DNA of 64,000 bases from a virus, in the IMG/VR virus record IMGVR_UViG_3300042878_001023, positions 57,858 to 121,857 of that record; one strand, given 5' to 3'. Numbering within the stretch: the stretch's first letter is position 1; each line of letters opens with the position of its first letter. Position numbers and translations under genes: made by a program. The notes under the pieces were generated by a model. It was given only the letters and a program-made list of their open reading frames with translations. It did no database searches and had not been told where the DNA came from. Below, in pieces: positions 1 to 64,000 of this stretch.

Positions 1-395
1 AAATCTAAAGTACTAAGATCAGTGTCACCTAATATATCATGTCCTACAAAAGGACCTTGAGCTATTGACCAATTATATGTATAAGGTCCTGTTCCATTTG
101 TTACTGCTGCTGTAAGAGAGGGATAGCTACCCTCAATCCCACTTATTGATACTGACATAGCACAATTCTCACAAGCTGCAGTAAAAAGCTTCTGAAGGGC
201 TACTTCTACATTATCATTTTGTAATATAAGTTTATACTCCTGACACAATAACAAATCTTGACCAGAGTATGCAATACATGCAGAATCTATAATTTCAGAA
301 CATTTAGTATTCTGAATACACTCTTGTGTAATACATGGTTGTGGTGCTGTAAATAAATTTCCTTTACAACTTTTACATTTTTGAATGTTACTCAT
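1..395 (-). CDS. Cys-rich virion/adhesin-like protein, 3' part cut by window edge
   Basis: The ORF starts at 395 and is open to the left edge, so the C-terminus is missing. The N-terminus has CxxC-type cysteines (KCKSC) and further Cys pairs, followed by a segment with an NGTGPYTYNWS-like motif that resembles the SprB repeat (Ig-like) of Bacteroidota adhesins. The next two genes upstream have the same layout, so this is a tandem paralogue. It is probably a surface or tail protein of the virion; position and repeat type support that, but no family was proven. Confidence 0.75.
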   Translation of the reverse strand, partial: MSNIQKCKSCKGNLFTAPQPCITQECIQNTKCSEIIDSACIAYSGQDLLLCQEYKLILQNDNVEVALQKLFTAACENCAMSVSISGIEGSYPSLTAAVTNGTGPYTYNWSIAQGPFVGHDILGDTDLSTLD

Positions 396-425
396 AATAT
401 ATTATCTTAATTGTAAACTAACTGG

Positions 426-1277
426 CTATACTACAGTTCTATTAATAGTACATGTTTGACCGGCTAGATAAATTATAAAAGTAGCTGTTCCAGTTTCATA
501 TGGTGTACCTGTTATTGTAAATGTTAAACTTCCATTTCCATTTGCAAAAGTACCAGCTTGTAAAGTAGCAATTAAATTATTTACTCCAGTAGACAATACT
601 GTTTGTTCACCGTATGGTCCACCATTTCCTCCACTATAAGAAATCACACTTGACACACCACTTGCTGCTACTCCGTTTGTAAGCGTTCCGTTATTTGTTA
701 TTGATGAACAGTCTAATGTATAAGTTTCAGAATTAGCAATTGTATAATAAGCATCTGCTGTACATCCTTTTGCATCTGTAACTTTAAGTTTAATTAATGT
801 TTTATAAATTTTATTTCCAGATGTACCTTGAAAAAAATTATCAATACCCTCTTCAACACTAACATTAAGACCTAAAAGTAAAGATGCGTCAGCAACAACA
901 GGAGGAAGTAAATGACCAGCATACTGTGAATTTTGATTTGCAGACCATTGATAAGTATAAGGTGCTGTACCACCTGTAACTACAGATTCTAATAATAAGT
1001 CATCTGTAGAAGATAAATTAATAGTTACTGCTAAATTACATTTACATAAAAATTCTACTATATTAGATAGTATTTGTGATAATGGATTGTTTGCAAATAT
1101 AATACTCTTAGTACCACACTTAATATCAGCTGTAGTATATTCAAAGCAAAGAGCATTAAACATTTCTGCATCATTACACTTATTTGGTGTAGGGCAAATT
1201 ACTTCAAAAGGTCTAACTGTTTCACAGTTACACGTTTCAAAGTTACATACATTACATTTATTACAATTACTTTCCAT
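426..1277 (-). CDS. Cys-rich SprB-repeat-like virion protein
   Basis: This 283-aa protein has a cysteine-dense N-terminus (CNKCNVC, CNCE) and a central GGTAPYTYQWS motif of the SprB type, followed by Gly/Thr/Asn-rich beta-like sequence. It is a paralogue of the flanking genes (same Cys-rich head, then a beta domain). SprB repeats are known from Flavobacterium gliding adhesins; here the inferred role is a tail-surface adhesin or decoration. It belongs to the distal end of the late minus-strand operon. Exact function is unknown. Confidence 0.7.
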   Translation of the reverse strand: MESNCNKCNVCNFETCNCETVRPFEVICPTPNKCNDAEMFNALCFEYTTADIKCGTKSIIFANNPLSQILSNIVEFLCKCNLAVTINLSSTDDLLLESVVTGGTAPYTYQWSANQNSQYAGHLLPPVVADASLLLGLNVSVEEGIDNFFQGTSGNKIYKTLIKLKVTDAKGCTADAYYTIANSETYTLDCSSITNNGTLTNGVAASGVSSVISYSGGNGGPYGEQTVLSTGVNNLIATLQAGTFANGNGSLTFTITGTPYETGTATFIIYLAGQTCTINRTVV

Positions 1278-1285
1278 TTTTTATT

Positions 1286-1909
1286 TTAATTATGTTCTGG
1301 TTCATATTGACAATCTTCTTCATCAATAACAACAGTATAAAAGAAATCATGACTACAACCAAAAGCATCTATTACTTCAATTCTTATAGTACCAGAATAT
1401 TTATTTGTATTATTATCACCAATATAAAATTTATTAGGTAAACAATATACAACAACATAGAAACCCATACCTCCTTGTCCTACAGGATTAAAACAATCAG
1501 AACTTGTACCTTCTTCATAACTTGAACAATTAGAAATTGTAATACCAGTAAATGGTCCTTGTACTACCGAAGGTTTTATTGTATACGTTGGTGTACCCCC
1601 TGTAATAGCAAAACCCAATGATGAACCTACATATACACCACCTGTTAGAAAATTAAACTCAATATCTATTTCACAATTTTTATTACAGATTGTATCTACA
1701 AGTGTTGTTAATACAGTAGGTAATGATTCTCCTGATTCCACAAGCACCTCACCATTACAAACTATTGGATCTCCTGTATAGTTAACACAATCAAGATCAA
1801 ATATCTGTTCACAGTCTGGTGCAGGTGGACAGTTTCCACCATACTCACAAGGAGTAGGTGGAATAACCACCTTCTTTTTGCATTTACAATTTTTACAATT
1901 TTTTTTCAT
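1286..1909 (-). CDS. Cys-rich SprB-repeat-like virion protein
   Basis: The 207-aa product begins with a Lys/Cys head (KKNCKNCKCKKK) and carries several Cys pairs and a TGGTPTYTIKP segment comparable to the APYTYQW motif of its neighbour. It is the third member of a tandem paralogous set (1-1909), separated from the next gene by only 8 bases. Likely a structural surface protein; inference from position and repeat resemblance. Confidence 0.68.
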   Translation of the reverse strand: MKKNCKNCKCKKKVVIPPTPCEYGGNCPPAPDCEQIFDLDCVNYTGDPIVCNGEVLVESGESLPTVLTTLVDTICNKNCEIDIEFNFLTGGVYVGSSLGFAITGGTPTYTIKPSVVQGPFTGITISNCSSYEEGTSSDCFNPVGQGGMGFYVVVYCLPNKFYIGDNNTNKYSGTIRIEVIDAFGCSHDFFYTVVIDEEDCQYEPEHN

Positions 1910-1929
1910 TTAACACATTGTATTTATTA

Positions 1930-4002
1930 TCATGAACAAACTGATAATGTTGAATCAGAAGTATTACATGGAGCTAAAAATGACATCAAACCGTCCAATC
2001 TGAATCTAAAACCACCAACTTGTCCTGCATTTGCTGCATCACAACTAAATGGCCAAGTTTTAGATGATCCGACTAAATTAGGTTGATATGCTAAACCTGC
2101 TGTTGGAGCATTTGATGTATCCGTATTACTTGTACTAACAAGTTGACTATCATATAAAGGAACAACTTCACCTGTTTTAATTCTACTAACAAACATTCTG
2201 TTTTTAGATGAAAAATCTAGATAATTAAGTGAAAAATTTTCTGTAGCTATAAGTGTGTTAAAACCTAATATACATCCAGGAGTACCACCTGACATAGAGC
2301 CTGTAAACGGTAAACCTACACCAGTTAAAAATACACCATTACCACTAAATTCAATTCCGCGATAAATTAAATGATTATTACCATGTGTAAAACTATTATC
2401 AATTGTACCAGAAGCTAAAACTTCAGGAGGTAATACATTACCACCTCTTGCAAAACGTATTTGCATTGCATGAACTTTTGACTCACCATTATTTATTAAA
2501 GTTGTAGTACTTCCTCCTTCATATATAGCACAAGCATTTGGATCTGAAGTGTAAGCTTGATCTAGCACATTACAAAACATATTATTACGAAATGCATCTG
2601 GTTTATCAATTCCTATTGCAGTTCCTGCTTGACCATTGTCAGCATTACCCATAGGTATCTGAATAACACCTCTAAAATATATTACGTTACCAACTCTTCT
2701 TGCTTGTGGTCTTGCTACACTAGAAGCGTTGTCATACTGAGAAAATCCCAAAAGATAATGCCAACCTGTATCTTTAATAGCCGTTTTTATTTGCCACTGA
2801 TTAGTACTTGGTAATTTAACAACAGTCATATCAATTGCAGAAGTATCTTCTACAATTATTTCTGCTCCATTTACAGTATATGTTGTATCACCTGGATTAG
2901 GACCCACTGCAGATGTAACAGTAATATTATCACCTGCTGCTACAATTGCTTCTTTACCAGCAATAGTATATGTTGTAACATTAGAAACTGTAGTAGGTGT
3001 TACTGTAATATTATCTCCAGCAGCTACAATAGGTAAATTAGCAGATACAGTTACAGTATCTTTATTACCACATCCTGTAGTAGCTGTGGTAGTTGCAACA
3101 TTTACACTTGTATTACCTGCAACAACTTCATATGTTTTATGAGCTTTTCTTATATCAGAAACAGTAATCCATAAGTTAATAAAACTATCACTTAAATTTT
3201 GAGGTGTACCAATCCAAGAACTATATTCTGATTGCATTGCTGTACCGCAATTGAATAGTGATGGTGAAGTTGCTAAAGTAGGGACATAAAGACCAGCTGA
3301 AGTATTAGTTTGAAATTTATAAGCTGTAAATACATTCCCTGGTTGTCCTAAAGAACTTAATAAAGCACAATAACCATGAGTATCATCATTTACTAAAGCT
3401 GTAAGTATAACCTCTAAATTATGTGAAGTACCCGCTAATACACCATCTGGATTATCTTTTAATGTACAGTCTACTATAAAAGATGGTAATACATATGGTA
3501 CTGGAGGTGGTAAGTTTTCTAATATAGTTACTCTGTTATCAATATTGGTAAGTGAAGTATTTATAGTACCTATCTGATCAACAAGACTACAAACTTTTTC
3601 ACCAATCATCTGTACATAATCAAGCAACAACATTGTTGTTTGTGTTGCTGATGTCTTAAAGCAATCTGCTATAGGAACAATACAGTTAGTAGGACACGGG
3701 TCAGTTAGTGCAGCAGGCCCCGGTGTTCCAGTTCCAGCATTACATATTTTGTTAATTAATAACTGTATTAATTCACTAAATGTATCTGGAGGATTATTAC
3801 CAACCTGTAAACATGTAAGATCTAAATTACTTAGATCTAACTGATTCATGATTGTACATAATTCAGTAGCTAAATTATATATTACTGTGGATATACTATC
3901 TCCTGTACATAAACTGATACAGTCTATATTTGGTCCTTGCCAGATAACACAGTTACTAGATACTGGAGAACATGGAGAATTATCTAAATTTAATGGTTTC
4001 AT
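1930..4002 (-). CDS. Large tail/adhesin protein with internal beta repeats
   Basis: This 690-aa protein has an N-terminal Cys-containing region and, near residues 320-390, repeated AAGDNITVT...TYT units of the kind seen in phage fibres. The C-terminal half is beta-like and ends in a Cys-containing tail. The gene starts a subunit preceded by a TTTTGTATATTAT element (4016-4032). Expected role is a tail fibre or tail-tip protein. No enzymatic motif was seen. Confidence 0.7.
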   Translation of the reverse strand: MKPLNLDNSPCSPVSSNCVIWQGPNIDCISLCTGDSISTVIYNLATELCTIMNQLDLSNLDLTCLQVGNNPPDTFSELIQLLINKICNAGTGTPGPAALTDPCPTNCIVPIADCFKTSATQTTMLLLDYVQMIGEKVCSLVDQIGTINTSLTNIDNRVTILENLPPPVPYVLPSFIVDCTLKDNPDGVLAGTSHNLEVILTALVNDDTHGYCALLSSLGQPGNVFTAYKFQTNTSAGLYVPTLATSPSLFNCGTAMQSEYSSWIGTPQNLSDSFINLWITVSDIRKAHKTYEVVAGNTSVNVATTTATTGCGNKDTVTVSANLPIVAAGDNITVTPTTVSNVTTYTIAGKEAIVAAGDNITVTSAVGPNPGDTTYTVNGAEIIVEDTSAIDMTVVKLPSTNQWQIKTAIKDTGWHYLLGFSQYDNASSVARPQARRVGNVIYFRGVIQIPMGNADNGQAGTAIGIDKPDAFRNNMFCNVLDQAYTSDPNACAIYEGGSTTTLINNGESKVHAMQIRFARGGNVLPPEVLASGTIDNSFTHGNNHLIYRGIEFSGNGVFLTGVGLPFTGSMSGGTPGCILGFNTLIATENFSLNYLDFSSKNRMFVSRIKTGEVVPLYDSQLVSTSNTDTSNAPTAGLAYQPNLVGSSKTWPFSCDAANAGQVGGFRFRLDGLMSFLAPCNTSDSTLSVCS

Positions 4003-4015
4003 AATTAATACTAGT

Positions 4016-4032
4016 TAATATAATATACAAAA
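4016..4032 (-). promoter_or_regulatory. Late promoter-like GTATATTAT element
   Basis: On the minus strand this reads TTTTGTATATTATATTA, 14 bases before the start of the 690-aa tail gene. The same TTTTGTATATTAT core recurs before other minus-strand units (near 26605, 29580, 33340, 37410). Promoter function is inferred from recurrence and position. Confidence 0.45.
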
Positions 4033-4040
4033 TAATATTG

Positions 4041-5618
4041 TTAATTACAATATGGATTACTACAACAGTCTGTTGAAATACTACATACTATAGACTTGTC
4101 TCTTAGTGATGCTAAGTCAATAAGTTCTTTTCTTATTAAAGATTGTTCATCTTCTTCCGGACAGCAATTTGAAATACCATATCTTTCAGTAAGAACTCTA
4201 TGATATAATATTTCTGCAGCTCTACAAGAAATAGATTCAAATTTATCTGGAGTACAGGCAGGAACCGTATAACCTGGTTCTACTAATCTACCTGTTCTTT
4301 GTACTGGACAAACCCAAGGATTAGAATTAAACAAAGTTATACCAGAAGATAATATAAGACTATTATCAATACATGCTCCATATTCTATAACAATGTCTGT
4401 TACAGGATCAATTGGAATAACCCAGCCAGCACTACAGAATTTATCACTTGTTTCATTTGGTTCAAGTGTAAACTGAGGTTCCAAAATTTCACCACCATCA
4501 TCATAAATATAATACTGATATGTTTTTGCTACTGCAGAATCATTTGTTACTCTGATACATCCAACCTCTGCTTCTGGTTTACAATCAATACAAGTTTCAA
4601 ATTCAGCAGCTATTTGTATCTCTACACTTAGTTGTCCTGTAAGTAAAGTGTGTTCTTCAACATTCCAACATATTGGATTATTTACAAGATTGATTACTTT
4701 ACCCACATAAGTTGTCATGTTAGTATATGTGATAATTGGCGCAGCAAAACCTTCACAGTCTGTAAGAATCCAATATTCTCTCAAACATATCTCACAATTT
4801 TTAAAGTTTTCTTCAATAGTTATAACTGATGTTGTAGGAGGCTTAATATTTATTTGCTCAATGCTCCAGCATCCACCACATGTTGAATCTGTAATTGTTC
4901 TACCTACGTAAGCAGATAAATCTTGTTCAGTAAATTTTACTTCACCTGTCTCACAGTTAGTAACTCTATAAGCAATTACAGGAAGGCAATCAATACATGC
5001 AGCATATGATTTACTTACAACAACAGAAACTGCACAATCACAATCTTCTACTGACTCAGCTTTACTTATAGTCCAGCAACCATCTTCACCAACAAGACTT
5101 ACAATTTTATTTTGAGCCCATAATGTTTCTAAAGCAGAAGACGTAGATTGAATAACAATTAAAGGATCCGCACAATTTGTTAACAAGTAACAAGTTGGTT
5201 GACTAACACATGGTTGTCCTTCAACACATTCTCCATTAAAAACTATAGCAGGTGTACCACTAGTTGTAGAAACTTGTGGTATAATTTTAGTACATATGTT
5301 TGTGGGACCCGCAGCTGAAGATAATACATCATCTGTATTAACATAAGTAATAGCACCTGATGTTACATAATAACAATATTCAGCCACTGCTGTTGGTTCA
5401 CCTGTAACAACTACTTCTGAAGGACTAGGACAATTGCTTTGATCAGGATTTAATACTACATAATAAGTTCCACCATATACACCACTTATTGTAACATCAA
5501 AATTAAAAAATTTATTAGTGTCAACAACATCAATAGTAGACCAATACAAAATTTCTTGTAATTCTGCAGGATTATCTTTTACTGGATATAATATGTAACA
5601 TTTAGGTCTTACTGCCAT
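4041..5618 (-). CDS. Cys-rich repeat structural protein
   Basis: The 525-aa product contains at least three tandem units of roughly 75-85 residues with the pattern Y-x-L/V-T-N/D-C near the start and a CW-x-I/V-x-x motif near the end (for example YLLTNC, YRVTNC, YWILTDC; GCWTI, GCWSI, ICWNV). The N-terminus has YYVVLNPDQS-type Ig-like sequence. The even number of conserved cysteines per unit suggests disulfide or metal stabilisation. Probably a tail or virion-surface protein given its neighbours; family not identified. Confidence 0.7.
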   Translation of the reverse strand: MAVRPKCYILYPVKDNPAELQEILYWSTIDVVDTNKFFNFDVTISGVYGGTYYVVLNPDQSNCPSPSEVVVTGEPTAVAEYCYYVTSGAITYVNTDDVLSSAAGPTNICTKIIPQVSTTSGTPAIVFNGECVEGQPCVSQPTCYLLTNCADPLIVIQSTSSALETLWAQNKIVSLVGEDGCWTISKAESVEDCDCAVSVVVSKSYAACIDCLPVIAYRVTNCETGEVKFTEQDLSAYVGRTITDSTCGGCWSIEQINIKPPTTSVITIEENFKNCEICLREYWILTDCEGFAAPIITYTNMTTYVGKVINLVNNPICWNVEEHTLLTGQLSVEIQIAAEFETCIDCKPEAEVGCIRVTNDSAVAKTYQYYIYDDGGEILEPQFTLEPNETSDKFCSAGWVIPIDPVTDIVIEYGACIDNSLILSSGITLFNSNPWVCPVQRTGRLVEPGYTVPACTPDKFESISCRAAEILYHRVLTERYGISNCCPEEDEQSLIRKELIDLASLRDKSIVCSISTDCCSNPYCN

Positions 5619-5624
5619 GATAGT

Positions 5625-5837
5625 TTATTTTTTAATTGTGTTCACATATCTGTTTGCACCCCATACATTTTTTTGTACAGTTAGTGTTGGTGAACCTGTT
5701 GTAGTAGTTGTTGTAGGTTTAGAAGTTAAACCTTTTTCATAAAATGATATGCAGTTTGTACAACAAGCTTTACCATCTCTAGCAGTTTTTCTTTGGCATC
5801 CGCAAGATAGTCTTGCACCACAATTTGAACATGTCAT
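5625..5837 (-). CDS. Small zinc-ribbon-like Cys-rich protein
   Basis: This 70-aa protein has CSNCGARLSCGC and CCTNC motifs in the first 30 residues, consistent with metal-binding knuckles, then a short Thr run and a basic tail. It sits 6 bases after the Cys-rich 525-aa gene in the same operon and may be a virion-associated small protein. Function unknown. Confidence 0.65.
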   Translation of the reverse strand: MTCSNCGARLSCGCQRKTARDGKACCTNCISFYEKGLTSKPTTTTTTGSPTLTVQKNVWGANRYVNTIKK

Positions 5838-5860
5838 AATAGTTAGTTTTTAAATTAGTA

Positions 5861-6430
5861 TTAACAGTTTTTACATTCAAATTTATTCAAAAGTTTTAAA
5901 GCATAGTTATATAATGTCATACCTTTTTGAGATTCATGACAAAATTCTACTTTAGACTTTGCTGCATCAAGATACATTTTAATCAATCTTAATCTTTCTA
6001 GCCTTTCTTTAACCTTAGCTGGTGGATCACATGCAGCAACTTCTAAGCTACATAAGATTTTTTCATATTTGTTTAATGCTTTTGAAATTCTTAAATGATT
6101 GTACTGTACAAATACTTGATCATTAGGAGAAACACTGTAGGTAATGTTATATACACCATCCGGTATATCAGAATATGTACTTCCGCAACCTTCTTTTTGT
6201 ATAGCTAAATCACAAGCTGTAATATTTGTATGACCAAATTCTACAAAGTCTTGTGTCTTTGTTGCACTTAGTTCTACGGAATGAGCAAATCCTGGTACAC
6301 CAATTTGTAATTTAGGACACAGTATTGGAATACTTGGATTACTTGTCTGATATATACTTGTATCAAATATTTTCAATACACAAGTATTCATAACAGTTGG
6401 GACTTCTAAACTTAATACATGATTTGCCAT
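5861..6430 (-). CDS. Conserved tail-module protein
   Basis: The 189-aa protein has an N-terminal beta-rich part (about residues 1-115) with scattered cysteines and a helical C-terminal third ending in a CKNC pair. It lies directly downstream of the 529-aa putative sheath/tube gene and its terminator. The arrangement of a beta domain and helical tail in a tail operon suggests a tail structural component. I do not recognise a named family. Confidence 0.65.
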   Translation of the reverse strand: MANHVLSLEVPTVMNTCVLKIFDTSIYQTSNPSIPILCPKLQIGVPGFAHSVELSATKTQDFVEFGHTNITACDLAIQKEGCGSTYSDIPDGVYNITYSVSPNDQVFVQYNHLRISKALNKYEKILCSLEVAACDPPAKVKERLERLRLIKMYLDAAKSKVEFCHESQKGMTLYNYALKLLNKFECKNC

Positions 6431-6440
6431 ATGCTATAAA

Positions 6441-6484
6441 ATAAAAAAAGGAGAGAAGAATTTGAAACTCTCACTCTCCTTTTA
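6441..6484 (-). terminator. Rho-independent terminator after the sheath/tube-like gene
   Basis: An inverted repeat AAAAGGAGAG / CTCTCCTTTT (6446-6455 with 6474-6483) is followed on the minus strand by a T run at 6443-6449. It directly follows the stop of the 529-aa gene. Confidence 0.75.
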
Positions 6485-6500
6485 AAGTTTATTATTTTTT

Positions 6501-8090
6501 TTATCTGATTGTTTCAGGAATGTTCACAACTGATACACAGTTTGTACCACAACTAAATGTTTCTAAACCATCACAGTTATTTCCACAAGCATTTAACCAA
6601 GCTTCAACAAATGTTTTTAAAGCTTGTCCTTGTCCACCATCAGTTGGAGTTACAGTAGATGCAACAATAATCTCTAATAAGTATTGATCATTATCAAAAG
6701 TACTAGATGCATTGTTGAAACGCGGAACATGGTGTTGAATATAAAATCTATTGTAAGATGAATCTCTATCAATAACATTCAACATTTGGTTTCCTTGAGT
6801 AATCTCACGGATACGGAAATCAGAATGGAAGAAGTTTTGTCTGTATCTTTCTGAAAGAATTACATCTCTCAATACAGTTTCACCTAAACCATTTGCTTGT
6901 CTTCCTTGACACTCAGTAATTACACACAATCCTTGGAATGTACATGGGTCACCGTTTAAGTCAGTTTCAGAAGCATACAATCTTACTGGTTCTTTTTCAT
7001 AGAAGTCAGAAACTTGGAATGTACAATCACCAAATTTAGTATCTACATAAGCACCAAATAATGTGATACCTGCATATTGACCAACAACGTGACCAGGAGA
7101 TACATAATTATCCCAAGTACCACCGATTGTATAACCTGCTGGAGGTGTAACACCTGTTAAATCAGATCCTGGTTTGTACCATAATGTATTATTCTCAGCA
7201 GTAACTACAGGATAGATGAAAGGAGCAATTAATGGAGAATCAACAATTTGTTGAGCCCATTTAATATATACCTCAGTAGCATCTACAGCAGTTGGAACAA
7301 TGTTTCCAGTTGGGCAACATCCTGTGTAAGCAGTTAATGTTAAGTAAGCATTGTGATTTAAGAATCTTAATGCAGGAGAACCTTTAATATCTAAACGTAA
7401 GTTATAAGTTTCACCACATAAGAAATCTTTTTTACAATTATCTTTAGCACCAGCAGTATCTACAGTTAAAATAACTTCAGTAACAGCACCACCATTAGAT
7501 AATAATTGACCAGCAATAGAAGTTAATGTATCAGATACTGCATATCCTGTACCACCATTAACAATTTCTACTACAGTAGCTTGACCACCTACAACAGTTA
7601 CTTTAGCAATGAATCCAGAACCTGAACCACCAGAGAAAGCAATTTCATTATAAACACCATCAACAATGTTTGCACCATCATTAGTGATTGTCAAACTTAA
7701 TACTTGGTCATCTGTAAATGGAGTATATCCTACATGGATAACATTTTGAGATGCTGGACAAGCTGGAGCAAAGTAAAATTTGCTTACATACTTAGGGTTG
7801 ATTTCTTTAGACTTGTTAGACTCTAAATAACCACCGTGGAAAGGTCCAATTTTATCATTTGAAAATAAAGAACCTGATGCCAAAATTAATGGACAACATC
7901 CTGAACCACTGAAAGTAGTTGGTTGAATCAACCAAGTTTTTGGATTAACAAAAGCATACTGCCCAGCTGTTAAAATGTTTCCTGTTGTTCCTAAGACACC
8001 ACCTGCTTTAGCAGTGTAACCTTGTGTACCCGGAGATAAAGCATTTACCCCTACAAAGGATTTTTGAAATGCATGATTAAAATAACTCAT
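6501..8090 (-). CDS. Major tail-module structural protein (sheath/tube-like)
   Basis: This 529-aa product begins with a FVGVNALSPGTQGY-type segment. Residues 160-205 hold a Gly-rich beta unit (GGSGSGF, GGQATVVEIVNGGTGY) of the kind inserted in many phage tail and adhesin proteins, and the C-terminus has further cysteines (CGNNCDG, CGTNC). It has a long A-rich leader (AAAACAAAACAAAAATG) and its own terminator, both consistent with high expression. Location between head-tail connector genes and tail genes suggests a main tail protein; sheath versus tube cannot be decided here. Confidence 0.6.
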   Translation of the reverse strand: MSYFNHAFQKSFVGVNALSPGTQGYTAKAGGVLGTTGNILTAGQYAFVNPKTWLIQPTTFSGSGCCPLILASGSLFSNDKIGPFHGGYLESNKSKEINPKYVSKFYFAPACPASQNVIHVGYTPFTDDQVLSLTITNDGANIVDGVYNEIAFSGGSGSGFIAKVTVVGGQATVVEIVNGGTGYAVSDTLTSIAGQLLSNGGAVTEVILTVDTAGAKDNCKKDFLCGETYNLRLDIKGSPALRFLNHNAYLTLTAYTGCCPTGNIVPTAVDATEVYIKWAQQIVDSPLIAPFIYPVVTAENNTLWYKPGSDLTGVTPPAGYTIGGTWDNYVSPGHVVGQYAGITLFGAYVDTKFGDCTFQVSDFYEKEPVRLYASETDLNGDPCTFQGLCVITECQGRQANGLGETVLRDVILSERYRQNFFHSDFRIREITQGNQMLNVIDRDSSYNRFYIQHHVPRFNNASSTFDNDQYLLEIIVASTVTPTDGGQGQALKTFVEAWLNACGNNCDGLETFSCGTNCVSVVNIPETIR

Positions 8091-8156
8091 TTTTGTTTTG
8101 TTTTAGTTAATAAATAAATACTATATAATATAGTGAAAGATTTTATAAAATCAAAA

Positions 8157-8609
8157 TTATTTCAAGAAAAGTAATTTATATTTTGCAGAATTCATTGTAG
8201 ACTTGATTGTATCAAGATCATTAACAATTTCTGAGTATGGCATTTTGTCTTGTAACTTACATACCATATCACACATATCTTTTAAATAATCTATAGCATC
8301 AGCAACTGTATCCAACTTTCTTGGAGCAACTTCTGCATAGGATAATAATTTTTCATGAGCACCTTGGAAACTTTCTGCTAAATCATCAGCATGTCCAGGT
8401 AATGCATCATATAAATCATTCAATGCTTTATGTGCAGCATATGAACCTGTACCTGTTATTTTTAAATGTAACTTATGAATACTTGTAGAAGCATTCATTA
8501 ATTCACTTACACAGGCTGCTGTAAGAGATTCTATGTTTCCTCCAGCTGGAGCAGAAGCATATTCACCATTTGATTTTGTAGCCATTGGCCTTTTTAACAT
8601 TCTTTGCAT
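8157..8609 (-). CDS. Helical head-tail module protein
   Basis: The 150-aa protein is predominantly helical (leucine-, alanine- and lysine-rich from residue 25 on). It lies between the 232-aa connector-like gene and the tail protein, with 2 bases separating it from the former. It may be a tail completion or assembly protein. A downstream Met (MATKSNGEY) 8 residues in is an alternative start. No recognised family. Confidence 0.6.
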   Translation of the reverse strand: MQRMLKRPMATKSNGEYASAPAGGNIESLTAACVSELMNASTSIHKLHLKITGTGSYAAHKALNDLYDALPGHADDLAESFQGAHEKLLSYAEVAPRKLDTVADAIDYLKDMCDMVCKLQDKMPYSEIVNDLDTIKSTMNSAKYKLLFLK

Positions 8610-8611
8610 GA

Positions 8612-9310
8612 TTAGTTATTTTTTTCTGATGATTGAGAATTTCTACTGTATTGGTTTGTAGATTCAATATCTCCAGCTATTATTGCTGTAGCATCATCAA
8701 TTAGTAATTCAATTATATCATCTTTAAATTCACATGTTATATCAGCAGCTGCAATAGCATTTGTATAAGGATCTGAGCAGTCTAAAAATTCTACTCTTCT
8801 TGGTTGTCTATAATATATTAATGATAATGCTCCTATAGTAAAATCCCCATTAGTGTAAACATTAACATTATTATTGCTTAGAGTAGCAAAGGTTTCCCCC
8901 CACTCAAAGCTTGGTTGTTTTGCTTTATCTCTTAAAAGTTCAGATACATTAGATTCTTCTGTAAGATAAATCATCATCCTCCGGTTATCACAACAACCTT
9001 TTTCTCCAGTAAAATCTACTCGCTTCCATGCTAAATAATTAGTAGGTAAAGCAGCAGAATAAAAAATTTGTTTATTAACAGGAGTCAATTGAGTTGTGGT
9101 AAGTAAAACCTGTAAGTCATCCTTTCTTCTATTAGTTTGCTCATCACCTTCTTTAACAAGATTCAATCCATGAAGTTGTCTTCTTACCCATTCTACCTGA
9201 GCTTTATTAAATGCCTCAACTATTTGCCAACATTGGATGTTGTCGTAATCTTGGCTATCAAGCTTATTGAGACGCTGCTTAACTTTTATTTCAATTGTAC
9301 TGTTTAACAT
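8612..9310 (-). CDS. Putative head-tail connector protein
   Basis: The 232-aa product has a helical N-terminal half (KQRLNKLDSQDYDN, ACQIVEAFNKAQVEWVRRQ-like sequence) and a mixed C-terminal half. Size and position between the capsid-associated genes and the main tail gene fit a ring or connector protein of the neck. This is inference from gene order. Confidence 0.5.
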   Translation of the reverse strand: MLNSTIEIKVKQRLNKLDSQDYDNIQCWQIVEAFNKAQVEWVRRQLHGLNLVKEGDEQTNRRKDDLQVLLTTTQLTPVNKQIFYSAALPTNYLAWKRVDFTGEKGCCDNRRMMIYLTEESNVSELLRDKAKQPSFEWGETFATLSNNNVNVYTNGDFTIGALSLIYYRQPRRVEFLDCSDPYTNAIAAADITCEFKDDIIELLIDDATAIIAGDIESTNQYSRNSQSSEKNN

Positions 9311-9316
9311 TACATT

Positions 9317-9652
9317 TTATTTTAATGATCTATGTTTTTTAGTTCCTCCATAAATACCTGCAACAGCAGCAGCTGTACCAACAGCAATACCAGTAGCTTT
9401 AGCTTTATTGGATATCTTAACTTTTTCAGGATTTTTTATAGCTGTGGTTGTTGCAGCAGCACCTTTATCAGAAACTGGTTTACCAGCAGATGCCCAATCT
9501 GAAAAAGATTTTTTAACAGTACTTGTAGGCTTACTAGCTTTGTAAGTAGTTTTAGCAGCTTTCATTCCTTCATTAATACTTTTAGCACCTCTTACAACAG
9601 TTTTGATAGCTTTACCCATCATTGCTTTTGGAAGTTCTTTTTTCTTTGCCAT
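9317..9652 (-). CDS. Lys-rich MAK-type virion protein
   Basis: The 111-aa product is rich in Lys, Ala and Thr, starts MAKKKELPKAM and has a C-terminal hydrophobic stretch (about 85-103, AVGTAAAVAGIYGGT) that could be one membrane-like or packing helix. It is the last of a row of short basic genes following the capsid gene. Probable virion or capsid-interior component; function unknown. Confidence 0.6.
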   Translation of the reverse strand: MAKKKELPKAMMGKAIKTVVRGAKSINEGMKAAKTTYKASKPTSTVKKSFSDWASAGKPVSDKGAAATTTAIKNPEKVKISNKAKATGIAVGTAAAVAGIYGGTKKHRSLK

Positions 9653-9654
9653 AA

Positions 9655-9813
9655 TTATTTCTTTTTTGCCATTGCTTTAAAAGTCTTAGCTAACTGTTTA
9701 GCTTTACCTGTACAACCAGGTTTAGTTATAGGGGTACATTTACCTTTTGTACCCCTTTTCTTAATATCAGCTGTAGCTTTTTGAATCCAGTTTTTATCTT
9801 TTTTCTCAGCCAT
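9655..9813 (-). CDS. 52-aa Lys-rich small protein
   Basis: A short ORF with ATG at 9813 and TAA at 9655 fills the gap between two basic genes with 1-2 base spacing. The protein starts MAEKKDKNWIQKA and contains KGKCTP and KPGCTGKAK motifs with two Cys, ending in AMAKKK. Tight packing and composition match the surrounding MAK-type genes, which supports it as real. Probably a packaged basic protein. Confidence 0.7.
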   Translation of the reverse strand: MAEKKDKNWIQKATADIKKRGTKGKCTPITKPGCTGKAKQLAKTFKAMAKKK

Positions 9814-9815
9814 TA

Positions 9816-10208
9816 TTAGCATTTCTTTTTAGTAGCACCACCCATTTTCTTTTTGCTCATTTTAGCACCAGCTATTCTATCTGCTGCAGTAGCTTTAGGA
9901 TTTTTGTCTACACCAGCTTTAACTGATAACATACCAAAAGATGAACCACCTTTTTTAAAGCTTGGTCTTTCAGATACACATCCACCAGTAGCAGATCTAA
10001 CTGTACCTGGAGGGCAAGAATGTTTAACAGCGGTTAGTTTAGAACCACCTTTTTTCATAGACTCCATACCTTGTAAATTAGGTCCTGTTGCACCTGCATT
10101 AGGGATTCCATATATTTGTCCTTTTGGTGTAGCAGAACCAACAGTAGTTTTCATTGTAGAACCACCTTTTTGCATCTTAGTTCCACCACATTTCATACAC
10201 TTTGCCAT
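9816..10208 (-). CDS. KKGGS-repeat basic protein
   Basis: The 130-aa product begins MAKCMKCGGTKMQKGG and repeats K-K/Q-G-G-S/A units along its length, plus a SCPPGTVRSATGGC segment. Low-complexity Lys/Gly composition is shared with other proteins of this cluster. Likely virion-internal or DNA-associated; inference only. Confidence 0.65.
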   Translation of the reverse strand: MAKCMKCGGTKMQKGGSTMKTTVGSATPKGQIYGIPNAGATGPNLQGMESMKKGGSKLTAVKHSCPPGTVRSATGGCVSERPSFKKGGSSFGMLSVKAGVDKNPKATAADRIAGAKMSKKKMGGATKKKC

Positions 10209-10220
10209 ATTATATAAGTT

Positions 10221-10730
10221 TTAACAATTCCATTTTTTTAAAGCTAATGCTTTTCTTGTAGGTTTTCCCTTCTCATCTTTCATAGGTCCATCAACCCCTG
10301 ACATTCTAGCACAAAAACTTTTTCTTCTCTTAGCATCTTTACTATCTGGATCAAGCTTTGATGGCTTAGTAGTCACAGCCATTTTAAGTTTGCTTCCTGG
10401 ATTTTCTTTTCTGTAGGAAGCAACTCCTTTAGCATTAAGACCACCCGCTGGATTCTTTCCCTCCTTGCGTGTCCATGCAGCTGTACTACCTCCTGTTTTC
10501 ATTTTAGGCATTTTGTCATTTTGCTTATGCCAATCTTTTTCAGCCTTAACTCCTTGCTTTACAGTTTTAGCATTTGCAGTTCTAGTCAAACTAATAGTAT
10601 CATAGGTTCCTTTATTTTTGGTAAGATGGTTCACCATAATGTCACCAACTTTACCTTCACCTTTTTTAGTACTTTTTTTATATACTACATGTTTTTCATT
10701 ACCCGTAGTAAGTTTAACCTTAGCTGCCAT
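10221..10730 (-). CDS. DUF6321-like basic protein
   Basis: In this 169-aa product the C-terminal half (about 95-169) carries NPAGGLNAKG, ASYRKENPGSKLK, KSFCARMSG and KALALKKWNC motifs that I recognise from the DUF6321 family, widespread in phages and some eukaryotic viruses. The N-terminus is a separate Lys/Thr-rich region. DUF6321 has no established function. It sits in the run of basic capsid-adjacent genes. Confidence 0.75.
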   Translation of the reverse strand: MAAKVKLTTGNEKHVVYKKSTKKGEGKVGDIMVNHLTKNKGTYDTISLTRTANAKTVKQGVKAEKDWHKQNDKMPKMKTGGSTAAWTRKEGKNPAGGLNAKGVASYRKENPGSKLKMAVTTKPSKLDPDSKDAKRRKSFCARMSGVDGPMKDEKGKPTRKALALKKWNC

Positions 10731-10732
10731 GA

Positions 10733-10885
10733 CTATTTCTTTTTGGTAGTTGTTTTAATCTTCTTTTCTTGTTTAAGCATTTGAGTTGTAGGTTTCTTAC
10801 CAGAACCTTTATTAGCACGGATGTTGTCCCAGAGACCTCTCTGAGACATACTACCGTCTTTTCTTTTTATCATTTCTTTTGCCAT
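10733..10885 (-). CDS. 50-aa conserved basic small protein
   Basis: The ORF runs from ATG at 10885 to TAG at 10733 and overlaps the preceding stop by one base (TAATG). The sequence has the DGSMSQRGLWDNIRANKGSGK pattern, followed by an MLKQEKK motif, which recurs in small virion-cluster proteins of many phages. It is too short for automatic tracks but clearly real from packing and pattern. Probably virion-associated. Confidence 0.78.
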   Translation of the reverse strand: MAKEMIKRKDGSMSQRGLWDNIRANKGSGKKPTTQMLKQEKKIKTTTKKK

Positions 10886-11127
10886 TATTTTCTTTTTAAA
10901 GTTCTAACTGGTCTTGCTACAGTTTTTCCTGCTGGAGCTTTACCTGCAGTAACAATTCCTCCTAGTGCTTTAATTTGTTCTTGTGCATGCTTTGCAACAT
11001 GACTCATCATTTTAGGATCTTTTCTAATTTCATCAGCTCTCTTCAAAGTAGATAAGGCAGATTCAATTTCCCATCTGTCCATTTCCTTCTTTGCAGGAGT
11101 TATAATTGCTTTAGTTACTTTTGCCAT
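10885..11127 (-). CDS. Small basic helical protein
   Basis: This 80-aa protein starts MAKVTKAIITPAKKEMDRWEIESALSTL... in style, mostly helical, with Lys/Arg-rich ends. It is translationally coupled to the next small gene by a TAATG overlap. Member of the basic cluster after the capsid gene; function unknown. Confidence 0.65.
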   Translation of the reverse strand: MAKVTKAIITPAKKEMDRWEIESALSTLKRADEIRKDPKMMSHVAKHAQEQIKALGGIVTAGKAPAGKTVARPVRTLKRK

Positions 11128-11129
11128 GA

Positions 11130-11414
11130 CTATTTCTTTTTAAATAAATTTTTAAAAAATAATTTAATTTTAGTAGACAATGATACTGACTCAACTACTA
11201 TTTCTTTAACTTCATCCTCAATTGTTTCTTCAATTGTTTCTTTGTGTTCAGAAATGAGTTTAGTTGCTTCATATGTAGCATTTTCAAGTACTGGTAACAC
11301 TTCTTCAAGAGTTGCTTCAACTTCTTTTACAATTTTTTTTAAAACTTTTTTTCTTGGAGCTCTTGGAGTTTTTACTTTCTCAACAATAGCTGCTTCTACT
11401 TTTTTTCTTGCCAT
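11130..11414 (-). CDS. Charged helical protein with amphipathic C-terminus
   Basis: The 94-aa product has a basic N-terminus (MARKKVEAA), a long Glu/Val-rich helical middle and a C-terminal KLFFKNLFKKK amphipathic basic end. It lies among the MAK-type proteins. The charged helix may form a coiled coil. Function unknown. Confidence 0.62.
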   Translation of the reverse strand: MARKKVEAAIVEKVKTPRAPRKKVLKKIVKEVEATLEEVLPVLENATYEATKLISEHKETIEETIEDEVKEIVVESVSLSTKIKLFFKNLFKKK

Positions 11415-11441
11415 AATATTATAATAAAATTAAGCAGTACC

Positions 11442-11618
11442 CTATTTAGGTACTGCTGTTTTAGGAGCACTAGATGTTCCACCTACTCTTCCTTTAGCTA
11501 CTTTTTGAGCAGATGCTTTTGGATTAACTCCAGATTTTACACCTTTACTTCCAGCTACTTTAGAAGCTGTAACTTTTGCATTTGGGTTATTAATTTTCCC
11601 GGTTGTAAACTTTGCCAT
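11442..11618 (-). CDS. 58-aa Lys/Ala-rich small protein
   Basis: ATG at 11618, TAG at 11442. The protein starts MAKFTTGKINNPNAKV and is almost entirely Lys, Ala, Gly, Ser, Thr and Val (KVAKGRVGGTSSAPK). Its stop lies in an inverted repeat AGCAGTACC/GGGTACTGCT (11433-11456) that could form a weak hairpin. Composition matches neighbouring basic genes. Confidence 0.65.
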   Translation of the reverse strand: MAKFTTGKINNPNAKVTASKVAGSKGVKSGVNPKASAQKVAKGRVGGTSSAPKTAVPK

Positions 11619-11630
11619 TTTATTTTTGAA

Positions 11631-12647
11631 TTAAGAGTTCCAATACTTTTCACAAGCCATGTTTAAGTCTTTCAAAATATCCTCATTTAAAGGATTTTTT
11701 AAGTGCTCTAATACATCAGAAACATTCCTACCTAACAATGCATTAGTTTTGGTATGATAGATATAACCATCGGCCTTATTAACAATATACTTAAAAAATA
11801 CGGAATCTCTAACAATTGATTTAATTTTTAGTGTTTCCATATCCATATTAGCTGTTTCCATAAAGGTTTTAGCAGCTCTTTCTTTGTTTGATTCACCAGC
11901 TAAACCAGCAATGTAATTATCCATGTTTTCATAGATTACATCATTTGGTGTAGATTTTCTATATTGTGTACTATTGATATCTACAACTTTTGCAATGTAG
12001 AATAACTTAGTACTGTTTTTGTCAAATAATTTTTGCAATTCAGATAGAGCTTTGTTACGTAATTTTTTGTACTCAGTTCTAACCATTACAGTTTCTTCTT
12101 CTTTATCTAAATAAAACTTAGGTGGAACAGCTTTTGCTCTTGCATCTTCTAAGCTTTTTGAAACTAATGAAAATCCACCAGCTTCAATTGCATAAAGTTT
12201 AATTCTATCATAGGGGTCTTTAGGATCCAGGAACACTGGTTCATTACCACATGAAATAAAAATTCTATTCCAGAAGTCAGAATTGTTTGGTCTTAGTAAA
12301 GTTACTTTAGCCCAAAAGTCTTTATCATCAATATCAATAACATTTGCAGCAAGCTCTTGCTCTAACTCTGCAACTGCTAATCTTATCTCTCTTACTCTAG
12401 CTTCTTTTTCTGCTATAGGAAGTAGTTTGATCTCCGGAGCAAATTCATTTAATCCAGTTACATATCTTACTACACCATTGTTGTCTAAACAAGCTAATTG
12501 TTCATTGTGTGTTACTCCATCAAATAAACTCATTCCATAGTCTTCTAATCCCATGTTAGAAGCAGAGTTATCAAAGTAAGGTCTAACAGCAATTGCTGTT
12601 TTTTTAATTGAGCCTTTTCCGGTCTCAACCATTGTGAAATTTTCCAT
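11631..12647 (-). CDS. Structural-module protein downstream of MCP
   Basis: The 338-aa protein is expressed right after the major capsid gene and has its own A-rich leader (AAAACCAACAATATAATG). A helical segment (about 80-105) is followed by a region with DPKDPYDRIKLYAIEAGGF and many charged helices. No catalytic motif was seen. Position suggests a capsid-associated or head-completion protein; family not recognised. Confidence 0.6.
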   Translation of the reverse strand: MENFTMVETGKGSIKKTAIAVRPYFDNSASNMGLEDYGMSLFDGVTHNEQLACLDNNGVVRYVTGLNEFAPEIKLLPIAEKEARVREIRLAVAELEQELAANVIDIDDKDFWAKVTLLRPNNSDFWNRIFISCGNEPVFLDPKDPYDRIKLYAIEAGGFSLVSKSLEDARAKAVPPKFYLDKEEETVMVRTEYKKLRNKALSELQKLFDKNSTKLFYIAKVVDINSTQYRKSTPNDVIYENMDNYIAGLAGESNKERAAKTFMETANMDMETLKIKSIVRDSVFFKYIVNKADGYIYHTKTNALLGRNVSDVLEHLKNPLNEDILKDLNMACEKYWNS

Positions 12648-12679
12648 TATATTGTTGGTTTTGGTTTTTGTAAATTTAA

Positions 12680-12718
12680 TAAAAAAAATAGGTAGAGGAA
12701 ACTAATCCCCTACCTATC
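12680..12718 (-). terminator. Terminator after the major capsid gene
   Basis: The stem ATAGGTAG / CTACCTAT (12688-12695 with 12710-12717), extended by partly paired G/C bases, is followed on the minus strand by eight T's. It lies just past the MCP stop and before the 338-aa gene, which suggests differential expression of MCP. Confidence 0.75.
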
Positions 12719-12729
12719 ATAGGTATTTT

Positions 12730-14349
12730 TTAGAATGATCCACCAGTAATAGGGTTTCTCATTACAATCTTGAGAACTTTTGTAGGATCTTTAACCCAAA
12801 TAGCAGGCATTGTTTGAGACATCATTACACGGTAACCATTGAACTGACCTGAAGATTGGAACCCTTGAGTTCTTCCCATGTAGTCCATAGTACCATTTTG
12901 ATACCACCATTTCAATTGATTATCCCAAGATAATTTCAATAAGTAAATGTTGTCATTAGTATTATCTGTGATATCAAAGATAATGAATGAGTAAGAAGAT
13001 AATGGGAAACCATCAATGATTGGATTCTCAATATCATTAGTGTGAACATTATCAAATGCTGGATTCAATACAAATTTCACGTTAGCCAAGAATGGGATAA
13101 CATATGAAGTGTATGCAAATCCAAAGTTCAAGTCCATACCTTTACCAGTGATAGCACCTATATCAGCAGCTTGAATCAATAAACCAGAAGATACTGCTTC
13201 ACGTTTGATAGCCTCATTTACCATTCTCATACCACCCATACCAGTTTGTACAACTAATGAGCGTTTTGGATCTGGACCTTGGAATTCAACTTTACCATTA
13301 AAGAAGTTGTAGATCTCACCACGGAATAAATCCAATGTGAAGTTATTCTTGTTGTAGATTCTTTTGAAAGAGTTATCTAACTGTTTCCAAAGACCCACTG
13401 ACAATCTTAAATCATCTGGACCATCTTGTTTGATTCTACCACCTTGTCCCCACATCAAGTATGTCTCAATATCTTGAGCAATCTTAGATAAGTGAGCAGA
13501 TTCCATTGTAGTTAAGAAAGTTCTAGATAAATCACCATTGTCAAAAGCTTTTTTAACTTTGTCTTTACCTAATGTCTTAACCATATCATCTAAGCTATTG
13601 ATTGAAGGATCATTTAAGTTTGTATCAAATGTTCTCCAGATCTCAGTTACAGGAACTGTACCATCTGCATTCATACCACCTTTGATCATTAAATCTGCTC
13701 TAGAAGAAATAGAGTAATGAACGTGAGCTTCAGCACCTCCTACAAAGTTGTAGAATTCACGGAAACCAGCTCTAGTTTGGATGTCAGAGAATCTCTCACC
13801 ATACTCACCACGAGCAGAACCTTTACGGAATACTTTAGTACCATTAGCTAAGTACTTGTTATCCAAGAACTTGAAGTTATCATTATTTACTAACTGTACG
13901 GTATAGATAAATCCATCACCTACAGGTAAAATATCTTCAGCTGTTACATAAAGTTCAACACCGTTATATTTGTCATATGTGAACATATCACCATGTCCAA
14001 ACTCACGTCTGTTTAACTTTACTCTGAAAGTTGATCCTTCAATTCCTTTGAACTCATTATCTGGTTCAATGTCCTCAATAATGTAAGGAAGATCAATAGA
14101 CACAGGAGTCTGCCATCTATATTCACCTCTTGCATTATCAACCATAATTACATTTTTTCCGCCAAAAGAAGACATTTGGTATAGGGGCATTTCAACTTTT
14201 TGAGCCATAGCCCATAAGTCTACTGGACCTAAATCCATTGGTTGTGCATCTTTCAACATGTTTACTAAGTGGTAAGAATCCACATGTGAACTTGCATTGT
14301 ATGCAGTATCACGCAGAAATATACCATTGTTTAAAACTGGAGTTGCCAT
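12730..14349 (-). CDS. Major capsid protein (putative)
   Basis: The 539-aa product lies immediately downstream of a scaffold-like gene and the portal, the classic MCP position, and has a terminator right after it. Codon choice differs from neighbours, with more C-ending codons, as expected for a highly expressed gene. Features such as QKVEMPLYQMSSFGGKN and a long helix-like segment around 250-290 are compatible with an HK97-fold capsid protein, but the fold is inferred. Length fits the roughly 500-aa MCPs of crAss-like phages. Confidence 0.7.
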   Translation of the reverse strand: MATPVLNNGIFLRDTAYNASSHVDSYHLVNMLKDAQPMDLGPVDLWAMAQKVEMPLYQMSSFGGKNVIMVDNARGEYRWQTPVSIDLPYIIEDIEPDNEFKGIEGSTFRVKLNRREFGHGDMFTYDKYNGVELYVTAEDILPVGDGFIYTVQLVNNDNFKFLDNKYLANGTKVFRKGSARGEYGERFSDIQTRAGFREFYNFVGGAEAHVHYSISSRADLMIKGGMNADGTVPVTEIWRTFDTNLNDPSINSLDDMVKTLGKDKVKKAFDNGDLSRTFLTTMESAHLSKIAQDIETYLMWGQGGRIKQDGPDDLRLSVGLWKQLDNSFKRIYNKNNFTLDLFRGEIYNFFNGKVEFQGPDPKRSLVVQTGMGGMRMVNEAIKREAVSSGLLIQAADIGAITGKGMDLNFGFAYTSYVIPFLANVKFVLNPAFDNVHTNDIENPIIDGFPLSSYSFIIFDITDNTNDNIYLLKLSWDNQLKWWYQNGTMDYMGRTQGFQSSGQFNGYRVMMSQTMPAIWVKDPTKVLKIVMRNPITGGSF

Positions 14350-14374
14350 TTATATTTATTTATTAGTTACTTAA

Positions 14375-15649
14375 TTAAAATGTACGTCTGAATATATTAG
14401 TATTCTGACGCTGTACTGTTTTTTGTGGTTTATTTGAAGATCTCATATCTTCTCCTGCACCTGTATTAGTTGAAGAACTAGATAATTTTCTAGACTCTTC
14501 AGTTTTTAATGTTCTAACTGTTTTCTCTATAGCAGCTTTAGAACCTTGTTCTTTAATTTTTGCTTCAAATCCTTCTGGATCAGAAAGCAACCAAAGAGCT
14601 TTAGCAATTAACCCATGGTTTGGTTCAACAAACTGATATTTCTCTAACAAGTGCCCTAACAAGTTTGTATTCTTACCTGATATAGAAGGGTAATTTGGTT
14701 GAACTAATCCTGAATAAAGAACACTTTGTGTTTTCTTATCTAACTTAACTCCTCCAATTTCTCCCGCTGCAAGTGTGTTATAAACACTATCAGTATAAGC
14801 TCTTGCTTGTTTTTGTTGTTGTTCTTTCTTATGCTCTTGCTCAGCTAATTGTCTTGCAACAATCTCTTCTTGCATTCTATCCAATTTAGGTTTAAACTGA
14901 TTAGCTTTTTGCTCAAGCTTATTCATATCAGCCCAATCTTGGATTTCAGATTCAATTTCTTCTGCTGTTCCAAAGTTAGTTGCCCAAAGATATTGTCTAG
15001 CAATTTCTTCTTGATCAGCTTCATTAGATGGATCAAGTTGCACAATCTCTTCAACATGTGCTAAGGTTCTAAACAAACCTTTAAGGTCTTGTCCACCATC
15101 AGCTACATATTTAGCAGCAATTTGAAGTTCTTCAGGAAGAGCATTAAAAAATTCTTTAGGAACCTTTGCTTTTACAGCATTTTCTCTTTCTTGAAAATTA
15201 GCTTCAAACAATTCTCTAAAATCTTTAGTGCTATACTCCTCTAAAGGTTTCTCATCATCAAAAGGCATTAGAGTACCTTCCTCAATCATTTTTTGTGCTA
15301 AATCATAAAGACCTTCTTTATCTACTTTAGGTCTTCCTTTTGTTCCAGCTGTTTCTTCTTGAGAAATTAAATTATCTAACTCAGCAATAGTTTCTTCAAC
15401 TTCTGCTTTATCCTCTACTGCTTGAGCTTTTTCTTTTGCAGTACTTGTTGTATTGTCAAGGAACGTAGTGTCAATGTTTTCTTTGGAGAACATGGTCTTA
15501 GGCTTACTTTCTTCAGCTGTTTTCCCATCTTCAGGAACCATGATGTTTGCAGCACCAGGGTTTCCAAATAATTCATCAATGTTTACATCAACCTGTTCTA
15601 CCGTTGTAGAATCTTGAATGTCATCAAGATTAGTTGCATCTTTGTTCAT
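14375..15649 (-). CDS. Scaffold/head morphogenesis-like protein
   Basis: This 424-aa acidic protein sits between portal and MCP. It has an acidic N-terminus, a helical charged middle and a long Q/K/E coiled-coil segment around residues 240-285 (RQLAEQEHKKEQQQKQ). Composition, coiled coil and location match scaffolding proteins. No protease motif was noticed. A leader AAACCAAAACCAACAACATG precedes the start. Confidence 0.6.
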   Translation of the reverse strand: MNKDATNLDDIQDSTTVEQVDVNIDELFGNPGAANIMVPEDGKTAEESKPKTMFSKENIDTTFLDNTTSTAKEKAQAVEDKAEVEETIAELDNLISQEETAGTKGRPKVDKEGLYDLAQKMIEEGTLMPFDDEKPLEEYSTKDFRELFEANFQERENAVKAKVPKEFFNALPEELQIAAKYVADGGQDLKGLFRTLAHVEEIVQLDPSNEADQEEIARQYLWATNFGTAEEIESEIQDWADMNKLEQKANQFKPKLDRMQEEIVARQLAEQEHKKEQQQKQARAYTDSVYNTLAAGEIGGVKLDKKTQSVLYSGLVQPNYPSISGKNTNLLGHLLEKYQFVEPNHGLIAKALWLLSDPEGFEAKIKEQGSKAAIEKTVRTLKTEESRKLSSSSTNTGAGEDMRSSNKPQKTVQRQNTNIFRRTF

Positions 15650-15755
15650 GTTGTTGGTTTTGGTTTATAATTTAATATAATAAATAAACTTGATAAATTT
15701 AAAATTCTTAAAAACATTTTTTGCATTATATAGCTAAGGTTATTCTTTTTTTTAT

Positions 15756-16475
15756 TTATAAGTATTTAAAATAATGACCTTTTGTTAAACCTGATTTAGA
15801 TTTACCTTTACATACTCTTGTTATATGTGTAGGTTCAATTTTAAAAAACTTTGCTGCTTCAGTAACACTTTTAAATTCAAATAATACTACACCTTCTTTA
15901 GTTATATTACAAACAGGTTTTTTAAGTTTTTCACTTAAATAATTAAAACAATCAGGATTTTTTTTATATTTTTCTTTTAATTTTTGAGAATGTTTAACAC
16001 CTATTTCTTTTCTTTTTTCATCACTTAAATGACCATAACCCAATAAAGTCAAACCTTCAGCATGCTTTTTTTTCATTATTTTAGAATGTCTTTTATGTTT
16101 TTCTTTCCAAAGTTCTGAATTTTCTAAAGATTTAAGTCTTTTTTCTTTGCTTTCATTAGTTGCTTTATAACCTGTTGTTCCTTCACCTCCATCAGTATGA
16201 TTTGTTAAATCAAAACCCCAGGTTTTAAATTGTGCAATCCAATATTGTTCTAACCAAATCCATTCACCTTTAATATTGTCTATAACAACCATCTTAGGTT
16301 TTTTATCTTTTAATGAAAGATGTTTAACCCAACTATTTACTTTACTAAGTCTTATAGATCTTTTCCATTGGTAAATATGTTGATTATATCTGTTTTGAGG
16401 TTTCACATTAGTTTTACCAACATATCTTACTTTATCAGTTTCAGGATCTACTAAAGTATAAATATAAGTTATCAT
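15756..16475 (-). CDS. GIY-YIG homing endonuclease
   Basis: The 239-aa protein opens with the GIY-YIG-type pair YIYTLVD (residues 4-10) and RYVGKT (17-22), then a conserved-looking Glu in WIWLEQYW and TNHTDGGEGTTG, followed by NUMOD3-like Lys-rich motifs and a C-terminal NUMOD1-like DNA-binding segment (SVTEAAKFFKI). It overlaps the portal stop by 4 bases (ATGA) and interrupts the portal-scaffold operon. It is a free-standing mobile gene, not needed for virion assembly. Confidence 0.88.
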   Translation of the reverse strand: MITYIYTLVDPETDKVRYVGKTNVKPQNRYNQHIYQWKRSIRLSKVNSWVKHLSLKDKKPKMVVIDNIKGEWIWLEQYWIAQFKTWGFDLTNHTDGGEGTTGYKATNESKEKRLKSLENSELWKEKHKRHSKIMKKKHAEGLTLLGYGHLSDEKRKEIGVKHSQKLKEKYKKNPDCFNYLSEKLKKPVCNITKEGVVLFEFKSVTEAAKFFKIEPTHITRVCKGKSKSGLTKGHYFKYL

Positions 16476-19213
16476 ATTTTTTTATCTGCTTTTAATTCAC
16501 TTTTTGTTTTATTTTCTCTTGCAATTTCTAATTGTTTATTAGCAATTTCTCTTTGTACTTGTAGTTTTTCTCTTTCAATTTGAGCTTTTGTAGAATCAGC
16601 ATTCTGTCTATTAGTTTCTTTTTCTCTTTGAAGATTCATCTGATCTTGAAACTGTTCACTATCTTTAATATCCTTCATAGCATCAATATAATCAGATTGC
16701 ATGTTTTGATCTATATCAACCATAGATCCCATACCAGCCGCTCTAATCTCAGCAACAAGAATATCTCTTTGTCTATTTTTCTCATCTCTCAACTCTTGAG
16801 CATCAATTTCCATTTTCTTTTGTCTTTCTTGAGATTCAAGTTGTTGAGTTTGCATTTCTTGTTGTTGCTGTTGTTCTTCTTGTTTTTGTTTTTGTTGTTT
16901 TTCTTCAGCAGCTTTAAGAGTATTGTTAACTTCAGATACTGTATCCGCTTGTACAAGTTTTCCTAAATCATAGATAGTAGCTCCTGTAGTATTATTAGTC
17001 ATAGCCATTTGTTTTAATTGTTCCAACACTGCTCTATGGTTTGCTGTTGTACTGCAGAATATATTAAGATCTCTTAATAATAAATCAGTTCCATTTATTT
17101 CAAAGTTTACTTTTTCATCACTAGATGTCATATAGGAAAGTCTTGCTGACGGCTTTGTTGATTGATAATACTGAGCAACATCTGTTCTCATTGTATGCAC
17201 TCTAGGCATTAAGTAATCACAGTGCTGTATAAAGTATACTTCAGTTTGTGCATAAGATGCAGAAGCAGCTTGCTCTACTCCTGTAGCAGTCATTTGAGAT
17301 AACTGTTGTCCCAACCTTTGAGGATTAATTCCAATTACATCATATGCTTGTTGTTTAAAATGTTCTGATAATTTAATCCTTGACATTAACCTATTTGTTT
17401 GCTCAAGATCTAATTTTTGGAAATGTTGAAAGTTTAATGGATTTTCAGTATTAGTAATAGATGTATCAAGTGGTAACATCTGGAAATTTTTCATAGCAAC
17501 ATAAGCTTTTGCCAGGTTGTTTTTTCCCCAGTCTTCACCAGCTGAATGTCTTGGTAATGCATTTTGATCAAGTAATATTACAGTACCTAACTCATCAACA
17601 AGTATGTCAGCTATTTGATTGTTTACAATATTGTATCCAATCTGATAAGGCTTCATTAAATCTAACAAAGATGTTGACTTAGTATTTCTATCTGAGAACA
17701 CAGCTCCTTCTACAGGAAGCTTACAACCATACAAACTATTGTCACCTTTAAATTGAAACTTTAATGGTCCAATATGATTTTTATTTACACCAATATATAG
17801 TGGAGAAAATCCTCCAGGATTATTCATACCCCAAAATGAAGGAATATTTGGACCAATTTTTACACCACCCCAAACTTCATTAATCCATATCCAGTCAATG
17901 TGCTCTCCATATACAAGATTTTCTTTTGTTTTATTCTTAAATAGTCTTGTATCATAAATTGGATTATCTGTTACTTTATAATCTTCAGTTATAATCTCAT
18001 TAATAACTTCTCCGTTTTCTTTTATTTTTGTTAAGTGGCCAACTTTTCTTTGAGATTTCCAATAACAAGTTGTAACTCTTAATAGATATGCTGTACCTTG
18101 GTCATAGTAATCTTCTCCTTCAGAAAGAATTTGATTAATTATATCTCCACCATCATATACTGATCCAGCCATCATTGTGGTATATTGTCTATATGCTAAT
18201 GAAGGCATGTTAGTATTCCACTCATGAGACTTAGTAGCATCATAGAATGTACCATCATTTTGACCACCAATAGCATAACCAGCAGATCTGATTGGATAGA
18301 CTGCTTCCAATGCTTCATGTTGTTCTTCCGTAAGTACATAACCATACTTATCAATTACATCAGCTACAGTCATCATGTCTACTTTACCTACCCAGTTACC
18401 TTGAGAAATATACCTTGCATCAGGAGACTTGTGATAAAAAGTAACAGGAGGATTCCATAGTTCTACTTCATAGTCATCTTCCATCATACGCATGTGCCAA
18501 AACTCTCTATCTGTAATAAGCATGTCTCTAAAGGCTCTTTCTTCAAGTTCTTCCATTCGGAATCTTTCAACATCTACCTTATGTTGGTGAGAAGCCCACT
18601 GCTCTACCATTGATCTATAATCTTTCTTAAAGAAGCCTTCTATTTCTGGTAAAGATTTTAAATTTTCAGGAGCTAATTGTTGTTGTGCTTCAGGAGAGTT
18701 GGGGTCTAACCCTTGTTCCATTAATGCAGCTTGTATTTTTACTTTTGCATCTGACATTAGAGTATCTTCTACCATCTTTCTTTTTTGCTCCATCATCTCA
18801 TTATATGAGAAATCATCAATGGCTCTGTAAGTAAGTTTGGTAGATCTCTTAGCAAATTCAGCTACAAGAACATTAATAACATTTGGAATAATAGGATAAA
18901 ACTTTAACTCTAAAGCAGACCAGTCTTCTCTAGTTAATACATCAACAATCTCTTTCATTTCATTGTTTTCTTCAACTATGTAGTCTGACTTATCTATAAT
19001 ACCTTTAGCAAGCTTATAGTTTTTCATCAGCCTCCGTGCATTTCTACGGATTTGTTTTAACCCATTCCACTCTAACCAGTCAAGATTCCAAGCTGCCCAC
19101 TCATCATCCTTTTCTTTTTTAGGAATAAATTGCAATGGCTGAGTAATACTACCCATTCTATTATGAGAGGCCTTTGCTCCTTTTTTGAGCTGCATTGCGT
19201 TAAATACTTGCAT
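16472..19213 (-). CDS. Portal protein (putative)
   Basis: The 913-aa product lies directly after TerL with 2 bases between, the usual portal position. It has a large mixed N-terminal two thirds and a C-terminal Q/E/K coiled coil (about 775-910, KQQKQKQEEQQQQQ and following), which could be a barrel or unstructured crown. Portals of crAss-like phages are also large. Identity rests on order and size; no short diagnostic motif exists for portals. Confidence 0.7.
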   Translation of the reverse strand: MQVFNAMQLKKGAKASHNRMGSITQPLQFIPKKEKDDEWAAWNLDWLEWNGLKQIRRNARRLMKNYKLAKGIIDKSDYIVEENNEMKEIVDVLTREDWSALELKFYPIIPNVINVLVAEFAKRSTKLTYRAIDDFSYNEMMEQKRKMVEDTLMSDAKVKIQAALMEQGLDPNSPEAQQQLAPENLKSLPEIEGFFKKDYRSMVEQWASHQHKVDVERFRMEELEERAFRDMLITDREFWHMRMMEDDYEVELWNPPVTFYHKSPDARYISQGNWVGKVDMMTVADVIDKYGYVLTEEQHEALEAVYPIRSAGYAIGGQNDGTFYDATKSHEWNTNMPSLAYRQYTTMMAGSVYDGGDIINQILSEGEDYYDQGTAYLLRVTTCYWKSQRKVGHLTKIKENGEVINEIITEDYKVTDNPIYDTRLFKNKTKENLVYGEHIDWIWINEVWGGVKIGPNIPSFWGMNNPGGFSPLYIGVNKNHIGPLKFQFKGDNSLYGCKLPVEGAVFSDRNTKSTSLLDLMKPYQIGYNIVNNQIADILVDELGTVILLDQNALPRHSAGEDWGKNNLAKAYVAMKNFQMLPLDTSITNTENPLNFQHFQKLDLEQTNRLMSRIKLSEHFKQQAYDVIGINPQRLGQQLSQMTATGVEQAASASYAQTEVYFIQHCDYLMPRVHTMRTDVAQYYQSTKPSARLSYMTSSDEKVNFEINGTDLLLRDLNIFCSTTANHRAVLEQLKQMAMTNNTTGATIYDLGKLVQADTVSEVNNTLKAAEEKQQKQKQEEQQQQQEMQTQQLESQERQKKMEIDAQELRDEKNRQRDILVAEIRAAGMGSMVDIDQNMQSDYIDAMKDIKDSEQFQDQMNLQREKETNRQNADSTKAQIEREKLQVQREIANKQLEIARENKTKSELKADKKI

Positions 19214-19215
19214 AA

Positions 19216-22200
19216 CTATTTTATATTTTTAAATGGAGATCTTTTTACATTTTGTCCTCCTGATGAACTACCTGAAGTCCTCCCCATATGACGGAAAGGA
19301 CTACTGTTTAATTTAAACAAATTTTCTGACTTCTGCAAGTTTTTGGCTGCATCATCCATGATGACTCTCTTAGCATAACCTCTGTTTGCTTGCTGTATTC
19401 TCATGAATGCAACCAGTGCACAAAATGCTACAAGCCTATCCACATTGACTCCATCTGAGTATGCACCCATTTCTTTTAGCAACATAATATCTGGTATCCT
19501 TTCAATACCATATTTAGTTCTTACAATAGTACCATCAGATTTAGTTTCAACATCTAATTCTTCTTTAGTATATTCTATAGCATAACTTAATAAGTGAGCT
19601 TTGAATAATGTTCCTGTATTCTTCCAACCATACTCTTGATATACTGAATTATTAGAACCAAGATCTTTTAAGAACATTATTTGACTTTTTGGTACTAAGT
19701 ACTTCTGCTTCTTTCTAGAGATCATGTACTGGATAAATAATGAGATGTTATTCTCAATTACTGTCCAGGCATTATACCATTCTATTATTGTCTCAAGTCT
19801 TTGGTGAGTTTTATTAATATCATCAAACCTTCCGCACCAAGCTGCTACAATTTTATCTGGTTCTATATATGTTTCAGTTTCTATACCTGTAACCTTTGTT
19901 ACTTCTACAGGAGCTTTCATTATATATATAGAACACAAAGATTCAGATGTAGTTGTATTATGTGTAAGCAAAGCATGTTCTGTAACATAAAGATTATCCG
20001 GTGCATCAACTGATATACAAATTGCTTCTGCATCATTAATGTATTCTATATTTGTTATATATCTACTAAATACTTTTGATAGTTTGTATATATCTCTTTT
20101 TCTTTTCAATCTAAAAGGTGTCAAGCCTTCAGGTAATAAAACTCTTACAATATATGAATTTAGATGAGTTGTTTTTTTACATCTTATTTTTGCTATTCCT
20201 CCAAGTGATTGTACTAATTCAACAACTTGATAAGCCATTATTTTTGATGATGAATAAAATTCAGCACCATGATTTGAATAAGAACCATCTGTATCCATTA
20301 AACCCTGCAATAAAAGAAGTCTTGAGTATATAGTTGAATACATATATTGATGAGGTATATGTTTATCTTCAGATCTTCTGCCTTTTAAATCTAAGGCTTT
20401 TAATTTTTGTGTTAATGAATTTCTTGAACTACCCTTTGTTACAATTGCATAATCACAATTTGAATTTTTTACTTTTTTTATTAATAAATCATCATCTAAC
20501 AGGTGTTCAATATAAGTAATTAATTCTTCATCAACTGTACTAAATCTAATAGATTTTTGTGATAACGCTCCATCACCTAAAAGTAAACCTAACAAGTAAG
20601 GATGAATAGACAACTCTGTAGAACCCTTAAAGAAAACTGGTTTAGTAATAGGGATAGACCATTTATTTCTATTTTGTTTATCCTTGTAATAAGTAGAAAT
20701 TGTGTATTCTTTTTTAATATTTTTACTCGTACCTGTATAAGTAATTGTTTTAGTATTGTCTAATAAATCTTTTACAGAAAGGGTAATGTATCCTTTTGTA
20801 CCACCATTCAATTTTACATTCCATAAGTGATCTTCACATACTTTAATATTGTGTCCATCACTAAATGTAATTTTACATAATTTTTTAATACCTTGAGGAT
20901 ATACACCAATTACATTTATTGGTTGACCATCAGAACCAATCACTTTATCTCCTGTTTGTATATCACCTATTCTTTTTCTACCTGTTGGTGTATATAACAT
21001 ATTATCAACATGTTCAGCTTTACCTTCAGCTACGGGGTCAATAGAAGCATAGTACATTCCAAAGTTAGGATTCTCAACGGGTCTTTCCCATACTACAAGA
21101 ACTCCTGTTTTATCTTCAGTATTTTTTGTAATTGGAAATTCTGTAATTGGTCTTTTATTACTATGCTCTGGAAGTATCTTTCCATTGGCATCTCTACCTA
21201 AATCTAAGAACTCATATGGGTAATCTTTATCTTCAATTCTTCTTTGTTGTGCTGTTACCAAATGCATTGGAAACTTAGATACTGTTCTGTTAGCAAAAGC
21301 TTCTTCAATGTTTCTTGGATGCTGAGAAATCCTTAGCTGATATGTTTCTGGATCAAGTTCTTTTTTCCATTTTTCAAACTGATCATCTAATGCTTCTAAT
21401 GCTTCTTGTACTTTAGAATTTCCAAAGTTATCAATATAGGGAGGCATAGACCATTGCTCAGGTATAAATAACCCAGATTTTCCTACAGAACCTTTATTAT
21501 CTAGCAAATCAGTTTCTACAGAGTATATATCATTTTCAGTTGGATACAGAATCATTTTTCTTAATGGTTCACATTGAGATAAATCCCCCACTGATCCTGC
21601 TGCAATAAACATACCTGTAGTAGTTAAACCAGATCTCATTGCAGGACGCATATACTCATATGTATTATTCATTCTTGGAGCAATACCAGCCTCCTCATGG
21701 AAGAAGTACTTAACCGGACCCCCTACACCATTTGTTGGATCTTTCTCAAATGACATACCTTGGATAGTACCTTTAAGACCTACTTCTGTTTTTCTGTCCC
21801 CTCTCCTTACCTCAATCTTCTGTTGCCACATCATCACCTTGTCTGGAGACATAGGTCTATACCATGCTGTATGTTCATTAAGAAAAGCCGCGTACTCTTG
21901 TAAAAACTTCCAGGAACCTTTCTCATTAATGTAGTCTTTAAGGCTAGCACCAATCTTTAGAGTAACCCCTTCTTCAAACCATTGCTGGTTAAGAAGTTTA
22001 GCCATGTGATAATATGAAGAAGCTATCTGTCTTTTCTTTAAAATAGCTACATGGTTATAATTTAATTCTGATAGTATTTCATAAAGAGCCATGTGATATT
22101 GAGCATCTCTAATATCAGCAAAACCAAATTTTTGAATTTCTTTGTTAAAGATAGGTAAGAAGTTTAACCACATATAGTAGTCTCTAGTCATATACCAAAC

Positions 22201-22491
22201 TTTATCATTTTCTTTTATCAATAGCCCTCTTCTGCATTTTGCTTTCTGATCATCCCAGTATGTTATAAAATCTTTAGATTTAAAAGGAGCTGTACAGTAA
22301 ACTTTGTCTTTATTAAACTTAGCTGACTCTTGTGTAAATAAATGTGTAGTAGTATCATTGAATTCATACTTACCAGGTTCTTTAAAAACATTAGTTAGTA
22401 AGTATTCATAGAATTCTTCTCTTGAGTTAAAGTCAGTAGAAGCCCATGTACCATTATCCCATGTTGGTATGTCTTGATATATTTCTCTCAT
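19216..22491 (-). CDS. terL: Terminase large subunit containing an intein
   Basis: This is the packaging ATPase/nuclease. Of 1091 residues, 737 are extein. An adapted Walker-A-like ILKKRQIASSYYHMA occurs at 150-164, a Walker-B-like VKYFFHEEAG at 260-269, and the nuclease domain begins with YYASIDPVAEGK (480-491), where the first nuclease Asp (D485) lies just before the insertion. The intein occupies 492-845, and the extein resumes with TTTSESLCSIYIM. The gene is preceded by a possible small terminase and followed by the portal. Splicing is needed for an intact nuclease. Confidence 0.9.
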   Translation of the reverse strand: MREIYQDIPTWDNGTWASTDFNSREEFYEYLLTNVFKEPGKYEFNDTTTHLFTQESAKFNKDKVYCTAPFKSKDFITYWDDQKAKCRRGLLIKENDKVWYMTRDYYMWLNFLPIFNKEIQKFGFADIRDAQYHMALYEILSELNYNHVAILKKRQIASSYYHMAKLLNQQWFEEGVTLKIGASLKDYINEKGSWKFLQEYAAFLNEHTAWYRPMSPDKVMMWQQKIEVRRGDRKTEVGLKGTIQGMSFEKDPTNGVGGPVKYFFHEEAGIAPRMNNTYEYMRPAMRSGLTTTGMFIAAGSVGDLSQCEPLRKMILYPTENDIYSVETDLLDNKGSVGKSGLFIPEQWSMPPYIDNFGNSKVQEALEALDDQFEKWKKELDPETYQLRISQHPRNIEEAFANRTVSKFPMHLVTAQQRRIEDKDYPYEFLDLGRDANGKILPEHSNKRPITEFPITKNTEDKTGVLVVWERPVENPNFGMYYASIDPVAEGKAEHVDNMLYTPTGRKRIGDIQTGDKVIGSDGQPINVIGVYPQGIKKLCKITFSDGHNIKVCEDHLWNVKLNGGTKGYITLSVKDLLDNTKTITYTGTSKNIKKEYTISTYYKDKQNRNKWSIPITKPVFFKGSTELSIHPYLLGLLLGDGALSQKSIRFSTVDEELITYIEHLLDDDLLIKKVKNSNCDYAIVTKGSSRNSLTQKLKALDLKGRRSEDKHIPHQYMYSTIYSRLLLLQGLMDTDGSYSNHGAEFYSSSKIMAYQVVELVQSLGGIAKIRCKKTTHLNSYIVRVLLPEGLTPFRLKRKRDIYKLSKVFSRYITNIEYINDAEAICISVDAPDNLYVTEHALLTHNTTTSESLCSIYIMKAPVEVTKVTGIETETYIEPDKIVAAWCGRFDDINKTHQRLETIIEWYNAWTVIENNISLFIQYMISRKKQKYLVPKSQIMFLKDLGSNNSVYQEYGWKNTGTLFKAHLLSYAIEYTKEELDVETKSDGTIVRTKYGIERIPDIMLLKEMGAYSDGVNVDRLVAFCALVAFMRIQQANRGYAKRVIMDDAAKNLQKSENLFKLNSSPFRHMGRTSGSSSGGQNVKRSPFKNIK
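19957..21018 (-). mobile_element. Intein with LAGLIDADG endonuclease inside terL
   Basis: Residues 492-845 of the terL product form a 354-aa Hint/LAGLIDADG element. The N-terminal block reads AEHVDNMLYTPTGRKRIGDI with Ala, not Cys or Ser, in the first position. The C-terminal block ends VTEHALLTHN followed by extein Thr. Two LAGLIDADG-like helices are visible: LLGLLLGDGALS (about 633-644) and LLLLQGLMDTDGSYS (about 725-739). The endonuclease domain therefore looks intact. Boundaries follow the block A and block G patterns. Confidence 0.88.
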
Positions 22492-22493
22492 AA

Positions 22494-23009
22494 TTACTGA
22501 TCATATCCTAATCCAATTCCTCCGCGCACTTTGCTGGATTGTTCTTCTTGTAAATCTTTATATACTCCTTTAAATGAAGTTCTGATATCATTAAAACTTT
22601 TAGCAGCTGCAATAATAGAGTTCATGTTACCGTCCCTACCCGTAGTAAGTGTTGATGTTTCCATAAACTTTGCCAATCTATCTAGCATAGATGCAATACC
22701 TTTATATGCTCTTGATGTTGGTGTTTCATACATTCTTTGACAGAATAGTAAACCAATAGCAATGTCATCATCTTCTGTAGAAAACTCAGCTTGTATTTCA
22801 TGAAGAATTATAGATTCTTTATCTATTTCCGGAGTATGAAAAAATGGATTCATATCTGGATTAGGACAAGTCATGTAAAAAAAATACTGGTATATCTTTA
22901 AGTAGTCATCTGGATAATTATCCATAATATCCTTTAAAGCTTTCAGTGTATAACAATGTTCAGTAGGAATCACCACACCATTTTGCACATCAAACAATCT
23001 TACTATCAT
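22494..23009 (-). CDS. Possible small terminase-like protein
   Basis: The 171-aa protein precedes terL by 2 bases. It is largely helical, ends in an acidic then glycine-rich tail (KVRGGIGLGYDQ), and has no enzyme motif. Position immediately upstream of terL suggests a small terminase subunit or packaging partner, but no DNA-binding motif is evident, so the call is positional. Confidence 0.4.
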   Translation of the reverse strand: MIVRLFDVQNGVVIPTEHCYTLKALKDIMDNYPDDYLKIYQYFFYMTCPNPDMNPFFHTPEIDKESIILHEIQAEFSTEDDDIAIGLLFCQRMYETPTSRAYKGIASMLDRLAKFMETSTLTTGRDGNMNSIIAAAKSFNDIRTSFKGVYKDLQEEQSSKVRGGIGLGYDQ

Positions 23010-23010
23010 A

Positions 23011-23850
23011 CTATTTTTTTTTAATTATTATTTTGTTGTCTTTGATATAATGCATTAAAGCATTAACCTCATCTACAAGATACGGAATTACCATTGGAAT
23101 TACTTCTTTTATTACAGGATCTCCATTGTGATTTAGTTTAATTACTGGATATCCATACTCATCTTCAGATTCAACTTCAAACACAACATGATGAATAAAC
23201 ATTTTTCCTGGTTTTAATTTAGGATTATGTTTAAGCATAATGTACATGTAGATGCTTAATTGGATTGCATAGTGATTAAAGTTACAATCATCTAAACTAT
23301 CTAATGGAAATTGTAATTTGTCTGAAGCTCCTTCCCAGTTTACAAAAGATTCTTTCTTAATCTCTTTGTTTGTCTTGTAGTCAATGATATTTATTTTACC
23401 ATTCACTACCTCAACTAAATCTGACTGACCACATATACCTGCAGATTTAAGATAAACCATATGTTCAGGATACACTCCTTCTTCTAGCTTCTGATTAGGT
23501 GCAAGTTTTATACCGCTTTCTGTTGTTTCATTAGGAATAAATATTGGTATGTTCTTCCCATCAACTTCAAGAGATGATAATGCACAAAGATCTGCTTCTC
23601 TTTGATTATGGTAATATGTTCCCATAGTAACAGCTCTTTCAGATTCAGTTTCCCAAATCTCTTGTATTTTCTTTGGATCAATACCAAACCATTTAGATCT
23701 TTTATTCTTAGAAACTTTTGCAGCAATAGACTTAGCATCAAAAGGTTTTTTAAAGTGAGCGACTAATGTTGTTACACTTATCCAATTGAGTTTATCTTCA
23801 GCTGTTAAGCTTTTGTAAGTATGATCTGTTGCACTAAAGTATATACTCAT
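23011..23850 (-). CDS. PD-(D/E)XK nuclease (Cas4/RecB-like)
   Basis: The 279-aa protein contains the sequence GQSDLVEVVNGKINIIDYKTNKE (shown in part: GQSDLVE, then IIDYKTNKE), which fits the D...(D/E)xK catalytic arrangement of the PD-(D/E)XK superfamily with the IDYKT variant typical of Cas4/RecB-type nucleases. An N-terminal WISVTTLVAHFKKPF segment and a conserved-looking QLSIYMYIM helix agree with that family. A related nuclease in the packaging module is typical of crAss-like phages. It may process DNA ends before packaging. Confidence 0.8.
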   Translation of the reverse strand: MSIYFSATDHTYKSLTAEDKLNWISVTTLVAHFKKPFDAKSIAAKVSKNKRSKWFGIDPKKIQEIWETESERAVTMGTYYHNQREADLCALSSLEVDGKNIPIFIPNETTESGIKLAPNQKLEEGVYPEHMVYLKSAGICGQSDLVEVVNGKINIIDYKTNKEIKKESFVNWEGASDKLQFPLDSLDDCNFNHYAIQLSIYMYIMLKHNPKLKPGKMFIHHVVFEVESEDEYGYPVIKLNHNGDPVIKEVIPMVIPYLVDEVNALMHYIKDNKIIIKKK

Positions 23851-23851
23851 C

Positions 23852-24154
23852 TTATTTAAGATTATCTAGTTTATCCTCATCTTCTTCTGATATTAATGCT
23901 TTCCATACCAAGTCTGGGCAGCTTGATGATAATGATCTTGTTTTAAAAGAAAGTGAGCAACCACATAAATTACAACAAGGTTGTGTACCAGGCATAACAC
24001 ATGATTTGCCTTCATCATCTCTTTTTACACAAATATTGCATTTAGCCATTCTTTCGGCTGCTATCTCTTCAACAAACTGATCTCTAATGATGGTATTTTT
24101 AATCCCCTCCATTATTTCTTTCCGGTGTTTCCAGATGTTTTGAAATGTACTCAT
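23852..24154 (-). CDS. Small zinc-binding protein
   Basis: The 100-aa protein has CNIC, then C, then CCNLCGC and a later Cys (residues 38-80), a treble-clef or zinc-ribbon-like arrangement. Its N-terminus is helical. The start overlaps the 3' end of the IHF-like gene by 56 bases. It lies in the packaging/nuclease block; probably DNA- or protein-binding. Confidence 0.65.
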   Translation of the reverse strand: MSTFQNIWKHRKEIMEGIKNTIIRDQFVEEIAAERMAKCNICVKRDDEGKSCVMPGTQPCCNLCGCSLSFKTRSLSSSCPDLVWKALISEEDEDKLDNLK

Positions 24155-24509
24155 TTTTAATAGTTTTAAAATTATTCTTTTTTTCTTCTTCTTTTAAAAT
24201 GATGATGTCTAGTTCTTTTAATAATTCAATTTTAGACTCTAATTTCTTTTTATTAAAGTAAGCATTAAATGTAGATGTATCATGGCTTTTAAGTTTTCTT
24301 TCTGCTTCACTTATACCTCTTCTTACATTATAGGCTTTACATACAAATTGACCTAACCCATCTACATTAATTCTAGGATGTACAAGATTTGATAATTTTT
24401 GTCTTAAATTCTTGTACATGAACTCTACAAGATCCTCAATTAAATATTCACTAATACTTAACTCTTCTGAAAGAGTTTTATACAGGTTGTTTGTTTTCTT
24501 CGGATTCAT
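24099..24509 (-). CDS. IHF/HU-like DNA-binding protein
   Basis: The product is 136 aa. The first 90 residues follow the IHF/HU layout: two N-terminal helices, a beta-arm region (HPRINVDGLGQFVCKAYNVRRG) and a final helix. The core GLGQF resembles the GFGxF of HU/IHF. The remaining C-terminal tail is Lys/Glu-rich. IHF-like subunits encoded near terL and portal are a known feature of crAss-like phages. It may bend DNA during packaging or gene control. Confidence 0.68.
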   Translation of the reverse strand: MNPKKTNNLYKTLSEELSISEYLIEDLVEFMYKNLRQKLSNLVHPRINVDGLGQFVCKAYNVRRGISEAERKLKSHDTSTFNAYFNKKKLESKIELLKELDIIILKEEEKKNNFKTIKNEYISKHLETPERNNGGD

Positions 24510-24867
24510 AACCTAATAATTTATAATCAAGAAGTATTGTCCCTGTTGTTTGAATTTTTAAATTTGGATTAAGCATAACTTGTTTTTTATTATTTGGATC
24601 TTTAATTACCAATCCAATTTTTTCAGATTTGTTAATACAGTTTCTTACTGTCTGTGGAGATTTAAATATCCAATCTTCTTCAGAAGATGCATCATAACAA
24701 AAATGAGTTAATTCTACTGGTTGATTAAAACTTAATAATGTCAAACAATTTAAATCAGAATCACTCATTACTACACGGTTAATGTAGCAATGAGTTAATA
24801 TCTGAAACTTAACCACATCCCATTTAGGCATCTTCACCTTTTTCTGAACTTGGTTAACTGTTGCCAT
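24478..24867 (-). CDS. Possible winged-helix protein
   Basis: The 129-aa product overlaps the IHF-like gene by 32 bases. The middle (residues 60-90, SPQTVRNCINKSEKIGLV) has the form of a recognition helix plus wing as in winged-helix or MarR-like proteins that read as 'helper helix, then IKDPNNKK'. No close family is recognised. Could be a DNA-binding regulator or replication/packaging factor. Confidence 0.5.
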   Translation of the reverse strand: MATVNQVQKKVKMPKWDVVKFQILTHCYINRVVMSDSDLNCLTLLSFNQPVELTHFCYDASSEEDWIFKSPQTVRNCINKSEKIGLVIKDPNNKKQVMLNPNLKIQTTGTILLDYKLLGYESEENKQPV

Positions 24868-24869
24868 AC

Positions 24870-25163
24870 TTATGATTTTTTAAGTTTTCTCTCTGCTGTA
24901 GGAGTAGGTTCTCCTGACGGTATTCCTTCTTCTTCTTCACCATCACCTGTTTCTTGCTCTTGTTGAGCAGCCATAATGTTAGCCCACTGAATTTGAATAG
25001 TAGCTCTCTTAAATCTTGCTTCCTCAATTTCAGTTAACAGCTTTTCATACTTAGCTTGTGCTTCTAAATAAGGATGTGACTCTGTGTAGAACTGCTTCAT
25101 TTCTTCCTTTCTTGCAGCTAACTCTTCTTGAGTCAATTCTCTTTCTTCTGTTACATTTTCCAT
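24870..25163 (-). CDS. Acidic coiled-coil protein
   Basis: The start is placed at the Met that gives MENVTEERELTQ; an upstream Met is possible but adds a hydrophobic, unlikely leader. The 97-aa protein is a charged helix (KYEKLLTEIEEARFKR) followed by an acidic Glu/Gly run and a basic end. It heads the packaging operon after a terminator. Function unknown. Confidence 0.55.
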   Translation of the reverse strand: MENVTEERELTQEELAARKEEMKQFYTESHPYLEAQAKYEKLLTEIEEARFKRATIQIQWANIMAAQQEQETGDGEEEEGIPSGEPTPTAERKLKKS

Positions 25164-25221
25164 TTTTATATTTTTTAAGTTTAAACAAAAATACAAATAA
25201 AGTTTAAATCTAAAATATTTA

Positions 25222-25258
25222 AAATAAAAAAATCCAGATGTACAAACACCTGGATTAT
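25222..25258 (-). terminator. Terminator after the lysis cassette
   Basis: Inverted repeat AATCCAG / CTGGATT (25231-25237 with 25250-25256), followed on the minus strand by seven T's. It separates the lysis cassette from the packaging operon. Confidence 0.75.
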
Positions 25259-25282
25259 TGTAAATTCATCATGTAATATGCA

Positions 25283-25441
25283 TTACCTATTTTTAATTGT
25301 AAAATTTAATATGGTTAAGCAATAAAACATTCTAGTTTTATCAATTTCAATACTGAATACATCAATGCTAGATATTCTTAATTTAATTATTAATTTATCC
25401 CATTGTTTATTTGGTGACTTCCAATTATTTCTAAATTTCAT
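25283..25441 (-). CDS. 52-aa small protein overlapping the lysin-like gene
   Basis: ATG at 25441 overlaps the stop of the 197-aa lysin-like gene (ATGA) and TAA is at 25283, just before the terminator. The product is basic and aromatic-rich (MKFRNNWKSPNKQWDK...). Overlap and placement before the terminator support a translated gene at the end of the lysis operon. Function unknown. Confidence 0.5.
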   Translation of the reverse strand: MKFRNNWKSPNKQWDKLIIKLRISSIDVFSIEIDKTRMFYCLTILNFTIKNR

Positions 25442-26031
25442 ATTTCAAATTCATTTAATAAAACATAAGTAACTTTCTTTTGTGGTTTCACAAGTTTAAT
25501 TATTTCTAAATGTTTTTGTTTATTATTTACTACCTGACAACCTGCAGACCAAGTTTCAATATTTTCTTGAATACCTTTAAAGTTATTATCATAAGTAGCA
25601 GCATGAAAGTTAATACCAAAACCAGAACCTTTAGTAGGAATTCCATACTCTTCTGATTTTTTATTTTTGTTTCCATCTCGGAATACAATAAAGTTACCTA
25701 CTTGTTTTAAAGCTGGCATTTTTCCTAAATGTAAACCATAAGCCCATACATCATAATACCACTCATCAGATTTAACTAAAGCAGCACCTGCTTTATTGTA
25801 TTTAAGAAAACCACCTTCTAGAATTGGTGTACCAGGATTAGTTGTACCAGATACAACCATTATAAAAAGTTCACCATTAAATAAATAAAACTTATCATCA
25901 AATTTATTTGGAGCATCTTCATTAGATCTTATTCCAAGTATCCAATAACCTTGTGGAATATTTTTAAATGAGGGTAAAGATTTTACTTTAGCAATTAATT
26001 GCTGATCATTATAAGTTCTTACGTTTGTCAT
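25438..26031 (-). CDS. L,D-transpeptidase-like cell-wall protein (lysin candidate)
   Basis: The 197-aa product ends with a segment NFHAATY (H143) followed about 20 residues later by WSAGCQVV (S162, C165). This matches the His ... S-x-G-C pattern of the YkuD (L,D-transpeptidase) fold and some related phage proteins. No signal peptide is obvious. It is adjacent to two small membrane proteins, so a lysis cassette is likely: this would be the wall-active member and the neighbours holin-like. The fold assignment is from motif spacing only. Confidence 0.6.
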   Translation of the reverse strand: MTNVRTYNDQQLIAKVKSLPSFKNIPQGYWILGIRSNEDAPNKFDDKFYLFNGELFIMVVSGTTNPGTPILEGGFLKYNKAGAALVKSDEWYYDVWAYGLHLGKMPALKQVGNFIVFRDGNKNKKSEEYGIPTKGSGFGINFHAATYDNNFKGIQENIETWSAGCQVVNNKQKHLEIIKLVKPQKKVTYVLLNEFEI

Positions 26032-26041
26032 ACTTTAATTT

Positions 26042-26269
26042 TTAATGAGCAACTTGAGAATCATCAACTGTTAGTTGAGACATAGCGGCAATTAAACTAC
26101 CACCAAATGCAGCGTAGCCACCTGCTGTAATAATTGCTATTGGTAAACCTACCGGAGCTGTTATCAACACTGTTCCTACAGCAGACAACACTAAACCTAT
26201 ACTTTGTACTTTTTTCCAAAACTTAGGTGTAGGTGCTAAAAATCTTTCTTTGATTGTTAATTTTTTCAT
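26042..26269 (-). CDS. Holin-like small membrane protein
   Basis: A 75-aa protein with two hydrophobic segments (about 22-42 and 45-65), the second Gly/Ala-rich, and short polar ends. Size and topology fit a class II-type holin. It lies between the wall-active gene and another membrane gene. Confidence 0.6.
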   Translation of the reverse strand: MKKLTIKERFLAPTPKFWKKVQSIGLVLSAVGTVLITAPVGLPIAIITAGGYAAFGGSLIAAMSQLTVDDSQVAH

Positions 26270-26274
26270 AATGT

Positions 26275-26574
26275 TTATTTTTTAATTATCAGTGCTTTTA
26301 CAGCATCTGAAAGTTCACTAACATTTTTTGCAAGATTTTTAATTTCAAGCTGAGTCAGTTCTTGTATAGCTTGATACTTTAACTGATTTTCTTGTTGTAC
26401 TAACTCAATTTTTCCTTTAAGTTTTCCAAGTTCTTCACTTGTTTTAGTGTGATGATTTAATAACAATTCAATGTCTTTTCTTGTATCATTATAAGCATTC
26501 CTTAAAAAGAAACTAAACAGAGTAATAACAGTACCTGCTATAAATAATATTAAGGTTAATGTTGAAGCATCCAT
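26275..26574 (-). CDS. Membrane-anchored coiled-coil protein (lysis-associated)
   Basis: The start is placed at the Met giving MDASTLTLILFIAG; an upstream Met would overlap the promoter-like element at 26600-26620. The 99-aa product has one N-terminal membrane segment (about 3-25) followed by a long polar coiled coil (LLNHHTKTSEELGKLKGKIE...). This is a plausible holin or spanin-like partner. Role inferred from context. Confidence 0.55.
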   Translation of the reverse strand: MDASTLTLILFIAGTVITLFSFFLRNAYNDTRKDIELLLNHHTKTSEELGKLKGKIELVQQENQLKYQAIQELTQLEIKNLAKNVSELSDAVKALIIKK

Positions 26575-26598
26575 GTACAATAAGTTTATAAAAATATA

Positions 26599-26620
26599 TA
26601 TAATAATATACAAAAAATTT
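26599..26620 (-). promoter_or_regulatory. Late promoter-like GTATATTAT element
   Basis: On the minus strand, AAATTTTTTGTATATTATTATA lies about 25 bases before the lysis cassette. Same core as the elements near 4025, 29580 and 37410. Inference. Confidence 0.4.
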
Positions 26621-26630
26621 TAAAATAAAC

Positions 26631-26873
26631 CTATAAAAAATACTGTTCTCTAACCTCTATAGGAACATTATCCATCTCCTGAAACTTCTCAAATAAGATA
26701 GGTCTCTGAGTAATAGCTAATTCATAAATTTCATCTAATGCGGCTTGTTCATTTGGGTATGTGAAAAAACTTGCAATGTAGTCTGATATCTCTGGATCAG
26801 ATGGTCTTAAACAAACATTAGCCTCTAAATCGGGCTCTATGTAATAACTTGTTGATAATGTAAATTGTTTCAT
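26631..26873 (-). CDS. Small conserved protein after tail-fibre gene
   Basis: The 80-aa product (LSTSYYIEPDLEANVCLRPSDPE...) is mixed alpha/beta without obvious motif. It sits 2 bases after the fibre gene 26876-27958. Possibly a fibre chaperone or structural accessory; not established. Confidence 0.5.
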   Translation of the reverse strand: MKQFTLSTSYYIEPDLEANVCLRPSDPEISDYIASFFTYPNEQAALDEIYELAITQRPILFEKFQEMDNVPIEVREQYFL

Positions 26874-26875
26874 AA

Positions 26876-27958
26876 TTATAAAGAATAAACACCTAATCTA
26901 TAAACATCAAATTGTCCTGAATTGGTAACACCACCTGCTGATGTACCCATAGTTCTTGCACCATAGAAATTTAAAGCCGGTGCTGGTAAATTATCATATA
27001 TTGTTCCTTGTGCAATAGCTCCTGTTTCTTTATTTATTATTCTATAATTAACCTCACTTGAATTTGGAGCATTATATAAATAACAACTATAGATTGTTGT
27101 GATAGCAGCACCTGCTGTTCTATTAGATGGGAATGAAGAACCTAAATCTATTTTTGTTGCTGTACCAGATGCATTGTTGTGCATTATTTGCAAATTAGCG
27201 TCTCCTGAATCATTTGCAAATGCAATAATATTTATTAATGAAGAAGGTTGATCATTTGCTGCACCACCTATAACTAAGTCAGATGTTGATGAAGCAAGAC
27301 CCCAAAAGTTATGTGTACCTGTAGCAGTTGCTGTATCTGAGATATTAAATTCACCAGTAAATAGAAATCCTCCTGAAACATACCATAATAAAGCAGATCC
27401 TCTTAGTCCAGAATATCTACCTGTTGCTACTATGCTTGCTGTTACACCCAGTCTAATACTTCTTGTTGCATATGAAGTAGCTGAAATTGTTCTAGCAACG
27501 GTAGTACCACTTGTAGCTAATGTTACACCTGCTACAGTATCAACTGTTGTAGAATTATTTCTAAATGTACTACCTCTCCAAATTCCATTAGAACCAATTT
27601 TATAATTAAATGTATTCCAATCTTCTGAACTTAACCAACCATCAAATGTAGAAGTTGATTGTCCAAGCTTATATTTAATACTTATTAAAGTTTCATCACC
27701 TGTATTGGCACCACTTAAATTTTCAGCAAAAATTTCTCCGGTAAAAGTATCACCATTTATGTTTGCCGGAGTATATCCTAAAGTAGTAAATATATTCCAA
27801 GTTGTTCCATCTGAATAATAGTAACTCCCATTATGATACACTATTCTTTTAGTATTAGCACTTGCCAAATTAGTTGTAATATCTAATGTATCAGCTCTTA
27901 AATTATTGATGTTATTACCTTGCATGTTAACATCAACAAAAAACTTCTTGTCTGCCAT
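26876..27958 (-). CDS. Tail-fibre protein with MADKKFFVD anchor
   Basis: The 360-aa protein opens with MADKKFFVDVNMQGNNI, nearly the same as the 485-aa fibre upstream, so the N-terminus is a shared attachment module. The middle has a 'DGTTWN...GDTFTGE' fibre-type segment; the C-terminal part is beta-like and ends DVYRLGVYSL. Expected to be a receptor-binding fibre. A promoter with TATATTTG precedes it. Confidence 0.75.
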   Translation of the reverse strand: MADKKFFVDVNMQGNNINNLRADTLDITTNLASANTKRIVYHNGSYYYSDGTTWNIFTTLGYTPANINGDTFTGEIFAENLSGANTGDETLISIKYKLGQSTSTFDGWLSSEDWNTFNYKIGSNGIWRGSTFRNNSTTVDTVAGVTLATSGTTVARTISATSYATRSIRLGVTASIVATGRYSGLRGSALLWYVSGGFLFTGEFNISDTATATGTHNFWGLASSTSDLVIGGAANDQPSSLINIIAFANDSGDANLQIMHNNASGTATKIDLGSSFPSNRTAGAAITTIYSCYLYNAPNSSEVNYRIINKETGAIAQGTIYDNLPAPALNFYGARTMGTSAGGVTNSGQFDVYRLGVYSL

Positions 27959-27972
27959 ATTATTATTTTTTA

Positions 27973-28004
27973 CAAATATAGTAAATTTAGAGTTTTTTTA
28001 TCAA
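27973..28004 (-). promoter_or_regulatory. Bacteroidota-type promoter before fibre gene
   Basis: The minus strand has TTG at 28002-28004, a 21-base spacer and TATATTTG at 27973-27980, matching the -33 TTG / -7 TAnnTTTG pattern of Bacteroidota housekeeping promoters. It lies 15 bases before the fibre start and right after a terminator. Confidence 0.55.
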
Positions 28005-28043
28005 AAAAAACTCTTGCACTAATTAAATGCAAGAGTTTTTTGA
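28003..28043 (-). terminator. Strong terminator between two fibre genes
   Basis: A 14-bp perfect stem AAAAAACTCTTGCA / TGCAAGAGTTTTTT (28005-28018 with 28028-28041) with a 9-base loop and T tails on both strands. It follows the 485-aa fibre gene. Confidence 0.85.
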
Positions 28044-28084
28044 TTATTTTTTTTTAATTAATTATTTTGTTAAATAACAATTAA

Positions 28085-29542
28085 TTACACTTCAGGATTT
28101 ACTCTTGATAAAGCAATACCAATATTGTCCGTTGGTATCTGATTTACATACACTCTTGATGTATTTTGGTCAATTTTAACAACTTGTAATTCACACAACG
28201 CACCGTTTGATAAGTCAAAAGCAGAAATGTTTAACCAATTTGAATTTAAATTGTGAGTTACATCTTGTAAGTAATAATCCGATTGTGCAACCCAATTCGC
28301 AACTAACAAAGTTTTTGCATAACTATTAGTATTAAATTTACCATCAGTGTAAGCATTAGCATCAGTTAATGCTTGAGCAGCAGATCCTGCAGCATCATAG
28401 TTAGGAGCTAATGAATCAGCGTAAGCTTCAGCAGCAGCTTGTGCAGCATCTGCTTTTGCAGTAGCGTCAGCAGAAGCAGTAGCTTCAGCGTTAGCTTGTG
28501 CACTTGAAGCAGCACCATCTACATACAATTTGTTTGTAGCATCTCCGTCATTGGTTGGTGCTGTTAGGTTACTTATTTTACCAAGATTTAAATCTAATTC
28601 TTGAGTAATAACATTAATTTTATTACCAAATAAATTTTCTATTGAGTTTGTACCTAATGATAAAGTTGAAGTAGTTCCAACATTACTAAGATCATTACCA
28701 CCCATGTCAATAGCACCAGTCATTGTACCACCAGTAAGAGGTAATGCAGTAGCTACTTGACCGTCAACATACGTTTTGTTAGTTGCATCATTTTCACTAA
28801 TTGGAGAATCTAATTCAGTAATCCTATTCAACCCTAGCTTAACATTACCTGAAAAAGCAGATCCAGGTAAAGCTAAATATCCAGTACCACTTGTTGTAGA
28901 AATTTGATTAGTGTTGATAGAGTTTACACCAGCAATATTATTGTTAGCCATGTCAAGAGTTCCAGACATAGTACCACCAGCCAGAGGTAATTTGTTGGTA
29001 ATCTCAGGAGTAATTTGAGCATCAATTTTACCTTGTAATGTTGCAGGAGTAATAACAACTGCACCAGCTTCAGTACCATCAATAGCTTCTGTTTGAGTAG
29101 CTAAACGAGAAATACCATCAACTTCATCATTAGCAATAACAATGTTACCTTGTAAAATCAACCAGTCTGCAATTGTTGCACCAGCATTATCAACTTTAGC
29201 AACAATTGAATCACCAACTTGTACAGACTCTCCTAAGAAACCACCTGCTGCAGTTGCTGCCCAAAAGAAACCTTTTAATGCTGATCCGTCTGTAATATTT
29301 GGAGTATCAGTTGTTGGATCATATCCACCTTGGAAGATCAAACCACCTGTTACTGCTGAAATATCAGATAAGTTAGCTACATTTTGAGTAGCTGTACCAT
29401 TGAAATATTGTAAACGGTGTGATCCTGAGTCATATCCAAAAGCACCTTCCGTTGAACCAATACCCGTGTTAGTTCCAATTTTTGCATTTGTTAATGCACT
29501 ACCTTGTAGATTAATGTCTACAAAAAACTTTTTTTCTGCCAT
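28085..29542 (-). CDS. Long tail-fibre protein with GGTM/TNKxYVDG repeats
   Basis: The 485-aa product begins MAEKKFFVDINLQG (shared anchor). It has three fibre repeats with 'LxLTGGTMxGxIDMxGNxI' and 'NDATNKTYVDG' motifs (about residues 180-340), the classic phage tail-fibre repeat, then a coiled Ala/Asp-rich segment (QANAEATASADATAKADAAQ) and a C-terminal domain with 'VTHNLNSNW'. Leader AAAACAAAACAAAATG. Receptor-binding fibre. Confidence 0.85.
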   Translation of the reverse strand: MAEKKFFVDINLQGSALTNAKIGTNTGIGSTEGAFGYDSGSHRLQYFNGTATQNVANLSDISAVTGGLIFQGGYDPTTDTPNITDGSALKGFFWAATAAGGFLGESVQVGDSIVAKVDNAGATIADWLILQGNIVIANDEVDGISRLATQTEAIDGTEAGAVVITPATLQGKIDAQITPEITNKLPLAGGTMSGTLDMANNNIAGVNSINTNQISTTSGTGYLALPGSAFSGNVKLGLNRITELDSPISENDATNKTYVDGQVATALPLTGGTMTGAIDMGGNDLSNVGTTSTLSLGTNSIENLFGNKINVITQELDLNLGKISNLTAPTNDGDATNKLYVDGAASSAQANAEATASADATAKADAAQAAAEAYADSLAPNYDAAGSAAQALTDANAYTDGKFNTNSYAKTLLVANWVAQSDYYLQDVTHNLNSNWLNISAFDLSNGALCELQVVKIDQNTSRVYVNQIPTDNIGIALSRVNPEV

Positions 29543-29569
29543 TTTGTTTTGTTTTAAATTAAGTTAGGT

Positions 29570-29590
29570 TATAATATAATATACAATTTA
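29570..29590 (-). promoter_or_regulatory. Late promoter-like GTATATTAT element
   Basis: The minus-strand sequence TAAATTGTATATTATATTATA lies about 30 bases before the 485-aa fibre gene. It shares the GTATATTAT core with other late units. Confidence 0.45.
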
Positions 29591-29596
29591 ATTTTA

Positions 29597-29869
29597 TTAA
29601 TTACAATAAACATACCCAGAAACTGGAATATTTAATGTTATGTTTACAGTGTTATTATCTATCCAGTCAATCTGAGCAATGATTTCATTCTTATCTTCAT
29701 CAACTACTTGCACAGAACACTTGGTATTTAGATTATGATTAACAATCCATAGAGTTTCTGGAACAGATTGAGTATGTACATAACTTATATCTGGAAGTGA
29801 ATTTACAAGATCAAATTCACCAGATACAGGATTGTATTTATTTTTCATACCGTTATTTCTATTTTGCAT
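29597..29869 (-). CDS. Tail-fibre C-terminal-type small protein
   Basis: The 90-aa product has the pattern 'TLWIVNHNLNTKCSVQVVD...NTVNITLN...SGYVYCN', which is the short beta domain often seen at the end of phage tail proteins (WxIxHNLxxxPxVxVxD). It could be a stand-alone tip or fibre accessory. It sits 3 bases from the next gene. Confidence 0.65.
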   Translation of the reverse strand: MQNRNNGMKNKYNPVSGEFDLVNSLPDISYVHTQSVPETLWIVNHNLNTKCSVQVVDEDKNEIIAQIDWIDNNTVNITLNIPVSGYVYCN

Positions 29870-29871
29870 AA

Positions 29872-30237
29872 CTATGAATATTGAATTTGTGTTACATTTC
29901 CATTTACATCATAGGTGAAAGTTTCTATAATAGTTTCTACACCATATTCGGTAGTTCCTGTATGGGTAACACTTGTAATATCATTATCACCATTGTAAGC
30001 TAAAACTCTATTATAATTTGATGCTCCTTGAATCCTACCTATTTTAGATATTGAATTCTTTTTAATTATTTCTACAAATGCCTCAACTATTAAGAGAGTT
30101 GTTTCTGTAGCAGCCCCACCTGGAGGTGCAATACTGGAAATACCATCTACTATTTGTTGAAGGCCTAGTAAGGTTTTCATTTGATACGGATAATTATTTC
30201 CTTGATTTCCTGTATCTTTTAAGTTTCCTATTGACAT
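29872..30237 (-). CDS. MSIGNLKDTGN-type tail-module protein (paralogue 1)
   Basis: The 121-aa product starts MSIGNLKDTGNQGNNYPYQ and shares the N-terminus, followed by 'LLGLQQIVD', with the 143-aa product at 32881-33312. The C-terminal half has 'YDVNGNVTQIQYS'. It probably attaches a fibre. Duplicate with 32881-33312; function inferred from context. Confidence 0.65.
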   Translation of the reverse strand: MSIGNLKDTGNQGNNYPYQMKTLLGLQQIVDGISSIAPPGGAATETTLLIVEAFVEIIKKNSISKIGRIQGASNYNRVLAYNGDNDITSVTHTGTTEYGVETIIETFTYDVNGNVTQIQYS

Positions 30238-30296
30238 TATTTCTATTTTTTAATTAAACTGATTTCTGATTTCTATAAGAACATTATTTAATTGCT

Positions 30297-32879
30297 TTAT
30301 GAATATAATGTACAAGCAAATCTAATTCCAGTAGCAGTACCTGTTGGTGTTGCGGGCATAGTTGTTATATTTGCTGTATTAGTTATTCCGAATATAACAT
30401 CAGAAATTCCTACATCATATATTGTTCGCCAGCTAGTTCCATCTGCATAATAACCTACAACAAGATTTTCACCAACTACTAACTTTAATGTCTGTCCTAC
30501 TTCTGCTGTAAGAGATATTTCATTTGGACCAACACCACAAGTTAAAGATCCTTGACCTATCAATGTCATTGACCCACCCAAAGTTCCTCTATAAATTCCA
30601 AATCTAACTAAATCTGTTCCAGAAAAACCCCATAGTTTTACTTTAGATATAGTTCCTGTAACAGTACTTATTGTTTGATAATAATACTGAGTAGATGCTG
30701 CAGTTGGCGCAGTGTCAGCAGAAGATACATCTTGAGGTGAAAACGCAACAGCTTCTGTATGTTGAGGTATACTCAATGTATTACCAACTAATGTTGCGGC
30801 ACCAGTTGTACCAGTAGTATTCAATGTTAATCCTGTATCAGCAACTGTTAAAGTGGCCCAGTTAGCTTTACCATCAGTAGTCATGTTTTTTAGGAATCTA
30901 CCTGCTACTGTTTCTGTACCATCAATTAATTGTACTGCATATTGAGATACACCAACTGCCTCAAACTTACCACCGATACCTAACAGACCACTATAACCAC
31001 TACTTTCACCTCCTATAGCCCATATACCAATATTAGTTGTTGTTATAGTATCATTGCCTTGAGATCTAGCTTTAATTCCAATATTTAAGGTACTACTTAA
31101 ATTTGCAAATGCTTGAATAGCAGTTGCTGTTTGTGAATGCTGTGAAGCAAAACCTCCATTCTGAGAATTTGCTACTGTAAGCACATCTGTAGCTGCTGTT
31201 GGATTAGTACCCTCTAATCTAAATATAGAATATTTATAATCATCAATAACTCTTAATATGTTATCATTAGTAAATAAACCAGTTACTTGTCCTATTTGAA
31301 CTGTTGTAGATGATGAATATATTAATGAATCCCCTAAACTTGTACCATCTGGTGTCCACTTAGGAACATAATTAAGAGTACCACTACCATCTATTGCTCC
31401 CGATACATCAGCAGCAGTAATTGTAGCCCAATTAGCTTGTCCTGTTGCTGTTACGGATTTAAGAAATTTACCAGAAGCTTCTGAACCATCTACCAACTGT
31501 ACAGAATAGTTTGCTGCTCCACCATATGCTTCAAATTTACCACCTGTGTTTATAGCCAATGCAGGAAGATCTGTTTGAAAAGCTTTACCATACACACCTG
31601 TATTACCGCCAAAATCAGAACTACTAGATTCAGCATAAACACCTGTGCCTTTTGCTGCATAAGCTGCAATAGCAGTACTAAAATCACTAATTGTACTTGC
31701 AACAACAGCATTAGAAGAAGATGTAACATTTATACCATAAAGATTGCTAAGACCTGATTGTATTGAAAGTATTGTATTTGCAATATATGTACCACCTATA
31801 TTAGCTCTAGTTCCATTATCTTCAAACAAACTATCACCAAGTGTTGATGCACCTGTCCATTTTGAAAGTTTATTGATTGTTCCTGAGCCATCTACTTTGT
31901 TATTAAAGGTTGTCCAGTTAGCTGAACTTAGAGCACCTCTATTGGTAGCTGATGCTGTTGGTAAGTTAAACATGTGTGTAGTTCCACTTGATACTATTGC
32001 AAAATCTGTACCTGTAGTACCTACTCCTAAATTTTGAACTTGAGCAGTTAAACCATTTAAAGCAGTTAAGCCAGTTGAAAATGTAGTTATTATCTGACAA
32101 AGATGGCTATCCTCTGTATGCAATTTTATAGTCCTACCACTATGTGTTACATAGATACGGACAGCTAATCTATCAGTAGCTAATAATGTTGTTTGTGGCA
32201 CAGCTAATGCAGTGATGTATAAATCTATTACTGTACCACCTGTTATTCCTTCAGGATTTGCTGAATTACTTGCAATTAAAGATAAGGTAGTCCCATCCCA
32301 TTTATATAATTCAACATAAAATGAAGGTGTACCACCGCTACTTGAAGCACTAAAATAAGTTTCAAAATTCCAATTTCCTCCCGGTATTTCTAATAAACCT
32401 GGTACACCAATATCTGTAATAAATGATTGAATATAACCATTGGCATTTATTGTAAAATCTGTTCCAGCACCTAACACTGGTGTTCTATCTACTTGTTTAA
32501 ATGCAACACCACCAAGTGTACCTTGTGAAACTGAACCGTTTAAATATAATGATAATGATGCCCCACCACCTGTTGATCCTGGAAAATTAGCAAGTGTACC
32601 ATCTCCTCTAATATATTGACCAACAGTTCCAGCTCCTGTTACACCTATTATACCAGATGAAATAATTGGTGAATTAGTTACTGTAAATGCAGACGGCATT
32701 GATAAACCAACACTAGATACACCCATAGGTGCTCCATTAATAGTGACTGTTACATCATTACCTATAGTTGATGCAGTAACACCAGCACCAACAAAATCAA
32801 TACTAGAGACATCTGTAGTGAGTATTGTTGATTCTTCTGAAATAGCAATTTTTTTCTTTATATTTATTTCTGTACTCAT
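30297..32879 (-). CDS. Large tail-fibre protein
   Basis: This 860-aa product has an N-terminal segment with 'TISEESTILTTDVSSIDFVGAGVT', the kind of shaft or domain common to fibres, then repeated 'GSGTxNKLSKWT...LGDS' and 'GKFEAYGGAANYSVQLVDGSEASGKFLKSVT' units (two copies each at about 330-520 and 570-700), beta-rich, and a C-terminal globular region. It lies between two paralogous MSIGNLKDTGN genes. Probable receptor-binding fibre. Confidence 0.75.
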   Translation of the reverse strand: MSTEINIKKKIAISEESTILTTDVSSIDFVGAGVTASTIGNDVTVTINGAPMGVSSVGLSMPSAFTVTNSPIISSGIIGVTGAGTVGQYIRGDGTLANFPGSTGGGASLSLYLNGSVSQGTLGGVAFKQVDRTPVLGAGTDFTINANGYIQSFITDIGVPGLLEIPGGNWNFETYFSASSSGGTPSFYVELYKWDGTTLSLIASNSANPEGITGGTVIDLYITALAVPQTTLLATDRLAVRIYVTHSGRTIKLHTEDSHLCQIITTFSTGLTALNGLTAQVQNLGVGTTGTDFAIVSSGTTHMFNLPTASATNRGALSSANWTTFNNKVDGSGTINKLSKWTGASTLGDSLFEDNGTRANIGGTYIANTILSIQSGLSNLYGINVTSSSNAVVASTISDFSTAIAAYAAKGTGVYAESSSSDFGGNTGVYGKAFQTDLPALAINTGGKFEAYGGAANYSVQLVDGSEASGKFLKSVTATGQANWATITAADVSGAIDGSGTLNYVPKWTPDGTSLGDSLIYSSSTTVQIGQVTGLFTNDNILRVIDDYKYSIFRLEGTNPTAATDVLTVANSQNGGFASQHSQTATAIQAFANLSSTLNIGIKARSQGNDTITTTNIGIWAIGGESSGYSGLLGIGGKFEAVGVSQYAVQLIDGTETVAGRFLKNMTTDGKANWATLTVADTGLTLNTTGTTGAATLVGNTLSIPQHTEAVAFSPQDVSSADTAPTAASTQYYYQTISTVTGTISKVKLWGFSGTDLVRFGIYRGTLGGSMTLIGQGSLTCGVGPNEISLTAEVGQTLKLVVGENLVVGYYADGTSWRTIYDVGISDVIFGITNTANITTMPATPTGTATGIRFACTLYS

Positions 32880-32880
32880 A

Positions 32881-33312
32881 CTATGAATTATAAATTATTA
32901 TCAACTCTGTTCCTGTACCATTATAAGTAAAGGTACCAGTTGTATAATAATTATTTATTGCATCTGCACTAAAACTAAAACTTTCTCCTGGCTTAATTGT
33001 ACTACCTAAGAATGTACCATTTGCTGCTCCTACATTAGAAACTGAAAGGCTGTAAGTTTTTACAGCAACAGTACCTGATCCAGTAACTCTAAGAAAACCT
33101 GGAGTTCTTGCTACACCAGCTTGATCAGAAGCAAGAACAACAGCCAAACTATTAGACATAGTATCTTGACCAAGAGGATTAACAATAGTTACATTTCCAC
33201 TTCCACCACCAGCAACAGTATCAATAATACCCTGTAAACCTTGTAATACTTTATATTGGTATGGAAAGTTATTACCTAAATTCCCAGTATCTTTTAAATT
33301 TCCAATTGACAT
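32881..33312 (-). CDS. MSIGNLKDTGN-type tail-module protein (paralogue 2)
   Basis: Start placed at MSIGNLKDTGNLGNNFPYQ (33312), matching its paralogue at 29872-30237; upstream Met would add a hydrophobic leader overlapping a promoter-like element. The 143-aa protein ends in a beta region 'GTGTELIIIYNS'. Same structural role inferred. Confidence 0.65.
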   Translation of the reverse strand: MSIGNLKDTGNLGNNFPYQYKVLQGLQGIIDTVAGGGSGNVTIVNPLGQDTMSNSLAVVLASDQAGVARTPGFLRVTGSGTVAVKTYSLSVSNVGAANGTFLGSTIKPGESFSFSADAINNYYTTGTFTYNGTGTELIIIYNS

Positions 33313-33333
33313 GATATAAAAATTTAGACTATG

Positions 33334-33350
33334 TATTAATATACTTAAAA
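33334..33350 (-). promoter_or_regulatory. Late promoter-like GTATATTA element
   Basis: Minus strand TTTTTTAAGTATATTAATA sits 22 bases before the 143-aa gene and right after a terminator. Related to the GTATATTAT elements elsewhere. Confidence 0.4.
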
Positions 33351-33361
33351 AAATTAACAAA

Positions 33362-33395
33362 AACAAAAAACCCCGGAAGTTAATCCAGGGTTTGT
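33362..33395 (-). terminator. Terminator before fibre genes
   Basis: Minus-strand stem AACCCTGG / CCGGGGTT with one T-G pair (loop ATTAACTT), then a T run. It follows the 53-aa gene at 33412-33573. Confidence 0.7.
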
Positions 33396-33411
33396 ATAAG
33401 TCAAGTTAAAT

Positions 33412-33573
33412 TTATTCAGCTACTTCTAATTTTAATTCCTCAACAGGAATTAAATTGTGAACTACATTTAATGCTACTAATATTTGATTAGTATCTGCTA
33501 ATGTATAAACTCCTTTTAATGTAGCTGCGTTTAATGCTTGCTCAATTGTTTTAACTGCTTCAGTTGGTGTCAT
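33412..33573 (-). CDS. 53-aa small helical protein
   Basis: ORF from ATG at 33573 to TAA at 33412, filling the gap before the terminator. The product starts MTPTEAVKTIEQALNAAT and is an Ala/Leu-rich helix with an acidic end. Compact operon position supports translation. Function unknown. Confidence 0.6.
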   Translation of the reverse strand: MTPTEAVKTIEQALNAATLKGVYTLADTNQILVALNVVHNLIPVEELKLEVAE

Positions 33574-33625
33574 AGTAAATTTATTTAGTTTATGGTTTAG
33601 ATTGTAAATATATAAAATTTATTAT

Positions 33626-33862
33626 TTATATTAAACCTTCCAACTCAGTTTTTTGTGCCGGAGTTAATGCAGTTGCAAACCATTCTTTACCTAACATAAT
33701 AGCAATGTGATCCACATTACGTGTTACAGTTGCTGTTTCTTCTTCAGATAATGTTCTTTTTCTTTTTAATTCTGCAATTAAGTTTACACTATCATAAGCT
33801 GCTAATACAGACTTTGCTGCTTGTTCAGCTGTTACTTCTTCTTTAAATTGTTTTACTAACAT
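33626..33862 (-). CDS. Small helical protein in fibre cassette
   Basis: A 78-aa protein, mostly helical and charged, ending ALTPAQKTELEGLI. It lies between fibre-type genes. Possibly a fibre chaperone; no family recognised. Confidence 0.5.
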   Translation of the reverse strand: MLVKQFKEEVTAEQAAKSVLAAYDSVNLIAELKRKRTLSEEETATVTRNVDHIAIMLGKEWFATALTPAQKTELEGLI

Positions 33863-33881
33863 TTTATTTTTATTTAAATTA

Positions 33882-34664
33882 TTAAAGTCTTACACCTTCT
33901 ATGGCAAATGTTGTTTGATTATAATACAAATAAGTACCTCCGGCTCTAGCTCCGTTAGGTACAGTAATCGCTGTTGTTGCGGCTGCTCTATTTGTATAAG
34001 ATGCAAATGATGTATTAGAAAAAACTGTTTGTCCTGATAGTGTTCCTGTTCTATGAGCTTGATATCCAAAAGCATTTACATTATTGCCAGTTGACTGTGC
34101 TCCTGCTTCTTGACCAAAGAAATTTGACCTGAAAGTACCGCTTGATTCATTCCCAGCAAAGTAACCTATAAAATTTGATGAATATGCATTTGATGCTCCT
34201 TGACCAGCGGAACCTCCAATAAAGTTTGACCAATATGCATTATTTGTTAATTTTCCTGCAGTGTTTCCTATAAAATTTGATTGAGACGAATTAGTTGCAT
34301 TTTCGCCAGCCATTCTACCAATAAAGTTATTTGCTGCACCAGAAGAATTCTTACCAGCATTGAAACCTATAAAGTTAGATATTTCAGCAGTTGTTGCATT
34401 TGAACCTGCTTCTAATCCAAATGCTATATTATCAAGAGGACCAACTGGTCCAGCTGCTGGATTTGTAGAATACAAGGAAGTACCATTAACAGCTATCACT
34501 GATGGTGATAACGCTAAAAAGTCAGTTACTGATATAGCACCAGCTAAGTATCCATCATCCCTTTTAGGATCTTTAAATCCTAATGGTACTAATGTATTTG
34601 CTCCATCTACAGTAGAAACTGTTCTACCGTTTTTTGTCCATGATATAAAATTTAAAATATCCAT
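33882..34664 (-). CDS. Repeat fibre protein with NFIG units
   Basis: The 260-aa product contains seven or so tandem 22-24-residue units with the core 'SNFIGxxAGxxxxxxAxx' (about 90-215). Such regular Gly/Asn repeats are like trimeric-autotransporter head or beta-helix repeats. The N-terminal 85 residues act as anchor ('MDILNFISWTKNGRTVST'), and the end is a short beta domain. Probable receptor-contacting fibre. Confidence 0.7.
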   Translation of the reverse strand: MDILNFISWTKNGRTVSTVDGANTLVPLGFKDPKRDDGYLAGAISVTDFLALSPSVIAVNGTSLYSTNPAAGPVGPLDNIAFGLEAGSNATTAEISNFIGFNAGKNSSGAANNFIGRMAGENATNSSQSNFIGNTAGKLTNNAYWSNFIGGSAGQGASNAYSSNFIGYFAGNESSGTFRSNFFGQEAGAQSTGNNVNAFGYQAHRTGTLSGQTVFSNTSFASYTNRAAATTAITVPNGARAGGTYLYYNQTTFAIEGVRL

Positions 34665-34677
34665 TTTTTTATTTTTA

Positions 34678-35568
34678 TTATGCTAATAAAATTTTTCTTG
34701 CTACACCATTGATTATAACAGTCCATGTTCTTGTTGATGCTACAGTTTCAGTTGTTACAGCACCTGCATTATAAAATGCACTACCTATTACAAATTGATT
34801 TGATGCAGTAGCTGTTGCGCCACGTCCTAAAATTGTAGAATTACTAAAATTTCCAGTTGATGATCCGGCCCCTATACAAGTATTACTATTACCTGTTGTA
34901 TTATAAATTGCTGCACTATGACCAACTGCGGTATTAAATAATGCTGTTGTGTTATCCTTTAAAGCATCTTTACCTATAGCAGTATTAGCAACCCCAGTAG
35001 TATTCTGTCTTAAAGCATTCTCACCAAATGCTATATTATTACCACCTGATGTATTATTTTGCAAGGTAAAATGTCCAACACTAGTGCTTTCACCACCATT
35101 GTTGTTTGTTATTAGCATAGAATAATTTCCTATTGCAATATTATTACCACAAGAAGCAAAAAGCATTGTTTCAAGACCAATTGCAATATTACCACTAGCT
35201 GATGAACCGTATCTTAATGTTGAATAACCAATAGCAATGTTGTTACCTGCAGTATTAGCACTTAATGTATATGCACCTAATGCAGTGTTATTAGTACTAG
35301 TTATAGTATTTAAACAAGATTCAAAACCTATTGCAGTATTACTCATACCAGTAGTAACATTTTTTAATGCATCTGCTCCATAAGGAGTGTTATTATTTGT
35401 AAATGACGGGGTGACCTGTAATTTTAAATCTCCAAAAGTTACACCAAGAATATTACCTTGTAAGCTGCTACCTATTGATAAAGGTAACACAGCATTATCT
35501 GGTACTGTTGTTACTATATTGGGGGCCGTTAAAGGATACCCAAAATTTATTTGTCCTAAAAAACTCAT
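34678..35568 (-). CDS. Repeat fibre protein with NTAIG units
   Basis: The 296-aa protein has about ten tandem 'NTAIGxxAL...N-T/S-G' units of 22-24 residues (70-240), similar to YadA-type head repeats, followed by a short C-terminal beta region. The N-terminus (SLQGNILGVTFGDLKLQV) resembles that of 36681-37169 (GVVGIEVGEFKKQL), suggesting a shared anchor. Fibre role inferred. Confidence 0.7.
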   Translation of the reverse strand: MSFLGQINFGYPLTAPNIVTTVPDNAVLPLSIGSSLQGNILGVTFGDLKLQVTPSFTNNNTPYGADALKNVTTGMSNTAIGFESCLNTITSTNNTALGAYTLSANTAGNNIAIGYSTLRYGSSASGNIAIGLETMLFASCGNNIAIGNYSMLITNNNGGESTSVGHFTLQNNTSGGNNIAFGENALRQNTTGVANTAIGKDALKDNTTALFNTAVGHSAAIYNTTGNSNTCIGAGSSTGNFSNSTILGRGATATASNQFVIGSAFYNAGAVTTETVASTRTWTVIINGVARKILLA

Positions 35569-35578
35569 ATCTATATTT

Positions 35579-35797
35579 TTAAAATTCTGAAGGTGTACCT
35601 AGTACAACTTCTAATGATTCATCATATGCAATATAGTAAAATATATTGTTTTCATCTTCTGCGTTAGGAAAGTACTGGGTCCATGTTATTGTCACCGGAT
35701 CATCTTCACGCGGGTATTCATAATGAGTATTTACTAAAGCAACTGCATCAATAGCATCTTGTTCTAATGTGTATCTATATCCTATCATATTTTCCAA
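35579..35797 (-). CDS. Small acidic protein in fibre cassette
   Basis: 72-aa acidic protein, overlapping the start of the next-upstream gene by 13 bases. No motif. The density of aromatic residues suggests a small domain possibly assisting fibre assembly. Confidence 0.5.
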   Translation of the reverse strand: MENMIGYRYTLEQDAIDAVALVNTHYEYPREDDPVTITWTQYFPNAEDENNIFYYIAYDESLEVVLGTPSEF

Positions 35798-36678
35798 TAA
35801 TTAATTAAACTACCTGCTATAACATTAGTATCATTTGTGTAGTCATTATTATTAGCAATAACTATTGATGATATACCTCCTTTTAAAGATCTTGTTAAAC
35901 TGACAGCACTTGTTCTGTAGGATATCCCTACATAAAAACCACCTGTATTAAATTGAGATGCTGGATAACTATGTGCAGCAGAATTTTCTATACCTGTATT
36001 TCTATTCACAAAAGTTATAGCACCAGAATTTCTTATAGTAGTTACATTATGAGGACATACCCCAGCAGGACTTGTTGATCCAGCAATATTTACAAAAACA
36101 TTTGTACCACCTGTTGTCAACTGTGTATTAAATCCTGTTCCTGCTTTTCTAGTATTTAAGTTTCCAGAATTGGTTTGATTAAAATCATTTCCTGTTAGTG
36201 GAGCGTATGTTATAACACCTGCATTATCAACAGCTGTAGTTTCTTCAAACACAACAAACTGAACTCTTTGATCAAGTCTTGTTAAACCTACTGTTAAATT
36301 TTGAAAATATTGATTACCAGCAAATCTAATTATAGGTCTACCATTTTTAGTGTTTAACACACCTGCTGTAACAATGGTTGGTTGGTTAGTACCAGATGGT
36401 TGTGTTAAATTAATACCTCCTTTCTGTCCGTAAAAAGTAGTAACAAAACCTGTGTTTGCACCAATAAATGTTAGTATTGCAGCAGTATTTAAATCACCAT
36501 TAGCATCAAATCCAAAGTTTTGTATAACACCATCACTAGATCTTCTTACAGCAAGACAATTACCACCGGCATAAGCTGTGTTTTCTAATTTTAATGACCA
36601 TACATAATTAAAGTTAGGATAAACATCTAGTATCCTAACCGGGTCATTCAATAATGTTGAATCAATTACATAGCTCAT
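35785..36678 (-). CDS. Fibre protein with arabinofuranosidase-B/LamG-like fold
   Basis: The 297-aa product has the sequence order 'ILDVYPNFNYVWSLKLENTAYAG' (part), 'AVRRSSDG', 'FGFDANGDLNTAAIL', 'GFVTTFYGQKGG', 'QPTIVTAGVLNTKNGRPI', which follows the jelly-roll domain often annotated as alpha-L-arabinofuranosidase B/LamG-like in phage tail proteins. It most likely binds or modifies surface glycan; catalytic residues were not checked and activity is unproven. Confidence 0.7.
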   Translation of the reverse strand: MSYVIDSTLLNDPVRILDVYPNFNYVWSLKLENTAYAGGNCLAVRRSSDGVIQNFGFDANGDLNTAAILTFIGANTGFVTTFYGQKGGINLTQPSGTNQPTIVTAGVLNTKNGRPIIRFAGNQYFQNLTVGLTRLDQRVQFVVFEETTAVDNAGVITYAPLTGNDFNQTNSGNLNTRKAGTGFNTQLTTGGTNVFVNIAGSTSPAGVCPHNVTTIRNSGAITFVNRNTGIENSAAHSYPASQFNTGGFYVGISYRTSAVSLTRSLKGGISSIVIANNNDYTNDTNVIAGSLINYWKI

Positions 36679-36680
36679 AA

Positions 36681-37169
36681 CTAAATGGTTTCACCAATTA
36701 AATAAATTTTTAAACCTTTTGGTGGTGTAGTAGCAACAGTAGTTATATTAATTCCAATAGAATTACCTTTTGCAAAATTTATTGGAGATCCTAATGTATT
36801 ATATTGAATAAGACTTGAAGCTAAACTATAAACATTAGCTGTTGCTCCATTTTTCCTAACCGTTACATTTAAAGTTGTTACACCAGAACCAACAGAAGCT
36901 AAAGAATAACCAATTTCTTTTACTTTAAAATCGCGTGGTGCATAAATTATAATTTTATTAACAGCTGTTATAACAGATTCTCCTTCACCAGTTACAGCAA
37001 AGTTTAAATCATAAGGAAGTTGTTTTTTAAACTCTCCTACTTCAATACCAACAACACCTCTTTGTATACCATTTGTGGTTCCAATAGGAATAATATCGGT
37101 ATCTAAAAGACTACTTACTAAATTATCTTTAGTAATAGTTGTTGCAAAATTGATTGCTGTAAGTATCAT
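36681..37169 (-). CDS. Tail-fibre-like beta protein
   Basis: 162-aa beta-rich protein whose C-terminus (KNGATANVYSLASSLIQYNTLG) has fibre-tip character. The N-terminal 'GVVGIEVGEFKKQL' resembles the 296-aa fibre's anchor. Follows the small 68-aa gene. Structural role inferred. Confidence 0.6.
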   Translation of the reverse strand: MILTAINFATTITKDNLVSSLLDTDIIPIGTTNGIQRGVVGIEVGEFKKQLPYDLNFAVTGEGESVITAVNKIIIYAPRDFKVKEIGYSLASVGSGVTTLNVTVRKNGATANVYSLASSLIQYNTLGSPINFAKGNSIGINITTVATTPPKGLKIYLIGETI

Positions 37170-37171
37170 AA

Positions 37172-37378
37172 TTAATAAACTATAAACAACTGTCCTGTTG
37201 TAGTTCTGTAAAAATCTCCAGCTTTTAAACCACCAGCTAATGCTGCTGTATTATTAGCATATACATTGTTGTTACATTGTTCCAATATAAAATTCATGTG
37301 TCCAAATTTTATCAAAGACATTTCTGCTTCGTTATTTAAATATGGATCTGGAGATTGAGGTATAAATTGTTTTGGCAT
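37172..37378 (-). CDS. Small tail-module protein
   Basis: The 68-aa protein ends 'AGDFYRTTTGQLFIVY', a pattern used by small phage tail adaptor proteins. First gene of the fibre operon, after a promoter-like element. Function unknown. Confidence 0.5.
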   Translation of the reverse strand: MPKQFIPQSPDPYLNNEAEMSLIKFGHMNFILEQCNNNVYANNTAALAGGLKAGDFYRTTTGQLFIVY

Positions 37379-37403
37379 GTTTTCTAAATTTTAAAGGTTA
37401 CAT

Positions 37404-37423
37404 GATAATATACAAAAAATTTT
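37404..37423 (-). promoter_or_regulatory. Late promoter-like GTATATTAT element
   Basis: Minus strand AAATTTTTTGTATATTATCA, between a terminator and the first gene of the fibre operon. Same core as at 4025, 26605 and 29580. Confidence 0.5.
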
Positions 37424-37424
37424 G

Positions 37425-37460
37425 CACAAAAAAAAGCCTTTGGAATAATTACCAAAGGCT
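37425..37460 (-). terminator. Terminator upstream of the fibre operon
   Basis: Stem AGCCTTTGG / CCAAAGGCT (37435-37443 with 37452-37460), then a T run on the minus strand (37427-37435). It ends the small-gene operon that includes DUF3310. Confidence 0.85.
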
Positions 37461-37481
37461 CAACATAAACAAATAATATTA

Positions 37482-37673
37482 TTACATAAATAATCCTAAC
37501 AGAAATGCAATAGCTAACATCAACACTAATATACCATTTGCATTTTTAATAGATTCTTCATCTTCTTGCCAAACATTATACATTCGGTTAAACTTAGGTT
37601 TCCTTATCTTATCTTGTACTTGAAACATTACAAATAATAAAAGTAATGTTAATGTGTAGATTGCATATTTCAT
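37482..37673 (-). CDS. Small membrane protein
   Basis: 63-aa protein with two hydrophobic segments (residues 4-17 and 45-62) separated by a charged loop. It overlaps the DUF3310 gene by 4 bases. Unknown role; possible superinfection or membrane-related accessory. Confidence 0.55.
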   Translation of the reverse strand: MKYAIYTLTLLLLFVMFQVQDKIRKPKFNRMYNVWQEDEESIKNANGILVLMLAIAFLLGLFM

Positions 37674-38011
37674 AAACTATCAATTCTTCTTCGCAAATAT
37701 ACTAAAGCTTTTTCTAAATCTTCTTTTGTTTTTGCAGGATCTTTTTTACCAGCACGAGCAATATACTTAATAACATTACCAAGATAAAAGTCTTTGTCCA
37801 GATTCCAAGCTTCCAATACATTAAATACCTCATACGCATTCCCAGCTCCACCATAATATACAGGCCTTACAGCATGTAACTTATCACATAGTAAGTTTTT
37901 TCCTGTTTGATTTGGTTCATATACGGCACCTACTGTAGGAGTGTTTGCTTCTTTCATTCTTTCCTTTAGTATTTGGTTTCTTGTATTAATCTTATATTCT
38001 TCGTAGTCCAT
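37670..38011 (-). CDS. DUF3310 (SaV-type) protein
   Basis: The C-terminal half of this 113-aa protein reads 'EVFNVLEAWNLDKDFYLGNVIKYIARAGKKDPAKTKEDLEKALVYL' (shortened: WNLDKDFYLGNVIKYIARAG, then EDLEKALVYL), the DUF3310 signature common in phages. The family is often called nucleotide-kinase-like, but activity is not established. Overlaps the next gene by 4 bases. Confidence 0.85.
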   Translation of the reverse strand: MDYEEYKINTRNQILKERMKEANTPTVGAVYEPNQTGKNLLCDKLHAVRPVYYGGAGNAYEVFNVLEAWNLDKDFYLGNVIKYIARAGKKDPAKTKEDLEKALVYLRRRIDSL

Positions 38012-38013
38012 AC

Positions 38014-38292
38014 TTAGTATTTAAAAGCAATGTCAAACTCTTTTACTAACAACTTCATCTCTTCACCTACTATGATTTTTTCAGCAGATTCTAATCCAAA
38101 AGCTTGTACATATACTTTGTCACCCACTTGAACTTTTTCTACTTCATCACCCACGGCAAATACTTCAAGTTCTGTCCATTTTTTAACAGCATCTTTTTCG
38201 CGTTCTGCTTCTTGTGCTGGGCTTAATTCAATGATTGCTTTTTCAATAACCGGTACATTGATTAAGATTCTTTTTCCAAATAATTGTTTCAT
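38014..38292 (-). CDS. GroES-like co-chaperonin
   Basis: The 92-aa protein has the GroES fold pattern: N-terminal 'LFGKRILINVPVIEKA', then 'VQVGDKVYVQAFG...AEKIIVGEEMKLLVKEFDIAFKY', matching the Cpn10 C-terminal strand set. Length agrees with GroES homologues. Phage co-chaperonins (such as T4 gp31) help fold capsid proteins with host GroEL; a similar role is expected here because the gene lies in the late arm. The mobile loop is not clearly conserved. Confidence 0.75.
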   Translation of the reverse strand: MKQLFGKRILINVPVIEKAIIELSPAQEAEREKDAVKKWTELEVFAVGDEVEKVQVGDKVYVQAFGLESAEKIIVGEEMKLLVKEFDIAFKY

Positions 38293-38300
38293 GGTTTTTT

Positions 38301-38579
38301 TTATTTAAACGTGATTACTTTTACTACTGCCATTTGTGCACTTACTAATTCTCCTACAGCATGATCAAATAGTAAACTTTTAATTGGGTTACCCGTACTA
38401 GATGTATAACTGTCTTTAAGAATGTTTGCTATCTCAGCATATAATTCTTTTACTTTAGCTACACCAGCATCATTACTTGGGTTGAATTCTATTCCTACTA
38501 GTTGCTCACCAAATGAAAGCACCTTAGCTTCATTAACATTAATAATTCCTTCTGGAATACTTACTACTGTTTCACTCAT
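38301..38579 (-). CDS. Acb2/Tad1-hairpin-like small protein (candidate anti-CBASS sponge)
   Basis: The 92-aa product has 'VGIEFNPSNDAGVAKVKELYAEIANIL' (shortened) and 'HAVGELVSAQMAVVKVITFK', a helix-turn-helix hairpin with an A/S-Q-M-A-V-K end. This resembles small phage proteins of the Acb2/Tad1-hairpin class that bind cyclic nucleotides and block CBASS or Thoeris. I recognise the pattern only; homology is not proven. Confidence 0.45.
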   Translation of the reverse strand: MSETVVSIPEGIINVNEAKVLSFGEQLVGIEFNPSNDAGVAKVKELYAEIANILKDSYTSSTGNPIKSLLFDHAVGELVSAQMAVVKVITFK

Positions 38580-38662
38580 TACTTTTTAGATTTGATTATT
38601 ACTAAATGATGAAGCCATCCCTTTAAGACTTCAATCTTTGCTTTGTTACTTGTTTTGCTCAT
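38579..38662 (-). CDS. 27-aa small protein
   Basis: ATG at 38662, TAA overlapping the start of the Acb2-like gene (TAATG). The product MSKTSNKAKIEVLKGWLHHL... is basic. Also overlaps the end of the 73-aa gene by 17 bases. Coupled position favours it as a real leader-type gene but coding is uncertain. Confidence 0.4.
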   Translation of the reverse strand: MSKTSNKAKIEVLKGWLHHLVIIKSKK

Positions 38663-38867
38663 TTGGAAAATTATTAATACGATCATTTAATATTTGAATG
38701 TACTCACCCATTATAACTTCTTGGTGCTGCATTCTTTTTTTCTCTGTCTCTTCTACTGTAGCAAAAGCCTCTGATAAAATAAAAGTAGATAAAGCTAATT
38801 TCTTAGAAACAAGACTGTTTCTTTCTGTAATTACTCTTTGTTGATACTCTGGAATTTGTTCACTCAT
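38646..38867 (-). CDS. Small helical protein
   Basis: 73-aa charged helical protein (QQRVITERNSLVSKKLALS..., coiled coil). It lies in a series of small genes before the GroES-like gene. No family recognised. Confidence 0.55.
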   Translation of the reverse strand: MSEQIPEYQQRVITERNSLVSKKLALSTFILSEAFATVEETEKKRMQHQEVIMGEYIQILNDRINNFPNEQNK

Positions 38868-38872
38868 ACTAT

Positions 38873-39115
38873 TTAATTTACTGGTTTATACATTGCTTTG
38901 AAATGATTAGGATCACAAGAATAAAACCCACCGTTACTATTCTTAATTATATAATCACCTACTGATGTTCTTACTGTTCCTTCTGGTGTAAATATAAAAA
39001 GAAATTTTTCATTAAAAAAATCACAGTATTCTCCTGCAAACTCTTGTATCTCTTCATTATTATTTCCAATCCATTGTACAGCGTCAACTTCAATAGGATT
39101 TTTTATATATCTCAT
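38873..39115 (-). CDS. Conserved small phage protein, PGDYIIK-type (paralogue A)
   Basis: The 80-aa product has 'NPIEVDAVQW', 'TSVGDYIIKNSNGGFYSC', 'FKAMYKPV', a pattern common in small tailed-phage proteins of unknown function. Similar layout to the next gene (LPGNYILKSNSGEISV), suggesting duplication. Overlaps that gene by 4 bases. Confidence 0.65.
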   Translation of the reverse strand: MRYIKNPIEVDAVQWIGNNNEEIQEFAGEYCDFFNEKFLFIFTPEGTVRTSVGDYIIKNSNGGFYSCDPNHFKAMYKPVN

Positions 39116-39384
39116 TTCAACTCAACTCTTTTTACATTTACAAAAGACTCTTCATATTCATCTTGAGTATATACAGATATTTCTCCAGAGTTTGATTTCA
39201 ATATATAATTACCTGGCAACACTTTTTTAGGACCCTGTTTAGCAGCAACAAATAAAGTTAAAACCTTGTTGCTTATTACAAACTCAGCACTATGTGCAAA
39301 CTTAAATACTTCTTCTCTGTCACCTTCAGTATATCTTAAAGCATCATAATACTCAGGTTTCTTCATACATCTTTGAATCATCAC
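39112..39384 (-). CDS. Conserved small phage protein, PGDYIIK-type (paralogue B)
   Basis: The 90-aa product has 'KPEYYDALRYTEGDREEVFKFA' in part, and 'VLPGNYILKSNSGEISVYTQDEYEES', matching the same small family as the neighbour at 38873. No catalytic motif. Overlaps 39381-39596 by 4 bases. Confidence 0.6.
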   Translation of the reverse strand: MMIQRCMKKPEYYDALRYTEGDREEVFKFAHSAEFVISNKVLTLFVAAKQGPKKVLPGNYILKSNSGEISVYTQDEYEESFVNVKRVELK

Positions 39385-39596
39385 GCGTCAAATTTATTGT
39401 TCATAAAATTTATTGGTAGTTTTTCTTCAGGTTCTATGTCATCATACTCACGTATGAGTAATTCAAACTTAACCTTTTCTAATAAACCTACTAAAACCGG
39501 AATAGCTGCACTATCAACATTTCCAACTTTAACTTCAAAATTATTATTACTAGTTATTACTACTTCAATAATTGTTACAGGTTCTTGCTTCTTCAT
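39381..39596 (-). CDS. Small hypothetical protein
   Basis: 71-aa protein with a beta-like core (EVVITSNNNFEVKVGNVDS) and acidic end. Preceded closely by a TATATTTG box at 39604-39611. Function unknown. Confidence 0.55.
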   Translation of the reverse strand: MKKQEPVTIIEVVITSNNNFEVKVGNVDSAAIPVLVGLLEKVKFELLIREYDDIEPEEKLPINFMNNKFDA

Positions 39597-39603
39597 ATAC
39601 CAA

Positions 39604-39611
39604 CAAATATA
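39604..39611 (-). promoter_or_regulatory. Possible TAnnTTTG promoter box
   Basis: Minus strand TATATTTG, 7 bases before the start of 39381-39596; a leaderless or very short-leader promoter is possible. The -33 box is unclear. Confidence 0.35.
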
Positions 39612-39617
39612 TAAAAA

Positions 39618-40061
39618 TTATTTACTAAAAAAACCTTTTCTTGGTTGTTCTTTTTTATCAAACCCTAACTTTGTAATAATCTTGTTAGCCTCTTCTTCAG
39701 CAAAGGTAACAGCTTCTTCTTCTTTATCCTTGATATTATAGTTATCTAAAAGTATAGCCATGTGCATAGTTTCATGCATAACAGCTGTACATTTTTCTGT
39801 AAGAGTGTATCTTTTAAATGTGCCTAGATTAATGAATAAGAATGGTTTGTAAGGAGCTTTAGCAGTTAGTTTCTTATCCCGCGGATCATAGTTATTCCAT
39901 CCATAGATATATACACCGTTACCAACAGTCTTATCTACTTCTTCTGCCTGAGCATCTTTACGGTTTAACCCGTGCATTTCTTCTACTCCATAATAATCAA
40001 AAGGGTATGTGGCATCTTTACCAACAAGAAGAATATACTTCCCCATATCTATCTTTTTCAT
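39618..40061 (-). CDS. Zinc metallopeptidase-like protein
   Basis: The 147-aa product carries HETMH (residues 96-100), an HExxH-type motif, followed by 'EEEAVTFAEEEANKI' that may supply a third ligand Glu, as in gluzincin-like or minigluzincin families. N-terminus has 'YILLVGKDATYP'. Role could be virion maturation, host takeover or a pro-domain processing function. Function is inferred only from the motif. Confidence 0.6.
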   Translation of the reverse strand: MKKIDMGKYILLVGKDATYPFDYYGVEEMHGLNRKDAQAEEVDKTVGNGVYIYGWNNYDPRDKKLTAKAPYKPFLFINLGTFKRYTLTEKCTAVMHETMHMAILLDNYNIKDKEEEAVTFAEEEANKIITKLGFDKKEQPRKGFFSK

Positions 40062-40080
40062 AATAAAATTTTTGATAGCA

Positions 40081-40088
40081 CAAAGATA
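40081..40088 (-). promoter_or_regulatory. TAnnTTTG promoter box
   Basis: Minus strand TATCTTTG, about 20 bases before the peptidase-like gene and directly after a terminator. Bacteroidota -7-type box; the -33 element is not clear. Confidence 0.45.
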
Positions 40089-40090
40089 TA

Positions 40091-40135
40091 AAAAAACCCA
40101 GATAGTAATTCTTGATCAGAGAAACTTTTCTGGGT
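40091..40135 (-). terminator. Terminator-like hairpin
   Basis: Stem ACCCAGA / TCTGGGT (40096-40102 with 40129-40135) with a long 26-base loop, then a T run on the minus strand. It may end the transcript of the GC-rich island upstream. Confidence 0.5.
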
Positions 40136-40137
40136 GT

Positions 40138-40260
40138 TGCTAACAGTTATACTTTACAGCTTTCCTGCGCAGAGAAGGCCAGAGAGTAAGCGAGCAGATC
40201 TTACGGTATGCCCTCCTGGCACTGAGCCTATAGATACTATCTACAGGGGAGGTATGATAA
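40138..40260. other. GC-rich structured intergenic island
   Basis: About 120 bases of unusually GC-rich sequence in an AT-rich genome, with inverted repeats GTAAG/CTTAC, TGCC/GGCA and TAGAT-ACT-ATCTA (TAGATACTATCTA), between two minus-strand terminators. A plus-strand ORF here (40134-40343, 69 aa) looks spurious. A noncoding RNA is possible; strand unknown. Confidence 0.4.
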
Positions 40261-40261
40261 A

Positions 40262-40284
40262 GAAAAACCCTGGCGAACCAGGGC
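40262..40284 (-). terminator. Terminator of the acetyltransferase operon
   Basis: Minus-strand stem CCCTGG / CCAGGG (40268-40273 with 40278-40283) with TTCG loop, followed by TTTTTCTT. It is located about 55 bases past the acetyltransferase stop. Confidence 0.8.
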
Positions 40285-40339
40285 TTGACATTTTAGGCAA
40301 ATTTGGAAACAGGCCTATAAGCAAACGACACGTGCAAAT

Positions 40340-40906
40340 CTAAGAATTAATTTTATTTAGAAATAACTTTTCTAAATTTTTAGTATTGTTTTTTATATTT
40401 TTTATTTTTCTTGCAGGCACTCCAAAAATTACAACATCCTCAGCAAAGCTTTTTGTTACTAATGAATGAGCATACACTTTTGAATTTTCTCCAATTTCTA
40501 CACCAGGTAATACAGTTGACTTAGCTCCTATACCCACATGTTTGTTCAGAACTACTGGTTTTGATAGTATGTTTTTAAATTCATTTGGTACACAGGGATT
40601 TCCCATAAACTCACCACTAAAATCATCAGTTGAAGAGTATATAGAAACATTACTTGATAACCCAGAAAAGTCTTTCATTATTATTTTTTCATTACCTATC
40701 AGTGAACAGTAACAAGCAATGTGTACATAACTTCCTAGCTCAATACCTTTTTCACCAGCACTTAATATACAAAAATCATCTATACGGGTATTATCACCAA
40801 TACTGATATTACTAGGATTATAGATACTACACTTATCGGAGATAAGTATATTCTTACCATAAGATTTAAATCCTACTTTTGCTAAGCTATCTTCACTAAG
40901 AAACAT
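40340..40906 (-). CDS. Hexapeptide-repeat acetyltransferase
   Basis: The 188-aa product shows left-handed beta-helix repeats ('IYNPSNISIGDNTRI', 'GIELGSYVHIACYCSLIG', 'LPGVEIGENSKVYAHSLV') and ends 'VVIFGVPARKIKN', typical of sugar O/N-acetyltransferases (LbH family). Shared overlap of 11 bases with the aminotransferase gene suggests that both act on one sugar. Probably acetylates an amino sugar. Confidence 0.8.
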   Translation of the reverse strand: MFLSEDSLAKVGFKSYGKNILISDKCSIYNPSNISIGDNTRIDDFCILSAGEKGIELGSYVHIACYCSLIGNEKIIMKDFSGLSSNVSIYSSTDDFSGEFMGNPCVPNEFKNILSKPVVLNKHVGIGAKSTVLPGVEIGENSKVYAHSLVTKSFAEDVVIFGVPARKIKNIKNNTKNLEKLFLNKINS

Positions 40907-41519
40907 ATATATTATATTTAGATAGGTCTGGATATTCTAATTCCAAATCTTCATTGCTTATCTTACTACCATCACCATTATAAAACTGACCCATTAGTTG
41001 CAAACCTTTTGCTGCTATCTCTGGCATCATATAAAAATTCCAACCTAGCATTGTAAAATCATCTTCTAAATAAGAACATTCATCTCTACCACTAAATCTA
41101 GCTTTTTTAAACCAAAGATATGCCTCATAGTTATCAGTAAGAATTGCACCACCTTTACCAAGTTTCAAATGCTTATATGGACCAGTAAAGGAAACACACA
41201 TATGACTTCCTGGAATATACATATCTGCTGTAAAGCGTAAAGCTGAATCCCATACACATGTCGGTCTCAATTGGTAACATCCTTTTATTTTTACCCCCGG
41301 TACTTCAACAAACTTAACCTTACCCCCAGCATGTTTTATTTCACATGGAACTGATGGGTATGTTCTATTAGGAATTTCTATTTCCATATTATGTATACCC
41401 TCAAAATACAAAGCTAGAAATAAAGCATTACTCATATTATCTATAGCAACCACATAAGGAGCCCCTGTGTAATCAGCAATTTTCTTTTCAAACTCAACAG
41501 TTATTTTGTGAGGATTCAT
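40896..41519 (-). CDS. DegT/DnrJ-type sugar aminotransferase, short
   Basis: The 207-aa product matches the DegT/DnrJ/EryC1 family: 'FEKKIADYTGAPYVVAIDNMSNALFLAL', 'FTGPYKHLKLGKGGAILT' (PLP-binding Lys in 'KHLKLGKGG'), 'MMPEIAAKGL'. Full-length members have about 370 aa, so this is a shortened version, perhaps missing the C-terminal domain. It would convert a keto-sugar to amino-sugar. Coupled to the acetyltransferase and glycosyltransferase. Confidence 0.75.
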   Translation of the reverse strand: MNPHKITVEFEKKIADYTGAPYVVAIDNMSNALFLALYFEGIHNMEIEIPNRTYPSVPCEIKHAGGKVKFVEVPGVKIKGCYQLRPTCVWDSALRFTADMYIPGSHMCVSFTGPYKHLKLGKGGAILTDNYEAYLWFKKARFSGRDECSYLEDDFTMLGWNFYMMPEIAAKGLQLMGQFYNGDGSKISNEDLELEYPDLSKYNIYVS

Positions 41520-42301
41520 CTTAGTTTTACAAGTTTAATATCACGTATGAGTTCATGATATGTTTTTTCAACATTATGTATATATTCTTTTTCTGGTAAG
41601 GCTATATATTGTTTGAAATAATTTATATAATTTTCTTTTGACAAGAACCTTTTAGGATAATGATACAGCTTGTATTCACCATTACAAATTTTTAATTCCT
41701 TTATTGCATTATGTAAATTTAAACCTTGTGTTGTAATTATATTATGTCCACCACCTGTAATTTCAAAATTCATGTTAGACTTCAACATACATGGCTTATT
41801 ATATAAATAGCCTTCCTTATCTGTTTCTTTACTGATTGCATATTTCATTGACTTTACATCAACTGTAGAATCTTGTGTTTCATTATACATATTATACCCT
41901 TCAAAAACTATTACATCATAAGGTTGAATATCTACTAAATCCTTTTCCCATACATCTACTAACTCATCATGATCCACAACTATAACCCAATCAGCTGTAG
42001 AGTTTCTCCAATATTTATCTCTAATAGTATTTATTTTTGTAATATGTGGGGTTGCTTTAACAGCCCAGTTTGGGACATCTACTGCCCACTTCAATCTATC
42101 TTCAGTTGATAAACAATCATTTGTTTGTTCTATATCAACAACATTGCAACCCATGTTCCTACAATAGGATGTAGTGTTGTCACTTGATCCATCATCATAA
42201 ACATTTATCACAACATCCGGAAAACGTTCTCTATAATGCTCAATAAAAAAAGGCATGATGTACATGCTATTAAATGTAATTGTGAATATCTCAACTTTCA
42301 T
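41516..42301 (-). CDS. Family-2-like glycosyltransferase
   Basis: Start is placed at the Met giving MKVEIFTITFN (42301) because the longer ORF would run through the promoter and operator-like palindromes. The product has an N-terminal 'VYDDGSSDNT' (GT2 nucleotide-binding motif) and 'VIVVDHDE' (DxD-like) at about 110-117. It probably transfers the modified amino sugar onto a phage or host acceptor. It overlaps the next gene by 4 bases. Confidence 0.75.
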   Translation of the reverse strand: MKVEIFTITFNSMYIMPFFIEHYRERFPDVVINVYDDGSSDNTTSYCRNMGCNVVDIEQTNDCLSTEDRLKWAVDVPNWAVKATPHITKINTIRDKYWRNSTADWVIVVDHDELVDVWEKDLVDIQPYDVIVFEGYNMYNETQDSTVDVKSMKYAISKETDKEGYLYNKPCMLKSNMNFEITGGGHNIITTQGLNLHNAIKELKICNGEYKLYHYPKRFLSKENYINYFKQYIALPEKEYIHNVEKTYHELIRDIKLVKLR

Positions 42302-42305
42302 GTAA

Positions 42306-42336
42306 CAAATATAATATTCCCCCGGCATATTACCAA
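42306..42336 (-). promoter_or_regulatory. Promoter of the sugar operon
   Basis: Minus strand: TTGG at 42333-42336, 19-20-base spacer, TATATTTG at 42306-42313, then ATG 5 bases later. Fits the Bacteroidota -33/-7 pattern and implies a nearly leaderless transcript. Confidence 0.55.
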
Positions 42337-42358
42337 GTGGTAACTTACCCCCTGGTAA
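42330..42358. promoter_or_regulatory. Tandem TTACC-N4-GGTAA palindromes (operator candidate)
   Basis: Two 14-bp palindromes, TTACCAAGTGGTAA (42330-42343) and TTACCCCCTGGTAA (42345-42358), repeat with a 15-base period and overlap the -33 box. Typical of a dimeric repressor operator pair. Alternatively, they are coding for the upstream part of the longer glycosyltransferase ORF. Confidence 0.5.
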
Positions 42359-42425
42359 CATTGCTCTGAGAGATATAACTCTATTTAGGTATTTGGGTTT
42401 TTAGTATGTAATAGTAGGTGGTGAT

Positions 42426-42473
42426 CCCCCTATTCCAAGCCCCCCGGCCCCTGCGCTTCAGCCCCTACCCCCC
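42426..42473 (-). other. G-run cluster (possible G-quadruplex) at divergent junction
   Basis: Minus strand carries G runs of 6, 4, 4, 6 and 5 bases within 48 bases (plus-strand C runs at 42426-42430, 42440-42445, 42448-42451, 42462-42465, 42468-42473). In an AT-rich genome this is exceptional, and it lies between the two divergent arms. It could form a G-quadruplex. Confidence 0.55.
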
Positions 42474-42554
42474 ATGCTTGCTCAACCACATATTTCATAT
42501 GTGAGATAATTATAACATTTTTTCTAGTGAAAAAATGATCAACCCTGCAAGCAT
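42474..42554. other. Nested hairpins in divergent control region
   Basis: ATGCTTGC (42474-42481) pairs with GCAAGCAT (42547-42554); inside are CACATAT/ATATGTG (42487-42503) and CATTTTTTC/GAAAAAATG (42516-42524 with 42529-42537). Three stem-loops next to a G-run cluster suggest a replication origin or regulatory structure. Confidence 0.5.
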
Positions 42555-42575
42555 AATAAATTAAACTAATTTATC
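42536..42575 (+). promoter_or_regulatory. ATCAACC motif copy A
   Basis: TGATCAACCCT at 42536-42546, followed by an A/T-rich stretch ending TTTATC right before the ATG of 42576. One of four such motifs in the first kilobase of the plus arm; the downstream TTATC is 5 bases further than in the other copies. Confidence 0.5.
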
Positions 42576-42812
42576 ATGGAAACTAAATCTTCTGAATTTA
42601 ATAACTTGGTGGTCCAAGTTTTTCAATCCAAAAAATATGACTTCATTTATGTTATCAAAGCTGGAAATAGCTTTTATAACATAACTAAGTCATGCGTATC
42701 TAAGTTGATTCCTTCACCAGGAATCTACAAGATCCGCGCTAAAGCTTATAAGAATGATAAAGGCTATGACAGCCTTTACATTCATACAGCTTTGCTACAT
42801 ATTCCAGCCTAA
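42576..42812 (+). CDS. First early gene, small hypothetical
   Basis: 78-aa basic protein (METKSSEFNNLVVQVF...), compact alpha/beta composition, likely host-takeover protein by position as the first gene of the arm. It is followed by a strong terminator and has its own upstream motif, so it is transcribed alone. No family recognised. Confidence 0.6.
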   Translation: METKSSEFNNLVVQVFQSKKYDFIYVIKAGNSFYNITKSCVSKLIPSPGIYKIRAKAYKNDKGYDSLYIHTALLHIPA

Positions 42813-42831
42813 GCTGGAATATTTTCTTTTT
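42799..42831 (+). terminator. Terminator 1 of the early array
   Basis: 10-bp stem ATATTCCAGC / GCTGGAATAT (42799-42808 with 42813-42822) with CTAA loop and a T-rich tail. Overlaps the end of the 78-aa gene. Confidence 0.85.
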
Positions 42832-42838
42832 TCCCTCC

Positions 42839-42880
42839 TTTTAATCAACCCTTAACATGTATTGATATATATTATCAGAT
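42839..42880 (+). promoter_or_regulatory. ATCAACC motif copy B
   Basis: TTTTAATCAACCCTTAA (42841-42857) with TTATCAG starting 28 bases after the A of ATCAACC. Preceded by CCCTCC. Likely promoter for the 140-nt RNA downstream. Confidence 0.55.
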
Positions 42881-43016
42881 ATGCCAAGTAGTCACAGCAG
42901 ATTCTGATTATTACTCAGCTTCTTGGCCGGAAGCAGGACTACCAATGTAGATGTTGTAAGCATTGAATTAACAAGAAAGACAACATAAAAAGAACTTTGA
43001 TCAAGTTCTTTTTTTT
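42870..43016 (+). ncRNA. Candidate small RNA between motif B and terminator 2
   Basis: About 140 bases with no ORF longer than 10 codons, after a promoter-like motif and ending in a strong terminator. GTAGTC (42890-42895) pairs with GACTAC (42939-42944), enclosing GCTTC-TTGGCCG-GAAGC (42920-42936). A small structured transcript is likely. Boundaries are approximate. Confidence 0.6.
42988..43016 (+). terminator. Terminator 2 of the early array
   Basis: 10-bp stem AAAAGAACTT / AAGTTCTTTT (42988-42997 with 43003-43012), loop TGATC, followed by a T run. Confidence 0.85.
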
Positions 43017-43023
43017 CTTTTCC

Positions 43024-43066
43024 CTCTTCTAATCAACCCTTAATTTAAAATAAAATAATTTATTAA
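43024..43066 (+). promoter_or_regulatory. ATCAACC motif copy C
   Basis: CTTCTAATCAACCCTTAA with the A of ATCAACC at 43032 and TTATTA starting 28 bases later. It lies about 20-50 bases before the start of 43085. Confidence 0.55.
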
Positions 43067-43084
43067 CAACAAAAAACAAGTAAC

Positions 43085-43504
43085 ATGAAAGCAGTTTACA
43101 CAGCTTCACCAAGAAGCAAGAAAGGAAATGTATTTCACATTTACAATGTGGTAGGAACAGTAGCAGAAATTGAAGAGTATAAAAACTCTCCAAATTTCAA
43201 GCAGTATCCATCTGTAGGCCCTAAAGGGGAAATCCAGTTCATCACCAATTACATTGGTATGGAAGATGAAATGAACATGGTGATGAAGAAGGACGGTAAC
43301 TTCACCTTGGATACTGGTAGCTTTAACAAAGATGTAGCAAGACTTAATGCAGTAGCTGAAGCATCCGCTGTATTAGCAGATAAGTTTGCAGACAGATTAG
43401 CTGATAAGCTATCAGCAGGTGTTAGTGCAGTAGCTAAGCGCAGACCAGCTGAAATACAGTTTGCAGAAGAAACTGAAGCTACAGACAACTTAGACAGTAT
43501 GTAG
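43085..43504 (+). CDS. Early hypothetical protein with helical C-terminus
   Basis: 139-aa protein: N-terminal alpha/beta part to about residue 75, then an Ala-rich amphipathic helix (VLADKFADRLADKLSAGVSAVAK) and acidic end. It is monocistronic between motif C and terminator 3, so a distinct early function is likely. No family recognised. Confidence 0.65.
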   Translation: MKAVYTASPRSKKGNVFHIYNVVGTVAEIEEYKNSPNFKQYPSVGPKGEIQFITNYIGMEDEMNMVMKKDGNFTLDTGSFNKDVARLNAVAEASAVLADKFADRLADKLSAGVSAVAKRRPAEIQFAEETEATDNLDSM

Positions 43505-43514
43505 TAAGTAGTAG

Positions 43515-43549
43515 ATAATAGTGACTTAGGTCACTATTATTTTTCTTTT
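43515..43549 (+). terminator. Terminator 3 of the early array
   Basis: 11-bp stem ATAATAGTGAC / GTCACTATTAT (43515-43525 with 43530-43540), TTAG loop, T tail. Confidence 0.85.
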
Positions 43550-43550
43550 A

Positions 43551-43594
43551 CCCTCTTCTGATCAACCATTTATTTAATATAAAGCTTATTATCA
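43551..43594 (+). promoter_or_regulatory. ATCAACC motif copy D
   Basis: CCCTCTTCTGATCAACCA, then TTATTTAATATAAAGC and TTATC 28 bases after the A of ATCAACC. It precedes the large structured noncoding stretch. Confidence 0.55.
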
Positions 43595-43599
43595 AGCTA

Positions 43600-44450
43600 T
43601 ATATTAACTAAATAGTAGTATGTGTTAATGTAATTAACTTTAGTTAGCATTAATAGGTTTGTATTTACACACAGTAGCGTGTATTACCTACTACTTATTG
43701 CTATTTAAGTTGTGTAGTAGGAAGAATAATTCTACTCACTAAACATATATATCTTGGTCTCCACCGTGTGTAGACCTGGCACTTTGCTATTGGTAATCAA
43801 GCAGTTATATTTTTGTAAATTGTGTGAAAATGTGTGATGAAATGGGAAAAGGTGTACTACTCCACACACATTTAAAGGTTCAGACAGTGTAACAAAATGT
43901 AGTAACTACCTGACTACTAAGAATAATATAGCTAGAACATGACTAAGCAGTACCTTGTAGACAACATATTAAGAGTGTCTATACATATATTAATCAGTAT
44001 TACTATTACTATTAGTGTTATCTGCTTTAAGACAGTAAATACTTCCGGAAACTCTCTAAAATCAGTTGTAATATCCTAAACCAATTCATAGTCATTACGG
44101 AGGATAGTAGGATATAACAAAATAACTACATTATTACAACTGAGTACAGAGCTATACTCTTGTCCAAGCAGGTAAGGATGAGCTACCAATAGAAAATAGT
44201 CAGTCTATTGCTGTGGGCACTTAATAGGATGACAACCTACAAGGATTGCAACCTTGCAAGAGTACGAGCCAGACATATAATAGTAAGAGCACTGGTACAT
44301 GAAGTAATTCAGATGTTGATCACAAGACTCTCAAATCTTGCAACTATGAGTAGCTTAATTGGATCTTCTATTCCTGAAACTATAGCAGAAAACATCCTGA
44401 GAAAATGTAAGTATGCTATAGTCAGGTTAAATACAATTAGTAAATAATAA
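43600..44450 (+). ncRNA. Large structured noncoding RNA candidate (about 850 nt)
   Basis: No convincing ORF, but many exact inverted repeats: CCTACTAC/GTAGTAGG (near 43687 and 43723), AAATGTGTG/CACACATTT (near 43827 and 43864), GGTCT/AGACC (43755-43775), GTAGACA/TGTCTAT (43957-43982), TCAGTTGTAAT/ATTACAACTGA (44062-44072 with 44133-44143) enclosing ATCCTA/TAGGAT, CAATAGA/TCTATTG (44187-44210), CAAGG/CCTTG, GTTG+CAAGA/TCTTG+CAAC, and CCTGA+CTATAGCA/TGCTATAG+TCAGG near its 3' end. It follows motif D. A giant ornate RNA is inferred; class undetermined. Confidence 0.6.
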
Positions 44451-44479
44451 TCTAAATAATAATCTCAAAATTTAAAACT

Positions 44480-44683
44480 ATGAAAACAATTAAGTATGTA
44501 ATGTCTATCAGTCTAGGATTAATAGCATTAACCTTTTTAGAAGCAATATTCACATTTGGTAATGCTTTTATAGTAAGTAACTACAACCTGTTTGGTTGGG
44601 TAATTCAAGCTATAGTAATAACATTCACTGTTAGTGCTTCAGTTATTATTTGTAATAACCTGATAAATGAAGGTGATTTATAA
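44480..44683 (+). CDS. Small two-helix membrane protein
   Basis: 67-aa protein with hydrophobic segments about 5-28 and 36-59. Leader AAAATTTAAAACTATG. First gene after the structured RNA region. Possibly an early host-envelope or superinfection protein; unknown. Confidence 0.6.
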   Translation: MKTIKYVMSISLGLIALTFLEAIFTFGNAFIVSNYNLFGWVIQAIVITFTVSASVIICNNLINEGDL

Positions 44684-44703
44684 AACAATTTAAAACAAAT
44701 AAT

Positions 44704-44937
44704 ATGAGCAAAATAGTATTTATTTGGTGGTTACTAAATGGAACAGTAACACCAGCAGGAGAACATGAAGGACACAAGATGTATACTTTGTGGTTCAATG
44801 AAACAAATCAAGTAATTGATTATGCTTACAAAAGTGAAGTAATTAATTACATTGAGACAGGTGTATTTGAATATAATGAATCTCTTGAATTAGATGATGA
44901 AATACTTGATGAAGAAGTATTTTACAGTAAAAACTAA
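44704..44937 (+). CDS. Small acidic early protein
   Basis: 77-aa protein with acidic C-terminal half (ESLELDDEILDEEVF) and an aromatic N-terminal half. No motif. In an operon of small genes. Confidence 0.55.
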   Translation: MSKIVFIWWLLNGTVTPAGEHEGHKMYTLWFNETNQVIDYAYKSEVINYIETGVFEYNESLELDDEILDEEVFYSKN

Positions 44938-44948
44938 AACTAAAAGTT

Positions 44949-45134
44949 ATGATTAACAAAAGAAAAAAGAAAATAGAAAAAGTAGAGGTTACAAAGTTTG
45001 TAGCCTCTTTACCAGGTTATGAAGATTTTGATTATAAACCAATTATGAAAATACATAGCTGGTTTTGGAAAAGAAGTAGTACTGATTATAAAACACATGA
45101 ACAATGGAAGAAGCAGAGATTAAGTATAGGTTAA
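44949..45134 (+). CDS. Small basic early protein
   Basis: 61-aa Lys/Arg/Trp-rich protein (MINKRKKKIEKVEVTKF...). Overlaps the start of 45104 by 31 bases. Unknown. Confidence 0.45.
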   Translation: MINKRKKKIEKVEVTKFVASLPGYEDFDYKPIMKIHSWFWKRSSTDYKTHEQWKKQRLSIG

Positions 45135-45349
45135 ACAGCATTGTATTGTATATGCATCATGTTGATAGAAGTGATACTCCAATTGAATTAAAAAGGGAAA
45201 AGTTAAATGAATTGGAAAGGGAGAAATTATTTCTTGAATGCATACTAGATCATAGAAAACAAAATAAGTTGATTAAAGAAATTGCAATAACATCTGTTGC
45301 AATAATGGTAGGTTTTGTATTATTTTACTTAATAATATTTTATGGGTAA
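45104..45349 (+). CDS. Charged protein with C-terminal membrane segment
   Basis: 81-aa protein: helical charged part (1-55), then a hydrophobic C-terminal segment about 58-80 (AITSVAIMVGFVLFYLIIF). Tail-anchored topology. Overlaps the next gene by 8 bases. Confidence 0.55.
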   Translation: MEEAEIKYRLNSIVLYMHHVDRSDTPIELKREKLNELEREKLFLECILDHRKQNKLIKEIAITSVAIMVGFVLFYLIIFYG

Positions 45350-45767
45350 TGAACAAATCAGTTTTATGGTATCCTTAAATAGAGATAGCATAGCAATTCT
45401 TATGGACAGTATAATCAATAGTAATAACAATTATGCTAAAAGGAAATTAATAGATGTTTTAAAACATGTTATTATTTCAGACAGTACTTTGTGTAATACT
45501 CTTGTGGATATTGCTCTAGGAAAAGAACTCCCGGTAGAAATCACAGTGGGTACAACTGTAAAGATTGATCCAGACAATACCGGTTGGTTATCATCTGAAG
45601 ACAAAGCTATACTTCAAGATAACACAACAGAAAGTGAAATTTATGGTGTAGTAAAACAGTTTGTTGGCTACCATAGTTATTCAAACTATATAATAGCTTT
45701 TAAAAGAAATAAAGAAATATCTTTACCAAGTAAAGCTATTACATCTGTAAAAGATGTAGTGATATAA
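45342..45767 (+). CDS. Early hypothetical protein
   Basis: 141-aa alpha/beta protein. N-terminal helical half, C-terminal half with 'PDNTGWLSSEDKAILQDN'. No family recognised. It is followed by a hairpin at 45803-45834. Confidence 0.55.
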   Translation: MGNEQISFMVSLNRDSIAILMDSIINSNNNYAKRKLIDVLKHVIISDSTLCNTLVDIALGKELPVEITVGTTVKIDPDNTGWLSSEDKAILQDNTTESEIYGVVKQFVGYHSYSNYIIAFKRNKEISLPSKAITSVKDVVI

Positions 45768-45802
45768 TATTCTGTCCTGTGTGGACGCTTTTCCAGGTTA
45801 AT

Positions 45803-45834
45803 AATATGAGAGAGTTAATAGCTCTCTCAATATT
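45803..45834 (+). terminator. Stem-loop after the small-gene operon
   Basis: GAGAGAG / CTCTCTC (45808-45814 with 45822-45828) extended by AATAT on the 5' side. No T run follows, so it may be a weak terminator or RNA-stability element. Confidence 0.4.
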
Positions 45835-45919
45835 GTTAGCTATATAATGCAGTATTTATTTAGCAAATTGATACCAGTTGTTTATTAATGTAATATTTTT
45901 ACTGCACATTAGAAAACAG

Positions 45920-46180
45920 ATGTTATACCAGTTGCCAAACGGAAAAGTAATTAATATCTCAATTGATCAGTTTTTAGATATGACTGATCATGATATTCAG
46001 TATCTAATGTCCATCAATGGCGGAGATTATTGTAGCAATCCATTTACAGAATCAGCATGTATAGACAATGTCAAAGAAAAAGTATATGACTTTGACTATG
46101 TACCTGATGATGATAATGATGACAATAATGATTTACCATTTGATGATATAATAGACCTATCAGAAGGTTTGGATTTATAA
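45920..46180 (+). CDS. Conserved acidic small protein
   Basis: Start placed at the Met giving MLYQLPNGKVINISIDQF; an upstream Met would add a hydrophobic leader. 86-aa protein with 'PNGKVINISIDQFLDMTDHDIQYLMS' (shortened) and an Asp-rich C-terminus (DDDNDDNNDLPFDD). I recall similar proteins in Bacteroidota phages but no function. Confidence 0.6.
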   Translation: MLYQLPNGKVINISIDQFLDMTDHDIQYLMSINGGDYCSNPFTESACIDNVKEKVYDFDYVPDDDNDDNNDLPFDDIIDLSEGLDL

Positions 46181-46286
46181 GTGCAATCATGCATTTATCA
46201 CTTACTGCACTATGAGTAATGGTGTCAGTATAGTATTCTATTTACTCACAATCAATTTTATTTATTAATCTCAAAAATTTAAAGAG

Positions 46287-46778
46287 ATGAACTCAAAAGT
46301 TAAAGTAGTTGCTGATGCAACAACAGGATTGGTAATTAACCAATCAGCAAACCCAGCATATGGATATGTACGTGTAGTACAAATAAGAACTGTCTTTGAT
46401 GACAATAGTTTTATGAAAAAGAAAGAATTTTCTGCTCTTATTCATGGAGATATTGAAGAACTAAAATCAGATAACTATTATGCAGGTCAAGAGTTATCTG
46501 GAAATATCATTGCAGAAGAAAGTTTAGAACCTTTTAGTAAAAAAGGACCAAATAAGCCTAAAACAGCTGGTGATACCAATGTAGTTTGTACATTAGGTGG
46601 ATTTCCAATCTACAGACGTACTAAATACACTGATAAATCTAATGTAGAAGATATTCTTATTGCACATGACAACAAAGCAGAAGTTAAAGCTGCTTATGCT
46701 GCTGCAGCTGCTAAGAAACCTGCTGCATTACAACCAAACACAGAGTTTGATAATTCAGGAGAAGAATTTGGTTTATAG
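46287..46778 (+). CDS. Possible ssDNA-binding-like protein
   Basis: 163-aa protein: beta-rich first two thirds (VRVVQIRTVFDD, FSALIHGDIEELK, 'VVCTLGGFPIYRRTKY'), then an Ala/Lys linker and an acidic tail ending EEFGL. An OB-like fold with an acidic tail would fit an SSB, but this is a guess. A terminator follows. Confidence 0.4.
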   Translation: MNSKVKVVADATTGLVINQSANPAYGYVRVVQIRTVFDDNSFMKKKEFSALIHGDIEELKSDNYYAGQELSGNIIAEESLEPFSKKGPNKPKTAGDTNVVCTLGGFPIYRRTKYTDKSNVEDILIAHDNKAEVKAAYAAAAAKKPAALQPNTEFDNSGEEFGL

Positions 46779-46789
46779 TGAATAACAAG

Positions 46790-46818
46790 GAGCCTGTTTA
46801 GGCAGGCTCTATTTTATG
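46790..46818 (+). terminator. Terminator after 46287-46778
   Basis: Stem GAGCCTG / CAGGCTC (46790-46796 with 46803-46809), loop TTTAGG, then TATTTTATG. Moderate T content. Confidence 0.65.
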
Positions 46819-46825
46819 AAATTTA

Positions 46826-47281
46826 ATGTATATGATTATGAAAACGGAAAAGCTAAAACAAGACATCAAAAATTACATGCTAAAACCTGGTAAATACCAG
46901 ATGTTTGAGCAAGATAAGTATAGTACTTATCAAAACTATTTGTATAAAAGAGCTCTATATGGTTTAGACTCACTATCAGTAGATGAGTTGAATAGTATGT
47001 GCAGTAAGAAAAGGTCCCGCATAGTCAATGTGTATAGCAGAGCACAAGTAGTGGTAAACAACTATAAGCACAAGGTAACCAAGCAGTTAACTGATAAGTT
47101 ATTATCATCACTATTTCCTAAAAGTTCACTTATAAGTGAAATCATTAGGTATGATGACATAGATTCTAAATGTAAAAACACACTTACATTCAAAGATCTG
47201 TCAATACACAAGGATCAGTTAGTTGACCAGTTTATCTTGGAAGGTGTACTACCTAAAAATTTCTTATCTTTGGAAAAATAA
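46826..47281 (+). CDS. Early hypothetical protein
   Basis: 151-aa basic helical protein. A later Met (46838) is an alternative start (MKTEKLKQDIK). 'NMYSRAQVVVNNYKHKVTKQLTDKL'-type helix in the centre. No motif recognised. It follows a terminator closely. Confidence 0.5.
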   Translation: MYMIMKTEKLKQDIKNYMLKPGKYQMFEQDKYSTYQNYLYKRALYGLDSLSVDELNSMCSKKRSRIVNVYSRAQVVVNNYKHKVTKQLTDKLLSSLFPKSSLISEIIRYDDIDSKCKNTLTFKDLSIHKDQLVDQFILEGVLPKNFLSLEK

Positions 47282-47289
47282 AAAAACCA

Positions 47290-47499
47290 ATGTCAAGACA
47301 AAATGATTATAAACCAGCCTTTGCATCAGTAGAGGCTGGTTACCTTCAATTAGGTATGTCCAAAAAAGAATATGTTATTAATACAGTTACACAAGGCTTA
47401 TTAGCTGATGGTAAGTGGAAAGGTATTGAAGAAGGATTTGCTGATAGAATAAACGCAATAACCGAAACAGTATTAAATCTGATGGATGAAAAAGCTTAA
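47290..47499 (+). CDS. Small hypothetical protein
   Basis: 69-aa protein (MSRQNDYKPAFASVEAGYLQLG...), compact alpha/beta; overlaps the HNH gene by 14 bases. No motif. Confidence 0.5.
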   Translation: MSRQNDYKPAFASVEAGYLQLGMSKKEYVINTVTQGLLADGKWKGIEEGFADRINAITETVLNLMDEKA

Positions 47500-47878
47500 A
47501 GTTTGTAGTGCCTGTCAAGAAGAAAAAGTTATCTGGAAAAATCATGAAGGTAACAAGTATTGTCAATACTGTTGGAACAAGGTCAAATCAGATGACCCTG
47601 AGTATAAGAATGTTATTCCTAAAATATCCGACAAGAAAAAGAAACAAGATGCTGAGTATTTAAAACTAAGAGCAAGATTTCTTACAGAAAATCCAATGTG
47701 TAATATTAATGTGTCTGGTTGTACAAGAAATGCAACTGATATACATCATACTAGAGGAGGTGAAGAAAGAAGTGTTTATTACTTAATCCAATCAACATGG
47801 CTTAGTTCATGCCGTAACTGCCATCATCATATTCATATGAATCCAGCAGAAGCAAGAACAATGGGTTGGTTGAAATAA
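47486..47878 (+). CDS. HNH endonuclease-like protein
   Basis: 130-aa protein: N-terminal zinc ribbon (CSACQEEK ... CQYCW), then an HNH-type core with 'NPMCNINVSGC', 'DIHHTRGG' and 'LSSCRNCHHHIHMNP', i.e. the His-Asn-His/Cys arrangement. Could be a free-standing homing or recombination nuclease. It overlaps the preceding gene. Confidence 0.75.
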   Translation: MKKLKVCSACQEEKVIWKNHEGNKYCQYCWNKVKSDDPEYKNVIPKISDKKKKQDAEYLKLRARFLTENPMCNINVSGCTRNATDIHHTRGGEERSVYYLIQSTWLSSCRNCHHHIHMNPAEARTMGWLK

Positions 47879-47886
47879 TTAAAAAT

Positions 47887-48792
47887 ATGACTGAAAAAGA
47901 ACAATTTAAAATAATTCAAGATAAGCTAAAGATTGCTCACAAAAGAACAGTAAAGCAAATATTAGCACATAAAGAGCTTTGCGAGGATATTATAAAAAGA
48001 GATGTGATATCTGAACATGAGCTGGTGGAGGAATATGAGATTCCTCAGAGCCATTTGAAAAATTTAAAAACACAAGGTAAAATATCCTTTTTTACTTCTT
48101 CAGGTGAACTAAATAAAACTAACCGAGGAACTAAATCATATTATTTTGTAGATGAAGTAAAAGATTTGTTTGGTTATAACATCCGTTACAATAAATCTTT
48201 TATGTTAAAAAATAACATATTTAGTAAACTTATTGTAGATATTTCAAGTAAACTTCTTACAGAAAAAGAAACTAAAATGTTAGATATGCTTCTTAGACAG
48301 AATGTGTCTATTGAAGAAATTGCTGAAGAATTTTCTCTTAGTAAAGAAAATACAAATCAAATTGTTTCAAAAGCTGCTAGAAGAATGATTAGAAGAATAT
48401 ATAACCTCAAATGCATGTTTGCTGATTATAATACAGCTCTTGATTATAAAACTGAAAATGAATTACTTAAACAACAAAATAAAGAATTATACCGTAAGTT
48501 TTTAAGATATCAAGAAAATCTAGCAAATAAAGAGGCTAACTCTAAGCCAATTATTCAACATTTTATTAAATATGGTTATGATATTAAAGACTTAACTAAA
48601 GAGTTTTTGTTTCATGAACACTTATCTGTAAGAGCTGTTGGATGTTTAAGAGCAGCTAGTATTGATAATATTGAAGATTTACTTTCTTACCATAAATCTG
48701 ATCTTTTAAGATTTAGAAATATGGGTAAGAAAACTTTAGATGAAATTTGTGAGTGGTTAGAAGAAAAATATAACCTAGAATTAAATTATTAA
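47887..48792 (+). CDS. Sigma region 4 - alpha-CTD fusion, transcription factor
   Basis: Start placed at the Met giving MTEKEQFKII. The 301-aa protein has an N-terminal helical/HTH part, a region like sigma-70 domain 4 at about 124-171 ('LTEKETKMLDMLLRQ', 'EEIAEEFSLSKENTNQI'), a coiled coil (about 179-208), and a C-terminal RNA polymerase alpha-CTD-like domain (about 233-298: LSVRAVGCLRAASIDNIEDL, then FRNMGKKTLDEI). The last matches the alpha-CTD pattern 'LSVRxxNCLxxxxI...LGxKSLxEI' closely. Probably directs host polymerase to phage promoters. Fusion is unusual. Confidence 0.8.
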   Translation: MTEKEQFKIIQDKLKIAHKRTVKQILAHKELCEDIIKRDVISEHELVEEYEIPQSHLKNLKTQGKISFFTSSGELNKTNRGTKSYYFVDEVKDLFGYNIRYNKSFMLKNNIFSKLIVDISSKLLTEKETKMLDMLLRQNVSIEEIAEEFSLSKENTNQIVSKAARRMIRRIYNLKCMFADYNTALDYKTENELLKQQNKELYRKFLRYQENLANKEANSKPIIQHFIKYGYDIKDLTKEFLFHEHLSVRAVGCLRAASIDNIEDLLSYHKSDLLRFRNMGKKTLDEICEWLEEKYNLELNY

Positions 48793-48796
48793 AGTT

Positions 48797-48889
48797 ATGA
48801 TTACAAAAGATGATGTACAAGATATTGCATTAGCTAAAACTGATGATCACAGAAGGTGTACTATTGTACTAAGTACTGGTTATTTGTAA
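48797..48889 (+). pseudogene. Truncated duplicate of the helicase N-terminus
   Basis: A 30-codon ORF encodes MITKDDVQDIALAKTDD followed by HRRCTIVLSTGYL and a stop. Its residues 3-29 match the N-terminus of the helicase at 49686 (MNKDDIQFEALAKTDNIHRCTLALATG) at about 16 of 27 positions, but codons differ. It is the left-over original start after insertion of the GIY-YIG gene. Confidence 0.8.
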
Positions 48890-48918
48890 AATCTATTTAT
48901 TATTTGTATCTTTATACT

Positions 48919-49689
48919 ATGAATATAGATAAAGGGTTTGGATACAAAAAATGTGGTATTTATTGTATCAAAAATATTTTAAATGATAAGTGTTACATTG
49001 GAAGTAGCATACATATTTATTATAGACTTAGGAGACATAAATCTGATCTAATAAGACAAATGCATGCAAATCCTATTCTGCAAAATGCATATAACAAATA
49101 TGGTGCTAATTCTTTTTTGGTATCTATACTTGAAGAATGTGATGAAGATGTTGTTTTACAAAGAGAACAGTATTACATAAATACATTAAATCCTGTTTAT
49201 AATATTACAAGAGAAGTAATAAATAATAGACCTTCTTTAGAATCTAGAATTAAAATATCCAATACTATGAAAGCTAAAGCTAAAGCTGGTATTAGAATTA
49301 ATTGTATGAATGAAAATAAACAGAAGGAAATTGATCTTTATGATTGTAATTGTAATTTTATTAAAAGATATAATTCTTATAATGATGCAGGTAGATTTAT
49401 AAAAGAAAAATATTCTATGTTTACTCCAGATAGTGTATCAACAATTGTAAAAAGTAAATTTGGAAGATATAAAGATTATTACTTAATTGTTCCTGGAAAT
49501 AAATGCAATCTAAAGAAATCAACTATTGGTTTAAAGTTATTAGTAATAAATAGTTTAACATCAGAAACATTTAAATTTGATAGTGCACTTGAAGCAAGCA
49601 TTTATCTAAAATGTTCAAGAAATTCATTTTTAAAAGCTTTAAAACAAAAAAGAAAATTATTAAAAATTTATGAAATTAAAAAACTATGA
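48919..49689 (+). CDS. GIY-YIG homing endonuclease inside the helicase region
   Basis: Start placed at MNIDKGFGYKK; an upstream ORF extension contains a hydrophobic leader. The 256-aa product has CGIYCIKN (12-19) and KCYIGSS (24-30), then 'LRRHKSDLIR', 'EEQYYINTLNPVYNITRE'-type residues, and C-terminal NUMOD-like segments ('SALEASIYLKCSRNSFLKAL'). It overlaps the helicase ATG by 4 bases. Free-standing homing gene. Confidence 0.9.
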   Translation: MNIDKGFGYKKCGIYCIKNILNDKCYIGSSIHIYYRLRRHKSDLIRQMHANPILQNAYNKYGANSFLVSILEECDEDVVLQREQYYINTLNPVYNITREVINNRPSLESRIKISNTMKAKAKAGIRINCMNENKQKEIDLYDCNCNFIKRYNSYNDAGRFIKEKYSMFTPDSVSTIVKSKFGRYKDYYLIVPGNKCNLKKSTIGLKLLVINSLTSETFKFDSALEASIYLKCSRNSFLKALKQKRKLLKIYEIKKL

Positions 49690-50783
49690 ATAAAGATGAT
49701 ATTCAATTTGAAGCTTTAGCAAAAACAGATAACATACATAGATGCACTCTTGCTCTTGCTACAGGTGTAGGTAAAACTAAAGTAGGTTTAAACCACATCA
49801 ATAGAAATACATCTCCTCTAAACAAAGTATTAGTTGTTGCACCAAAAAAATCTATATTTGTATCATGGATTGATGATGCTGGTAAATTTGATATGGCTAA
49901 TCTACTTGGTAGAATAGTATTTACTACTTATCTAAGCATAAACAAACATGATCCTAATGATTATGATATTGTTTATTTGGATGAAGTACATAGTCTTCTT
50001 GATAGTCACAGACTTTTCTTAGAGAACTTCAAAGGTAAAATACTTGGTCTTACAGGTACACCACCAAAACATCATGGCTCAGAAAAAGGTAAAATGGTTG
50101 ATGAATTTTGTCCAGTAGTATATAGCTTTGAAGCTGATGATGCAGTAGAAAATAATATCTTGAATGATTATAAGATATTTGTTCACATGCTAAGTCTTTC
50201 TGATAAAAAGGATTATTATGTAAAGAACAAAAGTAATTCATTTCTTACTTCAGAAACATTAAACTATCAATACTGGTCACAAAGAGTTGAAGCAGGTTCT
50301 GGTAATTTACAAATGCTTAGAGTAATGAGAATGCGCGCTCTTATGGAGTATCCTAGCAAAGAAAGATATACTAAGAAACTTATTGAGAGTATTTCTCAAA
50401 AAAGTAAAGTAATTGTTTTTGCTAATACACAAGAGCAGGCTGATAAATTATCTAAATATTCATATCACAGCGGTAATAGCAGAAGTGATGAAAATCTTGA
50501 ACTATTTAAAAACAGTAGTATAAACTGTCTCACAACTGTACATCAGTTAAGTGAAGGTGTTAATATTCCTGATTTGAGACAAGGTATTATTATGCATGCA
50601 TATGGTAATGAGAGAAAGTCAGCACAGAGAATTGGTAGGCTTTTAAGGCTTAATCCAGATGACACAGCTGTAGTACATATTTTATGCTATAAAAGTACTA
50701 TGGATGAGCAATGGGTTAAACAAGCTTTGGAAGGTTTTGACCAAAGTAAGATAACTTATAAAACTTTTAATGTATTATACTGA
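49686..50783 (+). CDS. SF2 (SNF2-like) DNA helicase
   Basis: 365 aa. Motif I 'ATGVGKTK' (27-34), motif II 'DEVHS' ('VYLDEVHSLLD'), motif III 'LTGTPP', motif V/VI 'SEGVNIPDLRQGIIMHAYGNERKSAQRIGRLLR' (shortened: EGVNIPDLRQGIIMHA and QRIGRLLR). Probably used in replication or recombination. Its N-terminus is the newly supplied start after the homing gene. Overlaps the ClpS-region start at its end. Confidence 0.88.
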   Translation: MNKDDIQFEALAKTDNIHRCTLALATGVGKTKVGLNHINRNTSPLNKVLVVAPKKSIFVSWIDDAGKFDMANLLGRIVFTTYLSINKHDPNDYDIVYLDEVHSLLDSHRLFLENFKGKILGLTGTPPKHHGSEKGKMVDEFCPVVYSFEADDAVENNILNDYKIFVHMLSLSDKKDYYVKNKSNSFLTSETLNYQYWSQRVEAGSGNLQMLRVMRMRALMEYPSKERYTKKLIESISQKSKVIVFANTQEQADKLSKYSYHSGNSRSDENLELFKNSSINCLTTVHQLSEGVNIPDLRQGIIMHAYGNERKSAQRIGRLLRLNPDDTAVVHILCYKSTMDEQWVKQALEGFDQSKITYKTFNVLY

Positions 50784-50805
50784 AAAAAATTCCATAAATT
50801 ATAGT

Positions 50806-51045
50806 ATGGAGAATAAAACACACAAAATAATATTATTTAATGATGACAGACATGATTTCTTGTATATTATTGCTTGTCTTATTAAATATTGTAATCATGA
50901 TCCTTATCAGGCAGAACAATGTGCTATACTAGCACATGGTAAAGGATCAGTAGATATTGCCTCTGGTAGTTATATGGATATGTTTGAAATGAGTAGTGCA
51001 TTAGAGAATATGGAAGTTGAAACAGAACTAGAAGAGTATGTTTAA
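50806..51045 (+). CDS. clpS: ClpS-like protease adaptor
   Basis: Start placed at MENKTHKIILFNDD; a longer ORF begins upstream. 79 aa. 'KIILFNDDRHDFLYIIACLIKYCNHDPYQAEQC' (shortened) and 'LAHGKGSVDI' follow the ClpS fold; the NDD loop and the His of 'LAHGKG' match known N-degron-binding positions (N34, D35, D36 and H66 in E. coli ClpS). Expected to guide substrates to host ClpAP. The next gene overlaps by 8 bases. Confidence 0.85.
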   Translation: MENKTHKIILFNDDRHDFLYIIACLIKYCNHDPYQAEQCAILAHGKGSVDIASGSYMDMFEMSSALENMEVETELEEYV

Positions 51046-51301
51046 AGTTGTCTGTGTCAATGACCAGAATAAACCTAAAAAGATTCCTTTATCTGAATGG
51101 GTTGTTCAAGGTAATGTATATACTGTAAGAAGAGTTGTTCCTTTAGCACTGGGAAATAAACTAGGATTTGAATTGGAGGAAGTAGCTCTTTCTCCAGATT
51201 CTTTTCCGTATGAATTTTATAGTGCCTCACGTTTTAAACCAACAGAAGATGAAAAAGAAATTGCAAAGTATGAAGAAGTGGATTTATCAGTTGTTCTCTA
51301 A
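51038..51301 (+). CDS. Conserved small phage protein
   Basis: 87-aa protein with 'NVYTVRRVVPLALGNKLGFELEEVAL' (shortened) and 'FYSASRF', a pattern shared by small phage proteins of unknown function in Bacteroidota phages. Overlaps ClpS gene and the next gene. Confidence 0.6.
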   Translation: MFKVVCVNDQNKPKKIPLSEWVVQGNVYTVRRVVPLALGNKLGFELEEVALSPDSFPYEFYSASRFKPTEDEKEIAKYEEVDLSVVL

Positions 51302-51608
51302 AGAGAAAACACTTCCACAATCAAATCAAGATTTAAGAGTTCTGATTATTGATGATGAAGCAGATACTATATCTGGTGTACTTGGTATTACTGAATCAAG
51401 AAGAGATCATTTGTATGAGTTAATAAAACTAGCATACAAAAATGATAACATATCAAAGGTTCTTACTAACATCAGTGGAGTAGTAAATCACCCAAATGAA
51501 TTAGCTTTTGTTTGTTACATAATAGGTAGTAGAGTTGAAAGAGACTCAAGTAATCCTATGTTAAAAATCATGGGTATAATAGACAGCAAGTTTAATGGGG
51601 AAGATTAA
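51270..51608 (+). CDS. Hypothetical protein
   Basis: 112 aa from the Met giving MKKWIYQLFSKEKT; upstream extension in the preceding gene is unlikely. Contains 'LRVLIIDDEADTISGVLG' and helical C-terminal half. Start overlaps the preceding gene by 32 bases. Function unknown. Confidence 0.55.
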   Translation: MKKWIYQLFSKEKTLPQSNQDLRVLIIDDEADTISGVLGITESRRDHLYELIKLAYKNDNISKVLTNISGVVNHPNELAFVCYIIGSRVERDSSNPMLKIMGIIDSKFNGED

Positions 51609-51762
51609 ACAAATTTATATAGACCTGATAAACTCAGGTATCACACCTGATGGTTTATCTCTTGGAGAAGCTCTTGATATTTTAAAACAAAAAGAGAATG
51701 AAGAAGGAGAACAATATGCCAGACTACAATCTGGTGAACAAGAAAATAGCAGAGAGGCTTGA
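51595..51762 (+). CDS. 55-aa small acidic protein
   Basis: ATG at 51595, TGA at 51760-51762. Product starts MGKIKQIYIDLINSG and is helical and Glu-rich. Overlaps the previous gene by 14 bases and the next by 47 bases. Packed coding signals favour a real gene. Confidence 0.55.
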   Translation: MGKIKQIYIDLINSGITPDGLSLGEALDILKQKENEEGEQYARLQSGEQENSREA

Positions 51763-51832
51763 GTACTTTAACAAGCTTGATGAAAAAGAAAGAAAGTCTA
51801 AACAAACTAAAAATACGGGAGTGAATAAGTAG
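51716..51832 (+). CDS. 38-aa charged peptide
   Basis: ATG at 51716, TAG at 51830-51832. Product MPDYNLVNKKIAERLEYFNKLDEKERKS... is a helical charged peptide. Pattern 'YNLVNKKIAERLEYFNKL' recalls short proteins in Bacteroidota phages. Overlaps previous ORF. Confidence 0.45.
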   Translation: MPDYNLVNKKIAERLEYFNKLDEKERKSKQTKNTGVNK

Positions 51833-51898
51833 CTCTAAGCCTTGCGGATTACAACAGGGTATAGCAGGTGGGATTCCTGCATTTTTAAAAATATTTAT

Positions 51899-52414
51899 AT
51901 GAAAATAACATTAATGTTTATTGGTATTGCTATCAGTATAAGTGTGATAGCAAGTTTTGGAGAAAATAAAAAACTGGTAAAAGCAAAAAAGAAAATTATG
52001 ATTGAAGATACTACAGAAGTAGTACCTGTAGTAGACAGTACAAAGATTACAAAAGATATGCTTATTGAGTATATCTTGCAATCTAAAATAGCACATCCTG
52101 AGATTGCATACAGTATAATCATGACTGAATCCGGAATGTGTAGTAAATTATTCAAATCAAATAACAATTTGTTTGGTATGAGACAGCCTGGTGTTAGACC
52201 TACAATGAGTAAAGGTCCTAAATATGGCTTTGCATCCTTTGAGAAGTGGCAACACAGTGTACTAGATTATAAACTATACTTGGAGTTTGTTGGTGGTCAT
52301 AAGTTAACTAGAGATCAATACTTAGCACATCTAGATAGAAACTATGCACATAAAGGATACAGTTCTTACATCAGTAAATTTTTTGATGAGTTTTACAGTT
52401 ACGTAAACAACTAA
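51899..52414 (+). CDS. Membrane-anchored glucosaminidase-like protein
   Basis: Start placed at MKITLMFIGIAISISV, an N-terminal signal-anchor (about 1-19). 171 aa. The C-terminal part matches the glucosaminidase/Bax family: 'YSIIMTESGMCSKLFKSNNNLFGMR', shortened to MTESGMCSKLF and NNLFGMR, and 'FASFEKWQHSVLDYKLYL'. The Glu in 'MTESG' is the likely catalytic residue. It would cleave peptidoglycan at the membrane or in the periplasm. Second wall-active enzyme besides the late lysin-like gene. Confidence 0.78.
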   Translation: MKITLMFIGIAISISVIASFGENKKLVKAKKKIMIEDTTEVVPVVDSTKITKDMLIEYILQSKIAHPEIAYSIIMTESGMCSKLFKSNNNLFGMRQPGVRPTMSKGPKYGFASFEKWQHSVLDYKLYLEFVGGHKLTRDQYLAHLDRNYAHKGYSSYISKFFDEFYSYVNN

Positions 52415-52418
52415 GCAT

Positions 52419-53291
52419 TTGAGTTTAATTAAGGAAGTTACCAGGAAGTCTATGATAATTAGACCTTCTGGTAGATCTACAGATTATATTTCACCGTCCT
52501 TTGGACATGGGTGTTTATATAACTGTAGTTACTGTTACATGAAAAGAAATAAACCTACAGGTTTATCTATTGCTAAAAATCATGGAGATATATTAACTGC
52601 TATCAATGACCATGCATGGTTTGCTGATGTGGAAAAACCAAATCAAACACATGAAGAGTATATAACTTATGACATAAGTTGTAATGAAGACTTTGCTCTA
52701 CATGCTAAATATCATCAGTGGGAAAGAATATTTGATTTCTTTGTTATGCATCCTAAAGCTATGGGTTCTTTTGCTACTAAGTATGTAAATGAAAAGTTTC
52801 TAAGCTTTAATCCACAAGGTAAGATTAGAATAAGATTTAGTATTATGCCTGAAATTTATAGAAAACAGCTTGAACCAAGAACAGATCATATCTATGATAG
52901 ATTATCTACTGTAGGAAAGTTCCTTGATGCGGGTTATGATGTGCACTTAAATTTCAGTCCTGTTATTGTAAATTTTAATTGGTTAACAGAATATAAGAAA
53001 TTATTTCAAGAAGTTGCTGCATTTGCACAGTTAAGTAATTGGGATAACAGCAAAGTAAAAGCAGAAGTAATATTCTTAACTCATAATGTAGATAAGCACT
53101 ATGCTAATATTGCTAATAATCTTCCGGGAGAAAGTTTGCTTTGGAAACCAGAAATACAAGAGATGAAAATATCTCAGTATGGAGGTGCTAACTTGAGGTA
53201 TAATCATACTCTTAAAGCAGATTATATTGAACAGTTTAAACAATTACACGAGGAGATATTACCCTGGAACACAATAAGATATATATTTTAA
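52419..53291 (+). CDS. Spore photoproduct lyase-like radical SAM enzyme
   Basis: 290 aa with the TTG start at 52419; an ATG at 52452 is an alternative. 'GCLYNCSYCYMK' supplies the CxxxCxxC 4Fe-4S motif (C32, C36, C39), typical of SPL-like radical SAM enzymes. 'RPSGRSTDYISPSFGHG' precedes it. In phages these enzymes are of unknown substrate; DNA repair or nucleobase modification are candidates. Confidence 0.8.
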   Translation: MSLIKEVTRKSMIIRPSGRSTDYISPSFGHGCLYNCSYCYMKRNKPTGLSIAKNHGDILTAINDHAWFADVEKPNQTHEEYITYDISCNEDFALHAKYHQWERIFDFFVMHPKAMGSFATKYVNEKFLSFNPQGKIRIRFSIMPEIYRKQLEPRTDHIYDRLSTVGKFLDAGYDVHLNFSPVIVNFNWLTEYKKLFQEVAAFAQLSNWDNSKVKAEVIFLTHNVDKHYANIANNLPGESLLWKPEIQEMKISQYGGANLRYNHTLKADYIEQFKQLHEEILPWNTIRYIF

Positions 53292-53302
53292 ACTAAAACA
53301 TT

Positions 53303-53839
53303 ATGATTTTAATGAAACTAGGTGAGGAGTATAAACTCTACTCACATGATAGCTGTATAGCTACAACTCAAGAGTCACCACATAAAAGATTATCTAAACA
53401 AAACTGTGATGAGATATTTGGTGTTGTTGATGTTGAGAAACTGGCTGAAAGTCATGCAGAAGAATGTTATGAACGAAATGGAGACCCCCTTGAAGAGTCA
53501 TATTTTGAAAATAGAAAGTATAACTTCAAAGAAGGTTTCAACAAAGCAATGGAGTTAAATAAAGATAAGTTGTTTACTGTTGAGGATGTTAGAAAGGCAA
53601 TGAGTATAGGTTTATCTATTGGATATGGAAGACAATTTGAAATAGAAAATAAATCTGTAGAAATAGACAGTTATATCAAATCACTACAACAACCAACAGA
53701 AATAGAGGTTGAGATTGTTACACACGTTGATTTAGCAGCAACACCAACCGATTCAAGACATCCTGATGCTTATTTAGGAACAGATACAGGAATACCTTTT
53801 TTAGATGAAAATGGTTGTTTAATACTTAAAAAGAAATAA
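53303..53839 (+). CDS. Early hypothetical protein
   Basis: 178-aa alpha/beta protein. The middle has 'AESHAEECYERNGDPLEESYFENRKYNF' in part, and the end 'DTGIPFLDENGCLILKKK'. It stands at the head of a run of small related genes. No known family. Confidence 0.5.
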   Translation: MILMKLGEEYKLYSHDSCIATTQESPHKRLSKQNCDEIFGVVDVEKLAESHAEECYERNGDPLEESYFENRKYNFKEGFNKAMELNKDKLFTVEDVRKAMSIGLSIGYGRQFEIENKSVEIDSYIKSLQQPTEIEVEIVTHVDLAATPTDSRHPDAYLGTDTGIPFLDENGCLILKKK

Positions 53840-53840
53840 G

Positions 53841-54221
53841 ATGGAAGAGCACTTTGTAAATTATAATCAAGCATTAGCTTTGAAAGAATTAGGTTTTAAT
53901 GAACCTTGTATGTCTTCTAGAGATATGAATAATGGTGAAGGTCTTATACAAATACCACTCAAATCACAAGTCTTCAAGTGGTTTAGAGATAAGTATAATA
54001 TACATTCAGAAATAACATGGTCTCCTTCTTATGAATATGATTCTGGAGAATGGTCTAATCCTATTTATGAAATAACTTTTGTAGATGTATCATATACTAA
54101 AGAATGGAAAGCTGAATCACCTGATATGCAAAGAAGTAATGGTAAACAGTTAACTTATGAAGAAGCAGAATCAGCTTGTATAGATAAGTTAATATCAATT
54201 TTAAAAGAAAAGAAATCATGA
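53841..54221 (+). CDS. Early hypothetical protein
   Basis: 126-aa protein: 'VNYNQALALKELGFNEPC' N-terminus and a C-terminal 'YEEAESACIDKLISILKEKK' helix. Similar to small phage proteins that recur in Bacteroidota phages. Coupled to the next gene by 4 bases. Confidence 0.55.
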   Translation: MEEHFVNYNQALALKELGFNEPCMSSRDMNNGEGLIQIPLKSQVFKWFRDKYNIHSEITWSPSYEYDSGEWSNPIYEITFVDVSYTKEWKAESPDMQRSNGKQLTYEEAESACIDKLISILKEKKS

Positions 54222-54442
54222 AACAAGAAACTAATATGAGTAATATAACAGCAAATCAATTAATAAAAGATTGGAAAAAAACTTTAGAATCTGAGCGGAT
54301 ACAATTAGATAATCTTGACGAAGCTAAATTAGTCTTTGATGAAGAAGGTAATGTAGTAGTTGAAAATGAAGATGGTACACAATTTCCTGTTTCAGATTTA
54401 TCAGATGCAGAATTAGATATTTTTTACACTAATTTAATATAA
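54218..54442 (+). CDS. Small acidic hypothetical protein
   Basis: 74-aa protein with acidic middle (DEAKLVFDEEGNVVVENEDGT). A later Met (54236) may be the start. Shares the MKQET beginning with 54447. Function unknown. Confidence 0.5.
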   Translation: MKQETNMSNITANQLIKDWKKTLESERIQLDNLDEAKLVFDEEGNVVVENEDGTQFPVSDLSDAELDIFYTNLI

Positions 54443-54446
54443 AATT

Positions 54447-54719
54447 ATGAAACAAGAAACATTAGAAGAAGCTGCTGAAAGATTGCAGAAAGACAAATAT
54501 GGTATTTTTATTTCTAAAGATGCAGATGTTAAAGGTCAATTAGTAATTGATACAGCTAGAGCAGCATTTTTATCAGGAATGACTGAAGGTGCTAATTGGC
54601 AACAAGAAAGCATGTATAGTGAGGAAGAAGTGTTAGAAATTTTGTTTGAGCTATATTGTAATAGTGATACAGATAAAGAAGAAGTGGAAGAATGGTTTGA
54701 ACAATTTAAAAAGAAATAG
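54447..54719 (+). CDS. Small paralogous protein, EQFKKK family
   Basis: 90 aa, starts MKQETLEEAAERLQ and ends EQFKKK. Its end and the next gene's end are nearly the same (WFEQFKKK vs WIEQFKKK), so the two are duplicated. Helical, charged. Function unknown. Confidence 0.55.
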   Translation: MKQETLEEAAERLQKDKYGIFISKDADVKGQLVIDTARAAFLSGMTEGANWQQESMYSEEEVLEILFELYCNSDTDKEEVEEWFEQFKKK

Positions 54720-54720
54720 T

Positions 54721-54930
54721 ATGAAACAGACAGCAGTAGAATGGTTATTTGAGCAAGTATGGATAACTTCAGGAGAAGATTTACCTGAACTTCTTGAACA
54801 AGCCAAAGAAATGGAGAAGCAACAACAAGTTTATAGTAAAGAAGACATGGAAAAAGCTTTTCAAAATGGACTAAACAGGTCTTTTGATTCTGACTTTGAT
54901 AGATGGATAGAACAATTTAAAAAGAAGTAG
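54721..54930 (+). CDS. Small paralogous protein, EQFKKK family
   Basis: Start placed at 54721 (MKQTAVEWLFEQVWITS), just after the stop of the previous gene; a longer ORF starts within that gene. 69 aa, ends WIEQFKKK. Duplicate of the preceding gene's layout. Function unknown. Confidence 0.6.
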   Translation: MKQTAVEWLFEQVWITSGEDLPELLEQAKEMEKQQQVYSKEDMEKAFQNGLNRSFDSDFDRWIEQFKKK

Positions 54931-54931
54931 T

Positions 54932-55030
54932 ATGAGAAAATTTTTAGAAGCTATTAATGACTATCCAACAACCAGTGTTTTACTTGTGTTAGCTTTAATA
55001 GCTATTATAGAAGTAATCAAAAGAAAATAG
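54932..55030 (+). CDS. 32-aa single-pass membrane peptide
   Basis: ATG at 54932, TAG at 55028-55030. Product MRKFLEAINDYPTTSVLLVLALIAIIEV... has one hydrophobic segment (15-27). Packed between two genes with 1-base gaps. Confidence 0.55.
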   Translation: MRKFLEAINDYPTTSVLLVLALIAIIEVIKRK

Positions 55031-55031
55031 T

Positions 55032-55217
55032 ATGAAACCTGATATACCCTTACTATTTCAAAAAACAGTTCTGCAAGTAGAGTATAGAACTTTGTCAAGA
55101 GTAAGAGAAGAGTTTCCAAAGAAATCTAATCATAAAGCTGTTGTCTATGTTGAAAAGGAAATGACAAGAGTTATTAATGAGCTAGATTCTATTAACCATC
55201 AGTTAAATTTAAAATGA
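55032..55217 (+). CDS. Small basic hypothetical protein
   Basis: 61-aa protein (KPDIPLLFQKTVLQVEY...), charged helix at the end. Coupled to the next gene by a 4-base overlap. Function unknown. Confidence 0.5.
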   Translation: MKPDIPLLFQKTVLQVEYRTLSRVREEFPKKSNHKAVVYVEKEMTRVINELDSINHQLNLK

Positions 55218-55591
55218 GTGACAATCAGATTATTAATGATAAGTATAATACCAAGTACCGTAGATATAGTACTAATACACTCTTAGAGTCTTTAAAGAAG
55301 TTTCATAAAGACTCTGAGATTTATTTAATTATCATGATGATTCTTGTAAAAAGAATTTCAACTAAAGATAGCTATTGTAATGCAGCTATTATTCAGTTAC
55401 AAAAAGAAAGGCTGGAAAAGCTTAAAGATAATAGAGTACACTTTGGTTCAAAAGATGAAGCTTATTTTACAGAAGAAGAAATGCTAAAAGAATATGTAGC
55501 ACCTACTTATGAAGAATTAAGTCCTGAAGAACAAAAGCTTTATGACTATGATGATGAAGTGTTTTACCCTGAAAATTATTTCCATGAATAA
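55214..55591 (+). CDS. Early hypothetical protein
   Basis: 125-aa protein, helical N-terminal half, acidic C-terminal 'LSPEEQKLYDYDDEVF'. No motif. In the run of small genes. Confidence 0.5.
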   Translation: MSDNQIINDKYNTKYRRYSTNTLLESLKKFHKDSEIYLIIMMILVKRISTKDSYCNAAIIQLQKERLEKLKDNRVHFGSKDEAYFTEEEMLKEYVAPTYEELSPEEQKLYDYDDEVFYPENYFHE

Positions 55592-55787
55592 AAAAGATAG
55601 AAAATCAGATTATGTATGTGTAAATTGTGGAGTATCTTTTCTTACAGAAGAACAAAAACATAAAGCAAGAATTTGTACATTTTTTATTGATAAGTGTGGG
55701 TTATGTGGTAAAGAAGATCCTGTCACACATATTAGAAATTATAACTATTTAAACAAAAAAGATGAGAAAGTTAATAAAGCTGATTAA
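55584..55787 (+). CDS. Small zinc-ribbon protein
   Basis: Start placed at MNKKDRKSDYVCVNCG. 67 aa with CVNC ... CGLCG pairs, a four-Cys zinc site. Overlaps the preceding gene by 8 bases. Probably nucleic-acid or protein binding. Confidence 0.6.
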   Translation: MNKKDRKSDYVCVNCGVSFLTEEQKHKARICTFFIDKCGLCGKEDPVTHIRNYNYLNKKDEKVNKAD

Positions 55788-55884
55788 GCAGCTGACATGT
55801 AAGCATGTATACATAGATCTTAGAAAAATAGGATTTGAAAGATGCATAGACTGTGGTAAAGAAAGAAAAAATGGCAGAGTATGA
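55762..55884 (+). CDS. 40-aa zinc-ribbon-like protein
   Basis: ATG at 55762 and TGA at 55882-55884. Product MRKLIKLIKQLTCKHVYIDL... with 'CKHVY' and 'CIDCGKERK' cysteines. Overlaps neighbours on both sides. Possible metal-binding peptide. Confidence 0.5.
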   Translation: MRKLIKLIKQLTCKHVYIDLRKIGFERCIDCGKERKNGRV

Positions 55885-56450
55885 AAGATTATTCAAAAGA
55901 AAACTTAGATGTTGTAACATACAGAAATGGAGATCCTATTCCTTTTGTAAAATCTAAAAAGAAATGGGAAGCATTGACAACAGGTGCTTATTGTTATTAT
56001 GATAATAATCCTGAGAAAGGTGTTTTATATAATTGGTATGCAGTTAGTGATCCAAGAGGATTAGCACCTGAAGGATGGAAAATACCAACTATTGAAGAGT
56101 TAGAGCAAATAGATTTAACAACTGGTCTTCCGGGCGGTAACCGCGGCTTCAATGGTAATTACTACAACATTGGCCTCTACGGTAACTGGTGGAGTTTTAC
56201 AGAGTACTATACAAACAATGCTTGGTTCCGCTACCTGTACACCAAATTTGAGTATGCATTCAGAAACTACGCAGATAAGACATTCGGGTTCTCTGTTAGG
56301 TGTTTGAGGGATGAACCAAATCTTTATACAGTTGATAGACATATTATGTTTTATCCAAAAACTGACAAAGTTACTCTTGAGCAACTTAAAAGGTTTTTTA
56401 CAGATGAAGCTATTGAGTCTTTCATTAAGTATGGTTATTTAAAAAAATAA
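55881..56450 (+). CDS. FISUMP/C-type-lectin-like protein, DGR target
   Basis: 189 aa. N-terminal 'ENLDVVTYRNGDPIPFVKSKKKWE' (shortened), 'VLYNWYAVSDPRGLAPEGWKIPT' (shortened) and 'GNWWSFTEYYTNNAWFRYLY' (shortened) plus 'GFSVRCLRDE' form the FISUMP/C-lectin layout known from Bacteroidota DGR targets. Residues 80-145 are NNC-rich in codons, unlike the AT-rich remainder. C-terminal 40 residues are helical. Likely ligand-binding protein under directed variation. Position in the early arm is odd for a receptor binder. Confidence 0.82.
   Translation: MKDYSKENLDVVTYRNGDPIPFVKSKKKWEALTTGAYCYYDNNPEKGVLYNWYAVSDPRGLAPEGWKIPTIEELEQIDLTTGLPGGNRGFNGNYYNIGLYGNWWSFTEYYTNNAWFRYLYTKFEYAFRNYADKTFGFSVRCLRDEPNLYTVDRHIMFYPKTDKVTLEQLKRFFTDEAIESFIKYGYLKK
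56121..56313 (+). other. DGR variable repeat (candidate)
   Basis: Here codons are AAC, CGC, GGC, TTC, TAC, CTC and TAC in runs (AACCGCGGCTTC, TACTACAAC, TTCCGCTACCTGTAC), the outcome expected when adenines of AAC codons in a template are mutated (NNC). GC is higher than around it. The region ends GGGTTCTCTGTTAGGTG, an IMH-like invariant end. No template repeat or reverse transcriptase is seen in the window. Confidence 0.75.
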
Positions 56451-56453
56451 GTC

Positions 56454-56633
56454 ATGGTGAGTACTATTAGAAAAGATGATGTGATTTTAGTAAGTCACAG
56501 TATCAAAAAAAGTTTAACACCTGAGCAAGTAAATCAAGTTCTTGCTATGTATGCAGGTGAAGAAGAGTCTGATCCTTCAGCTACTTGGAATCTTATTGTG
56601 GAGAATTGTATTTATCAAGTATTACGGCCATGA
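56454..56633 (+). CDS. 59-aa small protein
   Basis: ATG at 56454, TGA at 56631-56633. Product MVSTIRKDDVILVSHSIKKS... has a helical middle (LTPEQVNQVLAMYAGEE). Follows the lectin-like gene by 3 bases. Function unknown. Confidence 0.55.
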   Translation: MVSTIRKDDVILVSHSIKKSLTPEQVNQVLAMYAGEEESDPSATWNLIVENCIYQVLRP

Positions 56634-56704
56634 AAAGGTTGTTCTATAGGATAGCTGAAGAGTTCAGGTTATTAGTAATATTAATTGTATATGGGAAACA
56701 GTAA
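56630..56704 (+). CDS. 24-aa peptide
   Basis: ATG at 56630 overlaps the previous stop (ATGA), TAA at 56702-56704. Product MKRLFYRIAEEFRLLVILIVYGKQ is amphipathic. Low confidence because it is very short. Confidence 0.3.
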   Translation: MKRLFYRIAEEFRLLVILIVYGKQ

Positions 56705-57146
56705 GCAGATACAGCATATGGTAATTATAAAGGCTGATGTTGGCAAAGAAATATTGTATTTAGCAAAAGATCTTCTTAGATTACATGTTACTTTAGCAAA
56801 AGATGTACAAAATGATATATATCTTATTTCATTTAAGCATCAAGTAAATATGTTTTCTCCAAGGTATGATTTTCTTAATAAAAGAGAATGGTTATTTGTA
56901 TACAAACTAGAACTTAATCTATTAGAGCTTCTTGAGATAATTACTAAAGATGAAAATAATAGAATGTTTGAGATGCTACAAGCTGATGATGATAATATTT
57001 ATATTGCTGTTTTAAGTTTAAAACAGTTTGGGAAATTAAGAGAAGAAAAACTTGAATCACCATGGTATATTGATCATGTTAAAGATAATTATTTTAAAAT
57101 TGCAACACCAGAGTTAATGATGTTTAAAATGAAGAACAAATTATGA
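56691..57146 (+). CDS. Early hypothetical protein
   Basis: Start placed at ATG 56691 (MGNSKQIQHMV), since the longer ORF begins with TTG. 151 aa, alpha/beta, with 'ILYLAKDLLRLHVTLAKD' helix. Overlaps next gene by 4 bases. No family recognised. Confidence 0.55.
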   Translation: MGNSKQIQHMVIIKADVGKEILYLAKDLLRLHVTLAKDVQNDIYLISFKHQVNMFSPRYDFLNKREWLFVYKLELNLLELLEIITKDENNRMFEMLQADDDNIYIAVLSLKQFGKLREEKLESPWYIDHVKDNYFKIATPELMMFKMKNKL

Positions 57147-57400
57147 AAGAGCAAGATTTAATAGATGCTGGATTTACTAAAAGAATTGTTACAAAAGAAG
57201 AAAGTGGAAATAAAGAAGACTTTTATTACTATTTTCTTGAAGTATTAGATGGTATTACTTTAGTATCTGATGCTACTGTAGAGATTGAAGGAGATCAATG
57301 GACTGTAGACTGTTTTGAAGTAGATAAAATACTTATTACAGAACCAGAACAATTGTTTAATTTTCTTGAAACTATGAAAATATGTACACAGGTAAATTAG
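57143..57400 (+). CDS. Small acidic hypothetical protein
   Basis: 85 aa, acidic with beta-like core. Overlaps the next gene by 19 bases. No motif. Confidence 0.5.
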   Translation: MKEQDLIDAGFTKRIVTKEESGNKEDFYYYFLEVLDGITLVSDATVEIEGDQWTVDCFEVDKILITEPEQLFNFLETMKICTQVN

Positions 57401-57756
57401 TAAAGAAAGATGGTAAGCTAACATATGCACATCCAAAGGATAAGTTGGCTTATGAAATTTTTGTAGGAAAACTTTCTGAAGGTCAGGAAATAGAAATGTA
57501 TATTGATCTTGCTAATGCAGATCATAGCAGAGCACAAATTAATAAAGTGCATGCTTGTATTAGAGAGTTAGCCAAAGAATCTGGCTATACTTTTGAAGAA
57601 ATGAAGAAGATTGTGAAAGAAAGATCTGGTCTTTGCTACACAGACTCAGAAGGTGAGTTTTGCAAATCATTTGCAGAGTGTAGTAAAGACCAGTTGATGC
57701 TTGCTATAGAAGCTTGTATTGAAATAGGAGTTGAATTAAATGTTAACCTTCAGTAG
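57382..57756 (+). CDS. Possible NinB-like protein
   Basis: 124 aa with 'ADHSRAQINKVHACIRELAKESG' in part, and 'FCKSFAECSKDQLMLAIEACIEIG'. The helical, Cys-containing layout has some similarity to NinB-type recombination proteins of phages. Weak assignment. Overlaps the minus-strand gene by 14 bases. Confidence 0.3.
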   Translation: MYTGKLVKKDGKLTYAHPKDKLAYEIFVGKLSEGQEIEMYIDLANADHSRAQINKVHACIRELAKESGYTFEEMKKIVKERSGLCYTDSEGEFCKSFAECSKDQLMLAIEACIEIGVELNVNLQ

Positions 57757-58054
57757 GAGCAACATATCCTTCATCTGTTGGCTCCAAGATTTCTTTCTCA
57801 GCAGTTAAGTTTTGTTTTTCAGCTTGTGTTTCAATCTCAGCAATCATTAAACCTACTGTTTGAAGATTTCTTTGAGTTTCATTTAACTGATCATAAGTTT
57901 TTTCAAAACTGTCTTTAATATACTGAGGATCTTTATTCTCATTTAACAGTTGTTGAGTTAATGAATAAGCAAGGTTTTTAACCATAAAGTAGTATGTTTT
58001 ATTAACTACTATACTTACTAGAGCATCATCTTTAAGTTCTTTTACTTTTATCAT
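57743..58054 (-). CDS. Reversed gene in the early arm, helical protein
   Basis: 103-aa coiled helical protein (MIKVKELKDDALVSIVVNKTYYF...) ending in 'EPTDEGYVAPTEG'. It is the only minus-strand gene of the right arm and has the late-type leader (AAAACAACCAACATG). Convergent with the gene before and divergent from UDG. Late expression is inferred. Possibly a virion protein. Confidence 0.65.
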   Translation of the reverse strand: MIKVKELKDDALVSIVVNKTYYFMVKNLAYSLTQQLLNENKDPQYIKDSFEKTYDQLNETQRNLQTVGLMIAEIETQAEKQNLTAEKEILEPTDEGYVAPTEG

Positions 58055-58086
58055 GTTGGTTGTTTTAAAAATACATTTGTAAAATT

Positions 58087-58800
58087 ATGAAAGAAAAACT
58101 AGATTTAGACAAAATTGTAGACAAATTATATGAAGATTTAGTTCCTTCTGGATGGGCCAGAGTTTTGAGATCTTTTATGTATAGTTCTGATTTCAAAAAT
58201 ATACTTCAAACACTTGCACAAGAAAGTGGAGCTGATAAAAGATTTACTCCACCTATTAAAGATGTATTCAGAGCTTTTAAAGAATGTCCTTATGATGAAC
58301 TTAAACTTGTAGTTGTAGGACAGGATCCTTATCCAAGCATTAACATTGCTGACGGTATTGCATTTAGCTGTAGTAAAACAATGAAGTTACAACCAAGTTT
58401 AAAGTTTATGTTAGATGAAGTAAACAGGACTGTTTATAATGGAGAGTATATTAGTAATAGTCCGGATTTAACTAGATGGGCAAATCAAGGTATACTCATG
58501 CTTAATACAGCTCTCACAACTCAAATAAATAAAGTTGGTGTACATTATAATATATGGAAACCATTCTTAAATTATCTTTTTGATTTCTTATCAAATTATA
58601 ATAATGGATTGGTGTATATTTACATGGGGAAAGAAGCAAGTACTTGGGCAGATAGTCTTAATGACAATTGTTATAAGCTATTCTGTGCTCATCCAGCATC
58701 TGCTATTTATAACAAATTCAGAAGTTGGGACTCTAAAGATGTATTTCCTACAGCACAAAAAATAGTACAAGAAAACTATAACTATTCAATTATTTGGTAA
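58087..58800 (+). CDS. ung: Uracil-DNA glycosylase, family 1
   Basis: 237 aa. 'VVVGQDPYPSINIADGIAFS' (78-83 catalytic-loop GQDPYP with the Asp), a conserved Phe/Asn region, and 'CAHPASAIYNKFRSW' (the HPS-type leucine loop, here HPAS). Family 1 normally shows GQDPYH and HPSPLS. Removes uracil from DNA; common in crAss-like phages and in the replication block here. Confidence 0.9.
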   Translation: MKEKLDLDKIVDKLYEDLVPSGWARVLRSFMYSSDFKNILQTLAQESGADKRFTPPIKDVFRAFKECPYDELKLVVVGQDPYPSINIADGIAFSCSKTMKLQPSLKFMLDEVNRTVYNGEYISNSPDLTRWANQGILMLNTALTTQINKVGVHYNIWKPFLNYLFDFLSNYNNGLVYIYMGKEASTWADSLNDNCYKLFCAHPASAIYNKFRSWDSKDVFPTAQKIVQENYNYSIIW

Positions 58801-59387
58801 TGGAAGAAATATTTAACAGACTCATAGTTGCAGAGTTAATGCCTAATACATATTACATGCTCTACTGTTTAAAAGAGAAAGTAATACCTAACAAATTTAT
58901 CAATAAAGAACTAGAACTGAGTAGATTAAAAGCTAATGATTGGGTTACTCAAGATTTGGTTTTAACAGCAAAAAGTCTTATCTTTATTGAAGAAATCAAC
59001 AGTTTCTTTAAGAAAACCAAAAAGAAAACTATAAGTGCATTGATGGGTGATTCATATATGGAAAGAATAAGTTTATACTTAGAGATCTTTCCAAATAGAA
59101 AACTTAACTCCGGTAAACCTGCCAGAGTAAATGCTAAAAACTTAGAGGCTCCTTTTAAATGGTTTTTTGAAACTTATGACTATGATTGGGAAACAATATT
59201 ACAAGCAACTGAAAAATATGTATCTGAATATGAACTTAAAAGGTTTGAGTATATGAGAAATTCACAGTATTTTATCCGTAAACAAAATTTGGATAAATCT
59301 TTTGAGTCAGATCTGGCTACATACTGTGAACTATTCATATCTGGTGCAGATGAAGTTCCTACTTATTTTAGGGACAACATAGTGTGA
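58800..59387 (+). CDS. Replication-associated hypothetical protein
   Basis: Start placed at ATG 58800 overlapping the UDG stop (TAATG). 195-aa helical protein, Lys-rich middle (KKTKKKTISAL), placed directly before DnaB. Helicase-loader or accessory role is a plausible guess from order only. Confidence 0.45.
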   Translation: MEEIFNRLIVAELMPNTYYMLYCLKEKVIPNKFINKELELSRLKANDWVTQDLVLTAKSLIFIEEINSFFKKTKKKTISALMGDSYMERISLYLEIFPNRKLNSGKPARVNAKNLEAPFKWFFETYDYDWETILQATEKYVSEYELKRFEYMRNSQYFIRKQNLDKSFESDLATYCELFISGADEVPTYFRDNIV

Positions 59388-59407
59388 TCAATTTTTAAAA
59401 TCCACAT

Positions 59408-60415
59408 ATGTCAAATTTATTTAATGGAGCAAGACCTTTACTACCTGTTAGTGAAAGGCAGTCAGTAGAAAAAGCTATCTATAAAATTAGAGCTAGGAGA
59501 CAGGGTACATTAAAATCCCTAAAGAGTGCTTGGCCTAAATTTAATGATGCTTTCTGTGATGGTCTTGAATGGAGAACAATTACCGTGGTTGGTGCCAGAC
59601 CTGGAACAGGTAAAACTTTATTTATGGAACAACTAATTAGCGATATAATTGCTAATAACAGTGATCAATATTTTAGAGTTTTGAAGTTTCAGATGGAGAT
59701 GGTAGATGAAACCAGTGGTGTTAGAAAACTAAGTCTGATTACAAGTGCTGATTACAACACATTAATGAGTAAAGACGGCAAACAAGTAGATAAGAGAATC
59801 TATGATGAATGTGTTAAGTATTACCAAAGTATGCAAGCAACAGACAGAATTAATGTTGTCTATGATGCTTGTACAGTTGATGAGATGTGTGCAACTATAC
59901 ACTATGAGATGGATAAGTACAAAAATGAAGATGGTACTTATAATAACATGCTTGTTGGTATAGATCACTCAGCTTTATTTAAAGTTGGTAAAGGACAGAA
60001 AGACAAATTTGAAATGCTAGGAAGCTTAGGTGAGGCTCTCACTATGATGAAAAAGAAATATCCTATAGCATTCATTGTCTTGAGTCAGCTAAACAGAAAC
60101 ATAGATGATCCTAAAAGACAAGAAGAAGGTGTTTATGGAAATTATGTGTTAGATTCTGATATTTATGGGTCTGATGCTTTACTACAACATGCGGATGTGG
60201 TAATGGGTATTAATAAACCTTCTGTAAGAAAGATTAGGTTGTATGGTCCGGAAAAATTTATTATTGCGGATGAAGACATCTTAGTGTTTCATTTCCTTAA
60301 ATCAAGGAATGGTACCACTAGGATAAGCTTCTTCAGACTTGATAGAACTTTAATGAGGATTATAGAAGTACCAACACCTCCCACCGCAGTTAAACCAAAA
60401 ATTTCAACAACATGA
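59408..60415 (+). CDS. dnaB: DnaB-like replicative helicase
   Basis: 335 aa. Walker A 'GARPGTGKT' (62-70), Walker B 'MLVGIDHSAL', motif 3/4 'FIVLSQLNR', 'DADVVMGINKPS'-like C-terminal region and 'FHFLKSRNGTT' arginine finger region. It lacks the N-terminal domain of bacterial DnaB, as in many phage enzymes. Overlaps the next gene by 4 bases. Confidence 0.88.
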   Translation: MSNLFNGARPLLPVSERQSVEKAIYKIRARRQGTLKSLKSAWPKFNDAFCDGLEWRTITVVGARPGTGKTLFMEQLISDIIANNSDQYFRVLKFQMEMVDETSGVRKLSLITSADYNTLMSKDGKQVDKRIYDECVKYYQSMQATDRINVVYDACTVDEMCATIHYEMDKYKNEDGTYNNMLVGIDHSALFKVGKGQKDKFEMLGSLGEALTMMKKKYPIAFIVLSQLNRNIDDPKRQEEGVYGNYVLDSDIYGSDALLQHADVVMGINKPSVRKIRLYGPEKFIIADEDILVFHFLKSRNGTTRISFFRLDRTLMRIIEVPTPPTAVKPKISTT

Positions 60416-61104
60416 GTGTAACAACAGTAAGAAAAACAAGAGAGAAAGAATTCTATGTGAATCACATAGAAACTTTTAAGAAAGTAGGTGAGTCTGATCC
60501 TGCATTCTTGATTAAAACTGCCTTTTTTCAAAAAGGTAAGTATGGTAGACAAGTACAATTTTTTGAGTCTGAATTAAATAAGGGTCAAGATTTGTATGTA
60601 GAGTTTTATGACAATGTAACTGATAACTCTGGTACAGTTGTAGATGTAAAACCATTCTATGAAAACAGACAATTGTTTAGATATAGGTATAATCCTTTCT
60701 ATTCAGAAGAATATGATAAAAAAAGTGGTGTATCTTCTGCAGGATCTGACTATTCATTATTTACAGTTCCATTACAAGAATTATTAGCTGTTAATCCTGA
60801 CGGATCTACACTTAGTTATGGTTTGTTTGAGAAAAGACTTGCTGAGATTGAAGAAAAGAAGAAAGGTTCTGACTTTGATATGGATTTACCAAGACTACAG
60901 AATTCTTTAGTTGACAACAATGATTTTCCTGATTTTACAGAAGCATTGAAACCAAAAACTAATAATTCTGTGTCAGAGATTAAATCTATTCCTAGCATTC
61001 CAGATGTAAATATTGCTGAAATGACAATTGCAGATTTTGCAGCTATTATGACAGGGAAACCTATTAGCAGCAGACCATGGTTAAATGATTTAATTAGTAA
61101 GTAA
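60412..61104 (+). CDS. Replication-block hypothetical protein
   Basis: 230 aa. 'KAFFQKGKYGRQVQFFESEL' and 'LYVEFYDNV' segments suggest a beta-rich N-terminal domain; the C-terminal half is helical and acidic. One-base stop/start overlap with the RecA-like gene. Unknown; SSB-type or accessory role possible. Confidence 0.45.
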   Translation: MSVTTVRKTREKEFYVNHIETFKKVGESDPAFLIKTAFFQKGKYGRQVQFFESELNKGQDLYVEFYDNVTDNSGTVVDVKPFYENRQLFRYRYNPFYSEEYDKKSGVSSAGSDYSLFTVPLQELLAVNPDGSTLSYGLFEKRLAEIEEKKKGSDFDMDLPRLQNSLVDNNDFPDFTEALKPKTNNSVSEIKSIPSIPDVNIAEMTIADFAAIMTGKPISSRPWLNDLISK

Positions 61105-61823
61105 TGAGTATAGTACTTCCAACTACAAAGGTAAAGGCTCAGAGAGCTAATCCTAAAAGATTGGTTATCTACTCAAAACCTAAAACAGGTAAAACTACTT
61201 GTTATGCTGGTCTTGAGAATAATCTTATCTTAGATTTAGAACATGGTGCGGATTTTATTGAAGCATTGAAAGTTCCTATTACTAGTTTACAAGAATTATT
61301 GGATACTGGTAAAGCAATTAGAGAAGCTAACAAACCTTACAAGTACATTACTATTGATACTGTAACAGCATTGGAAGAAATGATTCACCCACTTGCAGTG
61401 AAACTTTACAAACAAACACCAATGGGTAAAAATTTTGATGGTGATAACATTACTACTCTACCAAATGGTGCAGGATATTTGTATATTCGCCAAGCTTTTT
61501 TCCAAGTGCTGGATTTTGTAGATACCTTAGCTGATCATGTAATCCTATCAGGACACATTAAAGATAAGCAAGTTGATGACAAAGGTGAAATGGTTATGGC
61601 AGCTAATATAGATTTGACAGGTAAAATCAAATCTTTAGTGTGTGCTAATGCTGATGCAATTGGTTACATGTACAGAAAAGGTTCTAAAACTATACTAAGT
61701 TTTAAAACTAATGATGAAGTAACTTGTGGTGCAAGACCAGATCACTTGAGAAATCAAGAAATAGTAATTGCTGATTCTAGTGAAGGACAATTGAATGTGT
61801 CTTGGAATGAAGTATATATTTAA
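61104..61823 (+). CDS. AAA_24/RecA-like ATPase (Sak4-type)
   Basis: 239 aa. Walker A 'SKPKTGKTT' (24-32), 'NLILDLEHGADFIEALK', 'YITIDTVTALEEMI' (Walker B) and 'VILSGHIKDKQVDDKGE'. This is the AAA_24/Sak4 single-strand annealing ATPase pattern of phages. Probably used for recombination or DNA repair together with SSB. Confidence 0.82.
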   Translation: MSIVLPTTKVKAQRANPKRLVIYSKPKTGKTTCYAGLENNLILDLEHGADFIEALKVPITSLQELLDTGKAIREANKPYKYITIDTVTALEEMIHPLAVKLYKQTPMGKNFDGDNITTLPNGAGYLYIRQAFFQVLDFVDTLADHVILSGHIKDKQVDDKGEMVMAANIDLTGKIKSLVCANADAIGYMYRKGSKTILSFKTNDEVTCGARPDHLRNQEIVIADSSEGQLNVSWNEVYI

Positions 61824-61861
61824 AAAAAATAAGTTTAACAATTAAAAAAAGTAAAAAAAAG

Positions 61862-62545
61862 ATGGCTTTAAGTACAACTGATTTAGGAACAGGCTCCGGG
61901 ATGCCTAAAACAATTACACCAGGTAATCATGTTTTAAAAATTAATTCTATTACATTAGAAGATTTCTCATTTATTGAAGGTGCATACCACTTGATGTTAA
62001 ATGTAGAAACACCACCTATTGCTGATTATGAAGGTTTTATGATTGACAAAGATGATGAAAGCAAGGGTCGTTATGCAGGTCAAATTGGTAGAGTGAAAGC
62101 AAGCCAATATGCATTTGCTGATGGTGAGACTAAAACTGGTGTTAAGATTCAAAGAAATAGATCTATCATGATTTTCTTGAAAAACTTAGCACATACATAT
62201 GGTGCTGATGAATGGTTTGTAGCACAAGATAACAAGTTTGATACTATTGAAGACTTTGTTAAAAACTTTAGTGAAAATGCTCCAATCAAAGACACATATC
62301 TTAAATGGTGTGTAGGTGGTAAAGAATATATGGGTAAGACTGGTTATACTAACTATGACATGTATTTACCAAAAAGTGAAGGTAATAAGTATGCTTATGG
62401 TAATGTTGAAAATGGTAATATTGTTGAGTATAATGAGGCTAAACACCTTAAAAAGCTTGAAGTAGTTGAGAAAAAAGAATTTGGAACACAAGAAGATGAT
62501 TTTTCTATTCCAAGTAAGAATGCTGCTGACTTTAGCTTAGATTAA
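61862..62545 (+). CDS. Sak4-partner / single-strand-binding-like protein
   Basis: 227 aa; 'PKTITPGNHVLKINSITLED' start, 'MLNVETPPIADYEGFMIDKDDESKGRYAGQIGRV' (shortened) and 'KWCVGGKEY' with an acidic C-terminal tail. It matches the arrangement of DUF669-like or OB-fold SSB partners that follow Sak4 genes. An A-rich leader is visible. Assignment tentative. Confidence 0.5.
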   Translation: MALSTTDLGTGSGMPKTITPGNHVLKINSITLEDFSFIEGAYHLMLNVETPPIADYEGFMIDKDDESKGRYAGQIGRVKASQYAFADGETKTGVKIQRNRSIMIFLKNLAHTYGADEWFVAQDNKFDTIEDFVKNFSENAPIKDTYLKWCVGGKEYMGKTGYTNYDMYLPKSEGNKYAYGNVENGNIVEYNEAKHLKKLEVVEKKEFGTQEDDFSIPSKNAADFSLD

Positions 62546-62560
62546 AAGTAATTAACTTTT

Positions 62561-62592
62561 GAGAAAGGGGGTCTCAGTGCTCCCTTTTTTAT
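62561..62592 (+). terminator. Terminator before primase
   Basis: Stem AAAGGG / CCCTTT (62564-62569 with 62582-62587), followed by a T run. Located between the SSB-like gene and primase. Confidence 0.7.
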
Positions 62593-62608
62593 TCTAAAAT
62601 AAATTGTT

Positions 62609-63583
62609 ATGATTTCTACTAAAGCAATTATATATGATTTGAATCAGGTTCCTACAGAATGGCCTTTTGAATTTTATCTTAATCTTCCAGAAAAACTCAC
62701 TGGACAAGATGTTAAAATCAAATCCGTATTTTCTGCAGAAAAAACACCTTCATTTTGTATATATTCAGATAAAATGGGTAAATACAGGTTTAAGGATTTC
62801 TCTACTGGTAAATCTGGTGATACAATTGATTTTGTGTTACACTATTATAATCTAGAGTCTAGAGGTATTGCTGTAAGAAAGATAATGGATGATTATTCTG
62901 ATTATGTTTCAAGAAATGATATAACTCCTAGAGAATATAAACCAGAGAGTAGATATGAAGTTTCTGATTATGAAATCAGACACTGGAATAATCTTGATCA
63001 AGATTTTTGGTTAAGCTATAAGATAGGTTCTAAAGTATTAGACAAACACAATGTTCAACCACTGAAGTATTTTATACTTAGTAAAAGTGATCAAGATGGT
63101 GCTATAAAAGAGCTCCGGTTTGAAAATAACTATACATATGGTTATTTCAAAAATGATGGTACACTATATAAAATCTATCAACCTAAAAATAAGGTCAGCA
63201 AGTTTATTAAAGTTTCTGATTATATTCAGGGTTCTGAACAAATTACTTTTGAAAGCAAGTATTTAATAATTACCAAATCTTTAAAAGATATCATGTCTTT
63301 CAAAACTCTTGGGATTGGTAATGTAGAAACAATTGCACCAGATAGTGAGAATTCAATGATTGCAGAAAATATTATGAAGAAGTATATCCAAAAATATGCT
63401 AAGATTATATTAATTTTTGACAATGATGAGCCCGGTATTGAAGCAGCTAAAACTTATAAGAAAAGATATGGTTTTGATTATATAGTTCTTCCATGTGAGA
63501 AAGATATATCTGATACTGTAAAAGCAAGAGGTCTTGAAGAAACAAGAAATATAGTATTCAAATCAATAAAAGCACTATTATGA
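62609..63583 (+). CDS. DNA primase (DnaG/TOPRIM-like)
   Basis: 324 aa. N-terminal part has a primase-like 'PSFCIYSDKMGKYRFKDFSTGKSGDTIDFV' (shortened) but no clear CHC2 zinc cysteines. TOPRIM-like: 'YLIITKSLKDIMSF' (219-231) and 'IILIFDNDEPGIEAAK' (266-281) with DND (271-273). The usual first Glu is replaced by Lys/Ser ('TKSLKD'). Overlaps the next gene by 4 bases. Synthesises RNA primers for the DnaB fork. Confidence 0.75.
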   Translation: MISTKAIIYDLNQVPTEWPFEFYLNLPEKLTGQDVKIKSVFSAEKTPSFCIYSDKMGKYRFKDFSTGKSGDTIDFVLHYYNLESRGIAVRKIMDDYSDYVSRNDITPREYKPESRYEVSDYEIRHWNNLDQDFWLSYKIGSKVLDKHNVQPLKYFILSKSDQDGAIKELRFENNYTYGYFKNDGTLYKIYQPKNKVSKFIKVSDYIQGSEQITFESKYLIITKSLKDIMSFKTLGIGNVETIAPDSENSMIAENIMKKYIQKYAKIILIFDNDEPGIEAAKTYKKRYGFDYIVLPCEKDISDTVKARGLEETRNIVFKSIKALL

Positions 63584-64000
63584 ATCAACCAATAGATTTT
63601 TGGACATATCAAGGTAAGGTATTTGGTGAGCTAGATATTCCAGAAGGAGGAATAGGATTTATTTATCTTATGACAGCTATAATAGATGGTAAGTCTGTTT
63701 CTTATATAGGCAAGAAGAATTTTTTTGCTAATATAAAAAGACCGTTAGGTAAAAAAGCTTTGGCTATGAGTACTGATAAGAGACTTAAAAAGTATACTAG
63801 AGTTCTTAGACCAGATTTTCTTAATTATTATAGCTCTAATAAAATACTGAAAGAAGCGCACAAAATGGGTGTAAATATTAAAAGAGAAATTCTTAGAATA
63901 TGTTACTCAAGTACTGAGCTTACATATTATGAATGTAAATATTTATTTTGTAATGACTGTATATTAAATGATAATTATCTCAATTCTAATATTTTAGGAA
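63580..64000 (+). CDS. GIY-YIG-like nuclease, cut by window edge
   Basis: Begins ATG at 63580 overlapping the primase stop and continues past 64000. 'GFIYLMTAIIDGKSVSYIGKKNF' (shortened) and 'YYSSNKILKEAHKMG' with 'YYECKYLFCND' resemble the GIY-YIG-type phage nucleases (T4 SegE-like). C-terminus is missing. Could be a homing gene or a recombination nuclease. Confidence 0.6.
   Translation, partial: MNQPIDFWTYQGKVFGELDIPEGGIGFIYLMTAIIDGKSVSYIGKKNFFANIKRPLGKKALAMSTDKRLKKYTRVLRPDFLNYYSSNKILKEAHKMGVNIKREILRICYSSTELTYYECKYLFCNDCILNDNYLNSNILG

Follow-up and report, generated by a model that had tools for sequence, protein, structure and literature searches.

To our knowledge, only a small number of structured noncoding RNAs have been described in phages, and the large ones (GOLLD and ROOL) still lack an assigned function. 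GOLLD is a large phage noncoding RNA, one part of which is conserved and another variable, with no known function, and ROOL is a phage-borne structured RNA that adopts one fold of ~600 nt with many pseudoknots and has no known protein partner (PMC12286853). The PeSLs of T4-like phages are promoter-terminator composites that are reported to be dense in regions of gene shuffling (Arbiol 2010; Comeau 2014, as cited in PMC4503421).

Here we describe a locus within a 64,000-nt stretch of phage DNA (the window), which corresponds to bases 57858-121857 of an IMG/VR virus record of 121,857 bp. A preliminary description had proposed that positions 43600-44450 encode a single giant ornate RNA of about 850 nt, comparable in size to GOLLD and ROOL. 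The locus resembles GOLLD in being phage noncoding RNA that is partly conserved and partly variable, and ROOL in being structured phage RNA without a known protein partner. However, neither covariance model matched, even at E <= 10, and the stretch consists of independent ~100-250-nt modules rather than a GOLLD-like whole, with small three-way junctions in series in place of the ROOL fold. GOLLD and ROOL form homo-oligomeric RNA cages. They also often, though not always, lie near tRNA islands, and the 64-kb window contains no tRNA (single tRNAs occur in some relatives). The arrangement shares with PeSLs a promoter-like box beside a stem-loop between early genes, and with it a tie to the shuffling of small early genes. 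It differs from PeSLs because its elements are not dispersed: the boxes occupy three neighbouring places, module B occurs at one locus per genome, and modules B and C appear to be covarying three-way-junction folds with exchangeable inserts.

Layout of the early noncoding stretch

The phage looks like a distant relative of the crAss-like phages: its major head protein shares 28% identity with that of Leptolyngbya phage Lbo-JY46 and 25% with those of two Cellulophaga phages, phi17:2 and phi4:1, and the terminase match with the best coverage is to Crassvirales phage cr111_1. As far as 42361 the genes point leftward, and from 42576 onward they point rightward; the GC skew changes sign at 42-43 kb, where the gene directions diverge. 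A glycosyltransferase family 2 domain was identified in the gene adjoining the divergence point (41516-42361, minus strand; Pfam E 6e-8), and the gene at 47866-48792 weakly resembles RNA polymerase sigma factors (PHROG E 5e-4). The stretch lies promoter-proximal, at the start of the early genes. Comparison with relatives, which were collected by searching with the upstream 139-aa gene, indicates that it is a noncoding composite of separately conserved elements and not one giant RNA. A terminator and promoter-like box (43513-43567) are followed by a clade-specific 5' domain, block A, a degenerate module C, module B and a tail:

43513..43545, plus strand: intrinsic-terminator-like hairpin AATAGTGACTTAGGTCACTATT with a T-run, which ends the upstream 139-aa gene; 13 pairs in the hairpin scan
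43547..43582, plus strand: promoter-like box TTTACCCTCTTCTGATCAACC with TTTATTTAATATAA; three copies, conserved in about 14 distinct relatives
43583..43754, plus strand: 5' domain of unit A; clade-specific, with other sequence in its place in L027, L030, L040, L043 and L074 (alignment)
43755..43812, plus strand: element G (GTCTCCACCGTGTGTAG..TAATCAAGCAGTTA); 49 distinct sequences
43813..44056, plus strand: unit A2, a conserved noncoding block of ~240 nt ending in GACAGTAAATRCTTCCGGAAAC; profile matches in diverged phages
44062..44151, plus strand: degenerate module C, with long arm TCAGTTGTAAT..ATTACAACTGA and then GTACAGAG; near-identical units in relatives
44155..44264, plus strand: module B, a predicted three-way junction; covariation and a covariance model match
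44265..44446, plus strand: tail with hairpin CCTGAAACTATAGCA/TGCTATAGTCAGG (44373-44387/44414-44426)
44447..44479, plus strand: short A-rich leader (taataatctcaaaatttaaaact) common to many early genes of relatives

By BLAST, nearly every relative whose sequence extends far enough keeps the unit at 43583-44062. In L002, L006 and L008 the leader of the next gene stands directly after this first unit, and therefore 44063-44446 constitutes an extra block. Block A on one side and modules C and B on the other thus make up two or more conserved units, each of which is present, absent or swapped independently among relatives. The 180-nt tail (44265-44446) yielded no homologue except for its last few bases beside the leader of the following gene.

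BLASTN of the stretch against 50,697 phage records gave chance matches only, as did module B. No Rfam 15 family matched the stretch, either at the gathering threshold or, over 42360-45100, at E <= 10; GOLLD and ROOL in particular had no match at the gathering threshold anywhere in the window, and the Rfam models of catalytic RNAs (self-splicing introns and ribozymes) gave no match. Our literature search, which covered a minority of subscription journals and no preprints, turned up no account of these elements. At least two parts of the stretch, modules B and C, are predicted with clear comparative support to be further RNA folds, carried by many members of a family of uncultured phages and present in no RNA catalogue searched. 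The preliminary view of a noncoding, partly structured and previously undescribed phage RNA at this place therefore appears to hold in that form.

The box TTTNCCCTCNTNNNATCAACC occurs three times in the 64 kb (42830, 43018 and 43547; 0.05 copies expected), each time just downstream of a hairpin with a T-run; the boxes at 42830 and 43547 are preceded by terminator-like hairpins that start at 42799 and 43513, the latter spanning 43513-43542. The box is probably a phage promoter. In L002, a promoter box, module B, hairpins, a terminator and the next promoter follow one another without an ORF. The interval 42830-43016 is itself a candidate small RNA unit of ~150 nt, which starts with the box at 42830, contains no ORF and ends in a hairpin and T-run (AAGAACTTTGATCAAGTTCTTTTTTTT). 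It is 75-91% identical, whole or in part, in L004, L007, L008 and L014, and its slot is filled by module B in L002.

No conserved ORF was found in the stretch, in agreement with the preliminary description. The 79-codon ORF (44208-44447) is absent from module B homologues that carry the same insert, and the 46-codon ORF at 43939-44079 is variable at 12, 21 and 16 of 39 sites in codon positions 1, 2 and 3, so that position 2 varies most. We considered a small protein gene, and neither ORF has a conserved frame with third-position variation. A small hydrophobic A2 peptide (LLLL..RQ*), seen by eye in some phages, was rejected because neither its reading frame nor its start and stop codons are conserved.

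Every inverted repeat that we looked up from the preliminary description is present: CCTACTAC (43687) with GTAGTAGG (43714), AAATGTGTG (43828) with CACACATTT (43865), TCAGTTGTAAT (44062) with ATTACAACTGA (44133), CAATAGA (44187) with TCTATTG (44204), TAGGATGACAACCTA (44225), CAAGGATTGCAACCTTG (44240), and CCTGAAACTATAGCA (44373) with TGCTATAGTCAGG (44414). Eight pairs of exact arms of at least 8 nt lie within 120 nt of one another, compared to 2.65 expected, a count reached by one of 200 shuffles; arms of at least 7 nt are not clearly above chance. The stretch folds modestly better than shuffled sequence (z -1.9 on the plus strand, -3.4 on the minus strand) and A2 does not (z +1.5). These values do not confirm high structure throughout. 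Since fold energy alone is not decisive, structure was judged by comparison among relatives. By that measure the proposed stems fared unequally. CAATAGA/TCTATTG and TAGG/CCTA pass, CAAGG/CCTTG is almost invariant, and TCAGTTGTAAT/ATTACAACTGA corresponds to the long arm of module C, but AAATGTGTG/CACACATTT and CCTACTAC/GTAGTAGG are missing from some relatives. The best-supported helix, the closing stem ACTCTTG/CAAGAGT of module B (44156-44162/44257-44263), had not been listed. Covariation in homologues was likewise found for modules B and C, and none was significant in block A.

Module B and its exchangeable inserts

Module B (TACTCTTGTCCAAGCAGG..CAAGGATTGCAACCTTGCAAGAGTA) lies in the extra block, whose 3' half contains these sequences, and is predicted to be a structured RNA, namely a three-way junction with a covarying closing stem:

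44155-44162/44257-44264, plus strand: closing stem P1
44163-44172, plus strand: junction strand TCCAAGCAGG
44182-44186/44213-44218 and 44187-44193/44204-44210, plus strand: stems of the insert
44225-44239, plus strand: hairpin TAGG/CCTA
44240-44256, plus strand: P3 hairpin CAAGG-ATTGCAA-CCTTG

In an alignment of 111 copies (covariance model R1), 99.6% of cells are paired, and six pairs are changed on both sides, in 23 cells (0/500 shuffles). The model recovers the copy in the window's own record (G000:102009-102124, E 1e-15), whose fold energy is unexceptional (z -0.84). In P1, both sides have changed at five of eight pairs, the left side being free to vary and the right side partly fixed by the search pattern; variants include ACTCTCA/TGAGAGT, ACTCTTA/TAAGAGT, ACTCTTG/CAAGAGT and TCTCTTA/TAAGAGA. 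Wobbles in the inner seven pairs are G-U on the plus strand (they would be A-C on the other), and the outermost, doubtful pair includes three C-A cells. The wobbles and the covariation of P1 together argue for RNA made from the sense strand. The window-type insert also covaries: among nine sequences, eight pairs are changed on both sides (0/500 shuffles), two of them in stem 44182-44186/44213-44218.

The P3 hairpin loop reads RUUGCAA in 100 of 106 copies. Rare loop variants change together with the junction strand (GUAG/UUAC in L098 and AUAG/UUAU in L032, compared to GCAG/UUGC), which suggests a pseudoknot between loop and junction; such copies are few, and L107 and L084 keep three of the four pairs. 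A kissing-dimer contact through the UUGCAA palindrome was also considered and is possible, but the junction pseudoknot fits the rare variants better. At the 3' end, a tail of the form A-C-N-A (N variable) has its C in 94 and its A in 79 of 106 copies, with U at -1.

These features recall tRNA and the tRNA-like domain of tmRNA. All 111 copies combine a 7-8 bp closing stem with an abutting 5-bp/7-nt hairpin, and with a junction strand that would contact the loop, and a long insert between, the topology resembles the elbow half of a tRNA. Module B nevertheless has no T-loop consensus (UUCRANN) or 3' CCA, no anticodon or resume ORF was identified in it, and neither ARAGORN nor Rfam called a tRNA or tmRNA at any copy examined. 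Because the T-loop consensus and CCA are missing, we do not class it as tRNA or tmRNA.

The pattern CAAGGRTTGCAACCTTGYRAGAGWA was found in at least 119 IMG/VR stretches and was absent from all contigs of 84,980 species genomes of bacteria and archaea; a P3-region pattern derived from the window with extra flanking bases had no match until it was relaxed to this form. No Rfam family matched module B. The frame hardly varies among 94 distinct copies, and the inserts of the third arm, about 20-160 nt long, fall into 46 clusters at a cut of 72% similarity, below which some of them probably belong together. Of 17 records searched, 15 contain one to three confident copies, always at a single locus, and this clustering led us to reject a mobile inverted-repeat (MITE-like) element. 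The portal protein of each of seven other records tested is 61-83% identical to that of the window, which indicates that carriers of modules B and C belong to one phage family. Genomes with module B are ~115-135 kb long, and in each tested record the module lies 10-25 kb from the portal gene, on the opposite strand.

Modules B and C lie on the sense strand of the early genes. In several phages only ~33 nt separate the end of module B from a start codon, and the module has no constant downstream gene. At diverged loci with a recognisable A2, it follows on the same strand about 160-1240 nt downstream, although these loci were fetched through module B and its presence there is not independent. 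Several close relatives, including L004, L006 and L012, have no copy near block A, and therefore module B appears to be dispensable there. The noncoding array extends to about 1.7 kb in L151 and L168. A recurrent module, CAATAGAAAGGCAGTGATATTCTGCGTATACCTGAGCATGTAGACAAACTGCTC, follows module B in L005, L141, L155, L157, L159, L166, L172, L173 and L179, and modules such as AAGGGATTTTAATGTAGTGTCTTTTATTCCCTT follow it in many combinations. A structured-looking module (ACTCACACTACTGAGTCTGTCACAAGAGTAG..GGGCTTGTGACTTTTT) is found in different places in two relatives (L018:6081-6180 and L027:12155-12240).

Module C and block A

Module C is likewise predicted to be an RNA fold with compensatory changes. 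Its full layout, TGCACCA..CTAC-TTCCCAAGG-GTAG-CAGTTGTAAT..ATTACAACTGAGTGCAGAGGG, is found at many module B loci, and the two modules share a locus in 13 records. In 35 copies, eight pairs are changed on both sides, in 47 cells (0/500 shuffles), and 95.7% of cells are paired, with 12 of the 35 rows shifted in one hairpin of the alignment. The window copy (44062-44151) consists of the long arm and 3' part only, without the CTAC-TTCCCAAGG-GTAG hairpin; this unit is 98% identical in L007, 96% in L018 and 92% in L156.

Block A comprises ~300 conserved nucleotides (~43755-44056). The five relatives with a replaced 5' domain keep this ~300-nt core beside a diverged neighbouring protein, and A2 profile matches (E 1e-13 to 1e-5) occur in phages whose upstream and downstream genes belong to other families. 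A tree-aware covariation test of 17 close-clade sequences found no pair at E < 0.1, using a home-made, tree-based null that approximates R-scape and is not R-scape itself. The top-scoring pairs are allele-linked rather than pairing, helices drawn from averaged pair probabilities partly break in the window itself, and alignments that include diverged members gave no consistent fold. A2 folds no better than shuffled sequence (z +1.48); its role could be that of RNA or DNA, and block A may act as DNA.

Elsewhere, element G is found alone, directly after terminator T-runs, and is therefore possibly a promoter or transcript-start element. It carries a CCAC-NNN-GTGG hairpin in this position in other phages of the family (L184, L092, L116, L151, L094 and L126), and may serve a phage polymerase as a hairpin promoter. 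In L019, an endonuclease VII/HNH-like gene at 5769-6179 (PHROG E 6e-18; Pfam HNH below the cut-off) interrupts element G, possibly as a homing insertion. We rejected it as a sign of an intron, because element G is interrupted in L019 only and no Rfam intron model matched.

Possible roles of the early noncoding elements

We propose that this region forms the noncoding, promoter-proximal portion of an early transcription unit and that its elements are inherited separately. As an account of the whole, to which we give roughly an even chance, it would encode early noncoding RNA domains that are swapped as cassettes, exist as separate small RNAs or 5' leaders, and by preference act in trans. Synthesis would begin early, from CCCTC-box or G-type promoters, and the products would be either stand-alone small RNAs, as the L002 layout suggests, or the 5' ends of early mRNAs. 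The stand-alone layout and the lack of a constant partner gene suggest RNAs that work in their own right, and the position ~33 nt before a start codon suggests that some copies of module B are made as mRNA 5' ends. The closing stem, the 5-bp hairpin stacked on its 3' strand and the pseudoknot could together form a rigid, nuclease-resistant holder, and this frame, perhaps recognised by a common factor, would present an arm specific to each lineage. Since the inserts turn over fast and the modules have no constant partner gene, action in trans on the host, as an early takeover or counter-defence RNA, is favoured over control of one downstream gene. The one observation that points to counter-defence is the fast turnover of the inserts. 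Ranked by probability, an early trans-acting RNA stands first, at about one half, and mRNA processing or stabilisation next.

The latter reading, which is possible though doubtful, treats modules B and C as cis-acting domains of the 5'UTR through which early mRNAs are stabilised, processed or regulated, for instance by serving as cleavage sites of the RNase P or RNase III type that set units apart. Such leaders would account for the placement of module B on the sense strand upstream of genes, for the lack of any terminator between A/C/B and the next gene in the window, and for the likeness of the 7-bp stem, 5-bp/7-nt stacked hairpin, -1 U and A-C-N-A tail to the acceptor/T-arm half of a tRNA. 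They would not account for the inconstant downstream gene or the ORF-less unit of L002; inserts of up to 160 nt are superfluous for a processing site, and ARAGORN and Rfam see no tRNA at module B, whose RUUGCAA loop departs from the T-loop consensus. A more specific form of the trans-acting reading, which we put forward as unlikely overall, is that module B is an undescribed one-locus scaffold, or "display frame", that holds rapidly exchanged trans-acting RNA payloads against host or defence factors. If true, it would be the equivalent, in RNA, of a variable island of anti-defence genes. The nearly constant frame and its roughly 46 insert types point to modular selection on RNA, and the contrast between them offers directly testable constructs.

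Three further explanations compete with trans-acting RNA. The proposal of one giant ~850-nt ornate RNA draws on the size of the stretch and on the order of block A before module B, on the same strand, in those diverged loci that yielded both. We regard it as very improbable, because the distance between the two ranges from about 160 to over 1200 nt, the units are lost or swapped independently, block A has no demonstrable structure and no Rfam model matched at E <= 10. It is also improbable that the elements are recombination cassettes whose promoter and stem-loop homology shuffles early genes, as proposed for PeSLs, with the RNA itself functionless. Modules and neighbouring genes are indeed shuffled independently, and promoter boxes alternate with hairpins, but compensatory changes in modules B and C keep pairing where DNA identity is lost, and copies sit at one locus per genome instead of flanking many genes. 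We see a similarly slight chance that the region is a DNA element, such as a replication origin or regulatory region at the divergence point, with block A conserved as DNA-binding sites. This explanation leaves the covariation and strand-specific G-U pairs of modules B and C unaccounted for, and divergent transcription alone predicts the GC skew flip at 42-43 kb that would otherwise favour it. For block A, which gives no RNA structure signal, the DNA reading may apply. Iteron-like CGGTCA repeats, which are possible origin or regulator sites, lie upstream of A2 in L131, L139, L153 and L185.
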